In this document: positions 1-64,000 of the stretch, one piece after another
How positions within the stretch are numbered: the stretch's first letter is position 1
Layout of the letters: each line of letters starts with the position of its first letter
Assembly (NCBI GenBank): GCA_019639135.1
Contig: JAHBSL010000018.1
Location: 1 to 64,000 of the forward strand
Length of the DNA stretch: 64,000 bases
Direction of reading: 5' to 3'
Source of the DNA: Acidobacteriota bacterium
GTDB lineage: Bacteria; Acidobacteriota; Blastocatellia; Pyrinomonadales; Pyrinomonadaceae
The notes under the pieces: generated by a model
The model's input: only the letters and a program-made list of their open reading frames with translations
Told to the model about the DNA's origin: nothing
Databases searched by the model: none
Made by a program: the position numbers and the translations under genes

Positions 1-16
1 CGATCTTTCTGAACAT
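1..16 (-). CDS. 5' end of an unknown gene leaving the window
   Basis: Only the first five codons are visible (MFRKI). On the minus strand a strong Shine-Dalgarno run (AAAGGAGGA) lies a few bases upstream of an ATG whose A is at position 16. The gene follows the TlpA-like gene in the same direction after about 75 bases and may belong to the same transcription unit. Nothing can be said about its product; the call rests on the ribosome binding site alone. Confidence 0.4.
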
Positions 17-92
17 TAACTCCTCCTTTGCAACAGTGTTGCGATAATGACACTAATTGAGGAATGCTTTTGTGTCAATGAGAGTCGATCAA

Positions 93-1031
93 TCAAGTTA
101 GCTTCGAGAATTTAGAGGGACTGAAAACAGCTCGGCCGGAGTAATAGAAAAGGTTTCGTCTAAATTGCTCAGGCTTAAGAGTGTTCTTCAACATCGGACC
201 AGTCGGCCTGAGTTCTTTCAAAATGGGCTCAAAATTCTTTTCGCTATTTTTGAACTGGTCCTCGCCACGATAACGGGTTATCAGGATCAGGTCAAAATCG
301 GAGTTCGTATCGGAACTCGCCTCGATAAGCTCGTAGGACTCGATGACCCCACGCTTCATCGCTTCGTCTCGATAGATCTTCCAGTTATTCTCATAGAAAT
401 AGAGGGCTTCGGTGCGATGGCCGCCGAGGATCTTCACGAAATCGGCAATAATAAAAAGGTCGGTCTTTGCTGTCTCATTCTTTGGCCGAAGAAGAATATC
501 GATCTCATTTTTCAAATCGGCATATTTGACGATGCCCTGATGAAAATACGACATCGTCCCGTCCGGAGCGTAAATTACGGTGAAGGGAAGTGCCCCGGCC
601 CAGTCCTTCGAGACCATCTGGATCGCGGCGGTCTCATCGGCCGTGACCAAAAGATACGTCGGCATCGTCGCTTTCATCTCCACGAGGAACTTCGGGACAG
701 TGGTCGCGATCTCATCTTCAAAATCGAGCGAGATCGTGATGAAGTCGATCATGCCTTTATATTCGGCGTCGATCTTCACGAGGTCCGGAAATTCCTGCCG
801 ACAGGGCTCGCACCAGGTCGCCCAGAAGTTGATCAGGAGCGGCTTGCCGTTTGGCTTCAGCAGCTCTGCAAAACGCTTTTCATCGATCTTCTCGACCTTC
901 GGGCCTGCCGCCGGTGCAGGTTGTGCTGCATTACGTCGCTGGCCCTGAGCATCGGCAGAGAACAGAGAAGCGAAGAGCCATCCGATTGCGATGGCTCCTG
1001 CTAGAACATTGAAGAACGTTCGGCTTTTCAT
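93..1031 (-). CDS. TlpA-like thioredoxin-fold exported protein
   Basis: A 312-residue exported thiol-disulfide protein. An N-terminal hydrophobic segment (about residues 8-28) is a signal peptide or anchor. The thioredoxin domain (about 45-175) carries the redox motif WATWCEPC typical of TlpA/ResA proteins, which act in the periplasm on cytochrome c maturation or secreted disulfides. About 130 residues after the domain are not recognised, making it longer than a plain TlpA (about 180 residues). It starts 3 bases after the stop of the upstream redoxin gene, so the two are almost certainly co-transcribed. Family assignment is firm; the partner is unknown. Confidence 0.85.
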   Translation of the reverse strand: MKSRTFFNVLAGAIAIGWLFASLFSADAQGQRRNAAQPAPAAGPKVEKIDEKRFAELLKPNGKPLLINFWATWCEPCRQEFPDLVKIDAEYKGMIDFITISLDFEDEIATTVPKFLVEMKATMPTYLLVTADETAAIQMVSKDWAGALPFTVIYAPDGTMSYFHQGIVKYADLKNEIDILLRPKNETAKTDLFIIADFVKILGGHRTEALYFYENNWKIYRDEAMKRGVIESYELIEASSDTNSDFDLILITRYRGEDQFKNSEKNFEPILKELRPTGPMLKNTLKPEQFRRNLFYYSGRAVFSPSKFSKLT

Positions 1032-1034
1032 TGC

Positions 1035-1637
1035 CTACTTTCCTTCCATGCCGACACGCTTGATGGTGCAGCCGAAGGCATTAGTACGGGTCTTCTCGAT
1101 GGCTTTGCCGCCGAGAGCCGCGTCGAATGCCGTTTTCAGATAATGATCTTGGATGTTCTTGCCCGAACGGTCGTTGTCGATGGCACCGTGATAGAGCAGA
1201 ACACCTTCCTTGTTTACAAAATAAACCTCGGGGGTGACGGTCGCTCCGAGCTTATCGGCGAGGACGTTGTTCTTGTCGATGAGGACAGGGAACTTATAGC
1301 CGACCTCTTTGGCGTCCGAAGTTACCCATTCGAGCGATTCGGTCGCGTTCGAATTGATGCCGATGAAGCGGATGCCGCGAGCCTCGTATTCCGCCGCGAT
1401 CGCATTTATGCGGTCGTTGTAAGCCTTGACCACCGGACACTGGGCCGAGACCCAAACGAGAACGGCGCCGTTCTTGCCCATCAGGCTCGAGAATGAATGC
1501 TCTTTGCCGTCAATGCCGGTAAGAGTGAAATTCTCGATCTTTTGCCCGATCTCGATGCCGCCATCGGCCGAAACGGGTGTCAGGTTGAAAGCGAGAAGAG
1601 AGAACAGTGCAACGAACAGAAATAGTTTACGCCTCAT
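1035..1637 (-). CDS. Redoxin (AhpC/TSA-type) exported protein
   Basis: A 200-residue protein with a cleavable signal peptide (about residues 1-24) and a redoxin/AhpC-TSA domain covering most of the rest. The active-site region reads WVSAQCPVV: one cysteine occupies the peroxidatic position and no resolving CxxC cysteine is present, as in the redoxin family close to resA-like proteins. A further cysteine lies near the C terminus. It is the first gene of a tight pair with the TlpA-like gene, suggesting paired periplasmic redox functions. The substrate is not predictable. Confidence 0.8.
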   Translation of the reverse strand: MRRKLFLFVALFSLLAFNLTPVSADGGIEIGQKIENFTLTGIDGKEHSFSSLMGKNGAVLVWVSAQCPVVKAYNDRINAIAAEYEARGIRFIGINSNATESLEWVTSDAKEVGYKFPVLIDKNNVLADKLGATVTPEVYFVNKEGVLLYHGAIDNDRSGKNIQDHYLKTAFDAALGGKAIEKTRTNAFGCTIKRVGMEGK

Positions 1638-1753
1638 AGCTGGTTACTCCTTTTTGAAAAGATAGGTTGAATTATATCAACGCGGGGCTTTGCCCGACAA
1701 TGAATGTTCAAACGATTTTACGCTTCCGCCGAAACAGAGTTTCGTATGGTCTT

Positions 1754-1802
1754 GAAAAAAAGATTCGGCCGCTGAAGACGATATACTGTCTCCAGCGGCC
1801 GA
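1754..1802 (-). terminator. Intrinsic terminator downstream of the 1820-2659 gene
   Basis: A perfect 10-bp stem (TCGGCCGCTG at 1765-1774, CAGCGGCCGA at 1793-1802) with further pairing inside. On the minus strand it is followed by a run of seven T (1754-1760), as expected for a Rho-independent terminator of the minus-strand gene ending at 1820. Confidence 0.85.
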
Positions 1803-1819
1803 TATTCCCGATTCGCAGC

Positions 1820-2659
1820 TTATTTTTGGCAGATATTCGCCTTGCCGTCGGGCCCGGGAGCCCATACCTTGGTTACGGTCGTCCATCGCTTGGTGCCGAA
1901 GTTCCATTCCTCGAGGTAGCCGCCGTCGCGGTCGTAGCGCATCGTTTGCCCCGGAGAGAGGCGATATTCGGTCTTGTCTGAACCGGACGCCTTCCGCATC
2001 CAAACGCTTCGCCCGCAATTATTTACGAGCGTTACGACGCTAGTGCCGCCGACAACGCCCATTGCCGCATCGCGGGCACTTACGTTGACAGAGGTGACTC
2101 CGCGTTTCGCCATCGCCTCAAAGGCTTCGTTCCCGTTCTTCTGATACCACGCCCGGGCACCGCCGGCGATGACGAGCGTGAACGTTCCCTTAGCCATCAC
2201 CTCGGTCGCGTCCTTGAAATTGTATGACTTGAGCTGCAGCTCGATCTCGTGACGGCCTTCAGGGAGCTTTGCGAGTTCCGAAGGCAGCCGAGTCGAGAAG
2301 AGATTCTTTCCGAACGCGGGCACGTCGGCGACCGGGTCGGAGACGACCGGAATGACGATCGAGGTTTGCTTTGAACTGCGAACCGCCGCTGCGTCAAAAC
2401 CGAACATATCTTCTTCGAGCATTTTGCCCTTTGAATAGAACTCGGCGACGAGCGTTACGGGCCTCTCGTTCAGCGTCAGCATCCCGGAGATCGCCTGCGG
2501 AAAGGCGATATGGGCATAGATAAAATCGCCCGAATTGAATTCAGCCGAGCCGTCAGCGGCCTTCGCTGATGTGCTGAACTTGACCTCGCCGGTCTGTGCG
2601 TGAGCAAGAGAAGCGAATACAAGGATAGTGCAAAGTGCGAGAATCGATCTTGTTTTCAT
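1820..2659 (-). CDS. Exported protein of unknown function
   Basis: A 279-residue protein with a clear signal peptide ending in AHAQ (about residue 22). No family is recognised. The body alternates short beta-rich stretches, and the last 70 residues contain VVTLVNNCGRSVWMRK followed by an aromatic- and lysine-rich tail, which could be a small domain that recognises an organic or cell-wall ligand. It has its own terminator downstream and no obvious operon partner. The coding assignment is secure from the signal peptide, length and codon use; function is not assigned. Confidence 0.75.
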   Translation of the reverse strand: MKTRSILALCTILVFASLAHAQTGEVKFSTSAKAADGSAEFNSGDFIYAHIAFPQAISGMLTLNERPVTLVAEFYSKGKMLEEDMFGFDAAAVRSSKQTSIVIPVVSDPVADVPAFGKNLFSTRLPSELAKLPEGRHEIELQLKSYNFKDATEVMAKGTFTLVIAGGARAWYQKNGNEAFEAMAKRGVTSVNVSARDAAMGVVGGTSVVTLVNNCGRSVWMRKASGSDKTEYRLSPGQTMRYDRDGGYLEEWNFGTKRWTTVTKVWAPGPDGKANICQK

Positions 2660-2748
2660 CGTGTAAAGTTTTCCCTGAGGTTGTCCGTAAAGGCTGTCGA
2701 ATCGTAACCAAGTTCGGAGGTTTCAGTCAAACAAAACCGACCGTTTTC

Positions 2749-3996
2749 CTAACTGAAGATACGCGGCACGCGACGCTGGACACTGCGGGGCAGTAGTATT
2801 TCCATCGCGTCGTCAACCGTAACGATGCCCGCCAAGTCGCCTTCGTCGTCGATCACCGGAAGTGCCAGAAGGTTATATTCGGAAATGGTCTGGGCGACCT
2901 CTTCGGCAGTCTCGGATGGATGAGCAAAACGGAAATCGCTCCGCATAATGTCCTCGAGCTTTGCCTCGGGGTCGGCGAGGATCAGGCTCCGCAGGCTGAT
3001 GATCCCCTTTATCTTCCACGAATCCTTTTCCTCGACGACGTAAAGGTAATAGATCATGTTCGGCGTCTCGGCCATCTCGCGGAGCCCGGCGATCGTCTCG
3101 GCGACGGTCATATCCTTGGGAAAGGTGACGAATTCGGTCGTCATCAGCCCGCCGGCCGTATCATGAGCGAAATGCATCAGCTCGGCAACGTCTGCTTTTT
3201 CGTCGTCTTCCATCAGCTCGAAGAGTTCCTGTGCCTTTTCCTCGTCCATCTCCCCGAGCACGTCAACGGCGTCATCGGGCGACATTTCTTCAAGGATGTC
3301 GGCGGCCCGCTCCTTTTCGATCACCTCAAGGATCCTGGCCTGTGCTTCCGTGGACATCTCCTCGAGCGTATCGGCCGCTATCTCGTCGTCAAGGCTCTCG
3401 ACGACCTCGGTCCGGTGGATCGGCGAAAGCGATTCTGCAAGCTGGGCGATCTCGACCGGATGAAGCCGCGAAAGCTTGCTCTTTGAAGATTTGAGCTGGA
3501 CGGTTGCGGTAGCCGTATCGGTCGCGAGATAACCGACGTCGGCCCAGTCGATGACCTCGACCACGCGTTCTGAGCCGAAAAAGCCCTTAGGCATCAACCG
3601 GCGGAAAAACCCCTGAAAGCTGATGTCTGCACCGGTCACCCGCCAGTCGCTACCCTGGCCGATGAGCTGAACGTCATTGACGCGGACGACGCGCTTGCCG
3701 TCAACATCGATGAGCTGATTGTCGAGCACATCCTTGCCGAGCATTACCTCGCCCTCGCGGCGTTCAAATGGCGTGAGGTTCAGCTTCACAGAGCTCATCC
3801 GGACGCCGAACGAGCCGAACTCCTTGATATTTCTTTGCGGGATAAAAAAGAGCCTTCGCCGGAGCTTGGCGACAACACCAATGACCGGCGGGTGATCCTC
3901 GCTCCCATATCGGACGAGTACGTCCCATATCTGAGCGATCTGCTCACCGCGCGCGTCCGTAATCGGTTCGCCAAGCACCTGCGAGAGATAAAGCAT
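2749..3996 (-). CDS. PRC-barrel / MgtE_N / CBS-pair protein without membrane domain
   Basis: A 415-residue soluble protein. Residues 1-80 and about 95-170 resemble two PRC-barrel domains. Residues about 180-285 are the MgtE N-terminal superhelix, with repeated acidic EEM/DEE helices such as AADILEEMSPDDAVDVL. Residues about 290-405 form a CBS pair. In MgtE magnesium channels these cytosolic parts sense Mg2+, but the five-helix membrane domain is absent here. Proteins of this layout often sit beside an NRAMP metal transporter; no such gene is adjacent. Its likely role is metal or nucleotide sensing in an unknown partner complex. The start ATG at 3996 fits the PRC domain. Confidence 0.85.
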   Translation of the reverse strand: MLYLSQVLGEPITDARGEQIAQIWDVLVRYGSEDHPPVIGVVAKLRRRLFFIPQRNIKEFGSFGVRMSSVKLNLTPFERREGEVMLGKDVLDNQLIDVDGKRVVRVNDVQLIGQGSDWRVTGADISFQGFFRRLMPKGFFGSERVVEVIDWADVGYLATDTATATVQLKSSKSKLSRLHPVEIAQLAESLSPIHRTEVVESLDDEIAADTLEEMSTEAQARILEVIEKERAADILEEMSPDDAVDVLGEMDEEKAQELFELMEDDEKADVAELMHFAHDTAGGLMTTEFVTFPKDMTVAETIAGLREMAETPNMIYYLYVVEEKDSWKIKGIISLRSLILADPEAKLEDIMRSDFRFAHPSETAEEVAQTISEYNLLALPVIDDEGDLAGIVTVDDAMEILLPRSVQRRVPRIFS

Positions 3997-4227
3997 ACGC
4001 GATTAAGATAACCTAAACCGCCCCGCACTAAAACCGGAGGGCGAAATAAGGTCTTCACAATCGCGGGGCGAAATGCTATTATGTTCAAGCGAGTTAAACT
4101 TTGTTTAGCTCCCATCGATTCGATTCACCCTTTCTCGATATAAATGCAAGCCGCCGTTCGCGGCCGGCCGCAATTAGGCACTCATAGTTCCGGGCACTCC
4201 GCCCATTGATTATAGCTACCAAGATCG

Positions 4228-5085
4228 ATGAAAACCCCATTACTCCTCGCCATCTTTGTCCTTACTCTCCCCATAGCTGCCGCCGCGCAGACCCGCACTT
4301 TTGATAATTGGGATACGTCGAAAGGCGTCACAATTTACCGTCCGGAAGAGCCGAAACCCGTCGCCGAGGCCCCGAAGACAAAACGCGTTCGCCGCAACGG
4401 CCGTTGGGTAACGGTTCCCGTGACCCCGACGGCATCGACCCGTGCCCGAAATACCGCATCGCCCTCCGATGGCCTCGCCGCCCGCGAATCGGCAAATGCA
4501 CTTCGACTTCGAATGGGTTCGAACTCGAACCTAAAAGGCTTCACGACCGGCAACGCGCTTCACGATTCCTATATCGTCCAGGCCAGCCTGAAATATCGCA
4601 TCGACCCGATGCTGATCTATGCACAGATGCACCAGGAATCGGCGTTCAAGATCCGTGCGACCTCGCACAAGGGCGCAAGCGGGCTGATGCAGTTAATGCC
4701 GGCGACCGCACGACGCTTTGGAGTAACGAGCATTTACGACCCGAAACAGAACATCGAGGCCGGCGTCCGCTATATGCGTTGGCTGCTCGACTTCTTTGAT
4801 CAGGATGTCGTGCTGGCTCTTGCCGGTTACAACGCCGGCGAAGGCGCAGTGCTCAAATTCGGAAGGCGCGTGCCGCCCTACCGCGAAACCCAGGAATACG
4901 TCCGGCGGATAGTCGGGCGATATAATACCATCTCAAATCCGAGCTATTCGGCCGCCGCGCCGAAGCAGATGGTCGCAAAGGCCGATGGGGTCGAGCAGAA
5001 AGACCCGCGTCCGCTCTCGATCTACGAGCCCTCGCCGATCACGGTCCGTTTGCCTGATGGAAGAATGATGTTGGTCACCCAGTAG
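4228..5085 (+). CDS. Lytic transglycosylase (SLT domain)
   Basis: A 285-residue exported murein hydrolase. It has a signal peptide (residues 1-20, ending AAAQ), a basic and proline-rich linker to about residue 110, and an SLT/goose-lysozyme-type domain at about 120-235. The catalytic glutamate lies in the MHQESAF motif, followed by [13 protein letters not shown] and the AYNAG motif (seen as [11 protein letters not shown]), all diagnostic of family 1 lytic transglycosylases. These cleave peptidoglycan to anhydro-muropeptides in the periplasm. It is monocistronic, with a terminator just downstream. Confidence 0.92.
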
Positions 5086-5115
5086 AAAATCCTCCTTTTT
5101 TTGGTTTAATTACTC

Positions 5116-5138
5116 GCCGCCTTCGGGCGGCCTTTTTT
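5116..5138 (+). terminator. Intrinsic terminator after the lytic transglycosylase
   Basis: Perfect stem GCCGCC / GGCGGC with the stable TTCG tetraloop, followed by six T (5133-5138). It lies 31 bases after the stop at 5085. Confidence 0.92.
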
Positions 5139-5185
5139 GCGCGTGGCGATTGCAGGCGGCGGCGTGTTCGCCTTAAACTCTCGGT

Positions 5186-5773
5186 ATGTTCTGCCCAAAA
5201 TGCGGCACCGAAAACGCTGACGATTCGGTCTTCTGCAAGAGATGCGGTACTGCCATCGAGGCCGAGGAGGAAACGCGCGTGGTCAAGCGGGACGAGAAGC
5301 CGCTCGAACGCGGTTCCGCGGCACCTCTTTTCTCGGTCAACCCGACGCTGAAGTTCGTCTGGGCCGGTTACGTGCTCACGGCTGCGGCGGCCTTCCTGAT
5401 CGTGGCGTTCCTGTCGCTGCTGTTGCCGGCGGTCTCACCGATCATCTTTGTTGTCATCGGACTGCTGCTGCTTCTGATACCGGTCTATTTCCACGCCCGG
5501 CAGAAGCTTTCGCGTTATACTCTAACCGCTGACAAGCTCGAGATCGACAGCGGCCTTATTTCGCGAACAACGACCAGCATCCCGCTTGCCCGTGTTCAGG
5601 ACGTAACGGTAAAAAGCACGGTCACACAGCGGCTGCTCGGGCTCGGCGATATCATTGTGGACAATGCCGGGACCGACGGCGACCGCATCGTCTTCGCAAA
5701 CATCGACCGCCCGCGAAAGTATGCCGACATCTTGCTCGAACAGGTGCAGAAAAAGGGCGGCGACCGGTTCTAG
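5186..5773 (+). CDS. Zinc-ribbon plus bacterial PH-domain membrane protein
   Basis: A 195-residue protein. Residues 1-25 form a zinc ribbon with two CxxC pairs (FCPKC, FCKRC). Two adjacent membrane helices follow at about 55-105, then a YdbS/bPH_2-type PH domain at about 110-190 with the typical VQDVTVKSTVTQRLLG and GDIIVDNAG stretches. Such proteins are usually small inner-membrane proteins of unknown role. The rfbB gene starts 5 bases after its stop, so the two are co-transcribed. Confidence 0.85.
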   Translation: MFCPKCGTENADDSVFCKRCGTAIEAEEETRVVKRDEKPLERGSAAPLFSVNPTLKFVWAGYVLTAAAAFLIVAFLSLLLPAVSPIIFVVIGLLLLLIPVYFHARQKLSRYTLTADKLEIDSGLISRTTTSIPLARVQDVTVKSTVTQRLLGLGDIIVDNAGTDGDRIVFANIDRPRKYADILLEQVQKKGGDRF

Positions 5774-5778
5774 TTGTT

Positions 5779-6798
5779 ATGAAAAAGATCTTCGTTACCG
5801 GCGGTGCCGGATTTATCGGCTCGGCTTTCGTCCGGCAGGTGCTGGAGGAGCAGCCGGACGTAGAGATAGTTGACTTTGACGCACTGACCTACGCCGGCAA
5901 CCTCGAGAATCTCGCCGGGCTCGACCCCGCTAGACACAGTTTTATCAAGGGCGATATTTGCGACCGAGCGGCCGTTCTTGAGGCGATGCCCGAGGGCTGC
6001 GACGCGGTATTCAACTTCGCCGCCGAGTCACACGTTGACAGAAGTATTCATTCGGCCGACGAATTTCTGCGGACGAACATCATCGGAACGCAGGTTTTGC
6101 TCGATGCGGCAAGGGCGAAAGGCGTCCGGCGGTTCGTGCAGGTCTCGACCGACGAGGTGATGGGATCGCTGCCCGAGGATGATTCGGCCTTCTTTACCGA
6201 ATCCTCGCCGCTTGAGCCGAACTCGCCCTATGCTGCCTCGAAGGCAGCGGCTGAATTTGTTGTTCGGGCCGCTAGAGAAACGTTCGGCGTTGATGCGGTC
6301 ATTACCCGCTGCGGCAATAATTACGGCCCTCGGCAGTTTCCCGAGAAACTCATTCCGCTGATGATCGCCAACGCGATGAACGACGAGCCGCTGCCGGTCT
6401 ATGGCGACGGACAGAACGTGCGGGACTGGATCTTCGTTGACGACCATTGCCGTGCGATCTGGCTTGCTTATGAGAAAGGCAGGTCCGGCGAGGCGTACAA
6501 CATCGGCGCCCGAAACGAACGCCGGAATCTCGAGGTGGTTAGGGCTATTCTCGCCGCACTCGGCAAACCGGAGAGTCTTATCCGGTACGTCGATGACCGG
6601 CTCGGGCACGACCGCCGCTACGCCATAGACCCAATTAAGGCGGAAACCGAACTTGGCTGGCGGCCGCGGGTCACGTGGGAGAAAGGCCTAGCGGCCACGA
6701 TCGATTGGTATCGCGAGAATCAAGCCTGGGTCGAACACATCCGCAACGGTGAATATCGCGAGTATTACCGGCAGATGTACGGTGCGGCACTCGGTTGA
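5779..6798 (+). CDS. rfbB: dTDP-glucose 4,6-dehydratase
   Basis: A 339-residue short-chain dehydrogenase fold enzyme that converts dTDP-glucose to dTDP-4-keto-6-deoxyglucose in deoxysugar (rhamnose-type) synthesis. Visible motifs are the NAD-binding TGGAGFIGS (residues 6-14), FAAESHVDRS, the STDEVMGSL stretch, the catalytic YAASK and the substrate-binding NNYGPRQFPEKLIP. Length is normal for RfbB/RmlB. No rmlA, rmlC or rmlD lies alongside, so the rest of the pathway is elsewhere. The neighbouring 6803-7192 gene starts 4 bases after its stop. Confidence 0.94.
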   Translation: MKKIFVTGGAGFIGSAFVRQVLEEQPDVEIVDFDALTYAGNLENLAGLDPARHSFIKGDICDRAAVLEAMPEGCDAVFNFAAESHVDRSIHSADEFLRTNIIGTQVLLDAARAKGVRRFVQVSTDEVMGSLPEDDSAFFTESSPLEPNSPYAASKAAAEFVVRAARETFGVDAVITRCGNNYGPRQFPEKLIPLMIANAMNDEPLPVYGDGQNVRDWIFVDDHCRAIWLAYEKGRSGEAYNIGARNERRNLEVVRAILAALGKPESLIRYVDDRLGHDRRYAIDPIKAETELGWRPRVTWEKGLAATIDWYRENQAWVEHIRNGEYREYYRQMYGAALG

Positions 6799-6802
6799 CG
6801 TT

Positions 6803-7192
6803 ATGAAGAAGCTTGCACTTTCGATATCAGTATTGCTTCTTGCCGGTTTAGGCGTTTTCGGACAGAAGGCTGAGCCGAAGCGGATCAGCTTCGAGCGCGG
6901 AAAAACATCCGCGACGGTGACCGGGACGCTTTCTAACGATCAGGAAATGGACTTCGTGTTCGGCGCAAAAGCCGGGCAAACCGTAAAACTGAAAGTTACA
7001 TCCCAACCGAAAGGCAATTTGTTCGATTTCCGTATTGCGGGCGACGGTTTCGAGGTCGAGACCGATTATGACAGCTACTCGGAATACAGCTTCACGGCTC
7101 CCGCGACGGGCGATTATCTCGTTTTTGTCCGAAAGCGGTCGACCGAGAGCGTCCGTCGGGCAAAGTTCTTTTTGCGGTTGGAGATAAACTAG
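6803..7192 (+). CDS. Small exported protein, PPC-like beta domain
   Basis: A 129-residue exported protein, starting at the ATG at 6803 because a signal peptide (MKKLALSISVLLLAG) begins there; an upstream in-frame ATG would lie inside rfbB. The mature part is one beta-rich domain with features of bacterial pre-peptidase C-terminal (PPC) or jelly-roll modules: GKTSATVTGTL, AGQTVKLKV, FTAPATGDYLVFV. It probably binds or stabilises something at the cell surface. It is translated directly after rfbB, although a functional link is doubtful. Confidence 0.75.
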   Translation: MKKLALSISVLLLAGLGVFGQKAEPKRISFERGKTSATVTGTLSNDQEMDFVFGAKAGQTVKLKVTSQPKGNLFDFRIAGDGFEVETDYDSYSEYSFTAPATGDYLVFVRKRSTESVRRAKFFLRLEIN

Positions 7193-7222
7193 TGATCACA
7201 GATATTTAGATTCGGAGGAAAA

Positions 7223-7912
7223 ATGAAAAGACTATTCGTATTTGCATTTGCAGGAGCATTAGGATTGGCAGCATTCACATTCTCGGGTGCCGAGGCGGTC
7301 AAGCCGAACATCGAGGAGCGTTTTTCGGCCGAGGCCGGAGCGACCGCCGCGGGCGAGACCGGCAAGTACGCCTTTGACCGGGCGCATTCGGCTATCGGCT
7401 TTCGCGTAAAACACATGGGCTTGGTCGAGGTTCCCGGGTATTTCCGCGACTTCACCGGCGAGGTCAGCTATAACGCCGAGGACGTGACAAAGTCGTCAGT
7501 AGCGTTCACCGCTAAAATGACGAGCGTTGACACCGGTGTTGATGCTCGCGACAACCATCTGCGGACAAAGGATTTCTTCGAGGTCGAGACGTATCCGGAG
7601 ATGACATTTAAGAGCACGAAGGTCGAGAAAAGCGGTGATTCGCTGAAGGTGACCGGCAGCCTGACGATGAAGGATGTGACCAAGACCATCACTTTCCCCG
7701 TAAAGGTGACCGGCTTTCTTCCGGGCAATCAGCGCAACGGCCCGAGGATGGGAGCGGTTGCCGAGACCACGATCAACCGGCGGGATTTTAACGTGAACTA
7801 CGGCGGAAATCTGCCTGGAACGAATACGCCTGTGCTTTCGGACGAGGTAAAGGTCTGGCTCCAGATCGAGGCGATAAAGCCGCTTGAAACAAAGCCGGCC
7901 GCGGAGGAATAG
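7223..7912 (+). CDS. YceI-family exported lipid-binding protein
   Basis: A 229-residue protein with a signal peptide (about residues 1-23) and a YceI domain at about 48-215. The usual signature is present: YAFDRAHSAIGFRVKHMGLVEVPGYF at the start (given here in family terms), then VSFTAKMTSVDTGVDARDNHL-like and FFEVETYPEMTFKST elements. YceI proteins are periplasmic lipocalin-like beta barrels that bind polyisoprenoids. A good ribosome binding site (GGAGG) precedes the ATG by 6 bases. It appears to be transcribed on its own or at the end of the rfbB unit. Confidence 0.92.
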   Translation: MKRLFVFAFAGALGLAAFTFSGAEAVKPNIEERFSAEAGATAAGETGKYAFDRAHSAIGFRVKHMGLVEVPGYFRDFTGEVSYNAEDVTKSSVAFTAKMTSVDTGVDARDNHLRTKDFFEVETYPEMTFKSTKVEKSGDSLKVTGSLTMKDVTKTITFPVKVTGFLPGNQRNGPRMGAVAETTINRRDFNVNYGGNLPGTNTPVLSDEVKVWLQIEAIKPLETKPAAEE

Positions 7913-8071
7913 GCCGCTTCTAATTTGTAAAGGCCGTTTGATAAGCGACTTGTCCGTGCTTCGTTCTCTGGATAATGGTTACATTTCAGGAGAAGCCGCT
8001 TTTTAACTTCAGATCACATAGGTGCAGAAGCGAAGGACTTTTATAAAAGCGCATTCTGAACGGCCTTTTCG

Positions 8072-8464
8072 TTATTGTTTTGTTGCTTGCGAGTTCGTAA
8101 TGTGACTTAAGACACAGAGCCAGCGGCCATCGGTGCGGACAAAAACATCGGTTGTCCATTCGTCCTGCTTGTGGGCCGAGCCGGCGAATTCGGCGGTGTT
8201 GACGACCCTCGCGGTCAGCACCGCGGTATCGCCGTAGAATCGCACTCGAGGCTCGCTTGCAAGCTCGAAAACGGAATGCGTCAATTGTCCCGAGCGGACG
8301 AACGGCAGGAACTCCGCCTTCGTCGTAACGCCGCGTTCGGAAACGATCACCCAGTCATCGGCCATAAAGCTGCCGATCAGGTCTGCGTCGTTCGCGACCA
8401 TCGCCAGTGCCCAATCCGCGGCAACACTGAGAAGTTCAGTTTCCCTCTCTTTGTCGTTACTCAT
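8072..8464 (-). CDS. SnoaL/DUF4440-type NTF2-fold protein
   Basis: A 130-residue protein with the NTF2-like fold: helices at the N terminus (ELLSVAADWALAMVANDADLI), then ADDWVIVSERG and a beta sheet ending in DGRWLCVLSHIT. DUF4440/SnoaL-like proteins are small cone-shaped domains used as enzymes or ligand-binding proteins; the ligand cannot be inferred. I start it at 8464, where GGAG lies about nine bases upstream; a TTG codon at 8485 would only add seven residues. It follows the exported protein at 8486-9058 with almost no gap and is probably co-transcribed with it. Confidence 0.8.
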   Translation of the reverse strand: MSNDKERETELLSVAADWALAMVANDADLIGSFMADDWVIVSERGVTTKAEFLPFVRSGQLTHSVFELASEPRVRFYGDTAVLTARVVNTAEFAGSAHKQDEWTTDVFVRTDGRWLCVLSHITNSQATKQ

Positions 8465-8485
8465 CGCAGAAACTGCTCCGTCCAA

Positions 8486-9058
8486 CTAATCTTTCCATCC
8501 CCAGGGAGCTGGCGGAGGTGCGATAGGCTTCGTCAGGTCAAATTTGACGCTGAAAAGCCGGTCCGAACCCATCCGGCGAAGGTTGTAAGTGTAAGATTCG
8601 CCGGGGACTAGGTCGATCCACCAGACGTTCGTCGCCGCGGCTGCTATTACCTTAACGGTCTCTTCGTCGGCCGGAAACATCTGCCGAGTCGGCATCCCGA
8701 CATTTGTCGTCCAGCCGCCATACATCGTTACTTCGTCCGGCTTTCCGTCCTTGTGCCGGTGGTCGTGCTTGAGCAGGATGCGGCCCTTCTTTTTCGTCAG
8801 CACCCACGTCCGCGAAAGATCGTCGCCGACGACGAAAGGAATGCGGATCACGTCCTTTTGGCAGGAGCGGACGTGCATCACCATCGATTTATCCTTGAAC
8901 CGCACGTCGCCGGTCGTATCGGCGACAACGGTTCCGGCAAATGCCTTTCCACAAAGCTTTTCGAGGTTCTTCCAAAAAGTCTCGTTCGGCTGCGGGGTTT
9001 GCGCGGAGGTTGCGGCGGCAAGAGAGACGGCAAAAAGTGCGGTGATCAGTATCTTCAT
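8486..9058 (-). CDS. Exported protein of unknown function
   Basis: A 190-residue protein with a signal peptide (residues 1-19, ending TSAQ). No family is recognised with certainty. Conserved-looking elements are FWKNLEKLCGKAFAGTVV, an arginine/aspartate-rich core (HVRSCQKDVIRIPFVVGDD) and a histidine cluster (LLKHDHRHKDG), which together suggest a secreted beta-barrel (lipocalin-like) fold. It sits between a secreted phosphatase-type gene and an NTF2-fold gene on the same strand. Confidence 0.72.
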   Translation of the reverse strand: MKILITALFAVSLAAATSAQTPQPNETFWKNLEKLCGKAFAGTVVADTTGDVRFKDKSMVMHVRSCQKDVIRIPFVVGDDLSRTWVLTKKKGRILLKHDHRHKDGKPDEVTMYGGWTTNVGMPTRQMFPADEETVKVIAAAATNVWWIDLVPGESYTYNLRRMGSDRLFSVKFDLTKPIAPPPAPWGWKD

Positions 9059-9099
9059 GGTGTTTCCTCATTTCGAACGCGAAGAGGCTCGACCAAGCC

Positions 9100-9606
9100 T
9101 TAGTAATCGAGCAGCTCGACCTTTGTGACCTTTCCTTCTTTAAGGCGGATCAGCCAAATGACAGTATATTCGCTCTCGTCGAGGTTACGGAAGACGGTTT
9201 TCTTTGTTATCGCATTCGCAAGGCCGGGGATCGTGTTCGAATGGCCGGCAATGACGACCCGCTTGGTCTTATCTGCCAGGACCCTTTCGATCAGCTCACT
9301 CGGCTTTCGCGGGTCGTAAAGCTGTACCTGCTTTCCGCGTTTTGTGGCGAGTGGTGTGACCGTGTCGCGGGTCCGCTTGAAATCCGTCGAGTAGAACGCT
9401 CCGGGGCGGTATTTGCCGATCTTCTGGGCAAATCTCTGAGCCCGCTCTTGCCCGGCAGCATTAAGAGGCGGGTCGTTCGGATCGGCATTCTCCGAAATAT
9501 CTTTCTCCGCATGGCGAACGAGAATTATTAGTTTGCTCTGCGCCGGAGTGGCCACGGCCAAAGCACCGAACATTATTGCCGCGACCAAAAAAAAGATAAT
9601 TGCTTT
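9100..9606 (-). CDS. Histidine phosphatase superfamily protein (SixA/PGM-like)
   Basis: A 168-residue exported member of the histidine phosphatase (branch 1) superfamily. The catalytic motif is LVRHAEK; the second conserved histidine is in VIAGHSN, and the arginine pair is within STDFKRTRDT. I chose the ATG at 9606 because it begins a signal peptide (MKAIIFFLVAAIMFG); an upstream start would place 21 unrelated residues before it. Relatives of this size act on phosphohistidine or small phosphate esters; the substrate is open. Confidence 0.85.
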   Translation of the reverse strand, partial: KAIIFFLVAAIMFGALAVATPAQSKLIILVRHAEKDISENADPNDPPLNAAGQERAQRFAQKIGKYRPGAFYSTDFKRTRDTVTPLATKRGKQVQLYDPRKPSELIERVLADKTKRVVIAGHSNTIPGLANAITKKTVFRNLDESEYTVIWLIRLKEGKVTKVELLDY

Positions 9607-9672
9607 CATAAACAGAAAGCCGGACGGCCACGTTGCGTGCCGCCCGGCCTCTGGAATGATTACCCACAACGA

Positions 9673-10809
9673 CTATCGTGTCAACACTAAAACTATATCG
9701 CTGATCTCCTCGGCCACATCGACAAGCAGTGATTGCGGCTCGACCCCCTTTCGCCGTGCGGTCAACAGGTGCGTCCTGATCGGCACGTCTTCAAATCGGA
9801 AATAGCCAAAAGGATTGGTCATAGCGATCCGTGATTCGCCGGTCTTGATATCGATCAGCTCAACGCTTGTCATGCCCGCCGATCGCATATCATCAAATAC
9901 GACCCGGCCGACTACACTTACCGCCGAAGAACTCGGCCCAAGCGTTGTTATTGTTACTGTGCCACTATTAGAAGTTGCTCCTAAAGCATCCTTAACGGTG
10001 TAGGTGATAGTAAATGAAGTTGTAAAGCCGGGGCCGGGCGTAAATGTCAGGACACCACCGGTAACAACAAAATCGCCTTCCGGCAGTGTCAGCGTCGATT
10101 CCTCTGCCGAAGTAGTGATCGCAAGATCGACCCGGTTGGTGTTGAGCGGAGAACTGCCCGCGAGGTCATTCGTTAGCAGATCAACCGAGACGGGGGCCAT
10201 TCCCGAAGCAAAAAGAAAGTCATCGTTTGCGGTCGGCGGTGTCGAGTTTGGGATGACGGCATTACACTGGCTAGAAGCTACTACCTGATTTGACCCGATG
10301 GTCGAGCGCGATGAGTTCGTTACCTGAATATTATCGAGGACCACACGAGCATTTCCGCCGCTGCCGGTGGCGACAAAACGGATACGGAAAACACCGTTGA
10401 CGTTTAGGTTTACGCTCGAATTTTGGACCGCGGCGTTCGAATAAGTGAAGTTATAGATCTCTGTCGGGTTGTTGAGCGAATTCGCAGTGTTATCGGCAGC
10501 GCTATAAAGCTCAACACGAAGGTTCCGCATTCCATTTGCGGCGCTTAGACGATGGTCAAAAGAAAGCACCGAAGACGTGCTCACAGCAATAAACGGGAGT
10601 TGATAGATTGCCGGGTTCGCCGGATTGCTGAGCTGGGAACTGCGAGCGGAGATGTTGGTGATGGCGTTATCGGTAGTAGCGGCAAATGACGCTGAGGCGT
10701 AGCAGTCATTCGTCCGTAGAGGCACCGAAGCATCCTCAAAATCTTGGACGACCTGGGCTGCCGCGGTGGATACGAAGAAGGAAAGAAGTATGACATTTAG
10801 TACTTTCAT
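9673..10809 (-). CDS. Exported protein with cadherin/Ig-like and CarboxypepD_reg-like domains
   Basis: A 378-residue exported surface protein. A signal peptide (MKVLNVILLSFFVSTAAA) defines the start at 10809. Residues about 25-175 form a jelly-roll-like module with repeated S/N-rich strands. Residues about 185-290 match the bacterial Big/cadherin-like repeat starting PPTANDDFLFA and ending in ITYTVKDALGA. The last 80 residues (VVGRVVFDDM to the end) look like a carboxypeptidase-regulatory-like beta sandwich. Such proteins are secreted or outer-membrane adhesion-type proteins. No sorting signal is obvious. Confidence 0.8.
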   Translation of the reverse strand: MKVLNVILLSFFVSTAAAQVVQDFEDASVPLRTNDCYASASFAATTDNAITNISARSSQLSNPANPAIYQLPFIAVSTSSVLSFDHRLSAANGMRNLRVELYSAADNTANSLNNPTEIYNFTYSNAAVQNSSVNLNVNGVFRIRFVATGSGGNARVVLDNIQVTNSSRSTIGSNQVVASSQCNAVIPNSTPPTANDDFLFASGMAPVSVDLLTNDLAGSSPLNTNRVDLAITTSAEESTLTLPEGDFVVTGGVLTFTPGPGFTTSFTITYTVKDALGATSNSGTVTITTLGPSSSAVSVVGRVVFDDMRSAGMTSVELIDIKTGESRIAMTNPFGYFRFEDVPIRTHLLTARRKGVEPQSLLVDVAEEISDIVLVLTR

Positions 10810-11591
10810 AGTATTAAAAAAGGTAGGACACAAGCAGTATTTTTTCCGCGCGGACTTACAGCGTAAAAAAACCTCCGAAACAAGGTTCGGGTGCATCTGA
10901 CGTTGCGGGTTTTTAGTGGGGATGGCTGTGGAGAAAGGAGAGGGAGAAAAGACTCTTAAATAGTATCAGTATCCGAAATCGCGGGTCAATCGTTTCCCGG
11001 CAGATTTATCTAAGAAAAAGATCTTGGTTATCTCTATTTTATTGATCTGGTAGCGAGATACAGGAAATGTGTAATAGTCGCTTTGGATCATTCCAAGTTT
11101 TCCAAAGCCGGGCTTTGCCTAAAGCCAAAGCCACGTTGATTTCGTAGATGATGCGGGCTGCGGTAGAGGGCGGCCTTTAATTTCTGAAATGGCGAGCATT
11201 ATTTCATTGGGATGTTTCGCGAGACATGGCGGAGCAATTATTTGACGGCCTCTTTATTCTGGAAAGAGATGCACTCCATTGTTATATTTTGCAATCTTAT
11301 GTTCAGCGACTTGCCGGCGGCGGCCGTATCGATTTGGCCTATCGAAAAACAACCATAATGTGTAATCAGTATAGTCCGGTGGGTAAATAACTCAGAGGCG
11401 CCAAGTTCTGCGAAACCGGGAATTCATTACCTCAAGATGCTATAGAACGCGGGCAAGTACCATCTTTCCGTCCGGATCGGCCGCCATCCAATGTGAGCCA
11501 TCGCCCCCGCCGGGTGCAAACAACGTGGAGAATCCGTAATTCTTAAATTACCACAAAGTTTGTTCGGTTCGGTCACGACTGAAGACAGACA
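10810..11591. other. Gene-poor stretch with a decayed coding end
   Basis: No convincing intact gene is visible over about 780 bases. On the minus strand, 11440-11541 reads as the last 34 residues of a protein (YGFSTLFAPGGGDGSHWM and onward, ending LARVL before a stop), preceded by an in-frame stop, so it looks like the remnant of a lost gene. The rest is AT-richer and shows no repeat or RNA structure I recognise. Confidence 0.45.
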
Positions 11592-11993
11592 CTATTCCCA
11601 GAAAAGCCTCAATCCATGCCGTTCGAATCTGCTGAAACTAAGGTCCGTGCTGACCAAAATCCAGCGCCGCGAGATCGCCTGCCAGATCAGCATTCGGTCG
11701 AATGGGTCGAGGTGGGAATCTTAGGCTAGCCTGAACGATGTTGATGCTTCATGCGGTTCCAGAGGGATAGGCTGAAAGCTCGCCGCCTCGGCAATTGCGA
11801 GCAGATCGCGATCAGCATGTCCGATAGGGCTGAGCTTCCCAATTCGAATCTTGATCGTGATCTCCCAGAACGTTACTGCACTTACGAAAACTTCGTTTTC
11901 TGTAGTTTCTATAGCGGAAAGTACGTTCGCAGGAAGCCGTTAGCGGTCTGAAAGAGCCCAGATCAATGCGTGGGTATCGAGGAGAAATCGCAT
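11592..11993 (-). pseudogene. vapC-like PIN-domain toxin pseudogene
   Basis: Reading the minus strand from the ATG at 11993 gives MRFLLDTHALIWALSDR, a classic VapC/PIN start, followed by an in-frame TAA at 11942-11940. The same frame continues with NEVFVSAVTFWEITIKIRIGKL, then a second in-frame TAA just before DSHLDPFDRMLIWQA, and ends at 11592 after LRLFWE. All four expected acidic positions of a PIN nuclease can be followed, so only the two nonsense codons break it. It overlaps the 3' end of the intact antitoxin gene by 31 bases. Confidence 0.85.
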
Positions 11994-12238
11994 AGCCAAT
12001 TCTTGAGGGCAACAAACTCTTTGTCGGTCATCTTAAAGTCGACGGAAAATACGAACTTCATTTTGCCTTCAAGAAGGCCAAGTTTGCCCTTCTTAGTCGC
12101 TTTCGCCTCATCGATCGGTACGATCCGGGCGACGGGTCTTTTTTTTCCAAAGACTATTTCGATCGTCCCGCCCTTCTGAACTTTCTCAAGAACCTTCGAG
12201 AAATTTGCCTTCAATTCTCCTACAGCGAGACTTTCCAT
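11963..12238 (-). CDS. Phd/YefM-family antitoxin
   Basis: A 91-residue type II antitoxin. The N-terminal 55 residues (ESLAVGELKANFSKVLEKVQKGGTIEIVFGKK-type arrangement, then RPVARIVPI) are the Phd/YefM DNA-binding and dimerisation domain; the C-terminal part would neutralise the toxin. The extended tail (after MTDKEF) runs over the start of the vapC pseudogene and may reflect loss of an earlier stop. The partner toxin is broken, so this is an orphan antitoxin that may still repress its own promoter. Confidence 0.85.
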   Translation of the reverse strand: MESLAVGELKANFSKVLEKVQKGGTIEIVFGKKRPVARIVPIDEAKATKKGKLGLLEGKMKFVFSVDFKMTDKEFVALKNWLCDFSSIPTH

Positions 12239-12288
12239 AAACTCGGAATATCAAATGTTCTTGACAAGTTATCAAGTATAAGTAAATG

Positions 12289-13170
12289 TTATTGTCTCGG
12301 TCGCATCCGGTAGTGGAGGCGAAGAAATGAAAATCCGAAAAACCGCAGAACATGATCCGCCCTGACCTCCGAATCATCACTCTCGAAAACATGGATCGTC
12401 TCCTGAAAAGAGCGAATATATCGGGCACGTGCCCGGCCGAGACCGCTGTGCACCACAAAATAGAATCCGGCCTCACCAAATCTGTTTCCGGATGACCTGA
12501 GCAGCAACGACCCGTCATCATTTATCGTCGGTTCCATGAACACGATCGCGTTTCCATTTGGGAGCGGGAAAACGACCTTAACGCATTTCCGATTTAAGCC
12601 AGGAACATTGCACAGCGAGTAGGTTCCTGCATAAAGTACGTTCCCGGTTCCTGGAAGATGCCTTAACCAGGCAGTGTATCTGATCACTTTACTTTCCGGA
12701 TCGACGAGCTGCAGAATCTCGCTCGTCATTCCGAGTCTGGTATCCAAGGGAGAGAGTGGGACATTCAACTGCTGGAGACGCCGGCTAAAAACTAATGCCA
12801 GCAAATGTCCAAAGGGCTTGAACGCACTCGCCCATTCAGACCATACGTCGATCTCAAAGTCACTCGTCTTTTCGTAAAAGCTGACTACACCGGCTTGAAC
12901 CGAAGCATTTTCGTTGCTGAACAAGCTGGAAAGGCCCTGCACTAAGCCAGCCGATGGCCGTGAAGATTCCAATTCCAACCCCTCAGTTCTGGCGAGTTCG
13001 TGGAAATAATCACTTCCTATCCCGGATGTTTTGCCGATAGGTCCGGATATCCAAGTTTCTTCACCGAGATCAATGAATCGACCAGTTACCTCAACCCATT
13101 TCTGCGTTATCCAGTCGGCAAGATAACCCCGTTTCGTCCCTAGCCACGGTGATCTAAATATACCTCCCAT
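12289..13170 (-). CDS. Conserved protein of unknown function
   Basis: A 293-residue soluble protein without signal peptide or membrane segments. I do not recognise a named domain. The C-terminal half has a pattern I associate with an uncharacterised bacterial family: LGMTSEILQLVDPES, RYTAWLRHLPGTGNVLYAG, KVVFPLPNGNAIVFMEP and a final RADHVLRFFGFSFLRLHYR. Its composition is less GC-rich than mqnC next to it. It is oriented like the antitoxin gene but has its own spacing of 50 bases to it. Function unknown. Confidence 0.65.
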   Translation of the reverse strand: MGGIFRSPWLGTKRGYLADWITQKWVEVTGRFIDLGEETWISGPIGKTSGIGSDYFHELARTEGLELESSRPSAGLVQGLSSLFSNENASVQAGVVSFYEKTSDFEIDVWSEWASAFKPFGHLLALVFSRRLQQLNVPLSPLDTRLGMTSEILQLVDPESKVIRYTAWLRHLPGTGNVLYAGTYSLCNVPGLNRKCVKVVFPLPNGNAIVFMEPTINDDGSLLLRSSGNRFGEAGFYFVVHSGLGRARARYIRSFQETIHVFESDDSEVRADHVLRFFGFSFLRLHYRMRPRQ

Positions 13171-13195
13171 ACGACCTGAACCGATTTAGTGTTAC

Positions 13196-14365
13196 CTAAT
13201 CCGCAAATGCGACGGTTAGTTGTTTGAGTTTTAGCGAGTCGCTTTGGTCGAGCTCGGCGGTGATCTCGCGGTTGATGTAGTCGTAGAGGATGTCGCGTTG
13301 CTGCGGGCGGAAGCCGGCTTCGCGGATCTGGTAGCGGAGGTCGCGTTCGTTGGCTTCGTTATGGGCACCGGCGGCGGAGACTACGTTCTCCTCGATCATT
13401 ATCGAGCCCATATCGTCGGCGCCGAAGCGAAGTGCGACCTGGCCGAGACGGATGCCCTGCGTCAGCCACGAGGACTGAATGTGCTGGATGTTGTCGAGGA
13501 AAAGCCGCGAGACCGAAAGCATTTTCAGGTAGTCGATGCCGGTCGGTTCCTCGGTGATCTTGCGGCCCAAGGCGGTGTTTTCGCGTTGGAACGTCCACGG
13601 AATGAACGCCGTGAATTCGCCGTAGTTCGGGTCGATCGCTTTATTTGCAAGGGCCTCGTCCTGAACCTGTCGGATGCGTTCAAGGTGGCGGACTCGGTGC
13701 TCGATGCGGTCGCCAATGCCGAACATCATCGTCGCGGTCGAGATCAAGCCGACCTTGTGGACGGCACGCATTACGTCTAGCCATTCCTGGGTCGTGCACT
13801 TGGTCGAGACGCGTTTTCGGACCTCGTCGTCGAGTATCTCGCCGCCGCCGCCGGGCATTGAGTTCAGGCCCGCCGCTTTCAGCCGGCGAAGGATCGTCTC
13901 GTAATCGAGCTTTGAGATGAGCGAGATGTTGTGTATCTCCGGCGGTGAGAAGCAGTGGAGCTGAAAGTCCGGATACTTGGCGTGGAGCGTTGAGAGAAGG
14001 TCCTCGTACCATTCGATGTTGAAGTCCGGGTGCAGTCCGCCCTGCATCAAAACGCCGGTGCCGCCAAGCGCAATGGTCTCGTCGATCCGGCTGCAGATCT
14101 CCTCGATCGAATGCACGTAAGTATCCGGCTTGCCCGGTCGGCGATAGAACGCGCAGAAGGTACAGACGACATTGCAGACGTTCGTGTAATTGATATTGCG
14201 GTCGATGATGTAGGTGACAACATCGCCGGGGTTTTTCCGTCGGCGGATCTCGTCCGCGGCCGCACCGATGCGGGCAATGTCATACGATTCAAGAAGCGCG
14301 GTGCAGTCCTCGGCCGTAAGCCGCTCGCCCGCAAGTGCCTTGTCAAGAATAGGCTGGATGCTCAT
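13196..14365 (-). CDS. mqnC: Cyclic dehypoxanthine futalosine synthase (MqnC)
   Basis: A 389-residue radical SAM enzyme of the futalosine menaquinone pathway, cyclising dehypoxanthine futalosine. The [4Fe-4S] cluster motif CNVVCTFCAF (CxxxCxxC) follows NYTNV, and MLQGGLHPDFNIEWYE, FSPPEIH and MPGGGGEIL are typical MqnC/MqnE blocks. I start it at 14365 (MSIQPILDKALAGE), the usual family start; the longer upstream frame is antisense to the neighbouring gene and not conserved. With mqnA at 15267-16079 it supports menaquinone synthesis by this route. Confidence 0.93.
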   Translation of the reverse strand: MSIQPILDKALAGERLTAEDCTALLESYDIARIGAAADEIRRRKNPGDVVTYIIDRNINYTNVCNVVCTFCAFYRRPGKPDTYVHSIEEICSRIDETIALGGTGVLMQGGLHPDFNIEWYEDLLSTLHAKYPDFQLHCFSPPEIHNISLISKLDYETILRRLKAAGLNSMPGGGGEILDDEVRKRVSTKCTTQEWLDVMRAVHKVGLISTATMMFGIGDRIEHRVRHLERIRQVQDEALANKAIDPNYGEFTAFIPWTFQRENTALGRKITEEPTGIDYLKMLSVSRLFLDNIQHIQSSWLTQGIRLGQVALRFGADDMGSIMIEENVVSAAGAHNEANERDLRYQIREAGFRPQQRDILYDYINREITAELDQSDSLKLKQLTVAFAD

Positions 14366-14486
14366 TTCAGTCCCCACAAAAGAGTTCGCTTTGCAGTTCA
14401 AGGCGGTTTCGGCGAGAATGTCGCCATCGCGGAAAGCAAAGCCCGACCCGAAACCATATTGTAGCAAACTGCGAACTTTAACTCCG

Positions 14487-15014
14487 ATGCCGAAGGCACC
14501 TGCAAAAACCAAATTCAAGGCCGTGCTCACTTCTGATCCGCCGGGTTCGGGCTGGCACTTCATCGTTGTAGATGGCAAGACGGCGGAGCGATTCCCGAAA
14601 GAAGGCGGCTCGCGGCGGGTCATTTGCTCGATCAACGGCCACGAGGGCTTTCAATGTGCGCTTATGCCTTCGGGCGGGTCGTTCTACATTATGGTCAGCA
14701 AGGAAAAGCGTGCCCGGTTCGATATCTCGGCAGGCGATAGCGTTTCGGTGGAACTTACGCAGGACAAGAGCGAATTTGGCGCGCCGATGCCGGAAGAGCT
14801 TGAAGAAGTAATGAATCAGGATCCCGACGGCCGCCGCTATTTCGACGCACTTACCCCCGGCGGGAAACGCTCGATGCTATATTTCATCGGCAAGATAAAG
14901 GACGTTGACCGCCGAATCGAGGCCGCACTCATTTTTATGGAGCACCTCAAAAAGAACGGCGGAAAGCTCAACCGGCTCGAACTCTCAAAGGAACTCAAAC
15001 GCCCGCTCGTCTAA
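14487..15014 (+). CDS. DUF1905 / YdeI (OmdA)-type protein
   Basis: A 175-residue protein. Residues about 5-90 match DUF1905 (KFKAVLTSDPPGSGWHFIVV, then GFQCALMPSGGSFYIMVSK). Residues about 115-170 match the YdeI/OmpD-associated helical region (EALIF-type helices: RRIEAALIFMEHLKKNG). The start at 14487 fits that domain; the longer frame before it lies antisense to mqnC. The function of this widespread family is not known. It lies between mqnC and mqnA but on the opposite strand. Confidence 0.82.
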   Translation: MPKAPAKTKFKAVLTSDPPGSGWHFIVVDGKTAERFPKEGGSRRVICSINGHEGFQCALMPSGGSFYIMVSKEKRARFDISAGDSVSVELTQDKSEFGAPMPEELEEVMNQDPDGRRYFDALTPGGKRSMLYFIGKIKDVDRRIEAALIFMEHLKKNGGKLNRLELSKELKRPLV

Positions 15015-15168
15015 ATATTTTCTGCAATCTTCGGTTCGTTCTGCGTCTTTAAATCTAAAGGAGTAGGCTCGGCGAAAGCCTTTTTTAGTGAGCCGTGATA
15101 CTAAACGCCAGAAAATTACGCGATAGATATCAGATAGATGTTTTAGATAGTAAGGAAGCAGAAAGGCT

Positions 15169-15270
15169 ATGGAACAGAGAGAACAACAGATCGGGACGAC
15201 AGACCTCGGACTTATGGTCTTTGTGGCGGTTTCGGCGTGGGTACTTATCTTTTACTCGGGAATTTTCTAA
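15169..15270 (+). CDS. Candidate small single-span membrane protein
   Basis: A 33-codon frame (MEQREQQIGTTDLG, then a hydrophobic helix of about 16 residues rich in V, A, W and F, ending before TAA at 15268). AGGAAG lies about ten bases upstream. Polar N terminus plus one membrane helix is a common layout for bacterial small proteins. An alternative longer frame (62 codons, 15095-15283) covers the same bases and cannot be excluded. No homologue is recognised. Confidence 0.35.
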   Translation: MEQREQQIGTTDLGLMVFVAVSAWVLIFYSGIF

Positions 15271-16079
15271 GAGGTTTCAATAAATCTCAGCGGTCTGCGT
15301 TCATTCGTCAGGCAGTGTTTTTGTGCCAAGTCCAGATAAAGCCTCAGGCCCTCCTCCATTTTTTCACTCACCGAATAAGAAATACTATCGCTTAAGTAAT
15401 CCTTCATTGCTTCGGTTGTGAGCCCGATGTCGCCTGAGTAGTTTGCGGCGATCTCGTCGAGATGAGCAAGGCCTTCGTCGCGGGCGGCGGCGAGGTCGAT
15501 AGAGAGTCGCTCGTGTAGCGTCATCCACATCGCAAAAACAAAACCGAGTCCGGTGTACTCTCTCCACAGCTCGACGAGGTCGAAGACACGATGGTTCTGC
15601 CCGCCGCCTGCAACGCCTGAAGAGATGGCGAGCGCAGGATCGCCGATCAGCAGTGCGGCGTCTGACGCGGCGAGCATCCCGTTGATATCGGGAAGGGCAT
15701 CGCTCCATTCGGGTTCGCGGCCGAGGAACTCGCGGAAGATGATCTTGGTCAGGGCGACGCTTGTCCGCGACGAGACATCGAGCGAGATACTGCGGACCTC
15801 ATCAAGCGCCTGCCCATTCGTAACAATGCAAACGCTCCGGACGCTCTCTTTCGCACCGACACATACGCCGGGTACTACCCGCACATCATCGATGAACTGC
15901 GAAGCGATGACAGGAACGAGCGCCGCGTCAACTCGGCCCTGCGTGAGCAGCTCGGCCGAGCGGGCCGGTGCGTTATCGAGGATAAGCTCGACACTCCCAC
16001 GGCCGCGGCCATAGAGAAACGACCACACGAGCGGTGCGGTGTTCGAATAGCTTGAGGCGGAAATGCGAGGCGTGTTCAT
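15267..16079 (-). CDS. mqnA: Chorismate dehydratase (MqnA)
   Basis: A 270-residue periplasmic-binding-protein-fold enzyme that makes 3-[(1-carboxyvinyl)oxy]benzoate from chorismate, the first step of the futalosine menaquinone pathway. Family features are the N-terminal RISASSYSNTAPLVWSFLYG start, ELLTQGRVDAALVPVIA, and LDVSSRTSVALTKI. I chose the ATG at 16079 because the conserved start lies there. Encoded on the same strand as mqnC, 0.9 kb away with an opposite-strand gene between them. Confidence 0.92.
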   Translation of the reverse strand: MNTPRISASSYSNTAPLVWSFLYGRGRGSVELILDNAPARSAELLTQGRVDAALVPVIASQFIDDVRVVPGVCVGAKESVRSVCIVTNGQALDEVRSISLDVSSRTSVALTKIIFREFLGREPEWSDALPDINGMLAASDAALLIGDPALAISSGVAGGGQNHRVFDLVELWREYTGLGFVFAMWMTLHERLSIDLAAARDEGLAHLDEIAANYSGDIGLTTEAMKDYLSDSISYSVSEKMEEGLRLYLDLAQKHCLTNERRPLRFIETS

Positions 16080-16101
16080 GTCAAACGCGGAGCGACGATC
16101 C

Positions 16102-16389
16102 CTATCCGCCGAAAACGTCAGAGTACTCAGCGTTGCCGGTAAGCTTACGCAGAGCGAACGGGCAGGTGGCAAAGATCTTCAGCCCTTTTTCGCGAGCATA
16201 ATTCACGGCTTCGGCGAGTAGCTTATCGCCGACCTTTTGACCGCGAAGGCTTTCATCGACCTCGGTGTGGTCGATGATGAAGCCCGTTTCGCCGGCGGTA
16301 ACGTAGGTCATCTCGGCGAGCCGCTTGCCGTCCTCGCCCTTGATGATGAAAGCGCCGCGGCCGCCCTTTTCGATCCGTTTGATCTCCAT
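16102..16389 (-). CDS. GNAT-fold small acetyltransferase (YjdJ-like)
   Basis: A 95-residue protein of the short GNAT N-acetyltransferase subgroup. It shows KGEDGKRLAEMTYV, IIDHTEVDESLRGQKVGDKLL (the acetyl-CoA pyrophosphate loop) and a FATCPFALRKL ending typical of this minimal group. The ATG at 16389 starts the conserved part; an earlier in-frame codon would add six residues. It is divergent from the cyclase gene at 16460. The substrate is unknown. Confidence 0.85.
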   Translation of the reverse strand: MEIKRIEKGGRGAFIIKGEDGKRLAEMTYVTAGETGFIIDHTEVDESLRGQKVGDKLLAEAVNYAREKGLKIFATCPFALRKLTGNAEYSDVFGG

Positions 16390-16459
16390 AACGATAGTTT
16401 CCCGCAAACTCGTGTTTGCGCAAAGCGGGCCGCAAGGGAACTTGGGTTAAAATGAACGA

Positions 16460-17095
16460 ATGAAGATCTTCGACGTAACCGTCCCGATCAGCGAGGACGC
16501 ACCGATCTACGAAGGCGACCCGCGAGTTCAGATCGAGGCGGTGCTGAAACTTGCCGACGGCGCCGCCGCAAACGTCTCGCACCTTTGCTTTGGCGCACAT
16601 ACGGCGACGCACGTTGACGCCCCGAACCATTTTATTGAGGGCACTCGAAGGGGCGATGAACTCGAGCTTGAGAAGATGTTCGGGCCGTGCCGGGTGATCG
16701 AGCTGCCAGAAGGAGTTATGCTGATAGGACCCGAGCATCTCGGGTCTCTCGCCGGCGTTGAGCGGGTGATATTCAAAACCCGCAACTCTGCCTTTTGGGA
16801 CAAACCGGACGAAGGCTTCCGGACGGATTTTACAGCTCTAGGCCTCGAGGCGGCGAAATTGCTCGCGGATGCCGGCATAAAGCTTGTGGGGATCGATTAC
16901 CTTTCTATCGAGGCCTTTGGTTCGGACGGGCATCCGGTGCATATCACGCTGCTCAAGAAAGAGATCGTTATCCTCGAGGGGCTTGACCTCCGCGGCATCG
17001 AACCGGGCGATTATGACATCGCCTGCCTGCCCCTTAAATACATCGGCGGAACCGGCGACGGAGCCCCGGCAAGGACCGTGTTGATCAAGCGATGA
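16460..17095 (+). CDS. Cyclase / kynurenine formamidase-like hydrolase
   Basis: A 211-residue metal-dependent hydrolase of the cyclase family. The zinc-binding HTATHVDAPNHF motif (about residues 53-64) and the later HPVHITLLKKEIVILEG stretch are diagnostic; the family includes N-formylkynurenine formamidase and isatin hydrolase. The start is a good AUG at 16460, divergent from the GNAT gene. The last four bases overlap the next gene (ATGA), so the two are co-translated. Other kynurenine pathway genes are not seen nearby, so the substrate is uncertain. Confidence 0.85.
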   Translation: MKIFDVTVPISEDAPIYEGDPRVQIEAVLKLADGAAANVSHLCFGAHTATHVDAPNHFIEGTRRGDELELEKMFGPCRVIELPEGVMLIGPEHLGSLAGVERVIFKTRNSAFWDKPDEGFRTDFTALGLEAAKLLADAGIKLVGIDYLSIEAFGSDGHPVHITLLKKEIVILEGLDLRGIEPGDYDIACLPLKYIGGTGDGAPARTVLIKR

Positions 17096-17718
17096 GTGTT
17101 GAAGCAGGCTACAACCAATGGGCAGCGACGTATGACGAGGTGGCGAATCCGACTCGCGACCTTGAAAAAGTGGCATGCGAAGTGATGCTTCAAGATCGTG
17201 CCCACGGAGCTGTCCTCGAACTCGGCGGCGGAACGGGCAAGAATACTAGTTGGGTCGCGGAGCGATGCGAACGACTCGTTTCGGCCGACCTTTCGCGGGA
17301 GATGCAGGCGGTCGCGAGGGCGAAGGTCACGGCCGCTAACGTTGAATTTCTAATTGGCGATGTTCGGCAATCATGGCAGTTTGGAACGGGTTTTGACCTT
17401 ATCACGTGCAGCCTGATCCTTGAGCATGTCGGCGACCTCGGCCATGTTTTTAACGAAGCTGCAGAAGCACTGAAGCCGGGCGGGCTTTTCTATGTTTGCG
17501 AGCTGCATCCTTTCAAGCAATATGCCGGGAGCAAGGCGAGGTTTGACTCCGAAGGCGGTGAAAAGGTCCTCGAATGTTATCGGCATCATGTGACCGACTA
17601 CACAAAGGCTGCGGTTGCTGCGGGCTTCGCGATCGAAGATATTTCGGAGTGGTTCGACGGCAGCGACCGTGCCGGTTTGCCGAGGCTGATCTCGTTTCTG
17701 TTTCGGAATAAGGAATAG
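17092..17718 (+). CDS. SAM-dependent methyltransferase, class I
   Basis: A 208-residue class I methyltransferase. The glycine-rich SAM motif is VLELGGGTGKNT (about residues 40-51), the acidic motif II is SADLSREM, and motif IV is LITCSLILEHVGD. The C-terminal part (LKPGGLFYVCELHPF) matches the standard fold. The substrate, which could be a small molecule or a quinone precursor, is not decidable. The ATGA overlap with the cyclase and the tight junction with the following gene indicate one operon. Confidence 0.88.
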   Translation: MSVEAGYNQWAATYDEVANPTRDLEKVACEVMLQDRAHGAVLELGGGTGKNTSWVAERCERLVSADLSREMQAVARAKVTAANVEFLIGDVRQSWQFGTGFDLITCSLILEHVGDLGHVFNEAAEALKPGGLFYVCELHPFKQYAGSKARFDSEGGEKVLECYRHHVTDYTKAAVAAGFAIEDISEWFDGSDRAGLPRLISFLFRNKE

Positions 17719-18105
17719 GTGAAAAGTAGTAAGGGAAAAGCAGCTGGTGATGAGCGCGGGTATCGCGAGCGGGTTTACCGCATCGTCCGGCGGATACCGC
17801 GTGGGCGGGTGATGACTTATGGGCAGATCGCGGCGATGCTCGGCGAGGGGTATACGCCGCGGACGGTCGGCTATGCGATGCACGCGGCAGATGCGGAAAA
17901 TGTGCCCTGGCAGCGGGTGATCAATTCGCAGGGCAAATGCTCGACCGGCCGGCTGACAATCCCGATCAATCTTCAGCAACAGATGCTCGAGCAGGAGGGC
18001 GTTGTTTTCGATGAGAAGGGAAAGTGTGACCTGAAGAAGTATCTCTTCGAAAGAACAGGGCCGGTGGCGCGCAAACCCCGAGCCGGAAAGGCCGAACGGC
18101 CATGA
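17719..18105 (+). CDS. Alkyltransferase-like (ATL) DNA-binding protein
   Basis: A 128-residue protein carrying the MGMT DNA-binding domain only: YRIVRRIPRGRVMTYGQIAAML, TPRTVGYAMHA and a PWQRVI motif. In active O6-alkylguanine methyltransferases the last motif is PCHRV with the acceptor cysteine; here the cysteine is replaced by tryptophan, as in ATL proteins that bind damaged guanine and pass it to nucleotide excision repair. The start is GTG immediately after the stop of the methyltransferase gene. Confidence 0.9.
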   Translation: MKSSKGKAAGDERGYRERVYRIVRRIPRGRVMTYGQIAAMLGEGYTPRTVGYAMHAADAENVPWQRVINSQGKCSTGRLTIPINLQQQMLEQEGVVFDEKGKCDLKKYLFERTGPVARKPRAGKAERP

Positions 18106-18975
18106 TCAACGGCCCCATTTCAGCTTATTTCTCAGAACGTCGAAGTAATTGCGGTTGGGCGGTTGGACGAGGTTAAAGGTCGTCCTGCTCTTGCGGATCC
18201 GAACGCGGTCGTGCGAGTGCATCGCGTGGCCGATCTGGCCGTCGAGCGTAAGCACGACGCCTTCGTTCTCATTCTGCAGGACGAGTTCGATCTCGGCATC
18301 GTCCGGCATCACGATCGGGCGATTAGTGAGTGTGAACGGGCAGATCGGCGTCAGGACGACGGCATTCATCGAAGGAAAAACGATGGGACCGCCGGCGGAG
18401 AGGTTATAGGCGGTTGAGCCAGTCGGGGTCGAGACGATCAACCCATCCGCACGGAACGAATTGACGTAAAGTCCGTTGAGCCGGACCTCTATCTCGATTA
18501 TTCGGGCAAGGGCGGCCTTGTTGATGACCACATCGTTGAGGACTCGGCCCTCGGCGAGCTTCTCCTCGCCGCGGCAATGTTCGGCCCGGAGCATCACGCG
18601 GCGGTCGATCTCATAATTGCCCTCGAAGATTGCCTCAAGGGCGATGTGCATCTCTTCGATGCGAAAATCCGTCAAATAACCTAGGCTTCCGTAGTTGATG
18701 CCGAGCACCAGCGGTTCGGCATCGCCGATCAACCGTGCGGTCGAGATCATCGTGCCGTCGCCGCCGAGGACGACCATCAGGTCGGCGGTTTCAAGCGACG
18801 TGGGCGGCGCGGGCGATTCGCTGCCAAGTGCCTCCGCCAGACAGAAGGGCTCGCCGGCAATTGCTATATCTCGCTCCTTCAGCCATTCGACGAGCTCGCA
18901 GGCGGTCGCCCAGGCCTCGTCATGATTTGGTTTGACGACGATGCCTACGGTTCGAATAGCGGTAGGGGCGTTCAT
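18106..18975 (-). CDS. nadK: NAD kinase
   Basis: A 289-residue NAD kinase, which phosphorylates NAD to NADP. The catalytic GGDGT motif occurs as VVLGGDGTMIST, and the family blocks INYGSLGYLTDF, FRADGLIVSTPTGSTAY and LSAGGPI follow. Length is typical. It ends directly against the end of the ATL gene (convergent arrangement). Confidence 0.95.
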   Translation of the reverse strand: MNAPTAIRTVGIVVKPNHDEAWATACELVEWLKERDIAIAGEPFCLAEALGSESPAPPTSLETADLMVVLGGDGTMISTARLIGDAEPLVLGINYGSLGYLTDFRIEEMHIALEAIFEGNYEIDRRVMLRAEHCRGEEKLAEGRVLNDVVINKAALARIIEIEVRLNGLYVNSFRADGLIVSTPTGSTAYNLSAGGPIVFPSMNAVVLTPICPFTLTNRPIVMPDDAEIELVLQNENEGVVLTLDGQIGHAMHSHDRVRIRKSRTTFNLVQPPNRNYFDVLRNKLKWGR

Positions 18976-19171
18976 ATGGTTTGCAGCCGTGCGGCGGTGC
19001 CGAATATTTCAAGTATTTATGAAACCCGGTGGAAAAAGCAATCGGGTGTTTTGTCCGAACCGGGACAATCCCGGAAATTCGGGGCTTTTATTGGAATCGG
19101 TCCAGCATTTCTGCTACGATTTGAGATTGTCCCTATTTCACGCTTCGTGCGTTCCATAAAGGTAAAAGCAG

Positions 19172-21175
19172 ATGTTGAAGTTCATTTCTAAGCTTGAGAA
19201 GACGCGCAATATCGTCCTTCTTGTTTTTGCGATCGTTATGGTGCTGAGCCTTGTGCTCTTTTATGCACCTACCCGTGGTGACCTTGCCGCCAACCTGACC
19301 ACCAGCACTGAAACAGCGGCAACGGTCAGCGGCGAATACATCACCGTCGGCGAACTTGCCCGGCAGAAGGAGAATTACGCCCGCTTCAGCCAGGGCCGTC
19401 CTTTCCCGGCGAAGACGCTGCTTGAAAGCCTGATCAGCAGCCGTCTGACCCGCGTTGAGGCAGCCCGACTCGGGCTGACGGCTACGGACGCCGAGGTCGC
19501 CGCGGAGATCCGCAAGCTCTTCAAGCCCGAGGACGGCAAGCCGTTCGACAAGGATCTCTACGAGCAGAACGCCGTGCGTCAGTTCGGCAGCGTCCGTGCT
19601 CTTGAAGAGAGCATCCGCGATGAACTGAGTGCAGAGAAACTTCGTGCGTTCGTTACGTCCGGCGTGACGGTTTCCGAAGAAGAAGTGCTCAAGGACTACC
19701 AGCGGCGGAATACGAAGTTTGATGTTTCGTATCTCGTGGTCAGCCCGGCCGACCTTGCGAAGAGCATCACGCCGTCGGACGACGACCTTCGCCAATACTT
19801 TGAAAAGAACAAACAGAGCTATTACATCAGCCAGCCGCAGAAAAAGATCCGCTACGTGTTTCTCAACACGGCAAAGATCGGCGAAAAGCTCCCGATCACC
19901 GATGCCGACCTGCGGGCCGAATACGACAAGCTGCCCGAGGACAAGCGTATCGCCGGCGTAAAGGGCCGCGAGATCGTTCTCCGCGTGGCCAAGCCCGAAT
20001 TTGACGGCCAGGTATATGAAAAGGCGACCGGCCTGGTTCAGCAGCTCCGGCAGGGCGGCACACCGGTTAACGAACAGGCGTTTGCCGATCTGGCAAAGGG
20101 CCAGTCGGAAAATCCGGTCAGCTCTGTAAAGGGCGGTGAGCTTCCCGGCCCGGTCCGCGAAAACCTCAACAACCCGTCTGACCCGTATCAGCAGCTTCTG
20201 AAGATGCAGCCGGGACAGGTCAGCGAGCCGATCAGCTATCAGGGCCGTTATTTCATCCTTTGGCGTGGCGAGGCGGTGCCGAAATCGTTCGAAGATGCTC
20301 GCAAAGAACTTGAGGTGAGCCTTCGCAACCGTCGGGCCTACGCCGCCGCGGCCGAGCTTGCCAAAAAGGTTTCAGAATCATTGAAGCAGAATAAGGACGT
20401 GCAAAAGACCGCACAGGACTTTGCGACACAGGCGAATATGACGGTTGCGGACATGGTCCGCGAGACGCCGTTCATCGTTCCGGGCGACAACGTTGACAAG
20501 ATCGGTGTTTCACCGCAGTTCGAGGAAGGCATTGCCGGACTCGCGAACGCCAATGACGTCGGCGACGAGATCCCGGTCCCGGAGGGCTTTGCTATCCCGC
20601 TTCTCGTTGAGCGAAAAGAACCGCGTGATGCGGAGTTTGAGGAGGTCCGCAGCAAGCTGGTCGATGTGGTAAAGCTCGAAAAGGCCCGCGAGCAGATCGA
20701 GAACATTGCCAAGCAGGTCGCGGGCGGTGCGGCCACCGCAGATGCGCTCGCGGCCGCAGCTTCGGCCCAGAAGCTGACGGCTCAGGAGAGCAAGAGCTTC
20801 ATTCTCGGTTCGCCGCTTGGCGATGGGCCGGCTGCTTCGACCAGCGAGCAGCTTGAGGACGCGATCTATGGCCTGAAGGCTGGCGAGGTGACGAAAGAGC
20901 CGATCAAGATCGGAGAGAACTACTACATCGTCGGTGTAAAGAGCCGCGAAGAGGCGAACATGGAAGAATTTGCAAAGCAGCGTGATACGCTGACCGAGCA
21001 GATGCTTTCACGCAAGCGTGCGGAGCTTTTCTCCGAGTATCTAGCCGCGACCCGCCGGAAGATGGATGAGGCCGGGCGGATTCGCATCTACGAGGACGCG
21101 GTTGCCAAGGTCGATGCCGCTGATTCGGCAACGCCGGCCGCTCCGCAGATGCCGCTCAACTTTCCGACCAACTAG
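19172..21175 (+). CDS. SurA/PpiD-type peptidylprolyl isomerase foldase
   Basis: A 667-residue protein with one N-terminal membrane segment (about residues 11-33), a SurA/PpiD N-terminal helical domain (about 45-190, with SQGRPFPAKTLLESLISSRL) and a parvulin-type rotamase region around residues 270-370 (VSSVKGGELPGPVREN, MQPGQVSEPISYQGRYFILW). A second parvulin-like segment may lie around 540-600. The layout is that of PpiD, a periplasmic membrane-anchored chaperone for outer-membrane protein folding. It ends with an intrinsic terminator. Confidence 0.88.
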   Translation: MLKFISKLEKTRNIVLLVFAIVMVLSLVLFYAPTRGDLAANLTTSTETAATVSGEYITVGELARQKENYARFSQGRPFPAKTLLESLISSRLTRVEAARLGLTATDAEVAAEIRKLFKPEDGKPFDKDLYEQNAVRQFGSVRALEESIRDELSAEKLRAFVTSGVTVSEEEVLKDYQRRNTKFDVSYLVVSPADLAKSITPSDDDLRQYFEKNKQSYYISQPQKKIRYVFLNTAKIGEKLPITDADLRAEYDKLPEDKRIAGVKGREIVLRVAKPEFDGQVYEKATGLVQQLRQGGTPVNEQAFADLAKGQSENPVSSVKGGELPGPVRENLNNPSDPYQQLLKMQPGQVSEPISYQGRYFILWRGEAVPKSFEDARKELEVSLRNRRAYAAAAELAKKVSESLKQNKDVQKTAQDFATQANMTVADMVRETPFIVPGDNVDKIGVSPQFEEGIAGLANANDVGDEIPVPEGFAIPLLVERKEPRDAEFEEVRSKLVDVVKLEKAREQIENIAKQVAGGAATADALAAAASAQKLTAQESKSFILGSPLGDGPAASTSEQLEDAIYGLKAGEVTKEPIKIGENYYIVGVKSREEANMEEFAKQRDTLTEQMLSRKRAELFSEYLAATRRKMDEAGRIRIYEDAVAKVDAADSATPAAPQMPLNFPTN

Positions 21176-21200
21176 CCGGGAGCTGAGTTGAACGAAATAG

Positions 21201-21227
21201 GGCCGGGACAATCTCCCGGCCTTTTTT
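21201..21227 (+). terminator. Intrinsic terminator after the PpiD-like gene
   Basis: Perfect 8-bp stem GGCCGGGA / TCCCGGCC with a CAATC loop, followed by six T (21222-21227). It lies about 25 bases beyond the stop at 21175, and the convergent DASS gene ends just beyond it. Confidence 0.92.
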
Positions 21228-21229
21228 CT

Positions 21230-22639
21230 TTACCACCAGCCGAGCAGCTTCCACCATGCGACGCCAATGGTTCCCCAGATAACGATGTTCACGACCGAGG
21301 CGGCGAGGCCGATCTTCCACCAGGTTTGCAGCGAGACGTAGCCGGTCCCGAAATATATCGGTGCAGGCGTCGTGCCGTAGTGGGTAAGCCCGGCATTGAG
21401 ATTCGAAAAATAGGCAAGCAAGAGAACAGCCAGGCCGGCGGGTGCCCCGGCCGTAAGCGTTACCGCCACGAAGGGGACGAACATCGCGAGTACATGTGCC
21501 GTGATCGAAGCGAAGAGATAGTGAGCGTAGAAATAGACTAGGGCAAGAATGGCAAGGGCCGCGATCCAACCCATCGCACTCGTATAGCCGCCCATCGATT
21601 CGGCAAAGACCTTGGTCAGGCCCGTGTTGCTGAGCTGTGCGGCCATGTTCACAAGGCCGCCATACCAGATAAAGACCGACCAGGCATTGTGCTCGCCCAT
21701 CAGGTCCTTCCAGTCAACGACCTTCCCGATAAGCAGCCCGCAGATCCCCGCCATCGCCACGATCGCCGTATCGAGGCTGTGAAGATGATCTTTGGTCGTC
21801 CACATCACGACCACGCCGATGAGCACGGCAAGCATCACCCACTCGCCGCGTTTTACGCTACCGAGTTTCTCAAGCTCTTCGGAGGCAAATCGCTCGGCCT
21901 CGGGCGTTTCCTTGATCTCCGGCGGCGACATTCGGAAAACCAGATACGGAACGGCAATGAGCGAAAGAACCGATGGAACTATCGCCGCGGCAAACCAACC
22001 GAGATAGCCGATCTGAAGGTCGGTGTTTTTGGCGATAAGGTCGGCGATGATGATGTTCGAGGCCTGGCCGGTGATGAACGTCGCGCAGATGATGACATCG
22101 GCCTGATAGAGCAGCGACATCAGGTAAGTGCCGAGCCGGCCGGCGGTGCCATCGTCGGGCCGCGAGTCATACGTCTCGCAGATGCTGCGGGCGATGGGCA
22201 GGATGACGCCGCCGTTGCGTGCCGCGTTTGACGGGATCATCGACGCGAGGACGAAGTCGGTGCCGATCAGGGCGTAGCTGAGCCCGACGGTCCGGCGGCC
22301 GATAAGCCGTATGAACTGCAATGCGATGCGGCGGCCGAGGCCTGTTTTGATCATCCCGACCGAAAGAAAAAAGGCCGTAAGCACGAGCCAGACGACCGGC
22401 TCGGCATATCCCTTGAGTGCATCGGTTGGCTTAAGAGCCCCGAAAAGAACGGTCGCCACCACGCCGAGCAGGACCATCGCGCTTCCGGTCAGCGGCTGCA
22501 CGATCGACCCTACGATCGTTGCGATGAAAACAGCGAAGAGCGTCCATGCCTCGGGAGCGATCCCGGCCGGAGGCGGAAAGGCGTAAATTAGGAAGCCCGA
22601 ACCGATCGTCGCGAGCCACTTGATCAGGGTCTTGTGCAT
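21230..22639 (-). CDS. DASS/SLC13-family dicarboxylate transporter
   Basis: A 469-residue polytopic membrane protein of the divalent anion:sodium symporter (DASS) family, comparable in length to bacterial citrate/succinate or 2-oxoglutarate/malate transporters. Typical stretches are SMIPSNAARNGGVILPIARSI (the SNT-type substrate motif region), the repeated PFVAVTLTAGAPAGLA and the GTTPAPIYFGTGY C-terminal motif. The substrate within dicarboxylates is not decidable. It ends 3 bases beyond the terminator of the convergent PpiD-like gene. Confidence 0.88.
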   Translation of the reverse strand: MHKTLIKWLATIGSGFLIYAFPPPAGIAPEAWTLFAVFIATIVGSIVQPLTGSAMVLLGVVATVLFGALKPTDALKGYAEPVVWLVLTAFFLSVGMIKTGLGRRIALQFIRLIGRRTVGLSYALIGTDFVLASMIPSNAARNGGVILPIARSICETYDSRPDDGTAGRLGTYLMSLLYQADVIICATFITGQASNIIIADLIAKNTDLQIGYLGWFAAAIVPSVLSLIAVPYLVFRMSPPEIKETPEAERFASEELEKLGSVKRGEWVMLAVLIGVVVMWTTKDHLHSLDTAIVAMAGICGLLIGKVVDWKDLMGEHNAWSVFIWYGGLVNMAAQLSNTGLTKVFAESMGGYTSAMGWIAALAILALVYFYAHYLFASITAHVLAMFVPFVAVTLTAGAPAGLAVLLLAYFSNLNAGLTHYGTTPAPIYFGTGYVSLQTWWKIGLAASVVNIVIWGTIGVAWWKLLGWW

Positions 22640-22643
22640 AAAG

Positions 22644-22696
22644 GAATGCCACAGAGTATACAGAGATTGTCTCCCTCTGCGAACTCTGCGGCATTC
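22644..22696. repeat. Inverted repeat of the CACAGAG family
   Basis: Left arm starts GAATGCCACAGAG, right arm is its near-perfect reverse complement and ends CTCTGCGGCATTC, with a short loop. The same CACAGAG core in opposite orientations occurs at 33510-33637 and 55027-55110, so this is one copy of a dispersed intergenic repeat family. Confidence 0.7.
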
Positions 22697-22717
22697 GGCG
22701 AGTCGGATGTCAGGCGA

Positions 22718-24757
22718 TCATTTGCCGTGAAAATCAGCCCAGTGGGTCAAGAACCACCAGAACAGGGCGATCCAGACCGCCAGATTAACAAGCGAGGCCA
22801 CAAGGCCCGCAGTGCGAACAGCGGACGTCCGGGGTGCGTTCCGGTCGCTGCTGCCGTACATCAGCATCGCGACCAGCACACCGGTCGTGATCCAGGCGAA
22901 TGAGCGGACGGCCGTGTCTAGCCATGTCGTGTTCGGAATGAAGAACTCGACCTGCCAAATGGTCAGGATCGCCGCACCGACGATCGAGAGCATTGCCGCA
23001 ACCGGCGGTGTGTACCCGGCGACGGCATCGCCGCGGACGCTGTTGCTCAACTGCTTATCGATGATCCAATAAACGCCCATTCCTACAGCCAGTCCGACAA
23101 GCAGATTTATGGCCGAGTATGGATAGATCTGCCGTCCGAGCAGATTTTCTAAATTGAGTGCCGCGGCGGCGGCAAGGATAGATACGCCGATCGCAACAAG
23201 GCTCATCACGGTCGAAGCCGTCGAGTTTGTCGAATCGCTTATCGGAGCAGTGTCGCTTGCAATTTTTGCTATGTGGCTATTCTTGTAGCTGTAAGCAAAG
23301 TAGATGACGAGGCCGAGGGACATCCAGACAATCAGCCGCAGCCATGTATCGAGCGGGAGGTTGTTCATCAGAAAGGCAGAGATCATCACCGTTGCCATCG
23401 GAATGATCGGTGAGAACGGCACCTTGAACGGCCGATGAAGCGTCGGGTTCGACGACCGAAGGATGATCACCCCGGTTCCGACAATGACGAACGCGAAGAG
23501 CGTGCCGATCGAAACAAGCTCGCCAAGCAGATGGATCGGGACAAAACCGGCAAGGATCGCGACGATCGTGCCGGTGATGGCTGTCGTGATGTGCGGCGTC
23601 TGGAATTTGGGGTGTACCTTGGCGGCCCATTCGGGCAGCAGGCCGTCCTTCGACATCGAATAAAAGACACGCGGCTGGCCCATCACCATGACGACCATCG
23701 TCGAGCTCAAACCGAGCACGGCACCGACCTTGATGATGGTCGGGAACGCAATGAGGATCGTCCCCATCGTCGTGCCGGCAGCAACATCGCGGGCCGCGTC
23801 GATCGCGGTGGCGATCGGAGCAGCAGCGTTGGTCAGGAGCTTATAATCAACGAGTCCGACCATGATCCCGGCAACCAGAATATAAAGCACCGTACAGATC
23901 GCCAGTGAGCCGAGAATGCCGATCGGCATATCCTTTTGCGGGTTCCGTGCTTCTTGTGCGGCGGTCGATACGGCATCGAAGCCGATGTATGCAAAGAAGA
24001 TGACCGCGGCTCCGGTAATGACGCCGCTCAAACCAAACGGCATGAACTCCGCGCAGCCGGGAGCACCAACCTCGCAGCCGATACCCAGGTTACTCGTGTT
24101 CACAAAACCGATTCCGGCGATTATGAACAGAACGACCACCAGCACTTTCACGACCACAATGACGGAATTGAATCTCGCCGATTCCTTGATCCCGCGGATA
24201 AGCAAAAGGGTCACCGCTATCGCAATCAAGAACGCAGGTAAGTTGAACACGCCGGTTGCGATCGTGTTTCCGGATGAATCCAGAAGCGGGACTCCGGGCG
24301 GAGCACTTAAAGCGAGCGGGAAATTGACCCCGAGAGTGTCGCGGAAAAGGCTGACGACATATCCTGACCACCCGACAGCAACGGTCGCTGCTCCAAAAGC
24401 GTACTCAAGTATCAGGTCCCAACCGATGATCCAGGCGATGAACTCGCCGAGCGTGCCGTAGCCGTAGGCGTAGGCCGAGCCGGAGATCGGGATACTTGAA
24501 GCAAACTCCGAGTAGCACAACGCGGCACATGCGCTTGCGATGCCGGCAATGATCATCGATATGACGACCGCGGGCCCGGCGTGTTTTCCGGCGGCCTGGC
24601 CCGTAAGGACAAAGATCCCGGTGCCGATGATCGCCCCGATGCCGAGCATCGTCAGGTCAAGCGAACTGAGCGTCTTCTTAAGGGTATGTTCGCCGGTCTC
24701 TTTCGCTTCGGCGATTATCTTATCAATGGATTTGGTCGCAAAAAGTGACATCGTCAC
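22718..24757 (-). CDS. APC-family amino acid permease (CAT-like)
   Basis: A 679-residue amino acid transporter of the APC superfamily. The start region has LTMLGIGAIIGTGIFVLTGQAAG, the family motif of helix 1, followed by SGSAYAYGYGTLGEF and AYIGFDAVSTAAQEARNPQ (consensus Fe and E motif). Its length and about 14 predicted helices resemble cationic amino acid transporter (CAT) and YfnA-type permeases, longer than the ordinary 12-helix form. It lies with DASS and AGCS genes on the minus strand and near a PLP decarboxylase. Confidence 0.9.
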   Translation of the reverse strand: MTMSLFATKSIDKIIAEAKETGEHTLKKTLSSLDLTMLGIGAIIGTGIFVLTGQAAGKHAGPAVVISMIIAGIASACAALCYSEFASSIPISGSAYAYGYGTLGEFIAWIIGWDLILEYAFGAATVAVGWSGYVVSLFRDTLGVNFPLALSAPPGVPLLDSSGNTIATGVFNLPAFLIAIAVTLLLIRGIKESARFNSVIVVVKVLVVVLFIIAGIGFVNTSNLGIGCEVGAPGCAEFMPFGLSGVITGAAVIFFAYIGFDAVSTAAQEARNPQKDMPIGILGSLAICTVLYILVAGIMVGLVDYKLLTNAAAPIATAIDAARDVAAGTTMGTILIAFPTIIKVGAVLGLSSTMVVMVMGQPRVFYSMSKDGLLPEWAAKVHPKFQTPHITTAITGTIVAILAGFVPIHLLGELVSIGTLFAFVIVGTGVIILRSSNPTLHRPFKVPFSPIIPMATVMISAFLMNNLPLDTWLRLIVWMSLGLVIYFAYSYKNSHIAKIASDTAPISDSTNSTASTVMSLVAIGVSILAAAAALNLENLLGRQIYPYSAINLLVGLAVGMGVYWIIDKQLSNSVRGDAVAGYTPPVAAMLSIVGAAILTIWQVEFFIPNTTWLDTAVRSFAWITTGVLVAMLMYGSSDRNAPRTSAVRTAGLVASLVNLAVWIALFWWFLTHWADFHGK

Positions 24758-24884
24758 CTCCGAGAAATAGGGTTGATTTCGCGGAATTCGGTGGAGGTGT
24801 TCGGGTTGAACGCAGATCGCAACACGCGCCGAAAGGCTCGAAACAGAAGTGATTATGCACAGTTCAGGCGTGTTTTCAAGCCAA

Positions 24885-24919
24885 AAATTACGGCCCCGGG
24901 AATTAAATTTCCGGGGCCG
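24885..24919 (-). terminator. Intrinsic terminator after the AGCS gene
   Basis: Perfect 9-bp stem CGGCCCCGG (24891-24899) / CCGGGGCCG (24911-24919). On the minus strand it is followed by TAATTTTT (24883-24890), fitting a Rho-independent terminator of the minus-strand gene ending at 24947. Confidence 0.82.
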
Positions 24920-24946
24920 CCGATTTCAACAACTTCGTTAGTCGCT

Positions 24947-26590
24947 CTAGCTTTTTCCGATCGCCTTCAGGTAGCGGTTAAGCTCTTCACGAACACGCGG
25001 GAAGAGCAGGAGAAGGCCGATCATGTTCGGGAAAACCATCGCTAGTATCATCGCGTCCGAAAACGCAAGCACCGAACCTAGCGAGGCTGCCGCACCGATG
25101 ACCACGAAGATGCAGAAGAGCAGCTTGAACGAGAGGTCGGCTGCGGCCGAACGCCCGAACAGATACTTCCACGACTGCAGTCCATAATATGACCACGAGA
25201 TCATCGTCGAGAAGGCGAAGAGGACGATCGCTACAGTGAGGACGGCATTAAAGCCGGGCAGCACATCGTTATATGCACGTGCCGTCAGGTCAACACCGTT
25301 AACAGCCTGACCTTCGATCATTACGTTGCCGCCGACGCCGCCGTACTGGAAGAAGTCTCCCTGCATATTGAAGAGCACGATAACGATAGCGGTCATCGTA
25401 CAAATGATCACTGTATCAATGAACGGCTCGAGAAGAGCGACCAAACCTTCGCTCGCCGGATACTTTGTCCTAACGGCTGAGTGGGCGATAGCGGCGGAAC
25501 CGGCACCGGCCTCATTTGAAAACGCAGCACGCCGGAAACCCTGAATGATCACACCTGCAACGCCGCCGACTCCTGCCTCAGGCGTGAAGGCACCCGATAT
25601 GATCATGCCGATCGCTGCCGGGATCTCGGTAAAGTGAGCAAGGATGATGACGAGCGAAGCGAGGATGTAAATGATCGCCATCAGCGGCACGAGTTTATCG
25701 GTCACCTTGGCAATGCGCTTGATGCCGCCGATGATAACGACCGCTACAAGAACCGCCATTATTATGCCGATGACCGTACGCGTCGCACCGCCCTCAAGGC
25801 CGAGGATGGTTGTGATCTGCGTGGTCGCCTGATTCGCCTGGAAGGCGTTTCCGCCGCCGAAGGAGCCGCCGACACAGAAGATCGCGAAGATCACCGCGAG
25901 CACCTTGCCGAGTCCGCCAAGGCCCTTTTCCGATAGGCCACGCGAGAGGTAATACATCGGGCCGCCGTGGACGGTGCCGTCTTTATCGATGTCACGATAC
26001 TTGACGCCGAGCGTACACTCGACGAATTTCGACGACATTCCCAAAAGACCCGCGATGATCATCCAAAATGTGGCGCCCGGGCCGCCGATGCCGACCGCGA
26101 TAGCGACACCGGCGATATTGCCGAGGCCAACGGTTCCCGAAACGGCAGTAGCAAGGGCCTGGAAGTGATTTACCTCGCCGTGGTGGCCTTCGTCCTTGAT
26201 CGTTTCGGGGATGTCTCCGTCAACCGTCAAGATCTCTGATTTCTCGATGTGCGGTTCCTTGTGTTCCGGGTCGCCGGCCATCTCAATATCGTCGTATTTA
26301 CCGCGGACGACACTAAGAGCAAGAGGGAATCTGCGAATATTCACAAAACCGAAAGCTAAGGTGAAAAACACCGCACCGCCGATGAGTAAATAAAGGACGA
26401 TCGGCAAATTAAGCGGCTCAGGCAATGGCATCGGAAAGAAAACGAGCCATTCCCACCAATCAGCTACCGGCTTAAAGGCTTCGTCGATACGCTCATCGAG
26501 GCCTTTCTCCTGAGCGGCCGCGACCACTGGCAAAAGGGTCGCTGCAAAAAAAGTGAGTGCAAATTTCGAGACTTTGTGAACCATTTTCAC
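24947..26590 (-). CDS. AGCS-family sodium:alanine symporter
   Basis: A 547-residue membrane transporter of the alanine or glycine:cation symporter family. Diagnostic stretches are LATAVSGTVGLGNIAGVAIAVGIGGPGATFWM (in part), SSKFVECTLGVKYRD and FSNEAGAGSAAIAHSAVRT. An N-terminal hydrophobic leader (MVHKVSKFALTFFAATLLPVVAAA) precedes the transport core, as in several Acidobacteriota and Bacteroidota members. It imports alanine or glycine with sodium. Confidence 0.92.
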   Translation of the reverse strand: MKMVHKVSKFALTFFAATLLPVVAAAQEKGLDERIDEAFKPVADWWEWLVFFPMPLPEPLNLPIVLYLLIGGAVFFTLAFGFVNIRRFPLALSVVRGKYDDIEMAGDPEHKEPHIEKSEILTVDGDIPETIKDEGHHGEVNHFQALATAVSGTVGLGNIAGVAIAVGIGGPGATFWMIIAGLLGMSSKFVECTLGVKYRDIDKDGTVHGGPMYYLSRGLSEKGLGGLGKVLAVIFAIFCVGGSFGGGNAFQANQATTQITTILGLEGGATRTVIGIIMAVLVAVVIIGGIKRIAKVTDKLVPLMAIIYILASLVIILAHFTEIPAAIGMIISGAFTPEAGVGGVAGVIIQGFRRAAFSNEAGAGSAAIAHSAVRTKYPASEGLVALLEPFIDTVIICTMTAIVIVLFNMQGDFFQYGGVGGNVMIEGQAVNGVDLTARAYNDVLPGFNAVLTVAIVLFAFSTMISWSYYGLQSWKYLFGRSAAADLSFKLLFCIFVVIGAAASLGSVLAFSDAMILAMVFPNMIGLLLLFPRVREELNRYLKAIGKS

Positions 26591-26761
26591 CTCAAGGATC
26601 TACAGATTTAGATTTTGATTTAAGTCGCTGCGGGTTGATACGCCGCATTCCGGGGTCAGGTTTAGTTCGTTGCATTGTATAATCGGCTTTTCTGATTTAC
26701 AAGCGACGATTTAACATCGAAGTTCTGTGAGGAAGATCACGGACCGATACAACGACGTTTC

Positions 26762-28228
26762 ATGAGCGAGAGCAAGAACAAATTACTTGGCGATATGCCG
26801 CCGGATGAATTCCTCGCGGCCGGCGGAAATGTTTTGGAGTTCATCAACAGTTATTTCGACCAGATCGAAAGCCTGCCCGTTCTTGCCCGGACCGAACCGG
26901 GCAAGCTGATGGAGCAGCTTCCCTCAGCCGCCCCCGAAAGCGGCGAGAGCTTCGATGCGATACTTGCCGATGTCGAGCGGTTAATACTACCCGGCGTTAC
27001 CAACTGGAACCACCCGAACTTCCACGGGCTCTTTTCGACCTCGACCTCGGGGCCGGGCATTCTCGGCGAAGCGCTTTCGGCCGCATTCGATATGAAGTCG
27101 ATGCTATGGCGGACGGCACCTGCCTCGACCGAACTGGAAGACGCAACTCTCGGCTGGCTCCGGCAAATGCTCGGACTGCCGGAGGAATTTGAGGGCATAA
27201 TTTACGATACCGCGTCGGTCTCGACCATGCACGCAATAGCGGCCGCACGCGAGCGGGCCGGGCTTAACATCCGCGAACTCGGGATGAGCGGCCGCCCTGA
27301 CCTGCCGCTGCTCTGTATTTATGCGAGCGAGCACGTTCATTCTTCGATCGACAAGGCGTGCATCACGCTCGGGCTCGGAACGCGAAGCATGAGAAAGATC
27401 GCGTGCAATGAGCGGTTCGAGATGCGGGCAGATGAGCTTCGGCGGGCGATCGCGGAAGACATCGCGGCGGGCCACCGCCCGATCTGCGTTATCCCGACCA
27501 TCGGGACGACGTCGTCAACCAGCGTTGATCCGGTCGGCGAGATAGCTGACATCGCACAGGAGTTCGGGTTTTGGATGCACGTTGATGCGGCATATTCAGG
27601 GCCGGCCGCTGTGCTTGAGGAAAAGCGGCACTTCTTTGCAGGTTGGGAGCGAGCGGATTCGATCGTGCTGAACCCGCACAAATGGCTCTTTACGCCGTTT
27701 GACCTCTCGGCATTTTATTGCCGCGATATGGAGTCGCTCAAGGCTGCGTTCTCGCTCGTGCCCGAATATCTGAGAACCAGCGAGCAGACGACGGTTAAGA
27801 ACGGAATGGACTACGGCATCCAGCTCGGCCGCCGGTTCCGCTCGTTGAAACTCTGGTTCGTGCTGCGATACTTCGGCCGCCGCGGGATAGAGGCCCGCAT
27901 CCGCGAACACTGCCGGCTTGCCGAGCTTTTTGCTTCGTGGATCGATGAAAGCGAAGGCTTCGAACTTCTCGCCCCGGTTAACTTTGCATTGGTTTGTTTC
28001 CGGGCCTGTCCGGCTGGAGTTGAGGACCTCGACGCCTTCAACGAACAATTGATGAACGACATCAACGCATCGGGCGAGGCCTACATCTCGCACACAAAGC
28101 TCGGCGGCAAACTTGCTCTTCGCGTTTCGATCGGCAGTATCCGCGTCGAAGAAAGGCACATCGAAAAGCTTTGGCAGCTTCTCAAGAAAGGTGTTTCCGA
28201 ATCTCCGGCGGCCGCCAAGGCGAACTAA
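26762..28228 (+). CDS. PLP-dependent group II decarboxylase (aromatic-amino-acid type)
   Basis: A 488-residue group II pyridoxal-phosphate decarboxylase, related to tyrosine/tryptophan (DOPA-type) decarboxylases. The PLP lysine is K307 in NPHKW; D275 in HVDAAYSG binds the pyridine nitrogen and H193 in ASEHVHSS stacks on the cofactor. Sequence DKACITLGLGT and FTPFDLSAFYCRD match the family. A TATAAT hexamer at 26678-26683 may be its promoter, with no good -35. It sits beside amino acid importers, so decarboxylation of an imported amino acid to an amine is plausible. Confidence 0.9.
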   Translation: MSESKNKLLGDMPPDEFLAAGGNVLEFINSYFDQIESLPVLARTEPGKLMEQLPSAAPESGESFDAILADVERLILPGVTNWNHPNFHGLFSTSTSGPGILGEALSAAFDMKSMLWRTAPASTELEDATLGWLRQMLGLPEEFEGIIYDTASVSTMHAIAAARERAGLNIRELGMSGRPDLPLLCIYASEHVHSSIDKACITLGLGTRSMRKIACNERFEMRADELRRAIAEDIAAGHRPICVIPTIGTTSSTSVDPVGEIADIAQEFGFWMHVDAAYSGPAAVLEEKRHFFAGWERADSIVLNPHKWLFTPFDLSAFYCRDMESLKAAFSLVPEYLRTSEQTTVKNGMDYGIQLGRRFRSLKLWFVLRYFGRRGIEARIREHCRLAELFASWIDESEGFELLAPVNFALVCFRACPAGVEDLDAFNEQLMNDINASGEAYISHTKLGGKLALRVSIGSIRVEERHIEKLWQLLKKGVSESPAAAKAN

Positions 28229-28234
28229 AGGCCA

Positions 28235-28690
28235 ATGAAATTTACGAAAGAGTCCGTAATAAAAGCGAGCCCTGAACGCGTTTTTGCCTTTCACGAACTG
28301 CCCGATGCTTTTGAGCGGCTGGTACCGCCATGGGAGGACGCGAAGATCGTCCAGAAGGCAAATATTGCGGAGATCGGCTCGCGGGCGATCATCGAGCAGA
28401 AGATTTTCGGGCTAATACCGTCGCGTTGGGTCGCCGAGCACACGGCCTACGACCCGCCGCGGATGTTCGAGGATGTGCAGATCTCGGGGCCATTCGCCAA
28501 ATGGCGGCACCGGCACATCATCGAGCCGCACGAGGACGGAGCAGTGCTCCGCGACGAGATCGAATTCGAACCGCCGATGAGCATAATCGGCGATCTCGCG
28601 GCTCCGCTTTTCATCCTGCCGAGGATCGAGAAGATGTTCGACTACCGCCACCGAGTGACGAAAAAGTGGTGCGAAAGCGGCGAGGAATAG
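28235..28690 (+). CDS. SRPBCC-fold (START-like) protein
   Basis: A 151-residue ligand-binding domain protein of the SRPBCC/START-like group. The typical beginning KFTKESVIKASPERVFAFHELPDAFERLVPPWE and FEDVQISGPFAKWRHRHIIEP indicate the helix-grip fold with a hydrophobic pocket, similar to proteins annotated as cell-division inhibitors or CoxG-like. It starts 6 bases after the decarboxylase stop and is probably co-transcribed with it. The ligand is unknown. Confidence 0.85.
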   Translation: MKFTKESVIKASPERVFAFHELPDAFERLVPPWEDAKIVQKANIAEIGSRAIIEQKIFGLIPSRWVAEHTAYDPPRMFEDVQISGPFAKWRHRHIIEPHEDGAVLRDEIEFEPPMSIIGDLAAPLFILPRIEKMFDYRHRVTKKWCESGEE

Positions 28691-28693
28691 CAG

Positions 28694-30391
28694 CTACTCA
28701 GCCCGCAGAACCCAGCCTTTCGGGTCGAGTGTCGGAGCCTCGCCAGTGTAGGTGATCGAGCCCTTGCCATTCTTCATCTCGACCCGTTGCGGCCTTCCAT
28801 TGACCATTACCTCGACCGGCATCGGAAAGGGCATATTGTCAGGTGTTTCCCAATGTAACAGCATAGTTTGAGGACCTTGGCCGTGGACATCGAATCTAGC
28901 GACGAGCTTCGGCAATTTCGGCTGCCGGAGATAGACCTCAAAGAACCAGTCCAACTTCATTTTCGATTCGGCCTCGGCGATGCGGCGAAAGTCCTCGGTA
29001 TCAACGAGCCGCGTTTGCCGGCCGTCGGTCATCCGCTCCATCGCGGGCGTCGGATATGCCATCTTGCGAAGAGCGCGGAAGAATGCGTCGTCGCCGATTA
29101 GGTAGCGAAGCGTGTGGAGCACGACCGCTCCTTTGCCGTAAATGTCGCCATCGCTCTGGATGAAATCCGGTGCGGCGAGATAAACCTCATAAGCAAATTT
29201 CGCCTCGCGGGGTGCGACCGGCTGCATATTCCGCGTCCGGCGGGCGCGTCCTTTCATCGCGGCGAAATAGGCGTCCTTCTTGCCGAGGTGTTCAAGGTAA
29301 AGCGTGTCCATGAAGGACTGAAACCCTTCGTGTATCCAGAAGTCTTTCCAGTCGCGGGCCGTCACCAGATTTGCCCACCATTCGTGGCCTAGCTCATGTA
29401 GTTGCAGCCAATCGAAGCCATGCTCGTTGGTTTGAAACTTGTTGCCGTAGGCGAGCATCGTCGAGTGCTCCATGCCGAGGTGGGGCGTCTCGGCAATGCC
29501 GAGCTTCTGTGAGCGGAAGGGGTACGGCCCGAGATACTTTTCGTAAAACTCGACGTACTTTTTCGTTTCCGCGATCAGTTTCGCTCCTTTGTCGTAGCTC
29601 TCCGGCAAGATGTAGAACTCGATCGGGATGGTGCCGCCGGCAACGCTCGGCATCGAGTCTTTTATGATGCGATATGGAGCGGCGTTAAAGACGATCGAAT
29701 AGTTCGGGATCGGGTTGGTCATCAGCCAGTAGTAGGTCGTCGTTCCGTCGTCGTTCTTCGTCGTTTCCTGCAGTTTGCCAGGCCCGGCGACGACAAGCGG
29801 GTCGGGCACGGTGATCCGCATCGCGACTTGATCTGCTTTGTCGGATGGATGATCCTTGATCGGGATGTAGAGGTCGGCTCCGTCATTTTGTAGGGCGACC
29901 GAGACCCAATCGGCACCGCTAGGTGTTTTCTCCCACATAAAGCCGCCGACCCAAGGCGGCCGCGGAGCGACCACCGGACGGCCGGAATAGGTGATGATGG
30001 TCTCAAAGGCCTCGCCTGCCCGCTTTGCCGCCGGAAATGTGATGCGGATCTTGCCGTCCTTGTGCTCGTAACGCAGCCCGCCTTGTCGGTCGCGTTCGCG
30101 GGATTCGCCAAAGATGCGGTCGATCTTCATCGCGTTATCGAGGTGAAGGATGATCTCACTGGCGGGCTTGACCATCTTTGCCGTCATCACGGTCGTCCCG
30201 GTGATCCATTTATTCTTCGGGTCGATCCGCAGCGAGACGTCGTAGGTCAGGACGTCAAAGACGGCTTGTTCGGCGAGCAGCGGCCCGCCGGTCTCGGTCG
30301 GGCGGACGCCGAGTTCCCGCTGGGCAAAACCCGAGATCGAAAACGCTAATAAGAGCAAAAGGGCCAAGAGGGCCGGACGGCGATAGTTCAT
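28694..30391 (-). CDS. M1-family zinc aminopeptidase-like peptidase
   Basis: A 565-residue exported peptidase. Signal peptide MNYRRPALLALLLLLAF (start chosen at 30391). The gluzincin motif is HELGHEWW (HExxH) with the downstream glutamate in HEGFQSFMD. In place of the GAMEN aminopeptidase motif it has HLGMEHS, so it may not be a classical aminopeptidase. N-terminal beta domain about 30-250, catalytic domain about 260-540. It probably degrades peptides at the periplasm. It faces divergently from the cyclophilin gene. Confidence 0.9.
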   Translation of the reverse strand: MNYRRPALLALLLLLAFSISGFAQRELGVRPTETGGPLLAEQAVFDVLTYDVSLRIDPKNKWITGTTVMTAKMVKPASEIILHLDNAMKIDRIFGESRERDRQGGLRYEHKDGKIRITFPAAKRAGEAFETIITYSGRPVVAPRPPWVGGFMWEKTPSGADWVSVALQNDGADLYIPIKDHPSDKADQVAMRITVPDPLVVAGPGKLQETTKNDDGTTTYYWLMTNPIPNYSIVFNAAPYRIIKDSMPSVAGGTIPIEFYILPESYDKGAKLIAETKKYVEFYEKYLGPYPFRSQKLGIAETPHLGMEHSTMLAYGNKFQTNEHGFDWLQLHELGHEWWANLVTARDWKDFWIHEGFQSFMDTLYLEHLGKKDAYFAAMKGRARRTRNMQPVAPREAKFAYEVYLAAPDFIQSDGDIYGKGAVVLHTLRYLIGDDAFFRALRKMAYPTPAMERMTDGRQTRLVDTEDFRRIAEAESKMKLDWFFEVYLRQPKLPKLVARFDVHGQGPQTMLLHWETPDNMPFPMPVEVMVNGRPQRVEMKNGKGSITYTGEAPTLDPKGWVLRAE

Positions 30392-30468
30392 AGTAAGCTC
30401 CAATGAGATCAGATAAGGCGTTCGATACACTTTACACCCGATTCTGTTTTGGCGGAAAATCCTTGAGT

Positions 30469-31113
30469 ATGAGGATGCTAGCTTTTTCGCTTTTGGTTGC
30501 CGCACTTTCGCTCGCGGCAAACTCGCAAACGCCGCCGGAAAAGGAGCCGGCAAAGGCCAATTCGCGGCCCGCCGATCAGCAGAAAAAGGCTGAACCTTTC
30601 GACGGCGCCGACGCGGCGACGATGGCCAAGCAGTGTGTAACGCTCGACACCGAGGCCGGCGTCATTATCGCAGAAATGTATCCGGAACACGCCCCCGAGA
30701 GCGTCCGCAGCTTCCTGAACATAGCCGAACTCGGCTACCTGAATACAACGACCTTTGACCGCGTCGTGCCGGGTTTCGTTATCCAGGGCGGCAACTTTTG
30801 GACTCGCGAAGGCGGAGTGACGTTCGAGATCGGTTCGCGGGGCCGGCGAACGCTGCCGGACGAACCGAACAAGGTGCTCCACACCCGCGGAATTCTCTCA
30901 ATGGCCCGCGGCGAAGAGGCGAACACCGCCACAACAAATTTCTTCATCCTCGTCGGCGACGCCCCGCACCTTGACGGCTCCTTCACCGCCTTCGGAAAGG
31001 TGGCCAAGGGAATGGACGTCGTTGATGCAATAAACGGCGCAAAGGTCGAAGGCGAGAAGCCCGAAAAACCGGTGAGGATAAAGACAGCGACCGTCAGCGA
31101 ATGCAGACAATAA
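30469..31113 (+). CDS. Exported cyclophilin-type peptidylprolyl isomerase
   Basis: A 214-residue protein, start at 30469 where a signal peptide (about 20 residues) begins. A KEPAKAN-type polar linker precedes a cyclophilin domain at about 60-205. Visible catalytic and binding elements are TTFDRVVPGFVIQGGNFWT (normally FxRVxxxFMIQGGD, hence with N in place of D), GILSMARGEEANTATTNFFI and LDGSFTAFGKV. Bacterial cyclophilins isomerise prolyl bonds in exported proteins. Divergent from the M1 peptidase. Confidence 0.88.
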   Translation: MRMLAFSLLVAALSLAANSQTPPEKEPAKANSRPADQQKKAEPFDGADAATMAKQCVTLDTEAGVIIAEMYPEHAPESVRSFLNIAELGYLNTTTFDRVVPGFVIQGGNFWTREGGVTFEIGSRGRRTLPDEPNKVLHTRGILSMARGEEANTATTNFFILVGDAPHLDGSFTAFGKVAKGMDVVDAINGAKVEGEKPEKPVRIKTATVSECRQ

Positions 31114-31248
31114 ATTTTGGGAACAAAGCAACCTTACTCGGTGTCAAACTCTCTATTGACTAATGACATCAATCGGCTCGAACGCGCGAACTTTGGCGAT
31201 CTCGAGCTTTTGGCTTCTTCGAACTTCGTTTTCCCTGGAGGATTTGAG

Positions 31249-32040
31249 ATGAGAAACTTTGTAAGACCACTCTTATTGATTGCTTTGCTATCTATCCTTT
31301 CTTTTCCTGCGTTCGCCATCACTTGGTTACCCGAGGACTTCAATTGTCCTTTGGACGGGCAAAAGAACACTTTCCTCGTCGTTGGTAGCTATGGAAGCTA
31401 CATTTATTCGTATCCCTCGAAGTACCAGTGGCTATTCTTCCCAAGGACGGACAGCCCGACATATTACACTTGTAAGAAGTGTTATTTGACAACCTACATG
31501 TGGGACTTTGACAAACTTCCCAAAGATAAGTTTGATGAGATCCGGCGAGCACTCAACGGAGTTTCCGTTTCGAAAAACTTCAAAGAATACACAGAGCTAC
31601 CGGTGACCGAAAGACTTGAAATAATGGAAAAGGTCTATTCGGTGCTTGGAAAAGATGATGACTGGTGGGAGACATTTTATCGGACCAAGGGCTATCACTA
31701 CGGTAAGGAGGGAAAGCCAACGGCGGCAGCCGAAGCAAGAAAGCGATCGCTGCAGATGATCGAGGCGGAGCTTGAAAGAAAGCATTCAGACTCCCCGAGG
31801 AAGCTCTCGCTTTATATCTCTGCGTCTATGAAGCACTTCTTGGGCCGCGATAATGATGCGATCGCCGACCTTGAAACTGCACTCAAAACGCCGTATTCGG
31901 AAAAAGGGGCTACCGAGGAAGACATCAAGAATGCAGAGGCGGGCCTTAACGAACGAATTACGGATTACATCGAGAGGATCCGGTCGAAAGACCAAAAACC
32001 TCGCCTTTTTGATGCCTCCGGGACTCGTGGTGACCATTAG
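31249..32040 (+). CDS. Exported DUF2225-like protein with helical C terminus
   Basis: A 263-residue exported protein. The ATG at 31249 has GGAGG seven bases upstream and begins a signal peptide (about 22 residues, ending AFA). After it, ITWLPEDFNCPLDG, a CKKC pair and KFDEIRRAL-type blocks resemble DUF2225, a zinc-binding family seen in sporulation-type and membrane proteins. Residues about 110-255 are alpha-helical with TPR-like spacing. Base composition is AT-richer than neighbours. Function unknown. Confidence 0.7.
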   Translation: MRNFVRPLLLIALLSILSFPAFAITWLPEDFNCPLDGQKNTFLVVGSYGSYIYSYPSKYQWLFFPRTDSPTYYTCKKCYLTTYMWDFDKLPKDKFDEIRRALNGVSVSKNFKEYTELPVTERLEIMEKVYSVLGKDDDWWETFYRTKGYHYGKEGKPTAAAEARKRSLQMIEAELERKHSDSPRKLSLYISASMKHFLGRDNDAIADLETALKTPYSEKGATEEDIKNAEAGLNERITDYIERIRSKDQKPRLFDASGTRGDH

Positions 32041-32057
32041 AAGAGTATCTTGGAGAG

Positions 32058-32375
32058 TTAGCTGAGATCCAGATCGAGCGTCATTCGATATTCGTTTGCC
32101 ATTGAAGGGTGGCCGTGGGCCATTGCGACCTCAATGCCTTTGGTGTAGGCCTCGATGGCCTTTTCTCGTTGGCCGGTGGCGAGATATGCCTGGGCGAGGG
32201 TGCCGTAGGCATTGCCTTCGTCGTCAGCCTTGGCAAGATAACCCTCGAGCATGGCGACCACCTTCGCGTGCTCGCCCGCTTTTTCATATTCCTTCGCGAG
32301 CCCGAACATCACCATCGTGTTCTCCGGGTCGGCCGCCAGCATCTGTTCAAAAACTTCAATACGGTTCTGCATCAC
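32058..32375 (-). CDS. Small TPR protein
   Basis: A 105-residue protein made of about two tetratricopeptide repeats (AADPENTMVMFGLAKEYEKAGEHAKV, then DDEGNAYGTLAQAYLATGQREKAIEAYTKG), preceded by a short helix. TPR proteins mediate protein-protein contacts. It converges with the DUF2225-like gene, its stop being 17 bases from that gene's stop. Its partner is unknown. Confidence 0.85.
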   Translation of the reverse strand: MMQNRIEVFEQMLAADPENTMVMFGLAKEYEKAGEHAKVVAMLEGYLAKADDEGNAYGTLAQAYLATGQREKAIEAYTKGIEVAMAHGHPSMANEYRMTLDLDLS

Positions 32376-32454
32376 TCAATTCTAACAGGATGGACAGGAT
32401 TATCAGGATGTTTTATCGCATTCCGCATCGTGTTTTCCCTGTTCAGATGCAATC

Positions 32455-33456
32455 TCAAAATAGCGACTGCTGTGCCGGAGACGCCTCGGGCTTCTGTTCC
32501 TGCGGAGCTTCGTGCTGTTTGAAGCCGAGGCGTTTGGCGTGAAACTCAAAGAGCTTGACGGTGACGTCCCATTGCTCGGTCCGGCCGATGGAGCGTTCGG
32601 CAAAAGAGCGATGGCGGAGGCTCCCGCCGCGTTCGCGGTGCATTGTGTTGATGATCTTGCGGACGCGGGTTTCCGGCAGGCGTTCGTTCATCTTCTGGAC
32701 AAAGAACTGCTCGATGGAATCGGTATCAATGTGCAGCATCGACATAAATGCCCGGCGGGCACCGCACTCCTTTGCCCGCTCAAGCAGGCCGGGAATGTCC
32801 GACTCGTTGTAACCGGGGATCACGGGTGCGATGCCGATTCCGGTCGTGATGCCCTCGTCCGAGAGCGTTTTCATCGCCCGAAAGCGTGCCTCGGGGACGG
32901 GCGTATAGGGCTCGAAGGGATTTGACCGTTCCTTTGTAAGGAACGGAAGCGAGAAGAAGACCGAGACCTTAGAGAGGCGTTTTAGGACGTCGAGATCGCG
33001 GGTGACGAGCGGCGATTTTGTGATGATAACGACGGGAACGCGAAACTCGGCACAGACCTCAATGCAATGGCGGGTGAGCTTATATTCCGCCTCAAGCGGC
33101 AGATACGGGTCGGTCGCGAAAGAGAAATCAAGGTGCGGAATCTTGTCCCGATTTCGTTTAAGCTCCTCGCGAAGGAGCTGCGGGGCGTTGGGCTTGACGA
33201 CGATCTTGGTTTCGAAGTCCGTACCGGCACCGTAACCGAGATATTCGTGATACTGCCGAGCGAAACAGTATGTGCAGCCATGAACGCAGCCGCGGTAGCA
33301 ATTTACCGTGTAGCGAAAGCCGCCTTCCCAATCCGAAGCAAAGGCCTTTGTGATTATCTTTTTGGTCGAGGTTTCTTCAAAGACCTCAAGCTTTGTCGGC
33401 GGCGGCTCGCCGACATATTCCGCCGAATAGCGGTCATAGGGATTGGGCGGATTCAT
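32455..33456 (-). CDS. Radical SAM protein, Rv2578c-type
   Basis: A 333-residue radical SAM protein. The cluster motif is YRGCVHGCTYCFA (CxxxCxxC), preceded by FRYTVNC and followed by YHEYLGYGAGTDFETKIVVK, as in the Rv2578c family related to spore photoproduct lyase. TRDLDVLKRLSKVSVFFSLPF and PVIPGYNESDIPGLL complete the barrel. Substrate unknown. The ATG at 33456 is preferred to a GTG at 33468, because the family usually begins shortly before NPPNPYDRY. Confidence 0.88.
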   Translation of the reverse strand: MNPPNPYDRYSAEYVGEPPPTKLEVFEETSTKKIITKAFASDWEGGFRYTVNCYRGCVHGCTYCFARQYHEYLGYGAGTDFETKIVVKPNAPQLLREELKRNRDKIPHLDFSFATDPYLPLEAEYKLTRHCIEVCAEFRVPVVIITKSPLVTRDLDVLKRLSKVSVFFSLPFLTKERSNPFEPYTPVPEARFRAMKTLSDEGITTGIGIAPVIPGYNESDIPGLLERAKECGARRAFMSMLHIDTDSIEQFFVQKMNERLPETRVRKIINTMHRERGGSLRHRSFAERSIGRTEQWDVTVKLFEFHAKRLGFKQHEAPQEQKPEASPAQQSLF

Positions 33457-33509
33457 GACCTGTCGCACAGATGCAACATTATCGCACCTTTAACAGAAAG
33501 GCAATTTTT

Positions 33510-33637
33510 GCCACAGAGGGCACAGAGGAGTTTATGGGAATTCCGAAACTACCGATCAGCATTTGGCCTAATGAATCATCCTGATCTTAAAGCGACTAAA
33601 ACAAGAACTACTCTGTGCTCTCCGTGTACTCTGTGGC
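33510..33637. repeat. Inverted repeat of the CACAGAG family overlapping a gene end
   Basis: Left arm GCCACAGAGGGCACAGAGG (33510-33528) and right arm, in reverse orientation, ending CTGTGGC at 33637. Arm identity is imperfect and a 70-80 base loop separates them. The right arm encodes the last nine or so residues (ATEYTESTE) of the acetyltransferase gene on the minus strand, so the repeat has been co-opted into its C terminus. Confidence 0.7.
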
Positions 33638-34156
33638 TAATAGCTCTCGCTGCATCAGGAGGTCGGTTTGAGGGTCGGAGCCGAGCTGGAAGACGTGGCT
33701 GCCGACGACGCGGAAGCCATTCTTTTCGTAGAACCTCTGTGCCCGTGGGTTGAATTCCCATACGCCGAGCCACATCACATCGCAGCCGAGTTCGCGTGCC
33801 GCGGCGAAGCACTCATCCATCAATGCCTGCCCGACGCCCTTTCCAAGAAACTGCTGGTGTGAATAAAGCCGGTTGAGTTCGATAGGCCGCTCGGCGTTAA
33901 TGCCCTCCTCGATGGCGCCAACGGTCATCTTTGCATACCCTGCAAGCTCGCCGCCGATCTCCGCGAGCAGAAAGATGTTTTTCGGGTCGGCAAGCTCCGC
34001 CGCGACCGTCTCGCGGCTGAAGGCCTCGGCCATATAAGCCGCCATATCCTCCGGCGCATTCTTAGGATGCTCATGAAACGCATCCCAGAACGTAACGCGA
34101 GCAAGCTCGGTCAAAAGTTCAGCGTCGAGGGCACTTGCTCGGCGGATGGTGGTCAA
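33608..34156 (-). CDS. GNAT-family N-acetyltransferase
   Basis: A 182-residue acetyltransferase. The GNAT motifs are visible: KNIFLLAEIGGELAGYAKMTVG (beta4 region), LNRLYSHQQFLGKGVGQALMDECFA (the pyrophosphate loop) and WLGVWEFNPRAQRFYEKNGFR (motif B). The last about ten residues (ATEYTESTE) derive from an intergenic repeat and are probably not part of the ancestral protein. It starts over the end of the VapC-like gene (ATGA overlap), forming a three-gene set. Confidence 0.9.
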   Translation of the reverse strand: MTTIRRASALDAELLTELARVTFWDAFHEHPKNAPEDMAAYMAEAFSRETVAAELADPKNIFLLAEIGGELAGYAKMTVGAIEEGINAERPIELNRLYSHQQFLGKGVGQALMDECFAAARELGCDVMWLGVWEFNPRAQRFYEKNGFRVVGSHVFQLGSDPQTDLLMQRELLATEYTESTE

Positions 34157-34533
34157 AGCAAATCCACTCCGTAAGCAACGAAATTGACATCGTTGCTCAT
34201 TAAGGACAGGTCCTCGACGAGTGCCTGAGCAATGATCATTCTGTCGAAAGGGTCTTTGTGGTGAAAAGGAAGTGAAGAGACTTGAATAGTATGAATCGGT
34301 TCGATCGCGAGAAGCGAAGTTGCCGAGCTATCTACTTCAGCGAAAATCTCGCTGATCGAACGTGATAGTGACAATTTTCCAAGGCTCGCTTTAATAGCGA
34401 TTTCCCACATGCTAGCGACGCTCACGTAAATAGCGTTACGTGAATCCTCGATAAGGTCGCTATGTTCTGCCGATAATCGAAGATCATCTTCCAAATGCCA
34501 GATCAGGATATGCGTATCGATCAAAATACGCAT
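34153..34533 (-). CDS. VapC-type PIN-domain toxin
   Basis: A 126-residue intact PIN-domain ribonuclease toxin. Its start MRILIDTHILIWHLEDD carries the first acidic residue, WEIAIKASLGKL is typical, and the C-terminal KDPFDRMIIAQALVEDLSLMSND contains the further catalytic aspartates. Such toxins cleave tRNA or rRNA. It starts one base overlapping the antitoxin stop, as in classical TA operons. It is a live homologue of the broken copy at 11592-11993. Confidence 0.88.
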   Translation of the reverse strand: MRILIDTHILIWHLEDDLRLSAEHSDLIEDSRNAIYVSVASMWEIAIKASLGKLSLSRSISEIFAEVDSSATSLLAIEPIHTIQVSSLPFHHKDPFDRMIIAQALVEDLSLMSNDVNFVAYGVDLL

Positions 34534-34766
34534 TACATGTAGTCCTCAAAATCTTCAAGCGGCGCATCGAAGTCATCGGCCATGTACAATACAAGCCCTT
34601 TCATACTGCCGCGCTTCAGAGGCTTCTTCTCCGCGGATTTCTTTACTACACCATTATTCGTGGGCCGATCCGAGACCTTTTTAAGTTTGATCCGACTGTT
34701 GCTCTCCATCTCACGAAGGGTCGCCTCAGCCTTCGGATCTACGATTTCAACCTCAAAGGTCAACAT
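34533..34766 (-). CDS. VapB-like (DUF2281-type) antitoxin
   Basis: A 77-residue small protein preceding the PIN toxin. Its C-terminal KRGSMKGLVLYMADDFDAPLEDFEDYM is the toxin-binding tail of DUF2281/VapB-like antitoxins; the N-terminal DNA-binding portion is short and helix-rich. The start at 34766 (MLTFEVE) follows a plausible upstream AT-rich region; the TTG six bases upstream could also be used. It probably represses the operon with VapC. Confidence 0.82.
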   Translation of the reverse strand: MLTFEVEIVDPKAEATLREMESNSRIKLKKVSDRPTNNGVVKKSAEKKPLKRGSMKGLVLYMADDFDAPLEDFEDYM

Positions 34767-34803
34767 AAACAAAATTTACCATAAAATCGTAGATCCTTCG
34801 ATA

Positions 34804-35985
34804 TTATTTTCCGCTCATGATCAGCTTGGCGATGGTTTGGAGCTGCATGTTCGAGGTGCCTTCGTAGATGGAGCCGATCTTTGAGTCGCGCCAGTATTTT
34901 TCTACCGGGTAGTCCTTGACGTAGCCGTAGCCGCCGAAGAGTTCGATGGCCTTTGAGGCGACGGCTTCGGCGCACCGCGACGAATAGAGCTTGGCTATGG
35001 CGGCCTCTTTGATGAAGGGCTTGCCGGCGTCTTTGAGACGGGCGGCGTTATAAACAAGCAGGCGGGTGGCCTCTATCTCAACTGCCATTTCCGCGAGCTG
35101 GAATTGCACTGCCTGGAAGTTATTGATCGATTGGCCAAACTGCTCGCGTTCGGCGGTGTATTTCAGAGCGGCTTCGTATGCCCCTTGCGCGATCCCGAGC
35201 ATCTGTGCTCCGATACCGATGCGGCCTTCGTTGAGCGTTTCGATCGAGACCTTGTAGCCCTTGCCGACCTCGCCGAGCACATTCTCATTCGGCACTTTGC
35301 AGCCATCGAGGATCAGTTCCGTGGTCGAGGATGCCCGAATGCCGAGCTTGTCTTCCTTCTTTCCGACCGAAAAACCTTCAAAGCCCTTCTCTACGATGAA
35401 TGCCGTAATGCCCTTGTAGCCGGCGGCCGGATCAACGGTGGCAAAGAGGATGAAGATCTCGGCCTCGTTGCCGTTGGTGATCCAGAGCTTCTGGCCGGTT
35501 ATCTCGTAGTGGTCGCCCTTATCGACGGCACGGGTCGTCAGGGCAAAAGCATCGGAGCCCGAGCCCGCTTCGCTCAGGGCATAGGCTCCAACCTTGCCTT
35601 CAGCAAGCTGCGGCAAGTATTTCTTCTTTTGCTCTTCGCTCGCCCAGCGCATAAAGGCGTTGGTGACAAGCGTGTTGTGGACGTCAACAAAAACAGAGAC
35701 GCTGGCATCGACCCGGGCAAGCTCTTCGATGGCGACAATGGCGTTGAAAATCGTCGAGCCGGCACCGCCGTATTCCTCCGGCGACTCGATCGCCATCAGC
35801 CCAAGCTCAAAGCATTGTTTGATAATGCCCGCGTCGAGCTTGCCATTGTGCTCCATTTCTTCGACCTTTGGGCGGATCTCGCCGTCGGCAAATTCACGAA
35901 CGGAAGCACGGAAAAGTTCTTCTTCTTCGGTAAGGGCGGTCAGGCCCGGATTAAGTTCGGCGGAAGCTGCTGCAGTTGCGGACAT
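34804..35985 (-). CDS. Acyl-CoA dehydrogenase
   Basis: A 393-residue FAD acyl-CoA dehydrogenase, which oxidises acyl-CoA in fatty acid or branched-chain amino acid catabolism. It has ALSEAGSGSDA (FAD and substrate contact), KLWITNGNEAE, GIRASSTTELILDG and the catalytic glutamate region IYEGTSNMQLQTIAKLI at the C terminus. Length and layout match the short-chain/butyryl type, but chain-length preference is not visible. No ETF or other beta-oxidation genes are adjacent. Confidence 0.93.
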   Translation of the reverse strand: MSATAAASAELNPGLTALTEEEELFRASVREFADGEIRPKVEEMEHNGKLDAGIIKQCFELGLMAIESPEEYGGAGSTIFNAIVAIEELARVDASVSVFVDVHNTLVTNAFMRWASEEQKKKYLPQLAEGKVGAYALSEAGSGSDAFALTTRAVDKGDHYEITGQKLWITNGNEAEIFILFATVDPAAGYKGITAFIVEKGFEGFSVGKKEDKLGIRASSTTELILDGCKVPNENVLGEVGKGYKVSIETLNEGRIGIGAQMLGIAQGAYEAALKYTAEREQFGQSINNFQAVQFQLAEMAVEIEATRLLVYNAARLKDAGKPFIKEAAIAKLYSSRCAEAVASKAIELFGGYGYVKDYPVEKYWRDSKIGSIYEGTSNMQLQTIAKLIMSGK

Positions 35986-36075
35986 AAAATACCTCTTTTG
36001 CGATAGTTAGTTTTTGTTAAGCGAAGTTCGGTAAACTACCATTTTAGATTAAGCCCTGCGGCAAAGGCAAAATAA

Positions 36076-37146
36076 GTGATCACTGAACCGGACCGATCCG
36101 ACGACATCGAGCTTTCAAAAGCCGATCGTAAGCACTTCTCGCGGCTTAAGGCCGCGGCTGTTGTGCTTACGCTTTTCGGGATAGGCCTTTTCATTTACTT
36201 CATTTACTCGGTCGGAGTTTCCGAGATCATTGATAACATTCGCCGCTTCGGGTTCTTTGGTTTTGCCGTCATCCTTGCGATCTATTTCGTTCGGGTTCTC
36301 ATCAGGTCACTTGCCTGGAAGCTTTCTGTTTATGAGCCTTATCGGCTTGAGATGCGCGATACTGTGCCGGCCGTGCTTATCGGCGAGGCGCTGAGCAGCA
36401 TGATCCCGCTTGGCATCGTCATCAGCGGTACTGCGAAGGCGGTCGCGGTCCGCCGGAAAGTGCCGCTCGTAGTAGGGCTTTCGTCGGTCGCAACCGAAAA
36501 CCTTTTCTACAGTGTGACGACGAGCGCTTTTCTCCTGTTTGGGGCATTCACATTTCTACGCACTTTTGACCTTGATGAAGGCTGGGCGCTGACGATCGAT
36601 CTTCTGATCATCGGGCTTATCGCGGCGATCGCGTTCCTGATCCTGCTGGTGCTCAGGCAGTGGCACATCGCAAGCGAGGCTTGCGAATGGCTTTATCAGC
36701 GCGGCGTCTTGACGAGGCTGCTTGAAGGCGGGCGGCTTCAGGTCCGCCTGTTCGAGAATCTGATCTTCGGTTATTACCGCCGCCATCCCGGCCGATTTAT
36801 CCCGATATGCTTGCTGAACGCCGCTTTCCACGCCCTTGGCGTGCTTGAGGTCTGGTTCATTCTTTCCCGCATTTCGGACACCGGTGCAACCGCCCTCAAC
36901 GCCTTTCTGCTCGAATCGGTCAGTCGGCTGATCACGATCGTCTTCAAGCTGGTTCCCTTTCTCATCGGAGTTGACGAGGCCGGGGCTCAGTTCGTCGCCG
37001 AAACGGTCGGGATCGGAGTCGGGATCGGTGTAACGCTCGCGCTTATCAGAAAGGGGCGAATACTCTTCTGGGCGATGACGGGAATCGCCATTTTGATCAG
37101 CCGCGGACTTTCGCTGCGGAAGATCCTTCGCAACATCGAAAACTAG
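36076..37146 (+). CDS. LPG synthase/flippase-like (YbhN/UPF0104) membrane protein
   Basis: A 356-residue protein with about 8 membrane helices from residue 25 on. It fits the lysylphosphatidylglycerol synthase transmembrane region family (UPF0104/YbhN): VLIRSLAWKLSVYEP, LIGEALSSMIPLGIVISGTAKAVAVRRKVPL and FLIGVDEAGAQFVAETVGI. These are flippase-like proteins often associated with lipid or polysaccharide export. It ends four bases inside the convergent permease gene. Substrate unknown. Confidence 0.85.
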   Translation: MITEPDRSDDIELSKADRKHFSRLKAAAVVLTLFGIGLFIYFIYSVGVSEIIDNIRRFGFFGFAVILAIYFVRVLIRSLAWKLSVYEPYRLEMRDTVPAVLIGEALSSMIPLGIVISGTAKAVAVRRKVPLVVGLSSVATENLFYSVTTSAFLLFGAFTFLRTFDLDEGWALTIDLLIIGLIAAIAFLILLVLRQWHIASEACEWLYQRGVLTRLLEGGRLQVRLFENLIFGYYRRHPGRFIPICLLNAAFHALGVLEVWFILSRISDTGATALNAFLLESVSRLITIVFKLVPFLIGVDEAGAQFVAETVGIGVGIGVTLALIRKGRILFWAMTGIAILISRGLSLRKILRNIEN

Positions 37147-38930
37147 AAAGGCCAGAAGACGGGCACGAGGAGCATCGAGACCGCGAACACAAGGATCGTC
37201 AGGATGGTCCCAACCTTTACAAAATCCATAAATCGGTAACGCCCCGGGCCATAGACCAACACACACGCCGGTTCAAGCGGTGTGATGAAAGAGAATGACG
37301 CGGCAAGCGTTACGGCAATGACGAATGTCCGCGGGTTGTAGCCGAGTGCGATCGCCGTTTTTACCGCAACCGGGAGAACGACGAGAGCTGCTGCCTGATT
37401 GGACATCGGCTGGGTCAATGCGACCGTAAGAATGAAGAAGCCGGCGAGCACGGCCATCGGCCCGAGGGCACCAAAGTAGGTCTCGATCAGCCCGGCGAGG
37501 TACTGATCGGCACCGGTCTTTTCCATCGCGACGCCGAAACTCATCATACAGGCGATGAGGACCAGCAACCGAAAATCGATCATCTGATACATCTCAGCAT
37601 AACGAACCGTTTTGGTCGCGAGCAGCAGAAAAACGCCGGCGAGTACGGCAATTGCAAGCGGTATAGAGATGCCGATCAAGATGCCCGAAACCGAAAGGGC
37701 GAGGAAAAGGCCGAAAGCGGCCAGAGCCCATTTACGCTTGTCGAGCCGCATGCTCTTGGCCGAGAGGTCTTCGAGGAGCAGTATCTCGCCATCCGCCACA
37801 AGCGGTTCGATCTTATCCCGCGAACCCTGTACAAGAAGCACATCGCCAAACTTGAGCATCGTGTCGCTCATTTTGTCGATCACCGTTTCGCCGTAGCGAT
37901 TGATGGCAAGCACGGTCAGGTCGTAGGTTTGGCGAAAGCGGAGCGTCTTCATCGTCTGCCCGACGAAGGCCGAGTCGCGCATTATCAGCACCTCGAATAG
38001 CTCGACGCTCTGATATTCGAGGACATGGTCATTTAGCTTGAAGTCCGGCCGAAGCTCAAGCCCGACTTCCTCCTTAACACGAAGCAGGTCGCCGATCTTG
38101 CCCTCGACGATCAGGATGTCGCCCATCCGGATCCGTTCGTTCGCGCCCGGTGCGATGCGTTTCTCTTCGTCGCGGATGATGTTGAGGATAGCGAGATCGA
38201 GTTCGGCGGCAAGACTTGCTTCCCGCAGAGTTTGCCCGATCAGGCGCGAGCCCGGAAGCACCACCAACTCTGAGATATAGTCGCGGATGCTGTACTGATC
38301 GGTCAGCGATTCGCCGCCGCCGGCCGTGGGGAGCATCCGCCGACCGAGAACGAGCATATAGAAGATGCCGACAAGGACCATCACAATGCCGACCGGAGTC
38401 AGCTCGAACATCGAGAGTGCGTCAAGGCCATATCGCTGGATCGCACCGCTGACGGCTAGATTTGTGGAGGTGCCGATGAGCGTACAGCTTCCGCCGAGGA
38501 TCGCTCCAAAGGCGAGCGGCATCAGGAGCTTTGATGGCGGGAGCTTTGCCTTTGCCGCAAGTCCGATGACGACCGGCAGGAACATCGCGGTCGTCGTCGT
38601 GTTCTTCAGAACGGATGCCGAAAGAGCGGCCGTTGCCATTATGAGTGCCGTTAGGACGAACTCGCTATCGCCGGCAATCTTGTGAAGCCGCCGCCCGATG
38701 AGGTCAACAAGGCCGGTCTTGATCAGCCCACCGACAAGGATGAAAAGCCCGCCGATGGTGATGATTATGTCGTTTCCAAAACCGGCCACTGCCTCGCCGA
38801 CGCCGAGCACGCCCGTGACCACCAGCGACATCACGAGCAAAAGCCCGACGACATCGACCGGCAGCTTCTCGGTCGCGAAAAGGACGATCGCGACAACGAG
38901 CAGGAGAAGAGTGATCTCTATCGGCGACAT
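37143..38930 (-). CDS. SLC13-family permease with two RCK_C (TrkA-C) domains
   Basis: A 595-residue transporter. N-terminal membrane region (about 1-200) begins with an SLC13/ArsB-like helix cluster, GGSCTLIGTSTNLAVSG (SNT motif). Two cytosolic RCK_C/TrkA-C domains follow at about 205-290 and 300-385 (REASLAAELDLAILNIIRDEE, VLLVQGSRDKIEPLV), then the second membrane half with MSNQAAALVVLPVA. RCK_C domains usually bind ligands that regulate transport. Likely substrates are anions such as sulphate or dicarboxylates. ATG 38930 is preferred over an upstream TTG. Confidence 0.88.
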   Translation of the reverse strand: MSPIEITLLLLVVAIVLFATEKLPVDVVGLLLVMSLVVTGVLGVGEAVAGFGNDIIITIGGLFILVGGLIKTGLVDLIGRRLHKIAGDSEFVLTALIMATAALSASVLKNTTTTAMFLPVVIGLAAKAKLPPSKLLMPLAFGAILGGSCTLIGTSTNLAVSGAIQRYGLDALSMFELTPVGIVMVLVGIFYMLVLGRRMLPTAGGGESLTDQYSIRDYISELVVLPGSRLIGQTLREASLAAELDLAILNIIRDEEKRIAPGANERIRMGDILIVEGKIGDLLRVKEEVGLELRPDFKLNDHVLEYQSVELFEVLIMRDSAFVGQTMKTLRFRQTYDLTVLAINRYGETVIDKMSDTMLKFGDVLLVQGSRDKIEPLVADGEILLLEDLSAKSMRLDKRKWALAAFGLFLALSVSGILIGISIPLAIAVLAGVFLLLATKTVRYAEMYQMIDFRLLVLIACMMSFGVAMEKTGADQYLAGLIETYFGALGPMAVLAGFFILTVALTQPMSNQAAALVVLPVAVKTAIALGYNPRTFVIAVTLAASFSFITPLEPACVLVYGPGRYRFMDFVKVGTILTILVFAVSMLLVPVFWPF

Positions 38931-39065
38931 TGTTGGCAAAGCATACAGAAATCAGGCGAATTTTGGAAGCTAATTATCACACCGTACACCGGCCGCGTGA
39001 TTTGAATTTCAACAAGAGTCGGCATACGATTGCGGGGTCACCTTCGTGAAGTGTCTGGAGATAAT

Positions 39066-40607
39066 ATGCGCATAAGATCCTTTATCCTTTTTTTGGTTCT
39101 TTCTCTTTCGTTCACGCCCGTTACACATGCACAGTCGCTCGAAGATAAGCTTGCGGCGATCGATGCCTATGCACAAAGGGTTTTGGTCGATCAAAAGCAG
39201 CCGGGAATAGCTATCGCCGTTGTCCGCGACGACAAGGTCCTTTTTGCAAAGGGCTACGGCACGAAGGAACTCGGCAAGAACTCGCCGGTCGATGCGAATA
39301 CTGTCTTTGCGATCGCTTCGAACTCGAAAGCCTTCGCGACGGCGACCCTCGCCATACTCGTCGATGAGGGCAAGATCAAATGGGACGACAAGGTCTCGCA
39401 GTATCTTCCCGAGTTCAAGATGTACGATCCGTGGGTGACGAACGAGTTGACCATCCGCGACCTTGTTACGCATCGCGTCGGGCTTGATACTTTTAGCGGC
39501 GACCTGCTTTGGTATGAGGCGACCTACAAACCCGAAGAGATACTCGAACGCGTCCGGCACCTGAAGCCGGTTTCGAGCTTCCGCACGAGATTCGGCTATC
39601 AGAACCTGATGTTCATTGCGGCGGGCGAGGTGGTAAAGAAGGTGACCGGCAAGCCGTGGTGCAGCTTTGTCAAAGAACGCATCCTCGACCCGCTCGGGAT
39701 GAGCCGAACGACCTGCAGCGTCAACAACCTGCCCGATAACGCCGCCTGGCCGCACAACGAATCCGGCGGCACGATGCGTGTTCTCCACCGCGGGAACGTT
39801 GATGGCTCGATCTCGGCCGCGGCACTCAATTCGTCGGTAAACGATCTTTCGAAATGGGTCAGAACGCAGCTCGGCCGCGGCACTTTCGAGGGCAAGCAGA
39901 TCTTCAGCCGCGAGCGGAGCTGGGAGATGTGGCAGCCCTATATGGCACAGCAGGTCGCCGAACCGCGGGACCGCTCGACCCCGCCGACGCAGTTTCGCGG
40001 CGTTGCGATGGGCTGGTTCGTCAGCGACTATCGCGGCCGCAAGATCGTCGAGCACAGCGGCGGGCTCGACGGGATGCTTTCCTATACGGTGCTGATACCC
40101 GAGCTCAATACGGGATTCGTTATCCTTACGAACAGCGAATCGCCGGCCTTTCGAGTGATGCGCGGGAAAATGATCGACATTTTTACGGACGCGCCCGAAC
40201 GCGACTATAACGCCGAGGCCCTTGCTGCGGCCGAGCGTGGCAAAGCCGCCGCCGCGGAGGCGATGAAGCGAGTCGATGCAACGAGAGTTGCAGGGACGAA
40301 GCCGACGCTCAAGCTCGCCGATTATGCCGGCACGTACGGTGATAAACTCTATGGCGATATCACTATCAGCGAAGAGAACGGCAAGCTGGTGATGCGGTTC
40401 TTGCCGTCGCCTCGGTTCGTTGCGGACCTTGAGCATTGGCATTACGATACGTTCGTCATTCGCTGGCGTTCCTCGGTTGCATACAACTTTCCGCGAGGCT
40501 TCGTTACCTTTACCATCGACCGCAACGGCAAAACGGACGAGCTGAAGATCGACCAGCCGAACAACGATTTCTGGTTCTACGAACTTACGCCGAAGCGAAA
40601 ACCGTAG
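39066..40607 (+). CDS. Serine hydrolase of the class C beta-lactamase fold
   Basis: A 513-residue exported hydrolase. The start at 39066 begins a signal peptide (MRIRSFILFLVLSLSFTPVTHAQ). The Ser-x-x-Lys motif is SNSK, the YxN tyrosine is YQN and HSGG is the third motif, as in class C beta-lactamases/penicillin-binding esterases. The C-terminal part (about 395-510, KPTLKLADYAGTYGDKLYGD) is a DUF3471-type domain. Such enzymes are mostly peptidases or esterases with no lactamase resistance role; substrate unknown. Confidence 0.9.
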   Translation: MRIRSFILFLVLSLSFTPVTHAQSLEDKLAAIDAYAQRVLVDQKQPGIAIAVVRDDKVLFAKGYGTKELGKNSPVDANTVFAIASNSKAFATATLAILVDEGKIKWDDKVSQYLPEFKMYDPWVTNELTIRDLVTHRVGLDTFSGDLLWYEATYKPEEILERVRHLKPVSSFRTRFGYQNLMFIAAGEVVKKVTGKPWCSFVKERILDPLGMSRTTCSVNNLPDNAAWPHNESGGTMRVLHRGNVDGSISAAALNSSVNDLSKWVRTQLGRGTFEGKQIFSRERSWEMWQPYMAQQVAEPRDRSTPPTQFRGVAMGWFVSDYRGRKIVEHSGGLDGMLSYTVLIPELNTGFVILTNSESPAFRVMRGKMIDIFTDAPERDYNAEALAAAERGKAAAAEAMKRVDATRVAGTKPTLKLADYAGTYGDKLYGDITISEENGKLVMRFLPSPRFVADLEHWHYDTFVIRWRSSVAYNFPRGFVTFTIDRNGKTDELKIDQPNNDFWFYELTPKRKP

Positions 40608-40711
40608 GTTTTGGACTCGACATCGTTCGCGGAGTTGTGCAAAAATCCTTATTTGCCCGATAAAGACCAATCGATAAGTAAAACACAGACCAGGAGACCA
40701 ATTTCCAATTG

Positions 40712-40909
40712 ATGTCAGAAGAAGCAGTACAGGCAGCGGAAGCTGCGGAAGAGACGCCCGGCACCGAAGATGTGCATTACCAGGCCGTTGAGAAAGACGG
40801 CGAGGTGACCGCAATTTGGGAAATGCAGGGGCACAAACACATCCGCACCATTCACCCGCAATCAGCCGAAGGCAAGCAGATCCTCGCACTGTTCGAGACG
40901 GCGGCCTAG
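40712..40909 (+). CDS. Small soluble protein of unknown function
   Basis: A 65-residue acidic N terminus (MSEEAVQAAEAAEETPGTED) followed by a compact beta domain ending QSAEGKQILALFETAA. No family recognised. GGAG lies about 15 bases upstream with the ATG as start; a TTG codon directly before it is also possible. It lies alone between convergent units and may be expressed by itself. Confidence 0.6.
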   Translation: MSEEAVQAAEAAEETPGTEDVHYQAVEKDGEVTAIWEMQGHKHIRTIHPQSAEGKQILALFETAA

Positions 40910-40984
40910 CCCGACGCTCGAGCTGCACAGAAATCCGGTTTTCGACCGCACGAACGCCGCCGGACGGTGTTCGTGTTTTTGCGC

Positions 40985-41776
40985 TTAGAAAGGCCATAGG
41001 TTGAGCACCGGATGGCTCACCGCGGGCAGCCGGCGGCCGGCGAACTCCGCAACGGGGCGGATGCCGATGCCCGACGAGGTGAGAAAGATCGCCTCCGCCG
41101 CTTCGAGTACGTCAATTCCCGCCTCCGCCTCGCGGCATTCCAGATTCTCGAGGACCAATTCACGAACCGTACCGGCAAGGCAGCCGGTGGGAAGCGATGG
41201 CGTAAAAAGCTCGCCGCTGCTGAGCCAGAAGATGTTCGTCATCGCTCCCGAAACAATCTCGCCGCGTTCATTGAACCGAACGGCCTCGTGAAAGCCGCGA
41301 TCGCGGGCTTCCTCGGCGGCAAGCAGGTTCTCGAGATAGTTGCACGACTTGATGCCCGCGAGCGGCGATGCGGAGTTGACCGCGAAGGGCGAGACGCCAA
41401 GCCGGAGCTTGCCGGGCACGGGACGAAGATCGCCGGTGATGATTTGCAGCTCAGTTGCGGTTTCGCCACTCCCGACCCAAATGCTGCTCCCGCCCACATC
41501 GAGGAGCGTTATCCGAGCACGGCCGCTCGCGAACTCGTTTGCCGCTATCACAGCCTCAAGCCCCGCTCCGATCGCAGCGTCTTCGACCGATGCAAGCCCA
41601 ACGGCACGAGCATTCTCGCTCAAGCGGCGCAGATGTTTTTCAAAAAGGAACGGCCGCCCGCCCTCGATCCGAAGGGTCGTGAAAACGCCTTTGCCGTAGA
41701 GCACGCCCGCACTCGCCGCGAGCGGAGCATCGCTTTGCTCGACGATCTCTCCTTTTGCGTGAAGGTACTTATGCAT
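40985..41776 (-). CDS. Class IV aminotransferase / aminodeoxychorismate lyase-like
   Basis: A 263-residue fold type IV PLP enzyme, related to PabC, D-amino acid aminotransferase and branched-chain aminotransferases. The PLP-binding lysine is in SPLAGIKSCNYLEN; TNIFWL and GCLAGTVRELVL complete the cofactor pocket. Its start at 41776 is the family's usual MHKYLHAKGE-type beginning. Downstream of the alpha/beta hydrolase gene with 2 bases between, so co-transcribed. Substrate choice, aminodeoxychorismate or other, is open. Confidence 0.85.
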   Translation of the reverse strand: MHKYLHAKGEIVEQSDAPLAASAGVLYGKGVFTTLRIEGGRPFLFEKHLRRLSENARAVGLASVEDAAIGAGLEAVIAANEFASGRARITLLDVGGSSIWVGSGETATELQIITGDLRPVPGKLRLGVSPFAVNSASPLAGIKSCNYLENLLAAEEARDRGFHEAVRFNERGEIVSGAMTNIFWLSSGELFTPSLPTGCLAGTVRELVLENLECREAEAGIDVLEAAEAIFLTSSGIGIRPVAEFAGRRLPAVSHPVLNLWPF

Positions 41777-41778
41777 CG

Positions 41779-42774
41779 CTAAGCATGCAGCCGGCCGCCT
41801 TCCGGCTCCGTGACTCTGCCTTTGCGGTCGTGGGCGAAGTCGGCGACGAGGCGGACGAAGGCGTCGGTCTTTTCCTCCTGCGGGACGTGGCCGCAATTTT
41901 TTAGCACGACGAGACGCGAGCGAACGATCGAATCATAGAGCTTGATGCCGTTTGCGAGCGGGATGACGCGGTCCTCCTCGCCCCAGATGAGCAGCGTCGG
42001 CTGGGCGATGAGATAGGCGTCGTTCTCGATCCGCCGGGCGTGCCAGTTGCGCGAGGTGGCAAGCACCGAGTGGTGTGCGTCCGCCGCCTTGAGCGGCCGC
42101 TGAACGTTGCTAATTCGCTCATCGGTGATCATGTGGTGATTGGCCGGTGCGAGCGTGTTGTGCATTCGCTGCCTGAGGAACGCCTTTGAATCGACGAGGA
42201 ACGGCGTTATCACTTCGCCGACGCCGGGCACCGAGGCAAGCCGCAGAACGGGATGCCGCTTTGCGTCGTCATTGATAACGGCATCGACCAGGACGAGCTT
42301 TTCGACGCGGCCGGGATAATCGAGCGCGAGAGTTGCCGCGACCGCTCCGCCATAGGAACTCCCGACGACCGTCGCACTGCCGATGCCGAGCCTGTCCATC
42401 AGCCGCGAGACGATGCGGGCCTGCGAAGGGATGGTGTAGTCAAACCAGCGTGGCTTTTCCGAATAGCCAAAGCCGACGAGGTCGAGCGCGATAACGCGAA
42501 AGCCCTCGGCCGCGAGCAGCGGCGCCGCTGACTTCCAAACATAGACCGAGGCCGTGTAGCCGTGGATGAGCAGCAGCGGCGGGCCGCTCGGGTCACCAAA
42601 TTCCTGAATGTGAATGCGGATGCCGTCGATCGTGATGAACCGCGAGCGGTCGCTGTGCGGCAGCACCTCGCGGGCACGCTCCCAGCTCGCACTTCGCTCG
42701 CGCGTCAACATCTTTACCGCCACCGCCGCGGCAAGCCCGCCGCCGACCGCCAATGCAAGATCTCTTTTCTTCAT
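41779..42774 (-). CDS. Alpha/beta hydrolase
   Basis: A 331-residue alpha/beta hydrolase with a predicted N-terminal membrane segment (residues 5-22, ALAVGGGLAAAVAVKML). The nucleophile elbow is VVGSSYGGA, HGYTAS is the oxyanion-region motif, and the catalytic histidine is in NCGHVPQEE. Similar proteins are esterases or epoxide-hydrolase-like enzymes; substrate unknown. It is first gene of a pair with the class IV aminotransferase. Confidence 0.9.
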   Translation of the reverse strand: MKKRDLALAVGGGLAAAVAVKMLTRERSASWERAREVLPHSDRSRFITIDGIRIHIQEFGDPSGPPLLLIHGYTASVYVWKSAAPLLAAEGFRVIALDLVGFGYSEKPRWFDYTIPSQARIVSRLMDRLGIGSATVVGSSYGGAVAATLALDYPGRVEKLVLVDAVINDDAKRHPVLRLASVPGVGEVITPFLVDSKAFLRQRMHNTLAPANHHMITDERISNVQRPLKAADAHHSVLATSRNWHARRIENDAYLIAQPTLLIWGEEDRVIPLANGIKLYDSIVRSRLVVLKNCGHVPQEEKTDAFVRLVADFAHDRKGRVTEPEGGRLHA

Positions 42775-42824
42775 ATCTCAACTCTCTCCCGCTTGTTTCA
42801 TTTTTTCGAAGGACGCGCGTTTCT

Positions 42825-42887
42825 TGAAACAGGTGAAACAACTGAAACAAGTGAAACAACTGAAACAACTGAAACGCGTGAAACTTT
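42825..42887. repeat. Tandem repeat of 9-bp units (TGAAACNNN), seven copies
   Basis: Seven consecutive copies of a 9-bp unit starting TGAAAC: consensus TGAAACAAC, with the copies at 42825, 42834, 42843, 42852, 42861, 42870 and 42879. It lies upstream of the alpha/beta hydrolase gene. It is a microsatellite-like array, not a CRISPR. Confidence 0.9.
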
Positions 42888-43130
42888 TCGGTGCCACGAA
42901 AGGCTTCGCCTTTAAGGGTAAGAGCCGCGTCGCAATGTCCGGTCACTTTCGCCACGCGACGATATTCCCACATCGCTCACCTGCCGCCAACGGTATTCTG
43001 AACGATATGGATGAAAAAAATGAAATGGATGATATGGAAGTTTTGGATAGTTGCGAAGTTGCGAGAGTTTCGAAGTTGCAGAGTTACGGAGAGTATGATT
43101 CCAAATTCGAGATTCCGAATTCCGAAAGCT

Positions 43131-43180
43131 CCCCTCCTTGAATAGGAGGGGTGGCCGCCGCTTCGGCGGACGGGGTGGTA
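43131..43180. repeat. Dispersed hairpin repeat, copy A
   Basis: CCCCTCCT...AGGAGGGG hairpin followed by GTGGCCG...CGGGGTGGT. A second copy with the same blocks lies at 50959-51000. Confidence 0.75.
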
Positions 43181-43237
43181 GAAGTTTCTGAGTCCCGGCA
43201 TTAGCCGGCGGAAAGAGTTACGCCTATAGGCGTGACC

Positions 43238-43269
43238 AATGCGGAGGCCCGCGCGTCAGCAAGGGCTTA
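43238..43269 (-). repeat. 32-bp repeat flanking the RHS fragment, left copy
   Basis: AATGCGGAGGCCCGCGCG and the following bases up to 43269 match, as reverse complement and with about 29 of 32 identical positions, the copy at 44032-44064 on the other side of the RHS fragment. Confidence 0.8.
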
Positions 43270-43291
43270 ACATCCGATACGGCCCGCCGGA

Positions 43292-43490
43292 GTCGTCGGA
43301 GACGACGGAATTGATGTAGCCCACGTCGCGAGACGTGGGACACGGCCAGATCAAAGCCCGAACCGTCGGAGACGGTGGCATCTGCCGATTCGATTATTCG
43401 AGCCACGAAAGAAGTAAAGAAGAAAATCGGGAATCCCGCGGCGTAGCCGCACTCGATATGAGCCAGCCGCCGGAAAGGCAAAGCCTTTCC
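43292..43490. repeat. Cluster of five short perfect hairpins
   Basis: Perfect stems with 3-4 base loops: 43292-43306 (GTCGTC/GACGAC), 43320-43339 (CCCACGTC/GACGTGGG), 43362-43376 (ACCGTC/GACGGT), 43438-43450 (GCGGC/GCCGC) and 43472-43490 (GGAAAGGC/GCCTTTCC). None has a T-run, so they are not terminators. They may be remnants of mobile palindromic elements or structured RNA. Confidence 0.6.
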
Positions 43491-43581
43491 GCTCATCGGG
43501 CGGCACAGCCGCGATGCACGAAGCCGGTTTGAACTATTGCCGCGGCTTGTTCTGAACTACACCGCTTGGGTGACATAATTC

Positions 43582-43998
43582 TTGGGCCGGGCGGTTTATA
43601 ATGCCATCTGGCAACTTGTGGCGGAGTACTCGACTCAAATAGAGACAGTTAAGCCGCAGGTTAGTTATTTGACAACCGATCATCTTGGGATCCCGCGGGT
43701 GGTTACGGACGAGGACGGGCGGGTGACGATCCGGCGGGACTACACGGCCTTTGGCGAGGAGAGCGTTACACCGGAGCGGGCGGCGGGGCTTGGCTATGCG
43801 GGCCAGAGCGAGACGCGGAAGGGCTACACGGGTTACGAGAAGGACACCGAATCGGGCCTAGACTTTGCCCAAGCGAGGTACTACAACCCGACGCACGGCC
43901 GCTTCACCTCGGTCGATCCGCTGACGGCGTCGATGGACGTTAAGAACCCGCAGACCTTTAACCGATACACCTACGTCCCTAAATGGAATGATGAATGA
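43582..43998 (+). pseudogene. RHS core C-terminal fragment
   Basis: A 138-residue fragment of an RHS-repeat protein. It contains LTTDHLGIPRVVTDEDGRV (end of an RHS/YD repeat), the RHS core blocks GYTGYEKDTESGLDFAQARYYNPTHGRFTSVDPL and NPQTFNRYTYV. Intact RHS proteins are thousands of residues, with a toxin tip after this core; here it begins internally and loses homology after RYTYV, where it runs into a dispersed repeat. Inverted copies of a 32-bp repeat flank it on both sides. Confidence 0.85.
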
Positions 43999-44031
43999 TG
44001 AATTCGGAATTCCAAGTTCCGCAATGGATGA

Positions 44032-44064
44032 TAAGCCCTTGTTGACGCGCGGGCCTCCGACATT
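44032..44064 (+). repeat. 32-bp repeat flanking the RHS fragment, right copy
   Basis: TAAGCCCTTGTTGACGCG and following bases form the inverted partner of 43238-43269. Nearby, 43988-44020 and 44065-44105 carry inverted copies of an AATGATGAATTCGGAAT-type sequence. Confidence 0.8.
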
Positions 44065-44129
44065 ATCCCGCATTCCGCATTCATCATTCCGAATTCCGCA
44101 TTCGGGTTGTCCCGGCTTTAGCCGGCCTT

Positions 44130-45362
44130 TTAATTCTCGGTATCGGGGAAAAGGTTCGGGAACAAATAACCTGCCGCGTGCGGGGGAAAGCCGAGCCGAA
44201 ACGGGCTCCGGTGCCAATCGGATGTTGGAACCAGCAGACCCTCTTCGATCAATAATCGGGTGACGGTGCGGGCGGTTCGCTCGCTTTTTCCTACAATATC
44301 GATGACCAGGTTCCGCGGAAGTTCACCCGCTATCGCGGTCTCGCGAAGCAGCAAAGCGGAACCTCCGGGCATTGGCGGAACGGGCTTTCCGCTTTTATCT
44401 ACTATTCTTCCTTCGTTTCGTTTCTCAACATAGCGGTCTATGCGTTCGAGGAGGCCGTGGAGGGCAAGCATTTCGGACATATATCGTGCCTGATCGATGC
44501 AAACGTCGAGGAAAAAACTGCAAAATGACGTAAGCCTCCGATCGGAGAGATTGCCGCGTCCGTCAATGTCACCTTCGCGGGCGAGATCAGCCTCGGCCAG
44601 ATGCCGCTTGTAATCCGCATTTCTTCTCGCAAGGCCGCGGCTTACGTTCCAGAGCCCATAACCCGCGAGCCCGATCCGCCGAAAATATGCATCGGTAAAG
44701 AGCCGGGCGACGCGACCATTTCCATCAAGGAAAGGGTGTATCCACATCAAGCGATGGTGAGCAGCCGCAACCGCGACGATCTTTTGCAACCCATGTCGCC
44801 GGGCCGGCGAGTAAAACTCATTAAAGCGATGAACAAAGGCCTGGATGGAACTATGCGTCGGAGGGAGATGCCTCCCGACCGCAACTTCGCGCGACCGAAA
44901 CTCGCCCGGAATGACGCGTTCGGCTTCGCCGCCGTCAACATGGGCCCAGCTAAGGCTCTCGGGCAATTGCTTGTAGAACTCATGATGAACCCATTTCAGA
45001 AATTCCGGACTTGTTACCGCAAGCTCCTCATCCTCATCAAGCCGGTTTTCCATCGCCCGTTGAACCTCGATGTGGATCAAGCTCTCCTTTTGGCGGTCGC
45101 GCCGAGCGGGGTCGGAGGAGTAATCTTCACGCATCGCTCTTTCGACCGAGATCGGATGGGTGTCGTTTCCCTCGATGAGGTTGCTGTAGTAGCTATTTAT
45201 AATGCGAAGAAGTTCGCGAACGCCATCAAGGGTAGCGGGATGCAACTCACGAGCAAGCCCTGCCGATATCTGCGTTAGCTCAAAGGCGCGATCCTCAAGC
45301 GGCCCGCAATTCGCCGGCATCAAGGGCTCAAACTGACTGATGTCCGAATAAAATTCTACCAT
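44130..45362 (-). CDS. Fic-domain protein (AMPylase type) with N-terminal inhibitory motif
   Basis: A 410-residue Fic protein. The catalytic motif HPFLDGNGR occupies residues 208-216 (H208, R216), transferring AMP or a similar group from NTP to target hydroxyls. Residues 60-65 (S60, E64, G65) match the inhibitory (S/T)xxxE(G/N) motif, so it is an auto-inhibited form with the helix at the N terminus (class II). The C-terminal 80 residues hold a winged-helix-like segment (SERTARTVTRLLIEEGLL), suggesting DNA binding. Its promoter region has paired TTGCCGGTA repeats. Target unknown. Confidence 0.9.
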   Translation of the reverse strand: MVEFYSDISQFEPLMPANCGPLEDRAFELTQISAGLARELHPATLDGVRELLRIINSYYSNLIEGNDTHPISVERAMREDYSSDPARRDRQKESLIHIEVQRAMENRLDEDEELAVTSPEFLKWVHHEFYKQLPESLSWAHVDGGEAERVIPGEFRSREVAVGRHLPPTHSSIQAFVHRFNEFYSPARRHGLQKIVAVAAAHHRLMWIHPFLDGNGRVARLFTDAYFRRIGLAGYGLWNVSRGLARRNADYKRHLAEADLAREGDIDGRGNLSDRRLTSFCSFFLDVCIDQARYMSEMLALHGLLERIDRYVEKRNEGRIVDKSGKPVPPMPGGSALLLRETAIAGELPRNLVIDIVGKSERTARTVTRLLIEEGLLVPTSDWHRSPFRLGFPPHAAGYLFPNLFPDTEN

Positions 45363-45367
45363 CTAAA

Positions 45368-45481
45368 TTGCCGGTATTGTTGCCGGTAAAAGTCACCAGT
45401 CACACCAACTAGTACAATATCGTAACGAATTTCACTGTATCTGTAAAGGCAAATATTCTGCCGGTATAATTGCCGGTAAAA
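45368..45481. promoter_or_regulatory. Two pairs of TTGCCGGTA direct repeats upstream of fic
   Basis: TTGCCGGTA occurs at 45368-45376 and again at 45380-45388; a second near-identical pair starts at 45458 (CTGCCGGTA) and 45470 (TTGCCGGTAAAA). In both pairs the units begin exactly 12 bases apart, and the pairs are 90 bases apart. The first pair lies directly against the fic start codon (45362), consistent with an autoregulatory operator of its winged-helix domain. No protein binding has been seen; this is inference. Confidence 0.6.
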
Positions 45482-45628
45482 ACACATGACCAAAAAACAC
45501 CCGAAGAGGCACTTGACGCTATTGCTACAATTAATAAAGGGCAGCGAGCGGCGTAAAGTGGAGCATCTGTACGTCAGAAATCCGACAGGGTGTAAATTCG
45601 GAACGGAACCGACGAGGAGTTTGTACCT

Positions 45629-46150
45629 ATGAGAATTGAAGCGTTGAGGGTAGTCGCCTTAGTGATCGCATTGGTTTGTTCTTGTGTTGCCCAGTCGATC
45701 GAAAATGGAATCGATGGAATTCTCCCGCTCGTGAGCACCAAGGAAGATGTGGAGAAGGCTTTTGGCAAAGGTCAACGAGATTCTGACGGCTTCTATTTTT
45801 TCCGCACGACCAGGGCGTTCCTTCGATTTGATTTTTCAACTCACCGCTGTGAGGAAGTCCCGTTTGGTCGAGGCAATTTCGACGTTCCTCCCGGCACGGT
45901 TCTCTTCTATACGTACAATCCGAATGAGGCCAAGCCGTTGAGTTCGATCAGTTACAACAAAGAACAATACTACGAGGACAGATCGGGGTCGGCGAAAGGC
46001 GGGTTCACACTGATCAGTAAAGACAACGGCATTCGTATTGGGGTTCAGGAACAAATAACTCCTGAGAAAACAGAATGGTTTTTTGTGGGCGCTTTATTCC
46101 GTTTTTCCAAGGAACAAAGAGATCGGTTCCGGTGCATGGAAGGCAGCTGA
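45629..46150 (+). CDS. Exported protein of unknown function
   Basis: A 173-residue protein with a signal peptide (residues 1-23, ending VAQS). GAGGAG lies upstream of the ATG at 45629. The mature part contains PLVSTKEDVEKAFGKGQR, FYFFRTTRAFLRFDFSTHRCEEVPFG and a final RFRCMEG; it has two cysteines that could form a disulfide. I do not recognise a family. Its GC content is lower than neighbouring housekeeping genes. Confidence 0.65.
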   Translation: MRIEALRVVALVIALVCSCVAQSIENGIDGILPLVSTKEDVEKAFGKGQRDSDGFYFFRTTRAFLRFDFSTHRCEEVPFGRGNFDVPPGTVLFYTYNPNEAKPLSSISYNKEQYYEDRSGSAKGGFTLISKDNGIRIGVQEQITPEKTEWFFVGALFRFSKEQRDRFRCMEGS

Positions 46151-46164
46151 ACTGCGATTCGCTT

Positions 46165-47085
46165 TCAATTTCCGGCAAGGACGAGGGTTGGTTGGATGGT
46201 GTTTTCGGTGGGGTTGAAGGTGCCGATGGCGAGGAGTTCGCCGGTTTCGCTGAGCATTTTTACGCGTTGGCCTTCGGTGAAGGTTTCAGTCGAAATGCGG
46301 GTTGATAGGCCATTGAGCGTTTGGCTGACGCGGCCTTCGCGGACGGTGAATTCGGGCATCGAGCCGAGAGCTTCATTCATCGGCAAAAGGTAGCGCGAGG
46401 GGTCATCGGCACGCAGCAGGTCGTCGAGCGTGACGGCGCTCTCGATACGGAACTTGCCCGCGGCGGTCCGCCGAAGCTCTTCGAGATGGGCTCCGGTGCC
46501 GAGTTCGCGGCCGATATCTTCGGCGAGCGTGCGGATATAGGTGCCCGCCGAGCAGCGTACCTGAAAGCGAAGGTGGAACGTGCCCTCTTCGGGCTCGGCC
46601 GGAACGCGATCCTGAGAGAGGTCGAGTTTATAGATCGTAACGTCGGCCGCCTTGCGCTCGACCTCCTTGCCCTCGCGGGCGAGTTCGTAGAGCTTGCGGC
46701 CGGCGATCTTCTTTGCCGAATACATCGGCGGCACCTGTTTTATCTCGCCCATAAATTTGCCGATCGCCTCGATAAGCGCGTCGGGCGTCACCGCGAGGTC
46801 GGCACGCGGCTCGGCGGCGCGCCTTTCGCCGGTGCGGTCGCCGGTCTCGGTCTCATAGCCAAAGGTCACAAGCGCGTCGTACTCCTTCTCATCCTTATCA
46901 AGAAACTGTGCGAGCCGCGTCGCCCGCCCGACCAGCATCACCAGCACGCCGGTCGCAAAGGGGTCGAGCGTGCCGGTGTGGCCGATCTTTCGCGTTCTGA
47001 GTATCCGCCGGAGTCGGACAACGACGTCGTGCGAGGTCATTCCGGCGGGTTTATCTATGACAAGTATGCCGTCCATTTCCATCAT
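46165..47085 (-). CDS. truB: tRNA pseudouridine(55) synthase
   Basis: A 306-residue TruB, which converts U55 in the T-loop of tRNAs. DGILVIDKPAGMTSHDVV is the start, the catalytic aspartate is in HTGTLDPFATGVLVM, and RCSAGTYIRTLAEDIGRELGTGAHLEELRR is the diagnostic block. C-terminal PUA-like domain about residues 240-306. The start is MMEMDGILV at 47085; a few bases downstream another ATG would also fit. It diverges from recX. Confidence 0.94.
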   Translation of the reverse strand: MMEMDGILVIDKPAGMTSHDVVVRLRRILRTRKIGHTGTLDPFATGVLVMLVGRATRLAQFLDKDEKEYDALVTFGYETETGDRTGERRAAEPRADLAVTPDALIEAIGKFMGEIKQVPPMYSAKKIAGRKLYELAREGKEVERKAADVTIYKLDLSQDRVPAEPEEGTFHLRFQVRCSAGTYIRTLAEDIGRELGTGAHLEELRRTAAGKFRIESAVTLDDLLRADDPSRYLLPMNEALGSMPEFTVREGRVSQTLNGLSTRISTETFTEGQRVKMLSETGELLAIGTFNPTENTIQPTLVLAGN

Positions 47086-47172
47086 TCTAACCGAAAAGCG
47101 GCTCGGCGGCCGCAAGAGGTAATACGCTTCGCGGCTCAGCTTTTTGCCGAGCGGAGTGTAAAATCCGAGCCT

Positions 47173-47715
47173 GTGCGACGAAGGCCGACCGAGATAAAGG
47201 ACGAGGACCGCGTTATCCGCGACGCGGCGCGCTCGCGAGAGCGGACGATGAACCGTGCCGTTAGGCTGCTTGCCGCCAAGCCGCGGTCGGTCAAGGAGCT
47301 TCGCGGGCGGCTGCTCGAAAAGGTGTGGACGAACGAGGAGATCGTAGATGCCGTCATCGCGAAGCTGAAGGAATACGAATACCTTGACGATGAGCGGTTT
47401 GCTCGCGACACGGCGGCCTCAAAGCTCCGGCAAAAGCCGCAGGGCCGGCGCCTCCTGGAGCAGGCGATGTCGCGGAAGCAGCTTGACCGCGAGACGGTCG
47501 CGGCGGCGGTCGATGCAGCTTTTGAGAAGCACCCGGAGAGCGAGCTGATCGACCAGGCAATAGAAAAACGGCTGCGGCTTAAGGGACGGCCGGAGAGCCG
47601 CGAGGAGCTGAAGAAATTTTACGACCACCTGATGCGGCAGGGCTTTGGCTACGGCCTGATCCGCGAAAAGCTCAGCCAGCTCCCCGACGCCCCGCCCGCA
47701 GAGCCCGAGGAATGA
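47173..47715 (+). CDS. recX: RecX-family regulator
   Basis: A 180-residue helical regulator of RecA filaments. Three helical repeats are visible: MNRAVRLLAAKPRSVKELRGRLLE, VIAKLKEYEYLDDERFARDTA and LMRQGFGYGLIREKLSQL. The probable start is a GTG at 47173, which adds the usual N-terminal helix before RTMNRAV; no strong ribosome binding site confirms it. Divergent from truB with about 90 bases between. Confidence 0.8.
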   Translation: MRRRPTEIKDEDRVIRDAARSRERTMNRAVRLLAAKPRSVKELRGRLLEKVWTNEEIVDAVIAKLKEYEYLDDERFARDTAASKLRQKPQGRRLLEQAMSRKQLDRETVAAAVDAAFEKHPESELIDQAIEKRLRLKGRPESREELKKFYDHLMRQGFGYGLIREKLSQLPDAPPAEPEE

Positions 47716-47865
47716 CCGGCAAAGTTCAGTTTGCCTGATGCCAAAAATTAGCCCGCCCGGAAATTTTTCTGAATCCGTTCCCTACCAAAAACCGAAAACC
47801 TCACCAGAAGGAAATTATCCTTTCGATACAATTTCGAAAATCTTAGAACGATCAAGGGAGAAGTT

Positions 47866-48432
47866 ATGAAAAAGATTCTTTTTGCAGTATTCGCATTCGT
47901 AATGGCGATCGGTGTCGCCAATGTTTCGGCCCAGATGATGGGTAAGAACGATAATCCGAAGGTCGGTGGGGCCGCTATGTTCAAGACCAAGGATATCATC
48001 GATAATGCCGTCAACTCGGCAGACCATACAACGCTCGTTGCCGCAGTTAAGGCTGCCGGTTTGGTTGAAACGCTCAAGAGCAAGGGCCCTTTCACAGTTT
48101 TTGCTCCTGTCAACTCGGCATTTGAAGCACTTCCGGCGGGAACGGTTGAAACACTCCTCAAGCCGGAGAACAAGGCAACCCTTACAAAGGTTCTGACCTA
48201 TCATGTCTTAGCCGGCAATTTCTCGTCCAAAGATGTTGTTGCCGCCATCAAGAAGGGCAACGGTAAAGCTGAATTTACGACGGTCGCTGGTGGCAAGATT
48301 TCGGCTATGCTAGAAGGCAACAAGGTGATCTTGATGGACGAAAAGGGCGGTCGATCGACCGTCACTATCGCTGACGTTAAGCAGTCGAACGGAGTCATCC
48401 ACGTTGTTGATTCGGTTCTATTGCCGAACTAA
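47866..48432 (+). CDS. Exported fasciclin-domain protein
   Basis: A 188-residue exported protein. A signal peptide (about 22 residues, MKKILFAVFAFVMAIG) is followed by one fasciclin (FAS1) domain: ADHTTLVAAVKAAGL, GPFTVFAPVNSAFEALPAGTVETLL, LTYHVLAGNFSSKDV and NGVIHVVDSVLLPN. FAS1 proteins are beta-rich adhesion or extracellular-matrix proteins. AAGGGAG at the ribosome site supports the start. A stem-loop lies downstream. Confidence 0.93.
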   Translation: MKKILFAVFAFVMAIGVANVSAQMMGKNDNPKVGGAAMFKTKDIIDNAVNSADHTTLVAAVKAAGLVETLKSKGPFTVFAPVNSAFEALPAGTVETLLKPENKATLTKVLTYHVLAGNFSSKDVVAAIKKGNGKAEFTTVAGGKISAMLEGNKVILMDEKGGRSTVTIADVKQSNGVIHVVDSVLLPN

Positions 48433-48458
48433 GCGGTAAGTCAATGTCAGGATCAGAA

Positions 48459-48488
48459 GCCCCCGAACGCCGATAGAGGTTCGGGGGC
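48459..48488 (+). terminator. Stem-loop after the fasciclin gene
   Basis: Perfect 10-bp stem GCCCCCGAAC / GTTCGGGGGC with a 10-base loop, 27 bases after the stop. It has no T-run, so it may be a weak or factor-assisted terminator. Confidence 0.55.
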
Positions 48489-48546
48489 AAAGATCCCGAT
48501 CTCATAATTAAGGACAGGGGCGATCTGTTAATAAACCGTGTGCATT

Positions 48547-49236
48547 ATGAAAATAAGAATTTTCTCCATCGCAGTTGCCCTTATTTCTGTTGCGGCGATA
48601 GTGGTCGCCATCAGTCGGTCTGATATTGCCACAGAGCCGATCCGTTCTGATCAGCGAGCCGCTCAAGCGGCCAGTACCAAAGAACCAGCAAATGGTGCCG
48701 TCAAGACAAATCTGGTTGTGGAGCCAAAGATAGATCCGACAATAGCTGCCGGGCAAAAGACCGTAGTTGGAAAGATTCCCGATCGGCTGGAAGCGGTTCC
48801 GGGAGATCGACCCGAAAGCGATTCGAATGAGAAGTTTACTGGTGAACGGATCGTTAGATCCGAGGCGGAATGGAGAAGAATCCTTACGCCTCAGCAGTTC
48901 GAGATCTTGCGAAATAAGGGGACGGAAGAACCTTTCACGGGTGAATATAACGATTTTAAGAAAGTCGGAACTTACCACTGTGCCGGTTGCGAGTTAAAGC
49001 TCTTTCGATCAAAAGACAAGTATGATTCGGGCACTGGCTGGCCCAGTTTTTTTCGGGTGTATGCCGAGCAGAATATTGAGAAGTTGGTTGATAACAGCTT
49101 GAGTGAGGTTCGCACCGAAGTCGTTTGCTCAAGATGCGGTTCTCATCTCGGACACATTTTTGACGATGGCCCGGAGCCGACAGGACTCCGTTATTGTATT
49201 AATTCAGCGGCTTTGAAATTCAGGGTTGCTAATTGA
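48547..49236 (+). CDS. msrB: Peptide-methionine (R)-S-oxide reductase (MsrB) with membrane anchor
   Basis: A 229-residue protein. An N-terminal hydrophobic segment (about 5-24) exports or anchors it. The MsrB domain spans about 95-228: TPQQFEILRNKGTEEPFTGEY, CAGCELKLF with the zinc CxxC, GTGWPSFF, VCSRCGSHLGHIFDDGP with the second zinc pair, and RYCINSAALKF containing the catalytic cysteine. It repairs oxidised methionine in the periplasm. The start is ATG at 48547; a GTG 9 bases upstream is less likely. Confidence 0.92.
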   Translation: MKIRIFSIAVALISVAAIVVAISRSDIATEPIRSDQRAAQAASTKEPANGAVKTNLVVEPKIDPTIAAGQKTVVGKIPDRLEAVPGDRPESDSNEKFTGERIVRSEAEWRRILTPQQFEILRNKGTEEPFTGEYNDFKKVGTYHCAGCELKLFRSKDKYDSGTGWPSFFRVYAEQNIEKLVDNSLSEVRTEVVCSRCGSHLGHIFDDGPEPTGLRYCINSAALKFRVAN

Positions 49237-49345
49237 CGAAAGTCATATTGCATAGTTTCTCCGCGATCCTCAACTAAAATCTCGGGGAGAAACGTTTCAC
49301 CGGGGAGGATCGAACATTTTCTCCAGGTAGAAATACTCCTTTTAG

Positions 49346-49375
49346 GCCGGGCATCGGGGGGTGCCCGGCATTTTT
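49346..49375 (+). terminator. Intrinsic terminator between msrB and alaS
   Basis: Perfect 8-bp stem GCCGGGCA / TGCCCGGC with an 8-base loop, followed by ATTTTT (49370-49375). Confidence 0.88.
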
Positions 49376-49401
49376 GTTTTTGGCCGCCGGGCTTGTGCTA
49401 A

Positions 49402-50235
<834 letters not shown>

Positions 50236-50260
50236 GCGATCCGGGAAAGGCCGGTACGAA

Positions 50261-50284
50261 TAGGACCTATGCGTCCTATAGGTC
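50261..50284. repeat. Palindromic repeat at the alaS truncation point
   Basis: Two overlapping inverted repeats, TAGGAC/GTCCTA (50261-50278) and GACCTAT/ATAGGTC (50264-50284), lie 26 bases after the alaS stop. Confidence 0.7.
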
Positions 50285-50318
50285 GTATGGGTCGCTTCGC
50301 CTTGTCCGCCGAGAAATG

Positions 50319-50942
50319 ATGTCCACCAAAGTTCTATTGATCGAAAACCAACCGCTCACACGTCTCGGCGTGCGGGCGGTTTTTGCTGATTCGCCGGACA
50401 TTGAGCTGATCGGCGAGGCGGACAATGCGGCGGAGGGCTTTCGGCTCTTTCGCGAGCTGCGGCCGGATGTGACGATACTCGGGCTGCGGCTGCCGGATTC
50501 CTGCGCGATAGACGACCTCGATAATTACTTCATCGAAGATGCGAAGGCCCGGGTAATAGTGCTTGCCGAGCACGCCGGCGATGCGGAGATCAGCCGGGCT
50601 CTGAAAAAAGGTGCCGCCGGGTATATCTGCAAAGATGTGACGCCCGACGAACTGCTGGCAGCGGTGCGGGCGGTCGCGGCGGGGCGGAAGTACATTCCGG
50701 ATGACATCGCACGCATCTTAAGCGAAAACCTCGGGCAGGAAGAGCTGACCCGAAGCGAGGCAAATGTGCTGCGGATGATCGTCGGCGGCATGTCGAACAA
50801 AGAGATCGCCTTTGCTCTCGACGTAAGCGAGAACACCATCAAGTCGCACATACAGAACATCTTCGGCAAGCTCGGCGTCTCTGACCGAACGTCGGCCGCG
50901 ACGACGGCGATAAAGCGTGGGATGGTGCGCGTCGATCTTTGA
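50319..50942 (+). CDS. NarL-type response regulator with a degenerate receiver
   Basis: A 207-residue protein with a CheY-like receiver (about 1-120) and a LuxR-type HTH (about 140-207: LTRSEANVLRMIVGGMSNKEIAFALDVSENTIKSH). The phosphoacceptor position is glycine instead of aspartate (TILGLRLP, G55), and the N-terminal acidic pair is E9-N10 rather than DD. The usual conserved lysine (ALKKGAAG) remains. It is therefore a pseudo-receiver that probably does not respond to a histidine kinase by phosphorylation. It follows the truncated alaS. Confidence 0.88.
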   Translation: MSTKVLLIENQPLTRLGVRAVFADSPDIELIGEADNAAEGFRLFRELRPDVTILGLRLPDSCAIDDLDNYFIEDAKARVIVLAEHAGDAEISRALKKGAAGYICKDVTPDELLAAVRAVAAGRKYIPDDIARILSENLGQEELTRSEANVLRMIVGGMSNKEIAFALDVSENTIKSHIQNIFGKLGVSDRTSAATTAIKRGMVRVDL

Positions 50943-50958
50943 GTCAGAACCGCCCGCT

Positions 50959-51000
50959 CCCCTCCTGCCTGAGGAGGGGTGGCCGAAGGCCGGGGTGGTG
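50959..51000. repeat. Dispersed hairpin repeat, copy B
   Basis: CCCCTCCT/AGGAGGGG hairpin followed by GTGGCCG and CGGGGTGGTG, matching 43131-43180. It lies directly between the response regulator and the O-methyltransferase. Confidence 0.8.
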
Positions 51001-51029
51001 GGAGCAGCGGGAGGCCAGTTTCATCAAAT

Positions 51030-51677
51030 ATGATCGAGATAAAAAATCCTCTTACCGAATACGCCGAAGCTTTTACTTCGCCGGAGAGCGATGTGCTCCG
51101 TGAGCTTCGTGAACACTGCTGCGCCCATTACAAAGATTCCTCGATGCTTTCGGGGTTCTATCAGGGCCGGCTGCTTTCGATGCTTTCGCATATGATTCGT
51201 CCGCGGAAGGTGCTTGAGATCGGGACTTATCTCGGCTATTCGACCATCTGTCTCGCCGAGGGCCTGGCCGAAGGCGGCGAGGTCATCTCGCTGGACGTCA
51301 ACGAAGAGACGAACGCTGTTGCGCAAGGCTACATAGACCGCACCGAATACGCCGACCGCATACAGCTCCGGCTCGGCGATGCGATCTTTATGCTGCCGCA
51401 TATGATCGGCCCTTTCGATCTGGTCTTTATCGACGCCGACAAGCCGAACTACTCGAATTACTACCGCCTCGTTTTCGAAAAGCTCCGCCCCGGCGGCTTC
51501 ATCGTCGCCGACAACGTCCTCTGGAGCGGCAAGGTCCTCGACGCCGACAAGGACGAAGACACCCAAGCCCTCCACGACTTCAACAAGATGGTCCTAGCCG
51601 ACGACCGCGTCGAAAACATCCTGCTGCCGGTAAGAGACGGCCTGATGGTCGCGAGGAAGAAGGGCGGCTATGCGTAA
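51030..51677 (+). CDS. Class I O-methyltransferase (COMT type)
   Basis: A 215-residue SAM-dependent O-methyltransferase of the catechol/caffeoyl-CoA type. Typical blocks are VLEIGTYLGYSTICLAEGL (SAM-binding), DLVFIDADKPNYSNYY with metal and cofactor residues, and FIVADNVLWSGKV. Start at 51030 (MIEIKNPLTEYAEAF); the upstream frame is derived from the dispersed repeat. The gene overlaps the next ORF by 8 bases. Its acceptor is not known. Confidence 0.9.
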   Translation: MIEIKNPLTEYAEAFTSPESDVLRELREHCCAHYKDSSMLSGFYQGRLLSMLSHMIRPRKVLEIGTYLGYSTICLAEGLAEGGEVISLDVNEETNAVAQGYIDRTEYADRIQLRLGDAIFMLPHMIGPFDLVFIDADKPNYSNYYRLVFEKLRPGGFIVADNVLWSGKVLDADKDEDTQALHDFNKMVLADDRVENILLPVRDGLMVARKKGGYA

Positions 51678-51921
51678 GTCTCAAATAGCCGCGGATCTGG
51701 TGATCGTAGCGTTCTATCTGGGAATCGTCGCGCTTCTTGTTTTTGTCGATTCAGCAGTCGGCCTTAGCTTGCTTGCCATTCCGTGGAGCATTCCGTTGAT
51801 GATGCTTAGCGGTCTGATCCTGCATATGACAACTGACGGTGCCAAGATCATCATGATCGGGTGTGTCGTTGGCGCGGTATTGAACTCCATACTTTTTCTG
51901 TTCTTGAGAAATCGATCATAA
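51670..51921 (+). CDS. Small two-span membrane protein
   Basis: An 83-residue hydrophobic protein with two to three membrane helices and a lysine/arginine-rich start (MRKSQIAADLVIVAFYLGIVALLVFVDSAVG). It overlaps the end of the O-methyltransferase gene by 8 bases, so it is translationally coupled. No family is recognised. Confidence 0.55.
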   Translation: MRKSQIAADLVIVAFYLGIVALLVFVDSAVGLSLLAIPWSIPLMMLSGLILHMTTDGAKIIMIGCVVGAVLNSILFLFLRNRS

Positions 51922-51985
51922 TCGCGTCCACGCGGTCGTTGATGCGTACGGCTGATAGTTCGCAAAATAATAATTTGGCAATGAC

Positions 51986-52003
51986 TGTATCCCATATGAT
52001 ACA
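51986..52003. promoter_or_regulatory. Inverted repeat operator upstream of HigBA-like pair
   Basis: Perfect inverted repeat TGTATC-CCATAT-GATACA, ending nine bases before the GTG start of the toxin gene. A TATGAT hexamer overlaps it (51995-52000). Typical of autoregulation by a HigA-type antitoxin. Confidence 0.7.
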
Positions 52004-52011
52004 CTCTAGCC

Positions 52012-52305
52012 GTGATCGAGATTCGCCAAACCGAGCACTACGCCAAATGGTTCAAAGCTCTTAAGGATCACATGGCCAGAGCGCGGATCGATATCCGTAT
52101 TCGGCGTCTTTCACTCGGGAATCCGGGCGACGTGAAACCCGTAGGAGAAGGTGTATCTGAAATGAGAATCGATTACGGGCCCGGCTATCGCGTGTATTTT
52201 TTGACGAAAGGCAGCGAACTGATCCTGCTTTTGATAGGTGGCGATAAATCCACACAAGAAAAGGACATAGCAAAGGCGAAACAGATCGCCAAAGATGTCG
52301 ATTAG
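52012..52305 (+). CDS. HigB/RelE-like addiction module toxin
   Basis: A 97-residue protein of the phage-derived HigB (Gp49-like) killer family. Recognisable blocks are FKALKDHMARARIDIRIRRLSLGNPGD, SEMRIDYGPGYRVYFL and LLLIGGDKSTQEKDIAKAKQIA. These are ribosome-dependent mRNA nucleases. Start codon is GTG at 52012. It precedes its antitoxin gene by three bases. Confidence 0.88.
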   Translation: MIEIRQTEHYAKWFKALKDHMARARIDIRIRRLSLGNPGDVKPVGEGVSEMRIDYGPGYRVYFLTKGSELILLLIGGDKSTQEKDIAKAKQIAKDVD

Positions 52306-52308
52306 GAG

Positions 52309-52614
52309 ATGGGTATGGGAAAGATCAAGACAACTCCATGGGATCCGGCGGAGCATTTGAATTCCGAAAAGGAAATGGCCGCCTATCTTGAGGCCGCGCT
52401 TGAAGAAGGCGAGCCTTCGCTCGTAGCCGCGGCACTTGGCGACATTGCCCGGGCCCGCGGCATGACACAGCTTGCGCGCGATACCGGCCTCGGGCGAGAA
52501 AGCCTATACAAAGCACTTTCGCCAAACGGCAATCCCGAGTTTTCAACCATTATGAAAGTGGTTCACGCTTTGGGTCTAAAACTACATGCTTCTCCCTTAA
52601 AGTTGACTCGATGA
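52309..52614 (+). CDS. HigA-like addiction module antidote
   Basis: A 101-residue antitoxin with a helix-turn-helix (about 55-95: ARARGMTQLARDTGLGRESLYKALSPNGNP, FSTIMKVVHALGL). N-terminal WDPAEHLNSEKEMAAYLEAALEEGEP matches the addiction module antidote family. It should bind the toxin and repress the operon at the TGTATC-N6-GATACA site. Start at 52309, or at an ATG two codons later. Confidence 0.88.
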   Translation: MGMGKIKTTPWDPAEHLNSEKEMAAYLEAALEEGEPSLVAAALGDIARARGMTQLARDTGLGRESLYKALSPNGNPEFSTIMKVVHALGLKLHASPLKLTR

Positions 52615-52621
52615 ATTACCA

Positions 52622-53176
52622 ATGCACTACTCTTCCATTAAAAAACACTTGAGACCCTACAACATCTTTGCACGCCGTAAGACCACAATAAATCATGCGT
52701 TTGCGTCAGCGATCGCACCAAATGACGAGTACGATGAAGTTAGGGTCAGACTTGCCCTGAAGGTTCTTGGTCAAGATCCAGACGACGCCTTGAAGTGCGT
52801 TTACTGTGACAACTTTGCGCAAACCTGGGATCACGTTTTCGGCACCGTTAAGAACTCCCATTTTAGTGGGCATGGCCACAGACTTGGAAATTTGGTTCCA
52901 TCGTGCAAGGCATGCAACTCATCAAAAGGCAATAAGGACTGGAAGGAGTATCTTCAACGAAAAGGAATCGCATCCGGCCTTACTATAGAAGAGATTCAAA
53001 TTCGCGAGGAATTGATCCAGAAGTATCTAACCGCACATTCGTACTCCGATTCGATACCTGAACACTCGGCCGACTACAATCGGCTCCTTGAGATTAGAGA
53101 TGAGGTTCTCGATCTTTTAAAGGAAGCCGATATTCTAGCAGCGCGCATTCGCGATAGCGTATTGCCGAGGGACTAG
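52622..53176 (+). CDS. HNH-family nuclease
   Basis: A 184-residue protein with an HNH domain at about 60-115: CVYCDNFAQTWDHVFG, GNLVPSCKACNSSKGNKDW. The two CxxC pairs (CVYC, CKAC) would bind zinc; the catalytic H is in WDHV. The C-terminal part is helical without other motifs. It starts 7 bases after the HigA-like stop and is probably co-transcribed. It could be a restriction-type or homing-type endonuclease. No methyltransferase lies beside it. Confidence 0.8.
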   Translation: MHYSSIKKHLRPYNIFARRKTTINHAFASAIAPNDEYDEVRVRLALKVLGQDPDDALKCVYCDNFAQTWDHVFGTVKNSHFSGHGHRLGNLVPSCKACNSSKGNKDWKEYLQRKGIASGLTIEEIQIREELIQKYLTAHSYSDSIPEHSADYNRLLEIRDEVLDLLKEADILAARIRDSVLPRD

Positions 53177-53271
53177 TTGGTTCGTGAATCACCCAAAAGT
53201 ATTAGTTCCCGCCCACCGCAATTGATGGTTACATTCCGCCCCGGAATCGATAGACTTCTTGTAATGGCTTT

Positions 53272-53310
53272 GCGTCTTTGCGGGGAATAGTTCTTCTACC
53301 GCAAAGACGC
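53272..53310. repeat. 12-bp inverted repeat upstream of pirin 1
   Basis: Perfect 12-bp stem GCGTCTTTGCGG / CCGCAAAGACGC with a 15-base loop. No T-run follows. It lies 33 bases before the first pirin gene. Confidence 0.75.
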
Positions 53311-53343
53311 TGAGTCGGAAAGGAAGACAAGGAGAATTGTAAA

Positions 53344-54237
53344 ATGTCGGCACAATCAAAGACATCGAAACAGGTTAAAAGAGTAGAAAGGATCGTTCCG
53401 CCGCCGCCGAAACATTGGGTAGGCGATGGATTTAATGTGCACGGATTTTTCCCGCACGGGCCGCTGACGGGCGAGCGGATGAGCCCGTTCTTTTTGCTCG
53501 ACTACGGGGCGTTGACGGAGTTTCCGCCACGCGAAGAGCCTTTCGGCGTCGGAGCACATCCGCATCGCGGATTCGAAACGGTGACCATCGCTTACAAGGG
53601 CAAGGTCGAGCACCACGACAGTTGGGGCGGAGGCGGCATCATCGGTGAGGGCGATGTGCAATGGATGACCGCCGGCAGCGGACTTCTGCACAAGGAGTTT
53701 CACGAGCAGGAATCGAACCGGCTCGGCGGGCCTTTTCAGATGGTCCAGCTTTGGGTCAACCTGCCCGCGAAGGACAAGATGACCGAGCCGAAATACCAGG
53801 CGATCACCAATGCCGAAATGGGCCGTGTGAAACTGCCGCTCGGCGGCGAGGTCGAGATCATCGCCGGCGAATTCGGCGGTGTGAAAGGGCCGGCGACGAC
53901 CTTCACGCCCGTTCATCTTTACAACCTGAAGATGAAGCAGGGAGAAACGGTGGAGCTGACCTATCCCGAAGGCTATACGACGGCTTTGCTTGCGATCGAG
54001 GGCTCGGCACTGCTGAACGGTGAAGAAAAATTGCCGCTCAACAACCTTGCACTCTTTGAACGCGAGGGCGAAACGCTGAGAGTGGCAGCGCTCGAGGACG
54101 GCATATTCCTATTGATGAGCGGCGAACCGCTGAACGAACCCATCGCTCAATACGGCCCGTTCCTGATGAACACAAATGCCGAGATCGCCCAGGCGATCGA
54201 CGATTACCAGCAAGGCAAATTCGGCTATCTCAGATAG
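53344..54237 (+). CDS. Pirin-family protein 1
   Basis: A 297-residue bicupin of the pirin family. The N-terminal cupin contains the metal ligands (ladder GAHPHRGFETVTIAYKGKVEHHDS), GEGDVQWMTAGSGLLHKE is the second ligand stretch, and the C-terminal cupin spans about 165-290. Bacterial pirins have quercetinase or transcription-associated roles; some are redox sensors. The N terminus starts from ATG 53344 with upstream GGAG. It stands before another pirin gene. Confidence 0.9.
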   Translation: MSAQSKTSKQVKRVERIVPPPPKHWVGDGFNVHGFFPHGPLTGERMSPFFLLDYGALTEFPPREEPFGVGAHPHRGFETVTIAYKGKVEHHDSWGGGGIIGEGDVQWMTAGSGLLHKEFHEQESNRLGGPFQMVQLWVNLPAKDKMTEPKYQAITNAEMGRVKLPLGGEVEIIAGEFGGVKGPATTFTPVHLYNLKMKQGETVELTYPEGYTTALLAIEGSALLNGEEKLPLNNLALFEREGETLRVAALEDGIFLLMSGEPLNEPIAQYGPFLMNTNAEIAQAIDDYQQGKFGYLR

Positions 54238-54259
54238 CAAAGAACAAGGAGGAATTGCA

Positions 54260-54958
54260 ATGATAAAGATCAGACGTTCTGGCGAACGCGGACATGCCAA
54301 TCACGGTTGGTTGGACACGTATCACAGCTTTTCATTTGCGGATTACTACGACCCGCGGTTCATGGGTTTTCGGGCACTCAGGGTGATCAATGAGGATTTC
54401 ATCGAGCCGGCACAGGGCTTTCCGACGCATGGCCACCGCGACATGGAGATCGTCACTTATGTGATCGAGGGCGCGCTTTCGCACCGCGATTCGATGGGCA
54501 ATGGCGAGACGATCCGCCCGCACGAGGTGCAGCGGATGACGGCCGGAACCGGCGTGCTCCACAGCGAATACAGCTCGCCGACCGATAAGACGCACCTGCT
54601 CCAGATCTGGCTGCTGCCCGAAAAGCAGAACCTGCAGCCCTCGTATGAGCAGACCTATTTTGCTCCCGAAGAAAAGCAAGGCAAGCTCCGGCTCGTTGCC
54701 TCACGCGGCGGCGATGACGGCTCGGTCCACATCAATCAGGATGTGCGGCTTTACGCCTCGCTCCTCGCAGCCGGCGACGAGGTAAAGCACGAGCTTGCCG
54801 AGGGCCGAAATGCGTGGGTGCAGCTTATCTCGGGCGAACTCGCGGTCAACGGCGAAACGCTCAAGCCCGGCGACGGCGCCGCCATCAGCGAAGAGACGCT
54901 GCTCAAGTTCAAGGCAAACGCCGACGGGACGGAGTTCCTGCTGTTTGACCTGAACTAA
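54260..54958 (+). CDS. Pirin-family protein 2 (YhhW-like)
   Basis: A 232-residue single pirin of the YhhW quercetin dioxygenase-like type. The metal site appears as FPTHGHRDMEIVTYVIEGALSHRDS and GEGTG...VLHSEYS is replaced by GTGVLHSEYS. GGAGG precedes the ATG at 54260. It lies 22 bases after pirin 1, so the two form an operon, suggesting a shared role with different substrates. Confidence 0.9.
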   Translation: MIKIRRSGERGHANHGWLDTYHSFSFADYYDPRFMGFRALRVINEDFIEPAQGFPTHGHRDMEIVTYVIEGALSHRDSMGNGETIRPHEVQRMTAGTGVLHSEYSSPTDKTHLLQIWLLPEKQNLQPSYEQTYFAPEEKQGKLRLVASRGGDDGSVHINQDVRLYASLLAAGDEVKHELAEGRNAWVQLISGELAVNGETLKPGDGAAISEETLLKFKANADGTEFLLFDLN

Positions 54959-54964
54959 CGCAAA

Positions 54965-55009
54965 TGCCATAGGAGAAGAATTTCGCAGTTCATGTCCTCT
55001 CCTATGGCA
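54965..55009. repeat. 12-bp inverted repeat after the pirin genes
   Basis: TGCCATAGGAGA (54965-54976) and TCTCCTATGGCA (54998-55009) are exact complements. No T-run follows; it may be an RNA-stabilising hairpin or weak terminator. Confidence 0.65.
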
Positions 55010-55026
55010 ACGATTCTGTCTCAACG

Positions 55027-55110
55027 TTCCACCTCTGTGTCTTAGTTCTGTGGTCTCTGTGGTTTTGTTCTTGATTAGAAGAAGAAGAAGAACCACAGAA
55101 GGCACAGGCA
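55027..55110. repeat. Inverted repeat of the CACAGAG family
   Basis: CTCTGTGG-type bases at 55044-55061 and ACCACAGAAGGCACAGG at 55092-55108 form imperfect inverted arms around a GAA-rich loop. Same repeat family as 22644-22696 and 33510-33637. Confidence 0.65.
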
Positions 55111-55203
55111 AAGCCTACAGAAACGGGCCTAAGTTCTTACATCTTTAAACATTCTGAGTGACGTTTCTCCGACCTCTGCTATACTCCGTTCGGAGAAAAA
55201 GAG

Positions 55204-55566
55204 ATGAAGACCGTTGCTGCGATATTGACTGCCGTCGTTGCTCTTGAGCACATCGGGATAATGGTGCTTGAGATGTTCTTTTGGGACCATCCGGTCGGGC
55301 GACGGATCTTTGGGATGACGCCGGAGGTCTCGGCGGCCTCGGCGACGCTCGCGGCAAATCAGGGGCTTTACAATGGCTTTCTCGCGGCGGGTTTGATCTG
55401 GGGGCTCGTTAGCGGCCGGCGTGAGCTGAAGCTCTTTTTCCTCGGGTGTGTTGTCGTTGCCGGGGTTTTCGGGGCGGCGACGGCAAAAGGCTCGATACTT
55501 TTCTCGCAGGCATTGCCCGCTGCGATAGCGTGTGCGGCTGTACTTCTCGCCGATCGAAACCGCTAG
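55204..55566 (+). CDS. DUF1304 membrane protein
   Basis: A 120-residue protein with four predicted membrane helices of the DUF1304 family. Signature pieces are HIGIMVLEMFFWDHP, ANQGLYNGFLAAGLIWGL and GSILFSQALPAAIA. Function unknown; DUF1304 genes are common small membrane proteins. Its stop overlaps the end of convergent rsmG by 4 bases. Confidence 0.9.
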   Translation: MKTVAAILTAVVALEHIGIMVLEMFFWDHPVGRRIFGMTPEVSAASATLAANQGLYNGFLAAGLIWGLVSGRRELKLFFLGCVVVAGVFGAATAKGSILFSQALPAAIACAAVLLADRNR

Positions 55567-56192
55567 CTCTTGCCTTTGCCGGGCCGCGGCGGGATCACAA
55601 ACACATATCTCTGTTCGGAGAGCGGGATGAGGTGCTCGGTGTGCCGCGTCCCGATCTTCTTTAGAGACTCGCCGAGCGACGGCCCGCTGAAGAGCACAAG
55701 CTCGCGGCCGGCTGCCCACTTGAGCAATTTCGGGAGCTTGCGTGAGAGCTTATCGAGAGCGCGGGTCGTAATGACGCTCGCCTCGCCCGGCTCCGCTTCC
55801 TCAAACTGCCGGTTGACGATCTCGACGCGCGTCGCCAGACCGAGCCTTTCCACCGCTTCTGCCAGATAATTGCACTTCTTTTCTTTTGATTCGATCAGCG
55901 TTGCCCGCAGCCCTTCTCGGACGAGCAGGCACGGCAGCGAAGGCAGACCCGCACCCGTGCCGATATCGGCAATGTGCGCCTCGGCGGGCAAGAACGTGAG
56001 CAGATAAAGGCTTTCAAGAATGTGACGGACAGCAAACTCCTCCGCATCGCAGGGCGCGATCAAATGGAGCAGCTCGTTGTGCTCGGCGATGATGGCGGCA
56101 AGCGCCTCAAGCCTCGCGATCTGCTCATCGGTCAGCCCCAGCCCGAAGGCGGCCTCGTTCGCTTTTATGTGCTCTTTAAGTCCGGCGTTCAT
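55563..56192 (-). CDS. rsmG: 16S rRNA (guanine527-N7)-methyltransferase
   Basis: A 209-residue RsmG, which methylates N7 of G527 in 16S rRNA. SAM-binding block VADIGTGAGLPSLPCLL (IADIGTGAGLPSLPC in the protein), ATLIESKEKKCNYLAEAVERLGL and VITTRALDKL are diagnostic. Length matches. It is the last chromosomal gene before the tRNA fragment and island. Confidence 0.94.
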   Translation of the reverse strand: MNAGLKEHIKANEAAFGLGLTDEQIARLEALAAIIAEHNELLHLIAPCDAEEFAVRHILESLYLLTFLPAEAHIADIGTGAGLPSLPCLLVREGLRATLIESKEKKCNYLAEAVERLGLATRVEIVNRQFEEAEPGEASVITTRALDKLSRKLPKLLKWAAGRELVLFSGPSLGESLKKIGTRHTEHLIPLSEQRYVFVIPPRPGKGKS

Positions 56193-56207
56193 TGGTCGCA
56201 GCTACCC

Positions 56208-56241
56208 GAAAAAGACAAAAGCCCCGCCTTCGCGGCCGGGC
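56208..56241 (-). terminator. Terminator for the former tRNA gene
   Basis: On the minus strand, a 9-bp GC-rich stem with one mismatch (GCCCGGCC / GGCGGGGC) and GCGAA-type loop is followed by TTTTGTCTTTTT (56209-56220). It is located 12 bases beyond the encoded CCA end of the tRNA remnant. Confidence 0.72.
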
Positions 56242-56252
56242 CTTTGAAAGAT

Positions 56253-56307
56253 TGGTGCGGACGAGAAGAATCGAACTTCCACTCCCTTGCGGGAACAGGC
56301 TTCTGAG
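56253..56307 (-). tRNA. tRNA-Leu 3' remnant (att site)
   Basis: Reads on the minus strand from anticodon loop to an encoded CCA: loop CTCAGAA (anticodon probably CAG), then a long variable arm with TCCC-GCAA-GGGA, the TTCGATT T-loop and CGTCCGC acceptor followed by ACCA. The 5' half, D-arm and the 5' strand of the anticodon stem are absent: the preceding bases (TGGGA) do not pair with GCCTG. The fragment lies immediately beside the recombinase gene and marks one end of an integrated element. Confidence 0.82.
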
Positions 56308-56473
56308 TCCCATAATCCACCCATTGACTATCAACAACTTAGCCGGGTAAAATACTGATAACAAGAGGGTTAACCGGACAATTAAGGACATCTCCGGTCA
56401 CCTCCCAGACACCAGCGGACGGCTTTTCGGGTAGCTTTCTACCCGAAAATCTACCCGACGAGGACCTCGGCCG

Positions 56474-57688
56474 ATGAGAATACCCGACAAATACAAACCG
56501 CAGGGATACTTCACCCGCGTCAACAAAGAGAAAACGATCCGCAAGGGTAAAGGATATCAATACAGGGCCATATTCGCGATCTGGGACGGTCACAAATGGC
56601 ACACCCAATCCAACACAAAAGGTCTTACGACGAAGGGCCTCGCCGACGAATGGCTCGACAAGAAGGTGAAGGAATTCACCGCGAAGGGTAAGGACATCAT
56701 GCTCAACCCCGAAACGGTCAAGGGCTTCGCCGAGGCACACTACAAACCTTTCCTGAGGGATCACAAAAAGATCCAGTATGAATATGAATTTCAAAAGCTG
56801 GATGTCGTCTACGAATTCTTAGGGGACAAGCTCATCGATGAAGTGAACAAGCTGGACGTTTTGGCGTTCAAGACCTGGCTTTTGAAAAGACCTTATAAGC
56901 GGGGCAAAGGGGAGAAGACGCGTTCCGAAGCATCCGCGAATCGATATCTGTCGCGGTTGCGCGGGTTGCTGAACTTCGCGGAAGAGGTCGGCAAACGGAA
57001 GAACCACATTTCGTTCAAGAACATCGTCGCCAAGGAGAACCCGAAGCAGGCGTATATCTCCTTTGAGGAATTTATGCGCGTGCTGGATAAGTGCTATGAA
57101 GTTCCGAAGTGCAACCGATGGAAGCGAGACCGTTCGCACATGCGCCTAACGCTGATCGGCGGCTACACAACCGGGTTACGGATAGATGAACTGCGGAACG
57201 TTACGCGCGGGATGTTGAGAACCGACGATGCGAAGCGGATCGGCGTGATCAAGCTTGTGATGAACGATTCCCGAAATAAGATCCACACCAAGACGGTCGA
57301 CATCTCGACCTGGCTTTACGACGAGATGGAAGCGGCGGGCGTTTTCGAACGCGATGACGACGAAAAAGTGTTCAATACAACGAACTACTATAATCTGATC
57401 AAAGATCTGTTCCGTCGAGCGGGCGTGAGCGACGATGTCACGTTCCATACCTTGCGCGCGGCGAACGCGACGGAACGCGATACGGCGGGTCAAGACCGTG
57501 AATCGATCCACGCGGGGTTGGGATGGGCGAAGGACAGCAACGTCCCCGAAAAGCACTACCTGAGGCATCAGGACTACCACATTGTCGAAAAGGGCTCATC
57601 CTACAACGAAAGGCTGCAGAGGTTAAGGCAACTACATTCTGAAAGAACCGCCGAGGAGGGACGTCATGTTGAACGCGGATCATCTTGA
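56474..57688 (+). CDS. Tyrosine recombinase / integrase
   Basis: A 404-residue integrase. An N-terminal arm-binding-like domain about 15-75 (YQYRAIFAIWDGHKWHTQS), a core-binding SAM-like domain about 78-175 and a catalytic domain about 195-375. Catalytic residues visible: R236 in TGLRIDEL, H325-x-x-R328 in FHTLRAANAT, W351 in place of the usual H, and the nucleophile Y362 in EKHYLRH. It should integrate the island at the tRNA-Leu 3' end, whose remnant lies 166 bases away. Confidence 0.92.
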   Translation: MRIPDKYKPQGYFTRVNKEKTIRKGKGYQYRAIFAIWDGHKWHTQSNTKGLTTKGLADEWLDKKVKEFTAKGKDIMLNPETVKGFAEAHYKPFLRDHKKIQYEYEFQKLDVVYEFLGDKLIDEVNKLDVLAFKTWLLKRPYKRGKGEKTRSEASANRYLSRLRGLLNFAEEVGKRKNHISFKNIVAKENPKQAYISFEEFMRVLDKCYEVPKCNRWKRDRSHMRLTLIGGYTTGLRIDELRNVTRGMLRTDDAKRIGVIKLVMNDSRNKIHTKTVDISTWLYDEMEAAGVFERDDDEKVFNTTNYYNLIKDLFRRAGVSDDVTFHTLRAANATERDTAGQDRESIHAGLGWAKDSNVPEKHYLRHQDYHIVEKGSSYNERLQRLRQLHSERTAEEGRHVERGSS

Positions 57689-57816
57689 ATAACGTCAAGC
57701 CACCGGTGAAACGAGATTCGCAGCGGCGCGTTTCAGACAACCAGCTCCCGGCGGGGCCGCTGAGGGGCTGTTGCAACACCAGACAGACCTACTGCAGATA
57801 TGCCGTTCGCATCTCC

Positions 57817-58110
57817 TCAAACACACTCCGGCAACGAAAGCAGGTTGTTCGTCCATTTCCCGTCGCTGGCCGTTCGGACGTAGGGGTTGCCCGTAGCTGA
57901 TACTGCGCCGTGGACGTAAGCAACATTTCCGTGGCTGTCTCTAACGAATGCCTGCCCGCCCTGCTTCGACACGAAGTCATACATGTCGAGGCGGCTTGAT
58001 CGACCGCTCTTATTGGTCTGCTCGTTGATCCAGCCTAGCCACTCGATGGATTCATGCGGATTCTCGTGATACCCGTTGTCTTTGTTTATACAAGTGATTC
58101 GGACTGCCAT
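57817..58110 (-). CDS. DUF3892 protein
   Basis: A 97-residue protein recognised as DUF3892: MAVRITCINKDN, ESIEWLGWI, VSKQGGQAFVRD and a final RTASDGKWTNNLLSL. ATG 58110 is chosen as it begins the domain; an 18-residue extension upstream would overlap the E1 gene. It is the last gene of the Ubl operon, starting 7 bases past the JAB-E1 stop. The family has no known role; the position suggests an accessory protein of the conjugation system. Confidence 0.78.
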   Translation of the reverse strand: MAVRITCINKDNGYHENPHESIEWLGWINEQTNKSGRSSRLDMYDFVSKQGGQAFVRDSHGNVAYVHGAVSATGNPYVRTASDGKWTNNLLSLPECV

Positions 58111-58117
58111 GTATTTT

Positions 58118-59560
58118 CTATGCGCTCCTTTTTGATTTGGATTTATTGCTCGTTTGGCGAGCACGTGCTAACTCGGCCCCAATATCGCGACCGAACAAAG
58201 CAAAATGTCTGTCACCCTGTGCGATCATCGAAGTAAACTCGCAATCACGAAGGCATGTCCTCTCAGTATCTGCGTCGAGAATTCCGGGCAAGTATCGGAA
58301 CCGCTGAACGCCAAAGTCGGAGATGCCGGCGATACCGGTTGAGAGGGATATAAGCTGTAGTACTTCCAAGGATGCAAGGTTCGAGCTGAAAGGAAATACG
58401 TTTTCATTCCGCTTGAAACGATGATCGTTGGCAAGGCCCTGGAGATATGACGGATCATCGAGTTTACCCTCGACCTCCGTTGCGACATCGCCCATATCGA
58501 ACGCGCCCAGGCAACTCAAGCACGGATGATCAGGCCCAACTGTTTGAAGTTGCCAATCGACGCCGGAAAATTCGCCACCCTTGAATCTCACTGCGACACC
58601 ACCGTCAATAACCGGGATGAGATGTGAGTAGGCGAAGTGATTTAGTATGTAGCGGGGTCGCGGGCGGTCGACACACGAAAACAGAACGTCACAGTCGAGA
58701 CCCGCCCTGTAACCCGGTTCTTCGGCGATGCTGAAAGGTATTTTGGCAATAACCGGATGGCGAGCGGTCGCGGATCTCCGTATTTGACGTTCCGCGACGT
58801 CAATTTTTAGTTTCCCTATATCCTTTTCCATCGCACCGAGCAACCTGTCAAGGTTGTGGGGCTGCACCTCGTCGAAATCCAACAGAACGAAGTTCTCAAA
58901 TCCCATTCTTGCGAGACTCTCAGCCACCATGCTCCCGACGCTTCCTAAGCCGACGATGCCGATTCGCAGCCGAGCGAGATTTGCGTGATTTTCTTCCCCC
59001 CAGACCGTAACTGTGCGTTTGAACAAGTTGCGAAATTCGGGCTTTGGGGCCAGCTGATCCGAAAAAAATGCTTGTAATCGTCCGCCCACGACGCGAACGT
59101 TCCTACACCATTTTCGCTCATAGCCCTTCGCGTGAACGTGCGTCCAGAAGCGCCCGCTCCATGTGCCATCGTGGCCTACCGTGAGTCCGACCAGTGGGAG
59201 ATCGGTAAGCCCCATAGTCGCGCCGGAGAGTTTCAACTCGGCGTTCAGATCGTCCCGGCTCATATCTTGCCAACCGCTTCCCGGATGACTGTGCAGGAAG
59301 GCGATTCCGGCCGCCTCCCTTAACGCAAGACTGCACACCCTCTCGAAGTACTGCGGATTAAAACTCGCATTCCCGTGACGCTGGCGATCGCCTTCGGTCG
59401 GCAGGATAGGGGAATGTATGAGTGCGGTGAGCCGATTACTACCGTAGGATGGCGTCCATAAAGCAAAGCTCAAATCCTCTTCGTAATCATCCCGGATAAG
59501 ATGACCCCGCAAAACGTCACCGACCGACTGCGGCATGGCAATGCTGAATTCCTTAGGCAT
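58118..59560 (-). CDS. JAB-protease / E1-like (ThiF) fusion
   Basis: A 480-residue fusion. Residues 1-155 form a prokaryotic JAB/JAMM metalloprotease: H90-S-H92 and D104 of HSHP...SRDD are the zinc and catalytic positions, implying deubiquitinase-like cleavage. Residues 195-450 form an E1-like ThiF domain: GLGSVG (204-209), D228/D230 after VLL, CLSC (C347, C350) and CLRDC (C436, C440), with NLDRL in place of the usual NLNRQ. E1 would adenylate a ubiquitin-like protein C terminus. Its start overlaps the E2 gene stop by 8 bases. Confidence 0.9.
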   Translation of the reverse strand: MPKEFSIAMPQSVGDVLRGHLIRDDYEEDLSFALWTPSYGSNRLTALIHSPILPTEGDRQRHGNASFNPQYFERVCSLALREAAGIAFLHSHPGSGWQDMSRDDLNAELKLSGATMGLTDLPLVGLTVGHDGTWSGRFWTHVHAKGYERKWCRNVRVVGGRLQAFFSDQLAPKPEFRNLFKRTVTVWGEENHANLARLRIGIVGLGSVGSMVAESLARMGFENFVLLDFDEVQPHNLDRLLGAMEKDIGKLKIDVAERQIRRSATARHPVIAKIPFSIAEEPGYRAGLDCDVLFSCVDRPRPRYILNHFAYSHLIPVIDGGVAVRFKGGEFSGVDWQLQTVGPDHPCLSCLGAFDMGDVATEVEGKLDDPSYLQGLANDHRFKRNENVFPFSSNLASLEVLQLISLSTGIAGISDFGVQRFRYLPGILDADTERTCLRDCEFTSMIAQGDRHFALFGRDIGAELARARQTSNKSKSKRSA

Positions 59561-59927
59561 CTTTGAAAATAGTATTTATTTGGGAGATCAGACGTCGCGT
59601 GCTGTGATCCCCGGTCCAATTGAAGTTCTTGCTCCAGTAACGCCACTCCTCACCTAAAGCGCTGTCGGTGATGTTTCGGACATTCGGAACTGTGTCAGTT
59701 TTTTCGAGTAGTTGCGGGTTTGCCTTGATGTGAATTGCCGACGCCACGCTGCGAGGATAATCGGGGGGCGCCATAATTCCGAGATCGACGATTCGACCGG
59801 CGAATCGGCCAAGGAGCACTTCATAGCCGCGGATGACAACAAAACTGTTGTTGTCGCGACCCTTGGATATCTCCGCTTCGAAGCCCAGGTTTCGCACGTC
59901 TGACAGTAATCGTTCTGGTCCGAACAT
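59553..59927 (-). CDS. E2-like protein (prokaryotic E2 family E type), cysteine-free
   Basis: A 124-residue protein resembling the prokaryotic E2 (UBC) fold family E: LLSDVRNLGFEAEISKGRDN, VVIRGYEVLLGRFAGRIVDLGIMAPPDYPRS and a final EEWRYWSKNFNWTGDHSTRRLISQI. AGAGG lies seven bases before the ATG at 59927, favouring this start over a more upstream one. It contains no cysteine at all, so a canonical E2 thioester is not possible. It sits between Ubl and JAB-E1 genes, and its 3' end overlaps the latter by 8 bases. Confidence 0.82.
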   Translation of the reverse strand: MFGPERLLSDVRNLGFEAEISKGRDNNSFVVIRGYEVLLGRFAGRIVDLGIMAPPDYPRSVASAIHIKANPQLLEKTDTVPNVRNITDSALGEEWRYWSKNFNWTGDHSTRRLISQINTIFKDA

Positions 59928-59937
59928 CACCATACCT

Positions 59938-60204
59938 CTACGACACGGGAGTTGGATCATTGTGAAACACCACAAATCTCATACCGCTTTTCATGGTCAC
60001 CAATTCATTCAGGTCCCCGTATTTCCTGTACTCGTTACCGTCCTTTAACGCCAGGGTCGTCGTTTGGGGATCTTCCTTTGCGAAATCAACAAGCAGGGAT
60101 CGGACAGAAAGCTGACGTTCCGCTGTCTCAAACGGCTCCTTATCGATAAAGAACTTGATCCTCTTCGGTCCCATTTCCTTTTTGGTTGTCTCTTGCTCGC
60201 TCAT
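59938..60204 (-). CDS. Ubiquitin-like protein (Multiubiquitin type, single domain)
   Basis: An 88-residue protein with a beta-grasp domain of the Multiubiquitin type: KRIKFFIDKEPFETAERQLSVRSLL, then TTTLALKDGNEY, LNELVTMKSGMRFVVF. An N-terminal acidic lead (about 15 residues) precedes it. The C terminus is HNDPTPVS, without a glycine or di-glycine. The upstream AAGGAAA is a fair ribosome binding site. It is the first gene of the minus-strand Ubl operon (Ubl, E2, JAB-E1, DUF3892). Confidence 0.85.
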   Translation of the reverse strand: MSEQETTKKEMGPKRIKFFIDKEPFETAERQLSVRSLLVDFAKEDPQTTTLALKDGNEYRKYGDLNELVTMKSGMRFVVFHNDPTPVS

Positions 60205-60256
60205 TGCTGTTTCCTTTTATATAAGTCGTTGCGTTTCGGGACGCCCTGCTATAAAA

Positions 60257-60309
60257 TGGACATCCACTGTCCACTAAATATAAGGAAATGGAGGTGGACT
60301 GTCAACCTC
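60257..60309. promoter_or_regulatory. Operator-like repeats between the Ubl operon and the XRE gene
   Basis: A perfect 6-bp inverted repeat TGGACA-TCCAC-TGTCCA at 60257-60273, and a second TGGAC half-site within GAGGT...ACCTC (60291-60309) form a compact block in the 120-base divergent promoter region. Consistent with repression of both directions by the neighbouring XRE protein; not shown. Confidence 0.6.
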
Positions 60310-60326
60310 TATTTTCCGCTTTTCTT

Positions 60327-60725
60327 ATGACCTTTGGAAAAACCCTTCAAAAGATTCGTCGCGACAAGGGGCTGACGCAGCGCGATGTCGCGAACGCCAT
60401 TTCGATGGACTATAGTTACTATTCGAAACTCGAGAATGATCGATTGGGCTACAACCCCACCACCGAGACAATTGAAAAGATCGTTACCGGATTGAATTGT
60501 GAGGATGCGGAGAGGGATGCGCTTTTGCTTGCTGCGGGGCGCTCGACTGACGTACTGGAGCAGTTAGCTCAAGCGGCGAAAGAGGATCCGGCCAGACAAG
60601 GATCATTCAGCAAATTATTTAAGGCCGCGATCGTTTTGACGCCCGAGAAGCTAGAGGCTATCGCACGTGAAGCGGAGGAAGAGGCGAAGAAACTCGCCAG
60701 ACGAGAGTCGAAACAAATGAAATGA
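60327..60725 (+). CDS. XRE-family transcriptional regulator
   Basis: A 132-residue regulator with an N-terminal HTH (about 5-60: LQKIRRDKGLTQRDVANAISMDYSYYSKLEN) and a helical C-terminal segment (KLEAIAREAEEEAKKLARRES) likely for dimerisation or proteolytic control. ATG 60327 is favoured over an earlier in-frame codon. It is divergent from the Ubl operon and overlaps the metallopeptidase gene by four bases, a pairing reminiscent of ImmR/ImmA and CapH/CapP switches. Confidence 0.88.
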   Translation: MTFGKTLQKIRRDKGLTQRDVANAISMDYSYYSKLENDRLGYNPTTETIEKIVTGLNCEDAERDALLLAAGRSTDVLEQLAQAAKEDPARQGSFSKLFKAAIVLTPEKLEAIAREAEEEAKKLARRESKQMK

Positions 60726-61534
60726 TCACGCACGGCATACAAACACCACGGCTTACCGAGTTCACGAAGCATGATGTGGTCGATTCGATAGCCCTTAATT
60801 TTAGTCGGGCGTTTCGCCAGCATCTTGCGCACCACAACGATGTTTTGGACGTCGATCGGTTCGTCGACTGGCTCGACATTTCTACGGAGTGGGACTTCTT
60901 TGACGAAACGGATTCCTCCTCTTGCTTCGCGAGGATAGACCCTGGCGTGGATGACCTGATCCAGATCAATCAAAACTACCAGGACCTTTTTGAGACTCGC
61001 CCCGACGTTTACCGAGTTTGCCTTTGCCACGAGATCGGACATTTGGTCCTCGGCCATTGCAGTTATTTTGCGACCGCTAATCACCCTTCGCTGTTCGAGG
61101 ACGACGATTCAAAGCCGCCAAACTTTTTACATAAGAATTCATGGGCTCAGTATGGCCTATCCAGCCAGGACGTACGGAAACATCAGTTAGCCCTTAAGAA
61201 AGCCCAGGAGCAACTGGTTAAGATCGCCATTGTCGACCCAAAAGCGAATCAGGACCTGCGGGACTTGAATGATAAATTCGAGCCTGAGTGGATGTTTTGG
61301 CAGGCGGAACATTTTTCACGGTGTATCACAATACCAAGCGACAGACTTTTTGAGATCCTCGACAGTCGGCCATTGTATTCGGGGTGGAGATCGATCGGCG
61401 AATTAGCCAGCGTATTCGAGGTCCCATTAGGAACTATGAAGACAAGACTAACAAAGCTCAAATTGATCACTATGGATGAAAATGGCGTGCCGAGCCCCAC
61501 GCGTACCCCCCAAGAAACACAGCTCTTACTTTAA
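60722..61534 (+). CDS. ImmA/IrrE-family zinc metallopeptidase
   Basis: A 270-residue protein with the gluzincin HEIGH motif in YRVCLCHEIGHLVLGH; the third ligand should be in the following helix, where E or D residues of DDDS-type stretches are found. Such peptidases cleave their XRE-family repressor partner after a stress signal. ATGA overlap with the XRE gene. The C-terminal part is helical with a FEVPLGTMKTRLTKLKLI winged-helix-like end. Confidence 0.85.
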   Translation: MITHGIQTPRLTEFTKHDVVDSIALNFSRAFRQHLAHHNDVLDVDRFVDWLDISTEWDFFDETDSSSCFARIDPGVDDLIQINQNYQDLFETRPDVYRVCLCHEIGHLVLGHCSYFATANHPSLFEDDDSKPPNFLHKNSWAQYGLSSQDVRKHQLALKKAQEQLVKIAIVDPKANQDLRDLNDKFEPEWMFWQAEHFSRCITIPSDRLFEILDSRPLYSGWRSIGELASVFEVPLGTMKTRLTKLKLITMDENGVPSPTRTPQETQLLL

Positions 61535-61653
61535 TGGAATGCGCCTCGATTCCATGTCGCGAGGTTGATGAATTCCATCGCATTTTTGGCGAGTACATTC
61601 AATGCGCTGAAGAAGACTTGGAAGCCTGATTTAACTCAGGGCCGACAGTCGAA

Positions 61654-62418
61654 TCAAGATGCCTCGATCCCGTAAATCAGTCGAAAGCTGTTTATCACCT
61701 CTTCGAGTTCCATTCCGCGAATCCCGAGATTCTGCAGGTCGATAGTCTCTTGGGTCATCGCTTCGAGATATCTGCCAAAGTCCGCACGGATCTCTTCCGC
61801 AATATCAATTCGCAGTTCGGGCGAAAGGATTGTAAACAGCCGGAAAGGGTCGTTCTTGTGTTTCTTTATATCGTCACCCTTTACGGTCTCGCCGTCCCCC
61901 CGCCTTTCAGTCAGGTCCAGCCACGCCTTTGCTTTCAACAAAACAATGTATTCAGGCTTGAGGATCGGCAGGCCGTCAACTACAACGGTTCCCCCGTGAA
62001 CCAATTCATAATAAGTATCGTCCATCAATAGTGCAGAAAGGCTTGACGCTTCTTCACCCACGGGGAGCGGCGTGTATCGGCCTTCACCTTCGTATGAGAT
62101 CGCGTCAGGGACTCGCGAGAACAATTCGATCATATAAGGATACGAGTCATTCCGGGGCGAATGAAACCGATATAGGCGCCGTTCACCTGTACTCTTCTGA
62201 CGCGACTCGTATCCTCCCGCTTCGACGAACTCCCAGAATCGCTTCACGAATGCCGGATCGAGCGTTTCGGCGACGATCACGATGTCGAGATCCTTTGTCA
62301 CTCTGAAGTCGACCCCTACGTCCGCCATTGCCAGCTGGCATGCGGAACCGCCGATCAGTATGTATTTGTCCTCAAATCCTGCAAAGTGTTCTTTGAATTT
62401 TTCGATCCCTTTCACCAT
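61654..62418 (-). CDS. AbiEii-type nucleotidyltransferase toxin-like protein
   Basis: A 254-residue nucleotidyltransferase-fold protein: FEDKYILIGGSACQLAMAD with GG..S, VTKDLDIVIV with the DxD, and a later helical region. It resembles the AbiEii/DUF1814 toxin group, which in AbiE systems is a nucleotidyltransferase that inhibits growth. Its gene overlaps the upstream HTH gene by 7 bases (ATGGTGA), so they form a two-gene TA-like unit. Family assignment is good; target unknown. Confidence 0.82.
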   Translation of the reverse strand: MVKGIEKFKEHFAGFEDKYILIGGSACQLAMADVGVDFRVTKDLDIVIVAETLDPAFVKRFWEFVEAGGYESRQKSTGERRLYRFHSPRNDSYPYMIELFSRVPDAISYEGEGRYTPLPVGEEASSLSALLMDDTYYELVHGGTVVVDGLPILKPEYIVLLKAKAWLDLTERRGDGETVKGDDIKKHKNDPFRLFTILSPELRIDIAEEIRADFGRYLEAMTQETIDLQNLGIRGMELEEVINSFRLIYGIEAS

Positions 62419-63410
62419 TCGATATTCTCAATCATTTCCTTTAGGGCAGCTTCGACGCGCTCATCCTTCTGATACGTCAAACTCAAGTACAGGGAAAATC
62501 GGTCGACAGTCCCAGCTTCTGCAAAAATCTTAGGGTCGTAGTTCCAAACCTCGATCGTGATATGGCTCGAATCAAGGTCCGGTACAAGAAATGTCTCAAC
62601 CTTCTCGGAACCCCGCCACTCCTTCCACTCTTTCGGGCTGAGTGCATACTCCGGATTGGCGGGCTCCGCCAACATGCTGTAGTGCGAAAGAGCCGTCAGC
62701 CCCGAGCGGACACCGACGACGTGTTGTCCTGCCGATCGTATATGAAAGCGTTTCCTCACAGGACTTGAGAGGGTACCTTTAGACGATTCCCAAAGCTGCC
62801 TCTTGCCGCCTTCAAAATGTAGCACCCGTTCCCGCCCTTCCGTTTCGATCTTTCCGAGTCCTAGCATTTCGAGTTCGTCAAAAGCTCGACTCATCGTCAT
62901 CTGGGAATATGGAAGTTTGTCCGCCAAGGTTGAAGGGGTGAACACCAGATCGGTCCCACATAGCAACGCGAAAAGGACAACTGTTTGGGTTGAGGGGCTG
63001 AGTTTTGCCGAGCTTCGTGAGAGCCTAGTTCTGGCAATATGCTCCCGTAGATCAACACCAAGATCCGGCAGGTACATTTGATTGCCGGGAACAATAAAAG
63101 GGATCTTGTGGGTTATCAATCTCTTACGATTGTATGCAGGCATCGACGGCGTGATATAGATCGAGTCGATGTTCCAATTCTTCCGGACTTGCTCGAAGTG
63201 CTTTCTTATTGCACCTGGCGTGTTCTCTTCCGGGTTGATTTCGACGAGAGCGAGAAAAGGCCGCTCAAGTATGGTTACCTCGTAGAATTCGTAACGGTCC
63301 CTCAGAAAGAGCGGGAGGCTACTTCGGCCGATCCAGGGTTCGATCTTGATCGAAAGACCGAGCGTTTCCCCTAAGTAGTCTTGTAAACCATAGATGGCCT
63401 TCTGTACCAT
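62412..63410 (-). CDS. AbiEi-like HTH antitoxin
   Basis: A 332-residue protein with a winged-helix/HTH at about 160-215 (SPSTQTVVLFALLCGTDLVFTPSTLADKLPYSQMTMSRAFDELEMLGL). Size, layout and the downstream nucleotidyltransferase fit AbiEi-type antitoxins, which repress their own promoter through inverted repeats. The ATG at 63410 is chosen because an earlier in-frame start would place the perfect inverted repeat inside the coding region. Divergent structures upstream are described separately. Confidence 0.8.
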   Translation of the reverse strand: MVQKAIYGLQDYLGETLGLSIKIEPWIGRSSLPLFLRDRYEFYEVTILERPFLALVEINPEENTPGAIRKHFEQVRKNWNIDSIYITPSMPAYNRKRLITHKIPFIVPGNQMYLPDLGVDLREHIARTRLSRSSAKLSPSTQTVVLFALLCGTDLVFTPSTLADKLPYSQMTMSRAFDELEMLGLGKIETEGRERVLHFEGGKRQLWESSKGTLSSPVRKRFHIRSAGQHVVGVRSGLTALSHYSMLAEPANPEYALSPKEWKEWRGSEKVETFLVPDLDSSHITIEVWNYDPKIFAEAGTVDRFSLYLSLTYQKDERVEAALKEMIENIEW

Positions 63411-63435
63411 AGAATCAGCATGATAACATCTAATG

Positions 63436-63466
63436 TGCACAGTAACATCACGAGTGTTACTGTGCA
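63436..63466. promoter_or_regulatory. Perfect 12-bp inverted repeat upstream of the AbiE-like pair
   Basis: TGCACAGTAACA (63436-63447) and TGTTACTGTGCA (63455-63466) with a 7-base spacer. It is flanked by a second, outer inverted pair, GATAACAT (63422-63429) and ATGTTACC (63472-63479), one mismatch. The site lies 26 bases upstream of the start codon at 63410. Confidence 0.78.
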
Positions 63467-63526
63467 AAACCATGTTACCATCAATCCGTATAATTTGATA
63501 ACTTATTTTTTACAGTTCGACAAGTA

Positions 63527-63754
63527 TCACTGCGGAATGGTCCGTACAAAGGAAGGCTTTTTAACCCAAAGCGGAACAGGGCCAGGAATATGCGGGCGAG
63601 ATTCGACATTTATGGTCGAGCTTTCATCCTGATCATTCGGTGGGAACGCACTTGGAGGCCCGCTTAAAAGGCCGAGCAAGCCTTGTCCGAAACTGGACAC
63701 AATCGGGACGCCGAGCTGAACAACCGCGTGTGTGCGGAAACAGATCCGGACCAT
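63527..63754 (-). CDS. Small proline-rich protein of unknown function
   Basis: A 75-residue frame (MVRICFRTHAVVQLG, then a hydrophobic segment, then proline-rich residues). It begins 20 bases after the FtsK-like gene on the same strand. No homologue is recognised and the ribosome binding site is weak, so it may not be a real gene. Confidence 0.3.
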   Translation of the reverse strand: MVRICFRTHAVVQLGVPIVSSFGQGLLGLLSGPPSAFPPNDQDESSTINVESRPHIPGPVPLWVKKPSFVRTIPQ

Positions 63755-63773
63755 GGGATCCGCATGAACGCGG

Positions 63774-64000
63774 TCACGTTCCCGTAACGCGGGTAAACTC
63801 CTCCATGAAGGACGAATCGACGAACGGAACCTGAGCGTAGCACAGCGGGGAGCCTTCCAGATTTGCCAGCAGGTGCCCCTTCCCTAGCAACCGTTCTGCT
63901 CCCCTCTCGCCGAGCGCGATCTCCGAGGTTCCTTCGGAATCGACGCGAAGAATGAGTCGGTTACCGAGGTTGGAACGTAGCTGCATCGGCATTACATTTG
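63774..64000 (-). CDS. FtsK/SpoIIIE-type DNA translocase, C-terminal end (partial)
   Basis: Only the last about 75 residues are visible; the frame continues through the right edge. LGNRLILRVDSEGTSEIALGERGAERLLGKGHLLANLEG matches the C-terminal part of the FtsK/SpoIIIE/HerA-like motor (the LVSDS/ALGE-GAE-LLG block). It ends at 63774 with VTGT. An FtsK-type protein on a tRNA-integrated island would fit conjugative or segregation functions. Confidence 0.78.
   Translation of the reverse strand, partial: NVMPMQLRSNLGNRLILRVDSEGTSEIALGERGAERLLGKGHLLANLEGSPLCYAQVPFVDSSFMEEFTRVTGT

Follow-up and report, generated by a model that had tools for sequence, protein, structure and literature searches.

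The closest described counterparts of the operon analysed here form a class that is already known, predicted in 2006 as type 6e by Iyer et al. and lately named Bub. The passages on type 6e in that account describe a cysteine-less E2/RWD-like domain together with one, two or three Ubl domains and, mostly, a JAB domain fused before E1, and they call the cysteine-less E2-like domains likely inactive; neither the end of the Ubl nor a Ser nucleophile is discussed in them for type 6e (PMC1779556). In a later count of 544 Bub operons, CapW or CapH plus CapP were present at 219, and it was stated that protection against phage is still to be demonstrated for Bub operons, which may be stress pathways (PMC13373217, 2026). 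We report that an operon in a 64,000-nucleotide stretch of an Acidobacteriota contig (the window) is a member of a widespread Bub-system branch with a Ser/Ala-tailed Ubl; this branch, together with a single invariant E2 serine, may be the new elements within the known operon class.

Operon layout, relatives and the JAB–E1 fusion

The four-gene cluster runs on the minus strand from position 60204 down to 57817 and encodes a Ubl, a Prok-E2_E protein, a JAB–E1 fusion and a DUF3892 protein, in that order. The spacing (4 bases between Ubl and E2, an 8-base overlap of E2 and JAB–E1, and 7 bases between JAB–E1 and DUF3892) bears out the original prediction, in which the genes overlapped or lay fewer than 12 bases apart, and its identification of a ubiquitination-like operon is upheld by Pfam matches, a beta-grasp model of the Ubl and conserved gene order, which all agree, none of the outcomes that it had named as refuting having occurred. 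A scan of GTDB yielded 80 relative loci in more than ten phyla, including Acidobacteriota, Bacteroidota, Chloroflexota, Myxococcota, Gemmatimonadota, Actinomycetota and Pseudomonadota. The E2 gene lies directly upstream of the JAB–E1 gene in 81 of 81 loci, and in nearly all of them the Ubl gene precedes the E2 gene or is fused to it, so the arrangement is not due to chance. The system occurs sporadically, in 14 of 396 genomes across the phylum; at the genus level three close copies, the window one included, were seen in about 40 genomes, and no relative was found in the viral contigs scanned.

The third gene (58118-59560, minus strand) encodes the JAB–E1 fusion of 480 aa, identified by Pfam and phmmer, whose best PDB match is Citrobacter BubCD (6e-20 by phmmer, over residues 9–324). 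Its JAB/JAMM metalloprotease domain (59051..59560, minus strand; an approximate boundary, based on the JAMM residues and on the BubCD alignment from residue 9) carries E28, H90, H92, S101 and D104, in agreement with the earlier claim that JAB precedes E1 in one chain with its residues intact, and these are conserved in 80–81 of 81 sequences. The E1-like ThiF adenylation domain (58118..59035, minus strand; PF00899, 2.4e-31) is also matched by NCBIfam and PADLOC models of E1–E2 defence proteins, and G204, G206, G209, D228, D230, N236, R239, K252 and D298 are its invariant adenylation residues. C347, C350, C436 and C440 resemble the structural zinc site of ThiF/MoeB; since these probable zinc-site cysteines are the only invariant ones across the wider family, there is no family-wide E1 thioester Cys.

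The E2 serine and the Ubl tail

The second gene (59553..59933, minus strand) encodes a BubB-like E2 of 126 aa, assigned from Pfam (Prok-E2_E, PF14462, about 1.7e-7 to 2.4e-7, above the cut-off), an AF2 model and a family profile. That it is free of cysteine, as originally claimed, holds if translation begins at the ATG at 59933 or the one at 59927; a TTG at 59975 opens the longest ORF (140 aa), which contains two Cys, both within the N-terminal extension, and the short start is very likely right because the orthologue (80% E1 identity) begins MMFGPERLL. Lack of cysteine had been taken for a non-canonical peculiarity, whereas the type 6e passages of PMC1779556 make it the rule in the whole operon class and, with the matches to BubCD and BubB, a property of the class and not of this genome. 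The window E2 alone gave no useful match in the PDB, BubB included, and the family profile was needed for Citrobacter BubB to be matched (1.8e-6). The AF2 model built from the family alignment is confident (pLDDT 95.4); ubiquitin-conjugating enzymes are its top PDB folds, matched weakly (E-values above 0.1, TM about 0.45).

Throughout all 81 E2s (the operon's and those of its 80 relatives) one residue is invariant, the Ser of a YWS(R/K) motif, with a glycine kept in 80 of 81 and missing from one truncated copy, which has a gap there. In a second alignment (71 sequences) G42 and S101 are the sole invariant columns (Ser101 in 71/71); the other column being a glycine, no invariant residue but S101 has a possible nucleophile side chain, and from its invariance and its alignment to BubB we regard it as a candidate acyl acceptor (YWSK, codon 59631..59633, minus strand). 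Cys exceeds 7 of 71 in no column, and 34 of the 71 proteins have none at all. The invariant Ser aligns with that of QRWSRH in Citrobacter BubB and recurs both in the Gly branch described below and in haloarchaeal plasmids. In the model S101 is found where the last strand ends and the C-terminal helix is about to begin, which would be roughly the place where classical E2s carry the catalytic Cys. Aligning the E2 to UBE2D with hhalign covered the core only and stopped before the active site, and a weak HMMER alignment to PDB 2pwq (0.027) puts the catalytic Cys near an I-H-x-S stretch instead, in which Ser is common in these E2s, not invariant. The invariant Ser might also be structural.

The Ubl itself (59938..60204, minus strand; 88 aa) is a single BubA-like beta-grasp domain according to an AF2 model from the family alignment and a Foldseek search. 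The model is of moderate confidence (mean pLDDT 75.9), with strands and helix in beta-grasp order, and its top PDB matches are bacterial multi-ubiquitin proteins and Citrobacter BubA (9ea8_B), at probability 1.00, the latter with TM 0.64 by query length and E 0.007. Direct sequence search of the PDB with the window Ubl gave nothing useful, with BubA unmatched at the sequence level. As to the families originally named, Prok-E2_E and ThiF were matched in Pfam, but the window Ubl matched neither Multi_ubiq nor any other Pfam family above the cut-off; 16 of 72 Ubl family members do match Multi_ubiq.

The Ubl ends HNDPTPVS, as claimed, and its last 11 residues contain no Gly. The motif D-P-T-P-V-S (59941..59958, minus strand), defined by tail conservation among relatives, adjoins the stop codon, and the conserved end is mostly T-P-V-S or T-P-V-A: V occupies position −2 in 64 of 72 tails and S or A position −1 in 68 of 72, a count that includes 10 fused Ubls cut at VS/VA by construction. 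Among stand-alone Ubls 58 of 62 terminate at Ser or Ala; the four exceptions keep the motif in extended form, with four residues after GVS in three of them and two after TS in the other. Fused genes run from the Ubl, ending GPTPVS, through a linker into the E2, and most retain the tail at the junction (e.g. GPTPVS-YFGPER in L027). If the conserved end is the working end, trimming is unnecessary for the window Ubl, since a stop codon directly follows; relatives in which the Ubl is fused or extended would require it. An internal TG before PTPVS was considered as a trimmed end and thought unlikely: Gly-branch Ubls carry an internal TG too, and it is not their end because they finish at a later Gly.

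In an E1 tree of 55 sequences the Ser/Ala and Gly groups each occupy one side of a branch (99/98 and 100/99), a clean split that could blur with wider sampling, given that the Gly set consists of 13 plasmid-borne sequences, that the Ser/Ala set was gathered by similarity to the window E1, and that rows L079, L058 and L090 are labelled Ser/Ala although their Ubls are extended or not read. The Gly branch holds the solved Citrobacter system, in whose structures the Ubl chain ends KDVNNG and the E2 construct begins just after; the Ubls of its plasmid operons end TTEG, NNG or ATFG, some with a few residues beyond. Two haloarchaeal E1s whose Ubls end GSGRS fall on the Ser/Ala side, and on haloarchaeal plasmids (L006, L140) a relative of the operon with this Ubl end is followed by DEAD/DEAH helicase genes.

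Accessory genes, regulators and genomic setting

The last gene of the operon (57817..58110, minus strand) encodes an accessory DUF3892 protein of 97 aa (PF13031, about 1.6e-10 to 2.9e-10), which is also found downstream in the nearest orthologue and in L044, and upstream in L095. Small DUF genes (DUF2188, DUF3892) recur beside such operons in varied positions (L009 4100-4327; L095 upstream; L044 downstream), and a shared accessory role is possible. DUF6527 associates with the Gly branch, where it occurs in most operons; on the Ser/Ala branch one doubtful opposite-strand match was seen in 81 loci. In the L007 and L136 branch a few residues follow PPATFG at the end of the Ubl, and the operon has a phosphotransferase gene located between those for E1 and DUF6527.

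Divergent from the operon, and not mentioned in the original prediction, lies a CapH/CapP-like pair (60288-61534), which is also part of the nearest orthologue's module; capH- or capP-like genes occur within 2 kb at 54 of 76 loci. The CapH-like HTH repressor (60327..60725, plus strand) matches PADLOC capH (4.2e-7) and HTH_31 (8e-12), with generic HTH models scoring equally well. The CapP-like M78/ImmA-IrrE metallopeptidase (60722..61534, plus strand) has a HEIGH motif, and its assignment as CapP is weak (Pfam M78 0.0056, PADLOC capP 0.024); the protein is similar to an ImmA/IrrE protein beside a Rhizobium operon of the same type (7e-7). The divergent control region (60245..60306) holds a palindrome, TGGACA-N5-TGTCCA, a related second copy 32 bases away, and a promoter-like site, TTGACA-17-TATATT, that reads into the operon and is near-consensus, as a consensus match only; palindrome and promoter-like site are largely conserved in the orthologue.

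The module capP–capH–Ubl–E2–JAB/E1–DUF3892 is also present in a second genome with different neighbours. A tyrosine integrase (56474..57688, plus strand; PF00589, 4.2e-8) borders the region in the window. Next to it, at 56254-56296, is a sequence like the 3' part of tRNA-Leu(CAG), of which an intact copy is on contig C40 of the genome; no complete tRNA was detected at that place, nor any tRNA or Rfam match in 50000-64000, and the fragment is likely to be the attachment-site remnant of an integrated element. Elsewhere in the window we noted a HigBA-like toxin–antitoxin pair (Gp49, HI1420-type antidote) followed by an HNH endonuclease-like protein (52012-53176), and a two-gene unit (61654-63473), possibly a toxin–antitoxin pair of diverged AbiE type, in which one protein is nucleotidyltransferase-like and weakly similar to AbiEii (0.081) and the other contains a region weakly resembling MarR. 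Also beside the operon (L141 7775-13962, L141 being genome contig C10 from about 63775 on) are SspH (1770 aa, PADLOC E=0) and a 292-aa SspG-like ORF (1e-102), which covers no more than the C-terminal portion of the model and extends nearly to where the fetched sequence stops. The module is thus flanked by the integrase and tRNA-Leu remnant on one side and by the possible AbiE-like genes and SspG/SspH on the other. The orthologue has an integrase, a pPIWI-associated nuclease and a DrmMI/MmeI-like enzyme nearby. The setting is a defence island, an association and not proof, and only this context suggests a phage defence role for the operon.

Candidate mechanisms and known systems

From the computed genes, folds and conservation we infer adenylation, oxyester transfer, the target, regulation and any defence role, and consider it rather probable that this is a Ser/Ala-tailed Bub-like conjugation operon under CapP/CapH control, in which E1 adenylates Ser88, E2 Ser101 forms an oxyester and JAB deconjugates. 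Upon DNA damage or infection the CapP protease would relieve repression by CapH, and the operon would be expressed. The ThiF domain would then adenylate the C-terminal Ser88 of the Ubl, which E2 Ser101 would accept as an oxyester and hand on to a target amine. Removal of Ubl from conjugates would fall to the N-terminal JAB domain, which would also free the Ubl end in relatives with a Ubl–E2 fusion or extra Ubl residues, with DUF3892 as an optional accessory. Bub systems use oxyester intermediates, a point that we have not counted as evidence. An E1 does not usually deal with a Ubl end that bears a side chain, which counts against this explanation. A literature search whose coverage excluded the two main Bub papers found no biochemistry on the Ser/Ala branch. 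The original prediction had proposed either other chemistry or trimming of the Ubl: its serine option gains from the invariant E2 Ser, but its asparagine tail does not fit a conserved end that reads T-P-V-S/A.

Trimming would mean that JAB removes the PTPVS tail and that the true Ubl end is an upstream residue, in the manner of eukaryotic Ubl precursors trimmed to glycine. A Gly stands at −6, just before PTPVS, in 41 of 72 Ubls, the last residue of the Citrobacter Ubl construct, at the BubB junction, is Gly, and since L058, L065, L075 and L079 carry extra residues after VS or TS, processing probably does occur in the family. However, 25 of the 72 Ubls, those of the window and its nearest kin among them, lack Gly throughout their last 11 residues; conservation up to the final residue, with the stop directly after, is not expected of a tail that is discarded, and in the Gly branch the internal TG is passed over for the later Gly (TTEG), so that we hold loss of the PTPVS tail to be improbable. 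We likewise think it unlikely that the E2 is a catalytically dead RWD-type adaptor, with the E1 adenylate serving targets or E1 itself directly. This 2006 reading draws on the missing Cys, the weak fold matches and the judgement of likely inactivity given in the type 6e passages (PMC1779556), but it sits poorly with a Ser that is flanked by Trp and a usually basic residue, invariant in 81 proteins, and recurrent in BubB and haloarchaeal plasmids, a pattern that by its sequence conservation suggests catalysis more than binding.

A ThiF-type E1 and a beta-grasp Ubl are also what a sulfur-carrier pathway (ThiS/MoaD/Urm1-like) would have, the Ubl end becoming a thiocarboxylate; with no terminal Gly-Gly, no sulfur genes seen adjoining the operon, an E2 gene always present, a defence-island setting and PADLOC matches of the E1 part to E1–E2 defence proteins, we judge this highly improbable. 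Compatible with the conjugation reading that we prefer, a general response to DNA damage or stress, instead of phage defence, may tentatively be proposed as the operon's purpose: control by CapH/CapP-like proteins would suit it, as does the view of Bub in PMC13373217. The neighbouring defence genes (SspG/SspH and possibly the AbiE-like unit here, the pPIWI-associated nuclease and DrmMI/MmeI-like enzyme by the orthologue) and the sporadic distribution in the phylum stand against it.

There is, we estimate, an even chance that a branch crossing phyla activates and conjugates its modifier through a C-terminal Ser or Ala, an E2 serine acting as carrier so that no thioester is formed. If so, the products would be Ubl–Ser/Ala–lysine links, probably unrecognised by glycine-directed proteases. 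To our knowledge a C-terminal glycine is close to universal among ubiquitin-like modifiers, and this rule would be shown not to be absolute by a large branch whose Ser/Ala end is conserved. The Gly branch, with solved structures, and the Ser/Ala branch, with none, would form a matched pair for asking how E1 reads the modifier end, and the invariant E2 serine makes thioester-free transfer directly testable.

Among known systems, the ThiS/MoaD sulfur carriers differ in their C-terminal Gly-Gly, the window Ubl ending PVS. The ThiF domain is shared with CBASS type II Cap2/Cap3 and 6A-MBL E2–E1–JAB, but the window operon has neither an E2–E1 fusion nor such a nucleotidyltransferase gene, and it does have a Ubl gene. 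The Bil (BilABCD) anti-phage systems likewise combine Ubl, E1, E2 and JAB in one operon; theirs is a cysteine E2, with E1 and JAB as separate proteins, whereas the window E2 lacks Cys, its family has no conserved Cys column, and JAB and E1 are fused. Iyer type 6e has the same Ubl, cysteine-less E2/RWD-like domain and JAB fused N-terminally to E1, and differs in its fourth gene, a Cys/His metal-binding protein in place of DUF3892. From Citrobacter Bub (BubA, BubB, BubCD; PDB 9ea4, 9ea5, 9ea8, 9eae, 9eav) the window operon is set apart by its single Ubl domain and separate E1-tree branch, by DUF3892 in place of DUF6527 (the latter not known as defining), and by a Ubl that ends in Ser (Ser/Ala in relatives) where the Citrobacter construct ends in Gly, a Bub trait that we infer from this construct and the Gly branch and that may not be defining. 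Shared with Bub are the Ubl, the E2 Ser of WSR, the JAB–E1 fusion in the same domain order, and a CapH/CapP-type regulator, the DNA-damage regulators CapW, CapH plus CapP or CapK plus CapS being frequent, not universal, upstream of Bub operons.
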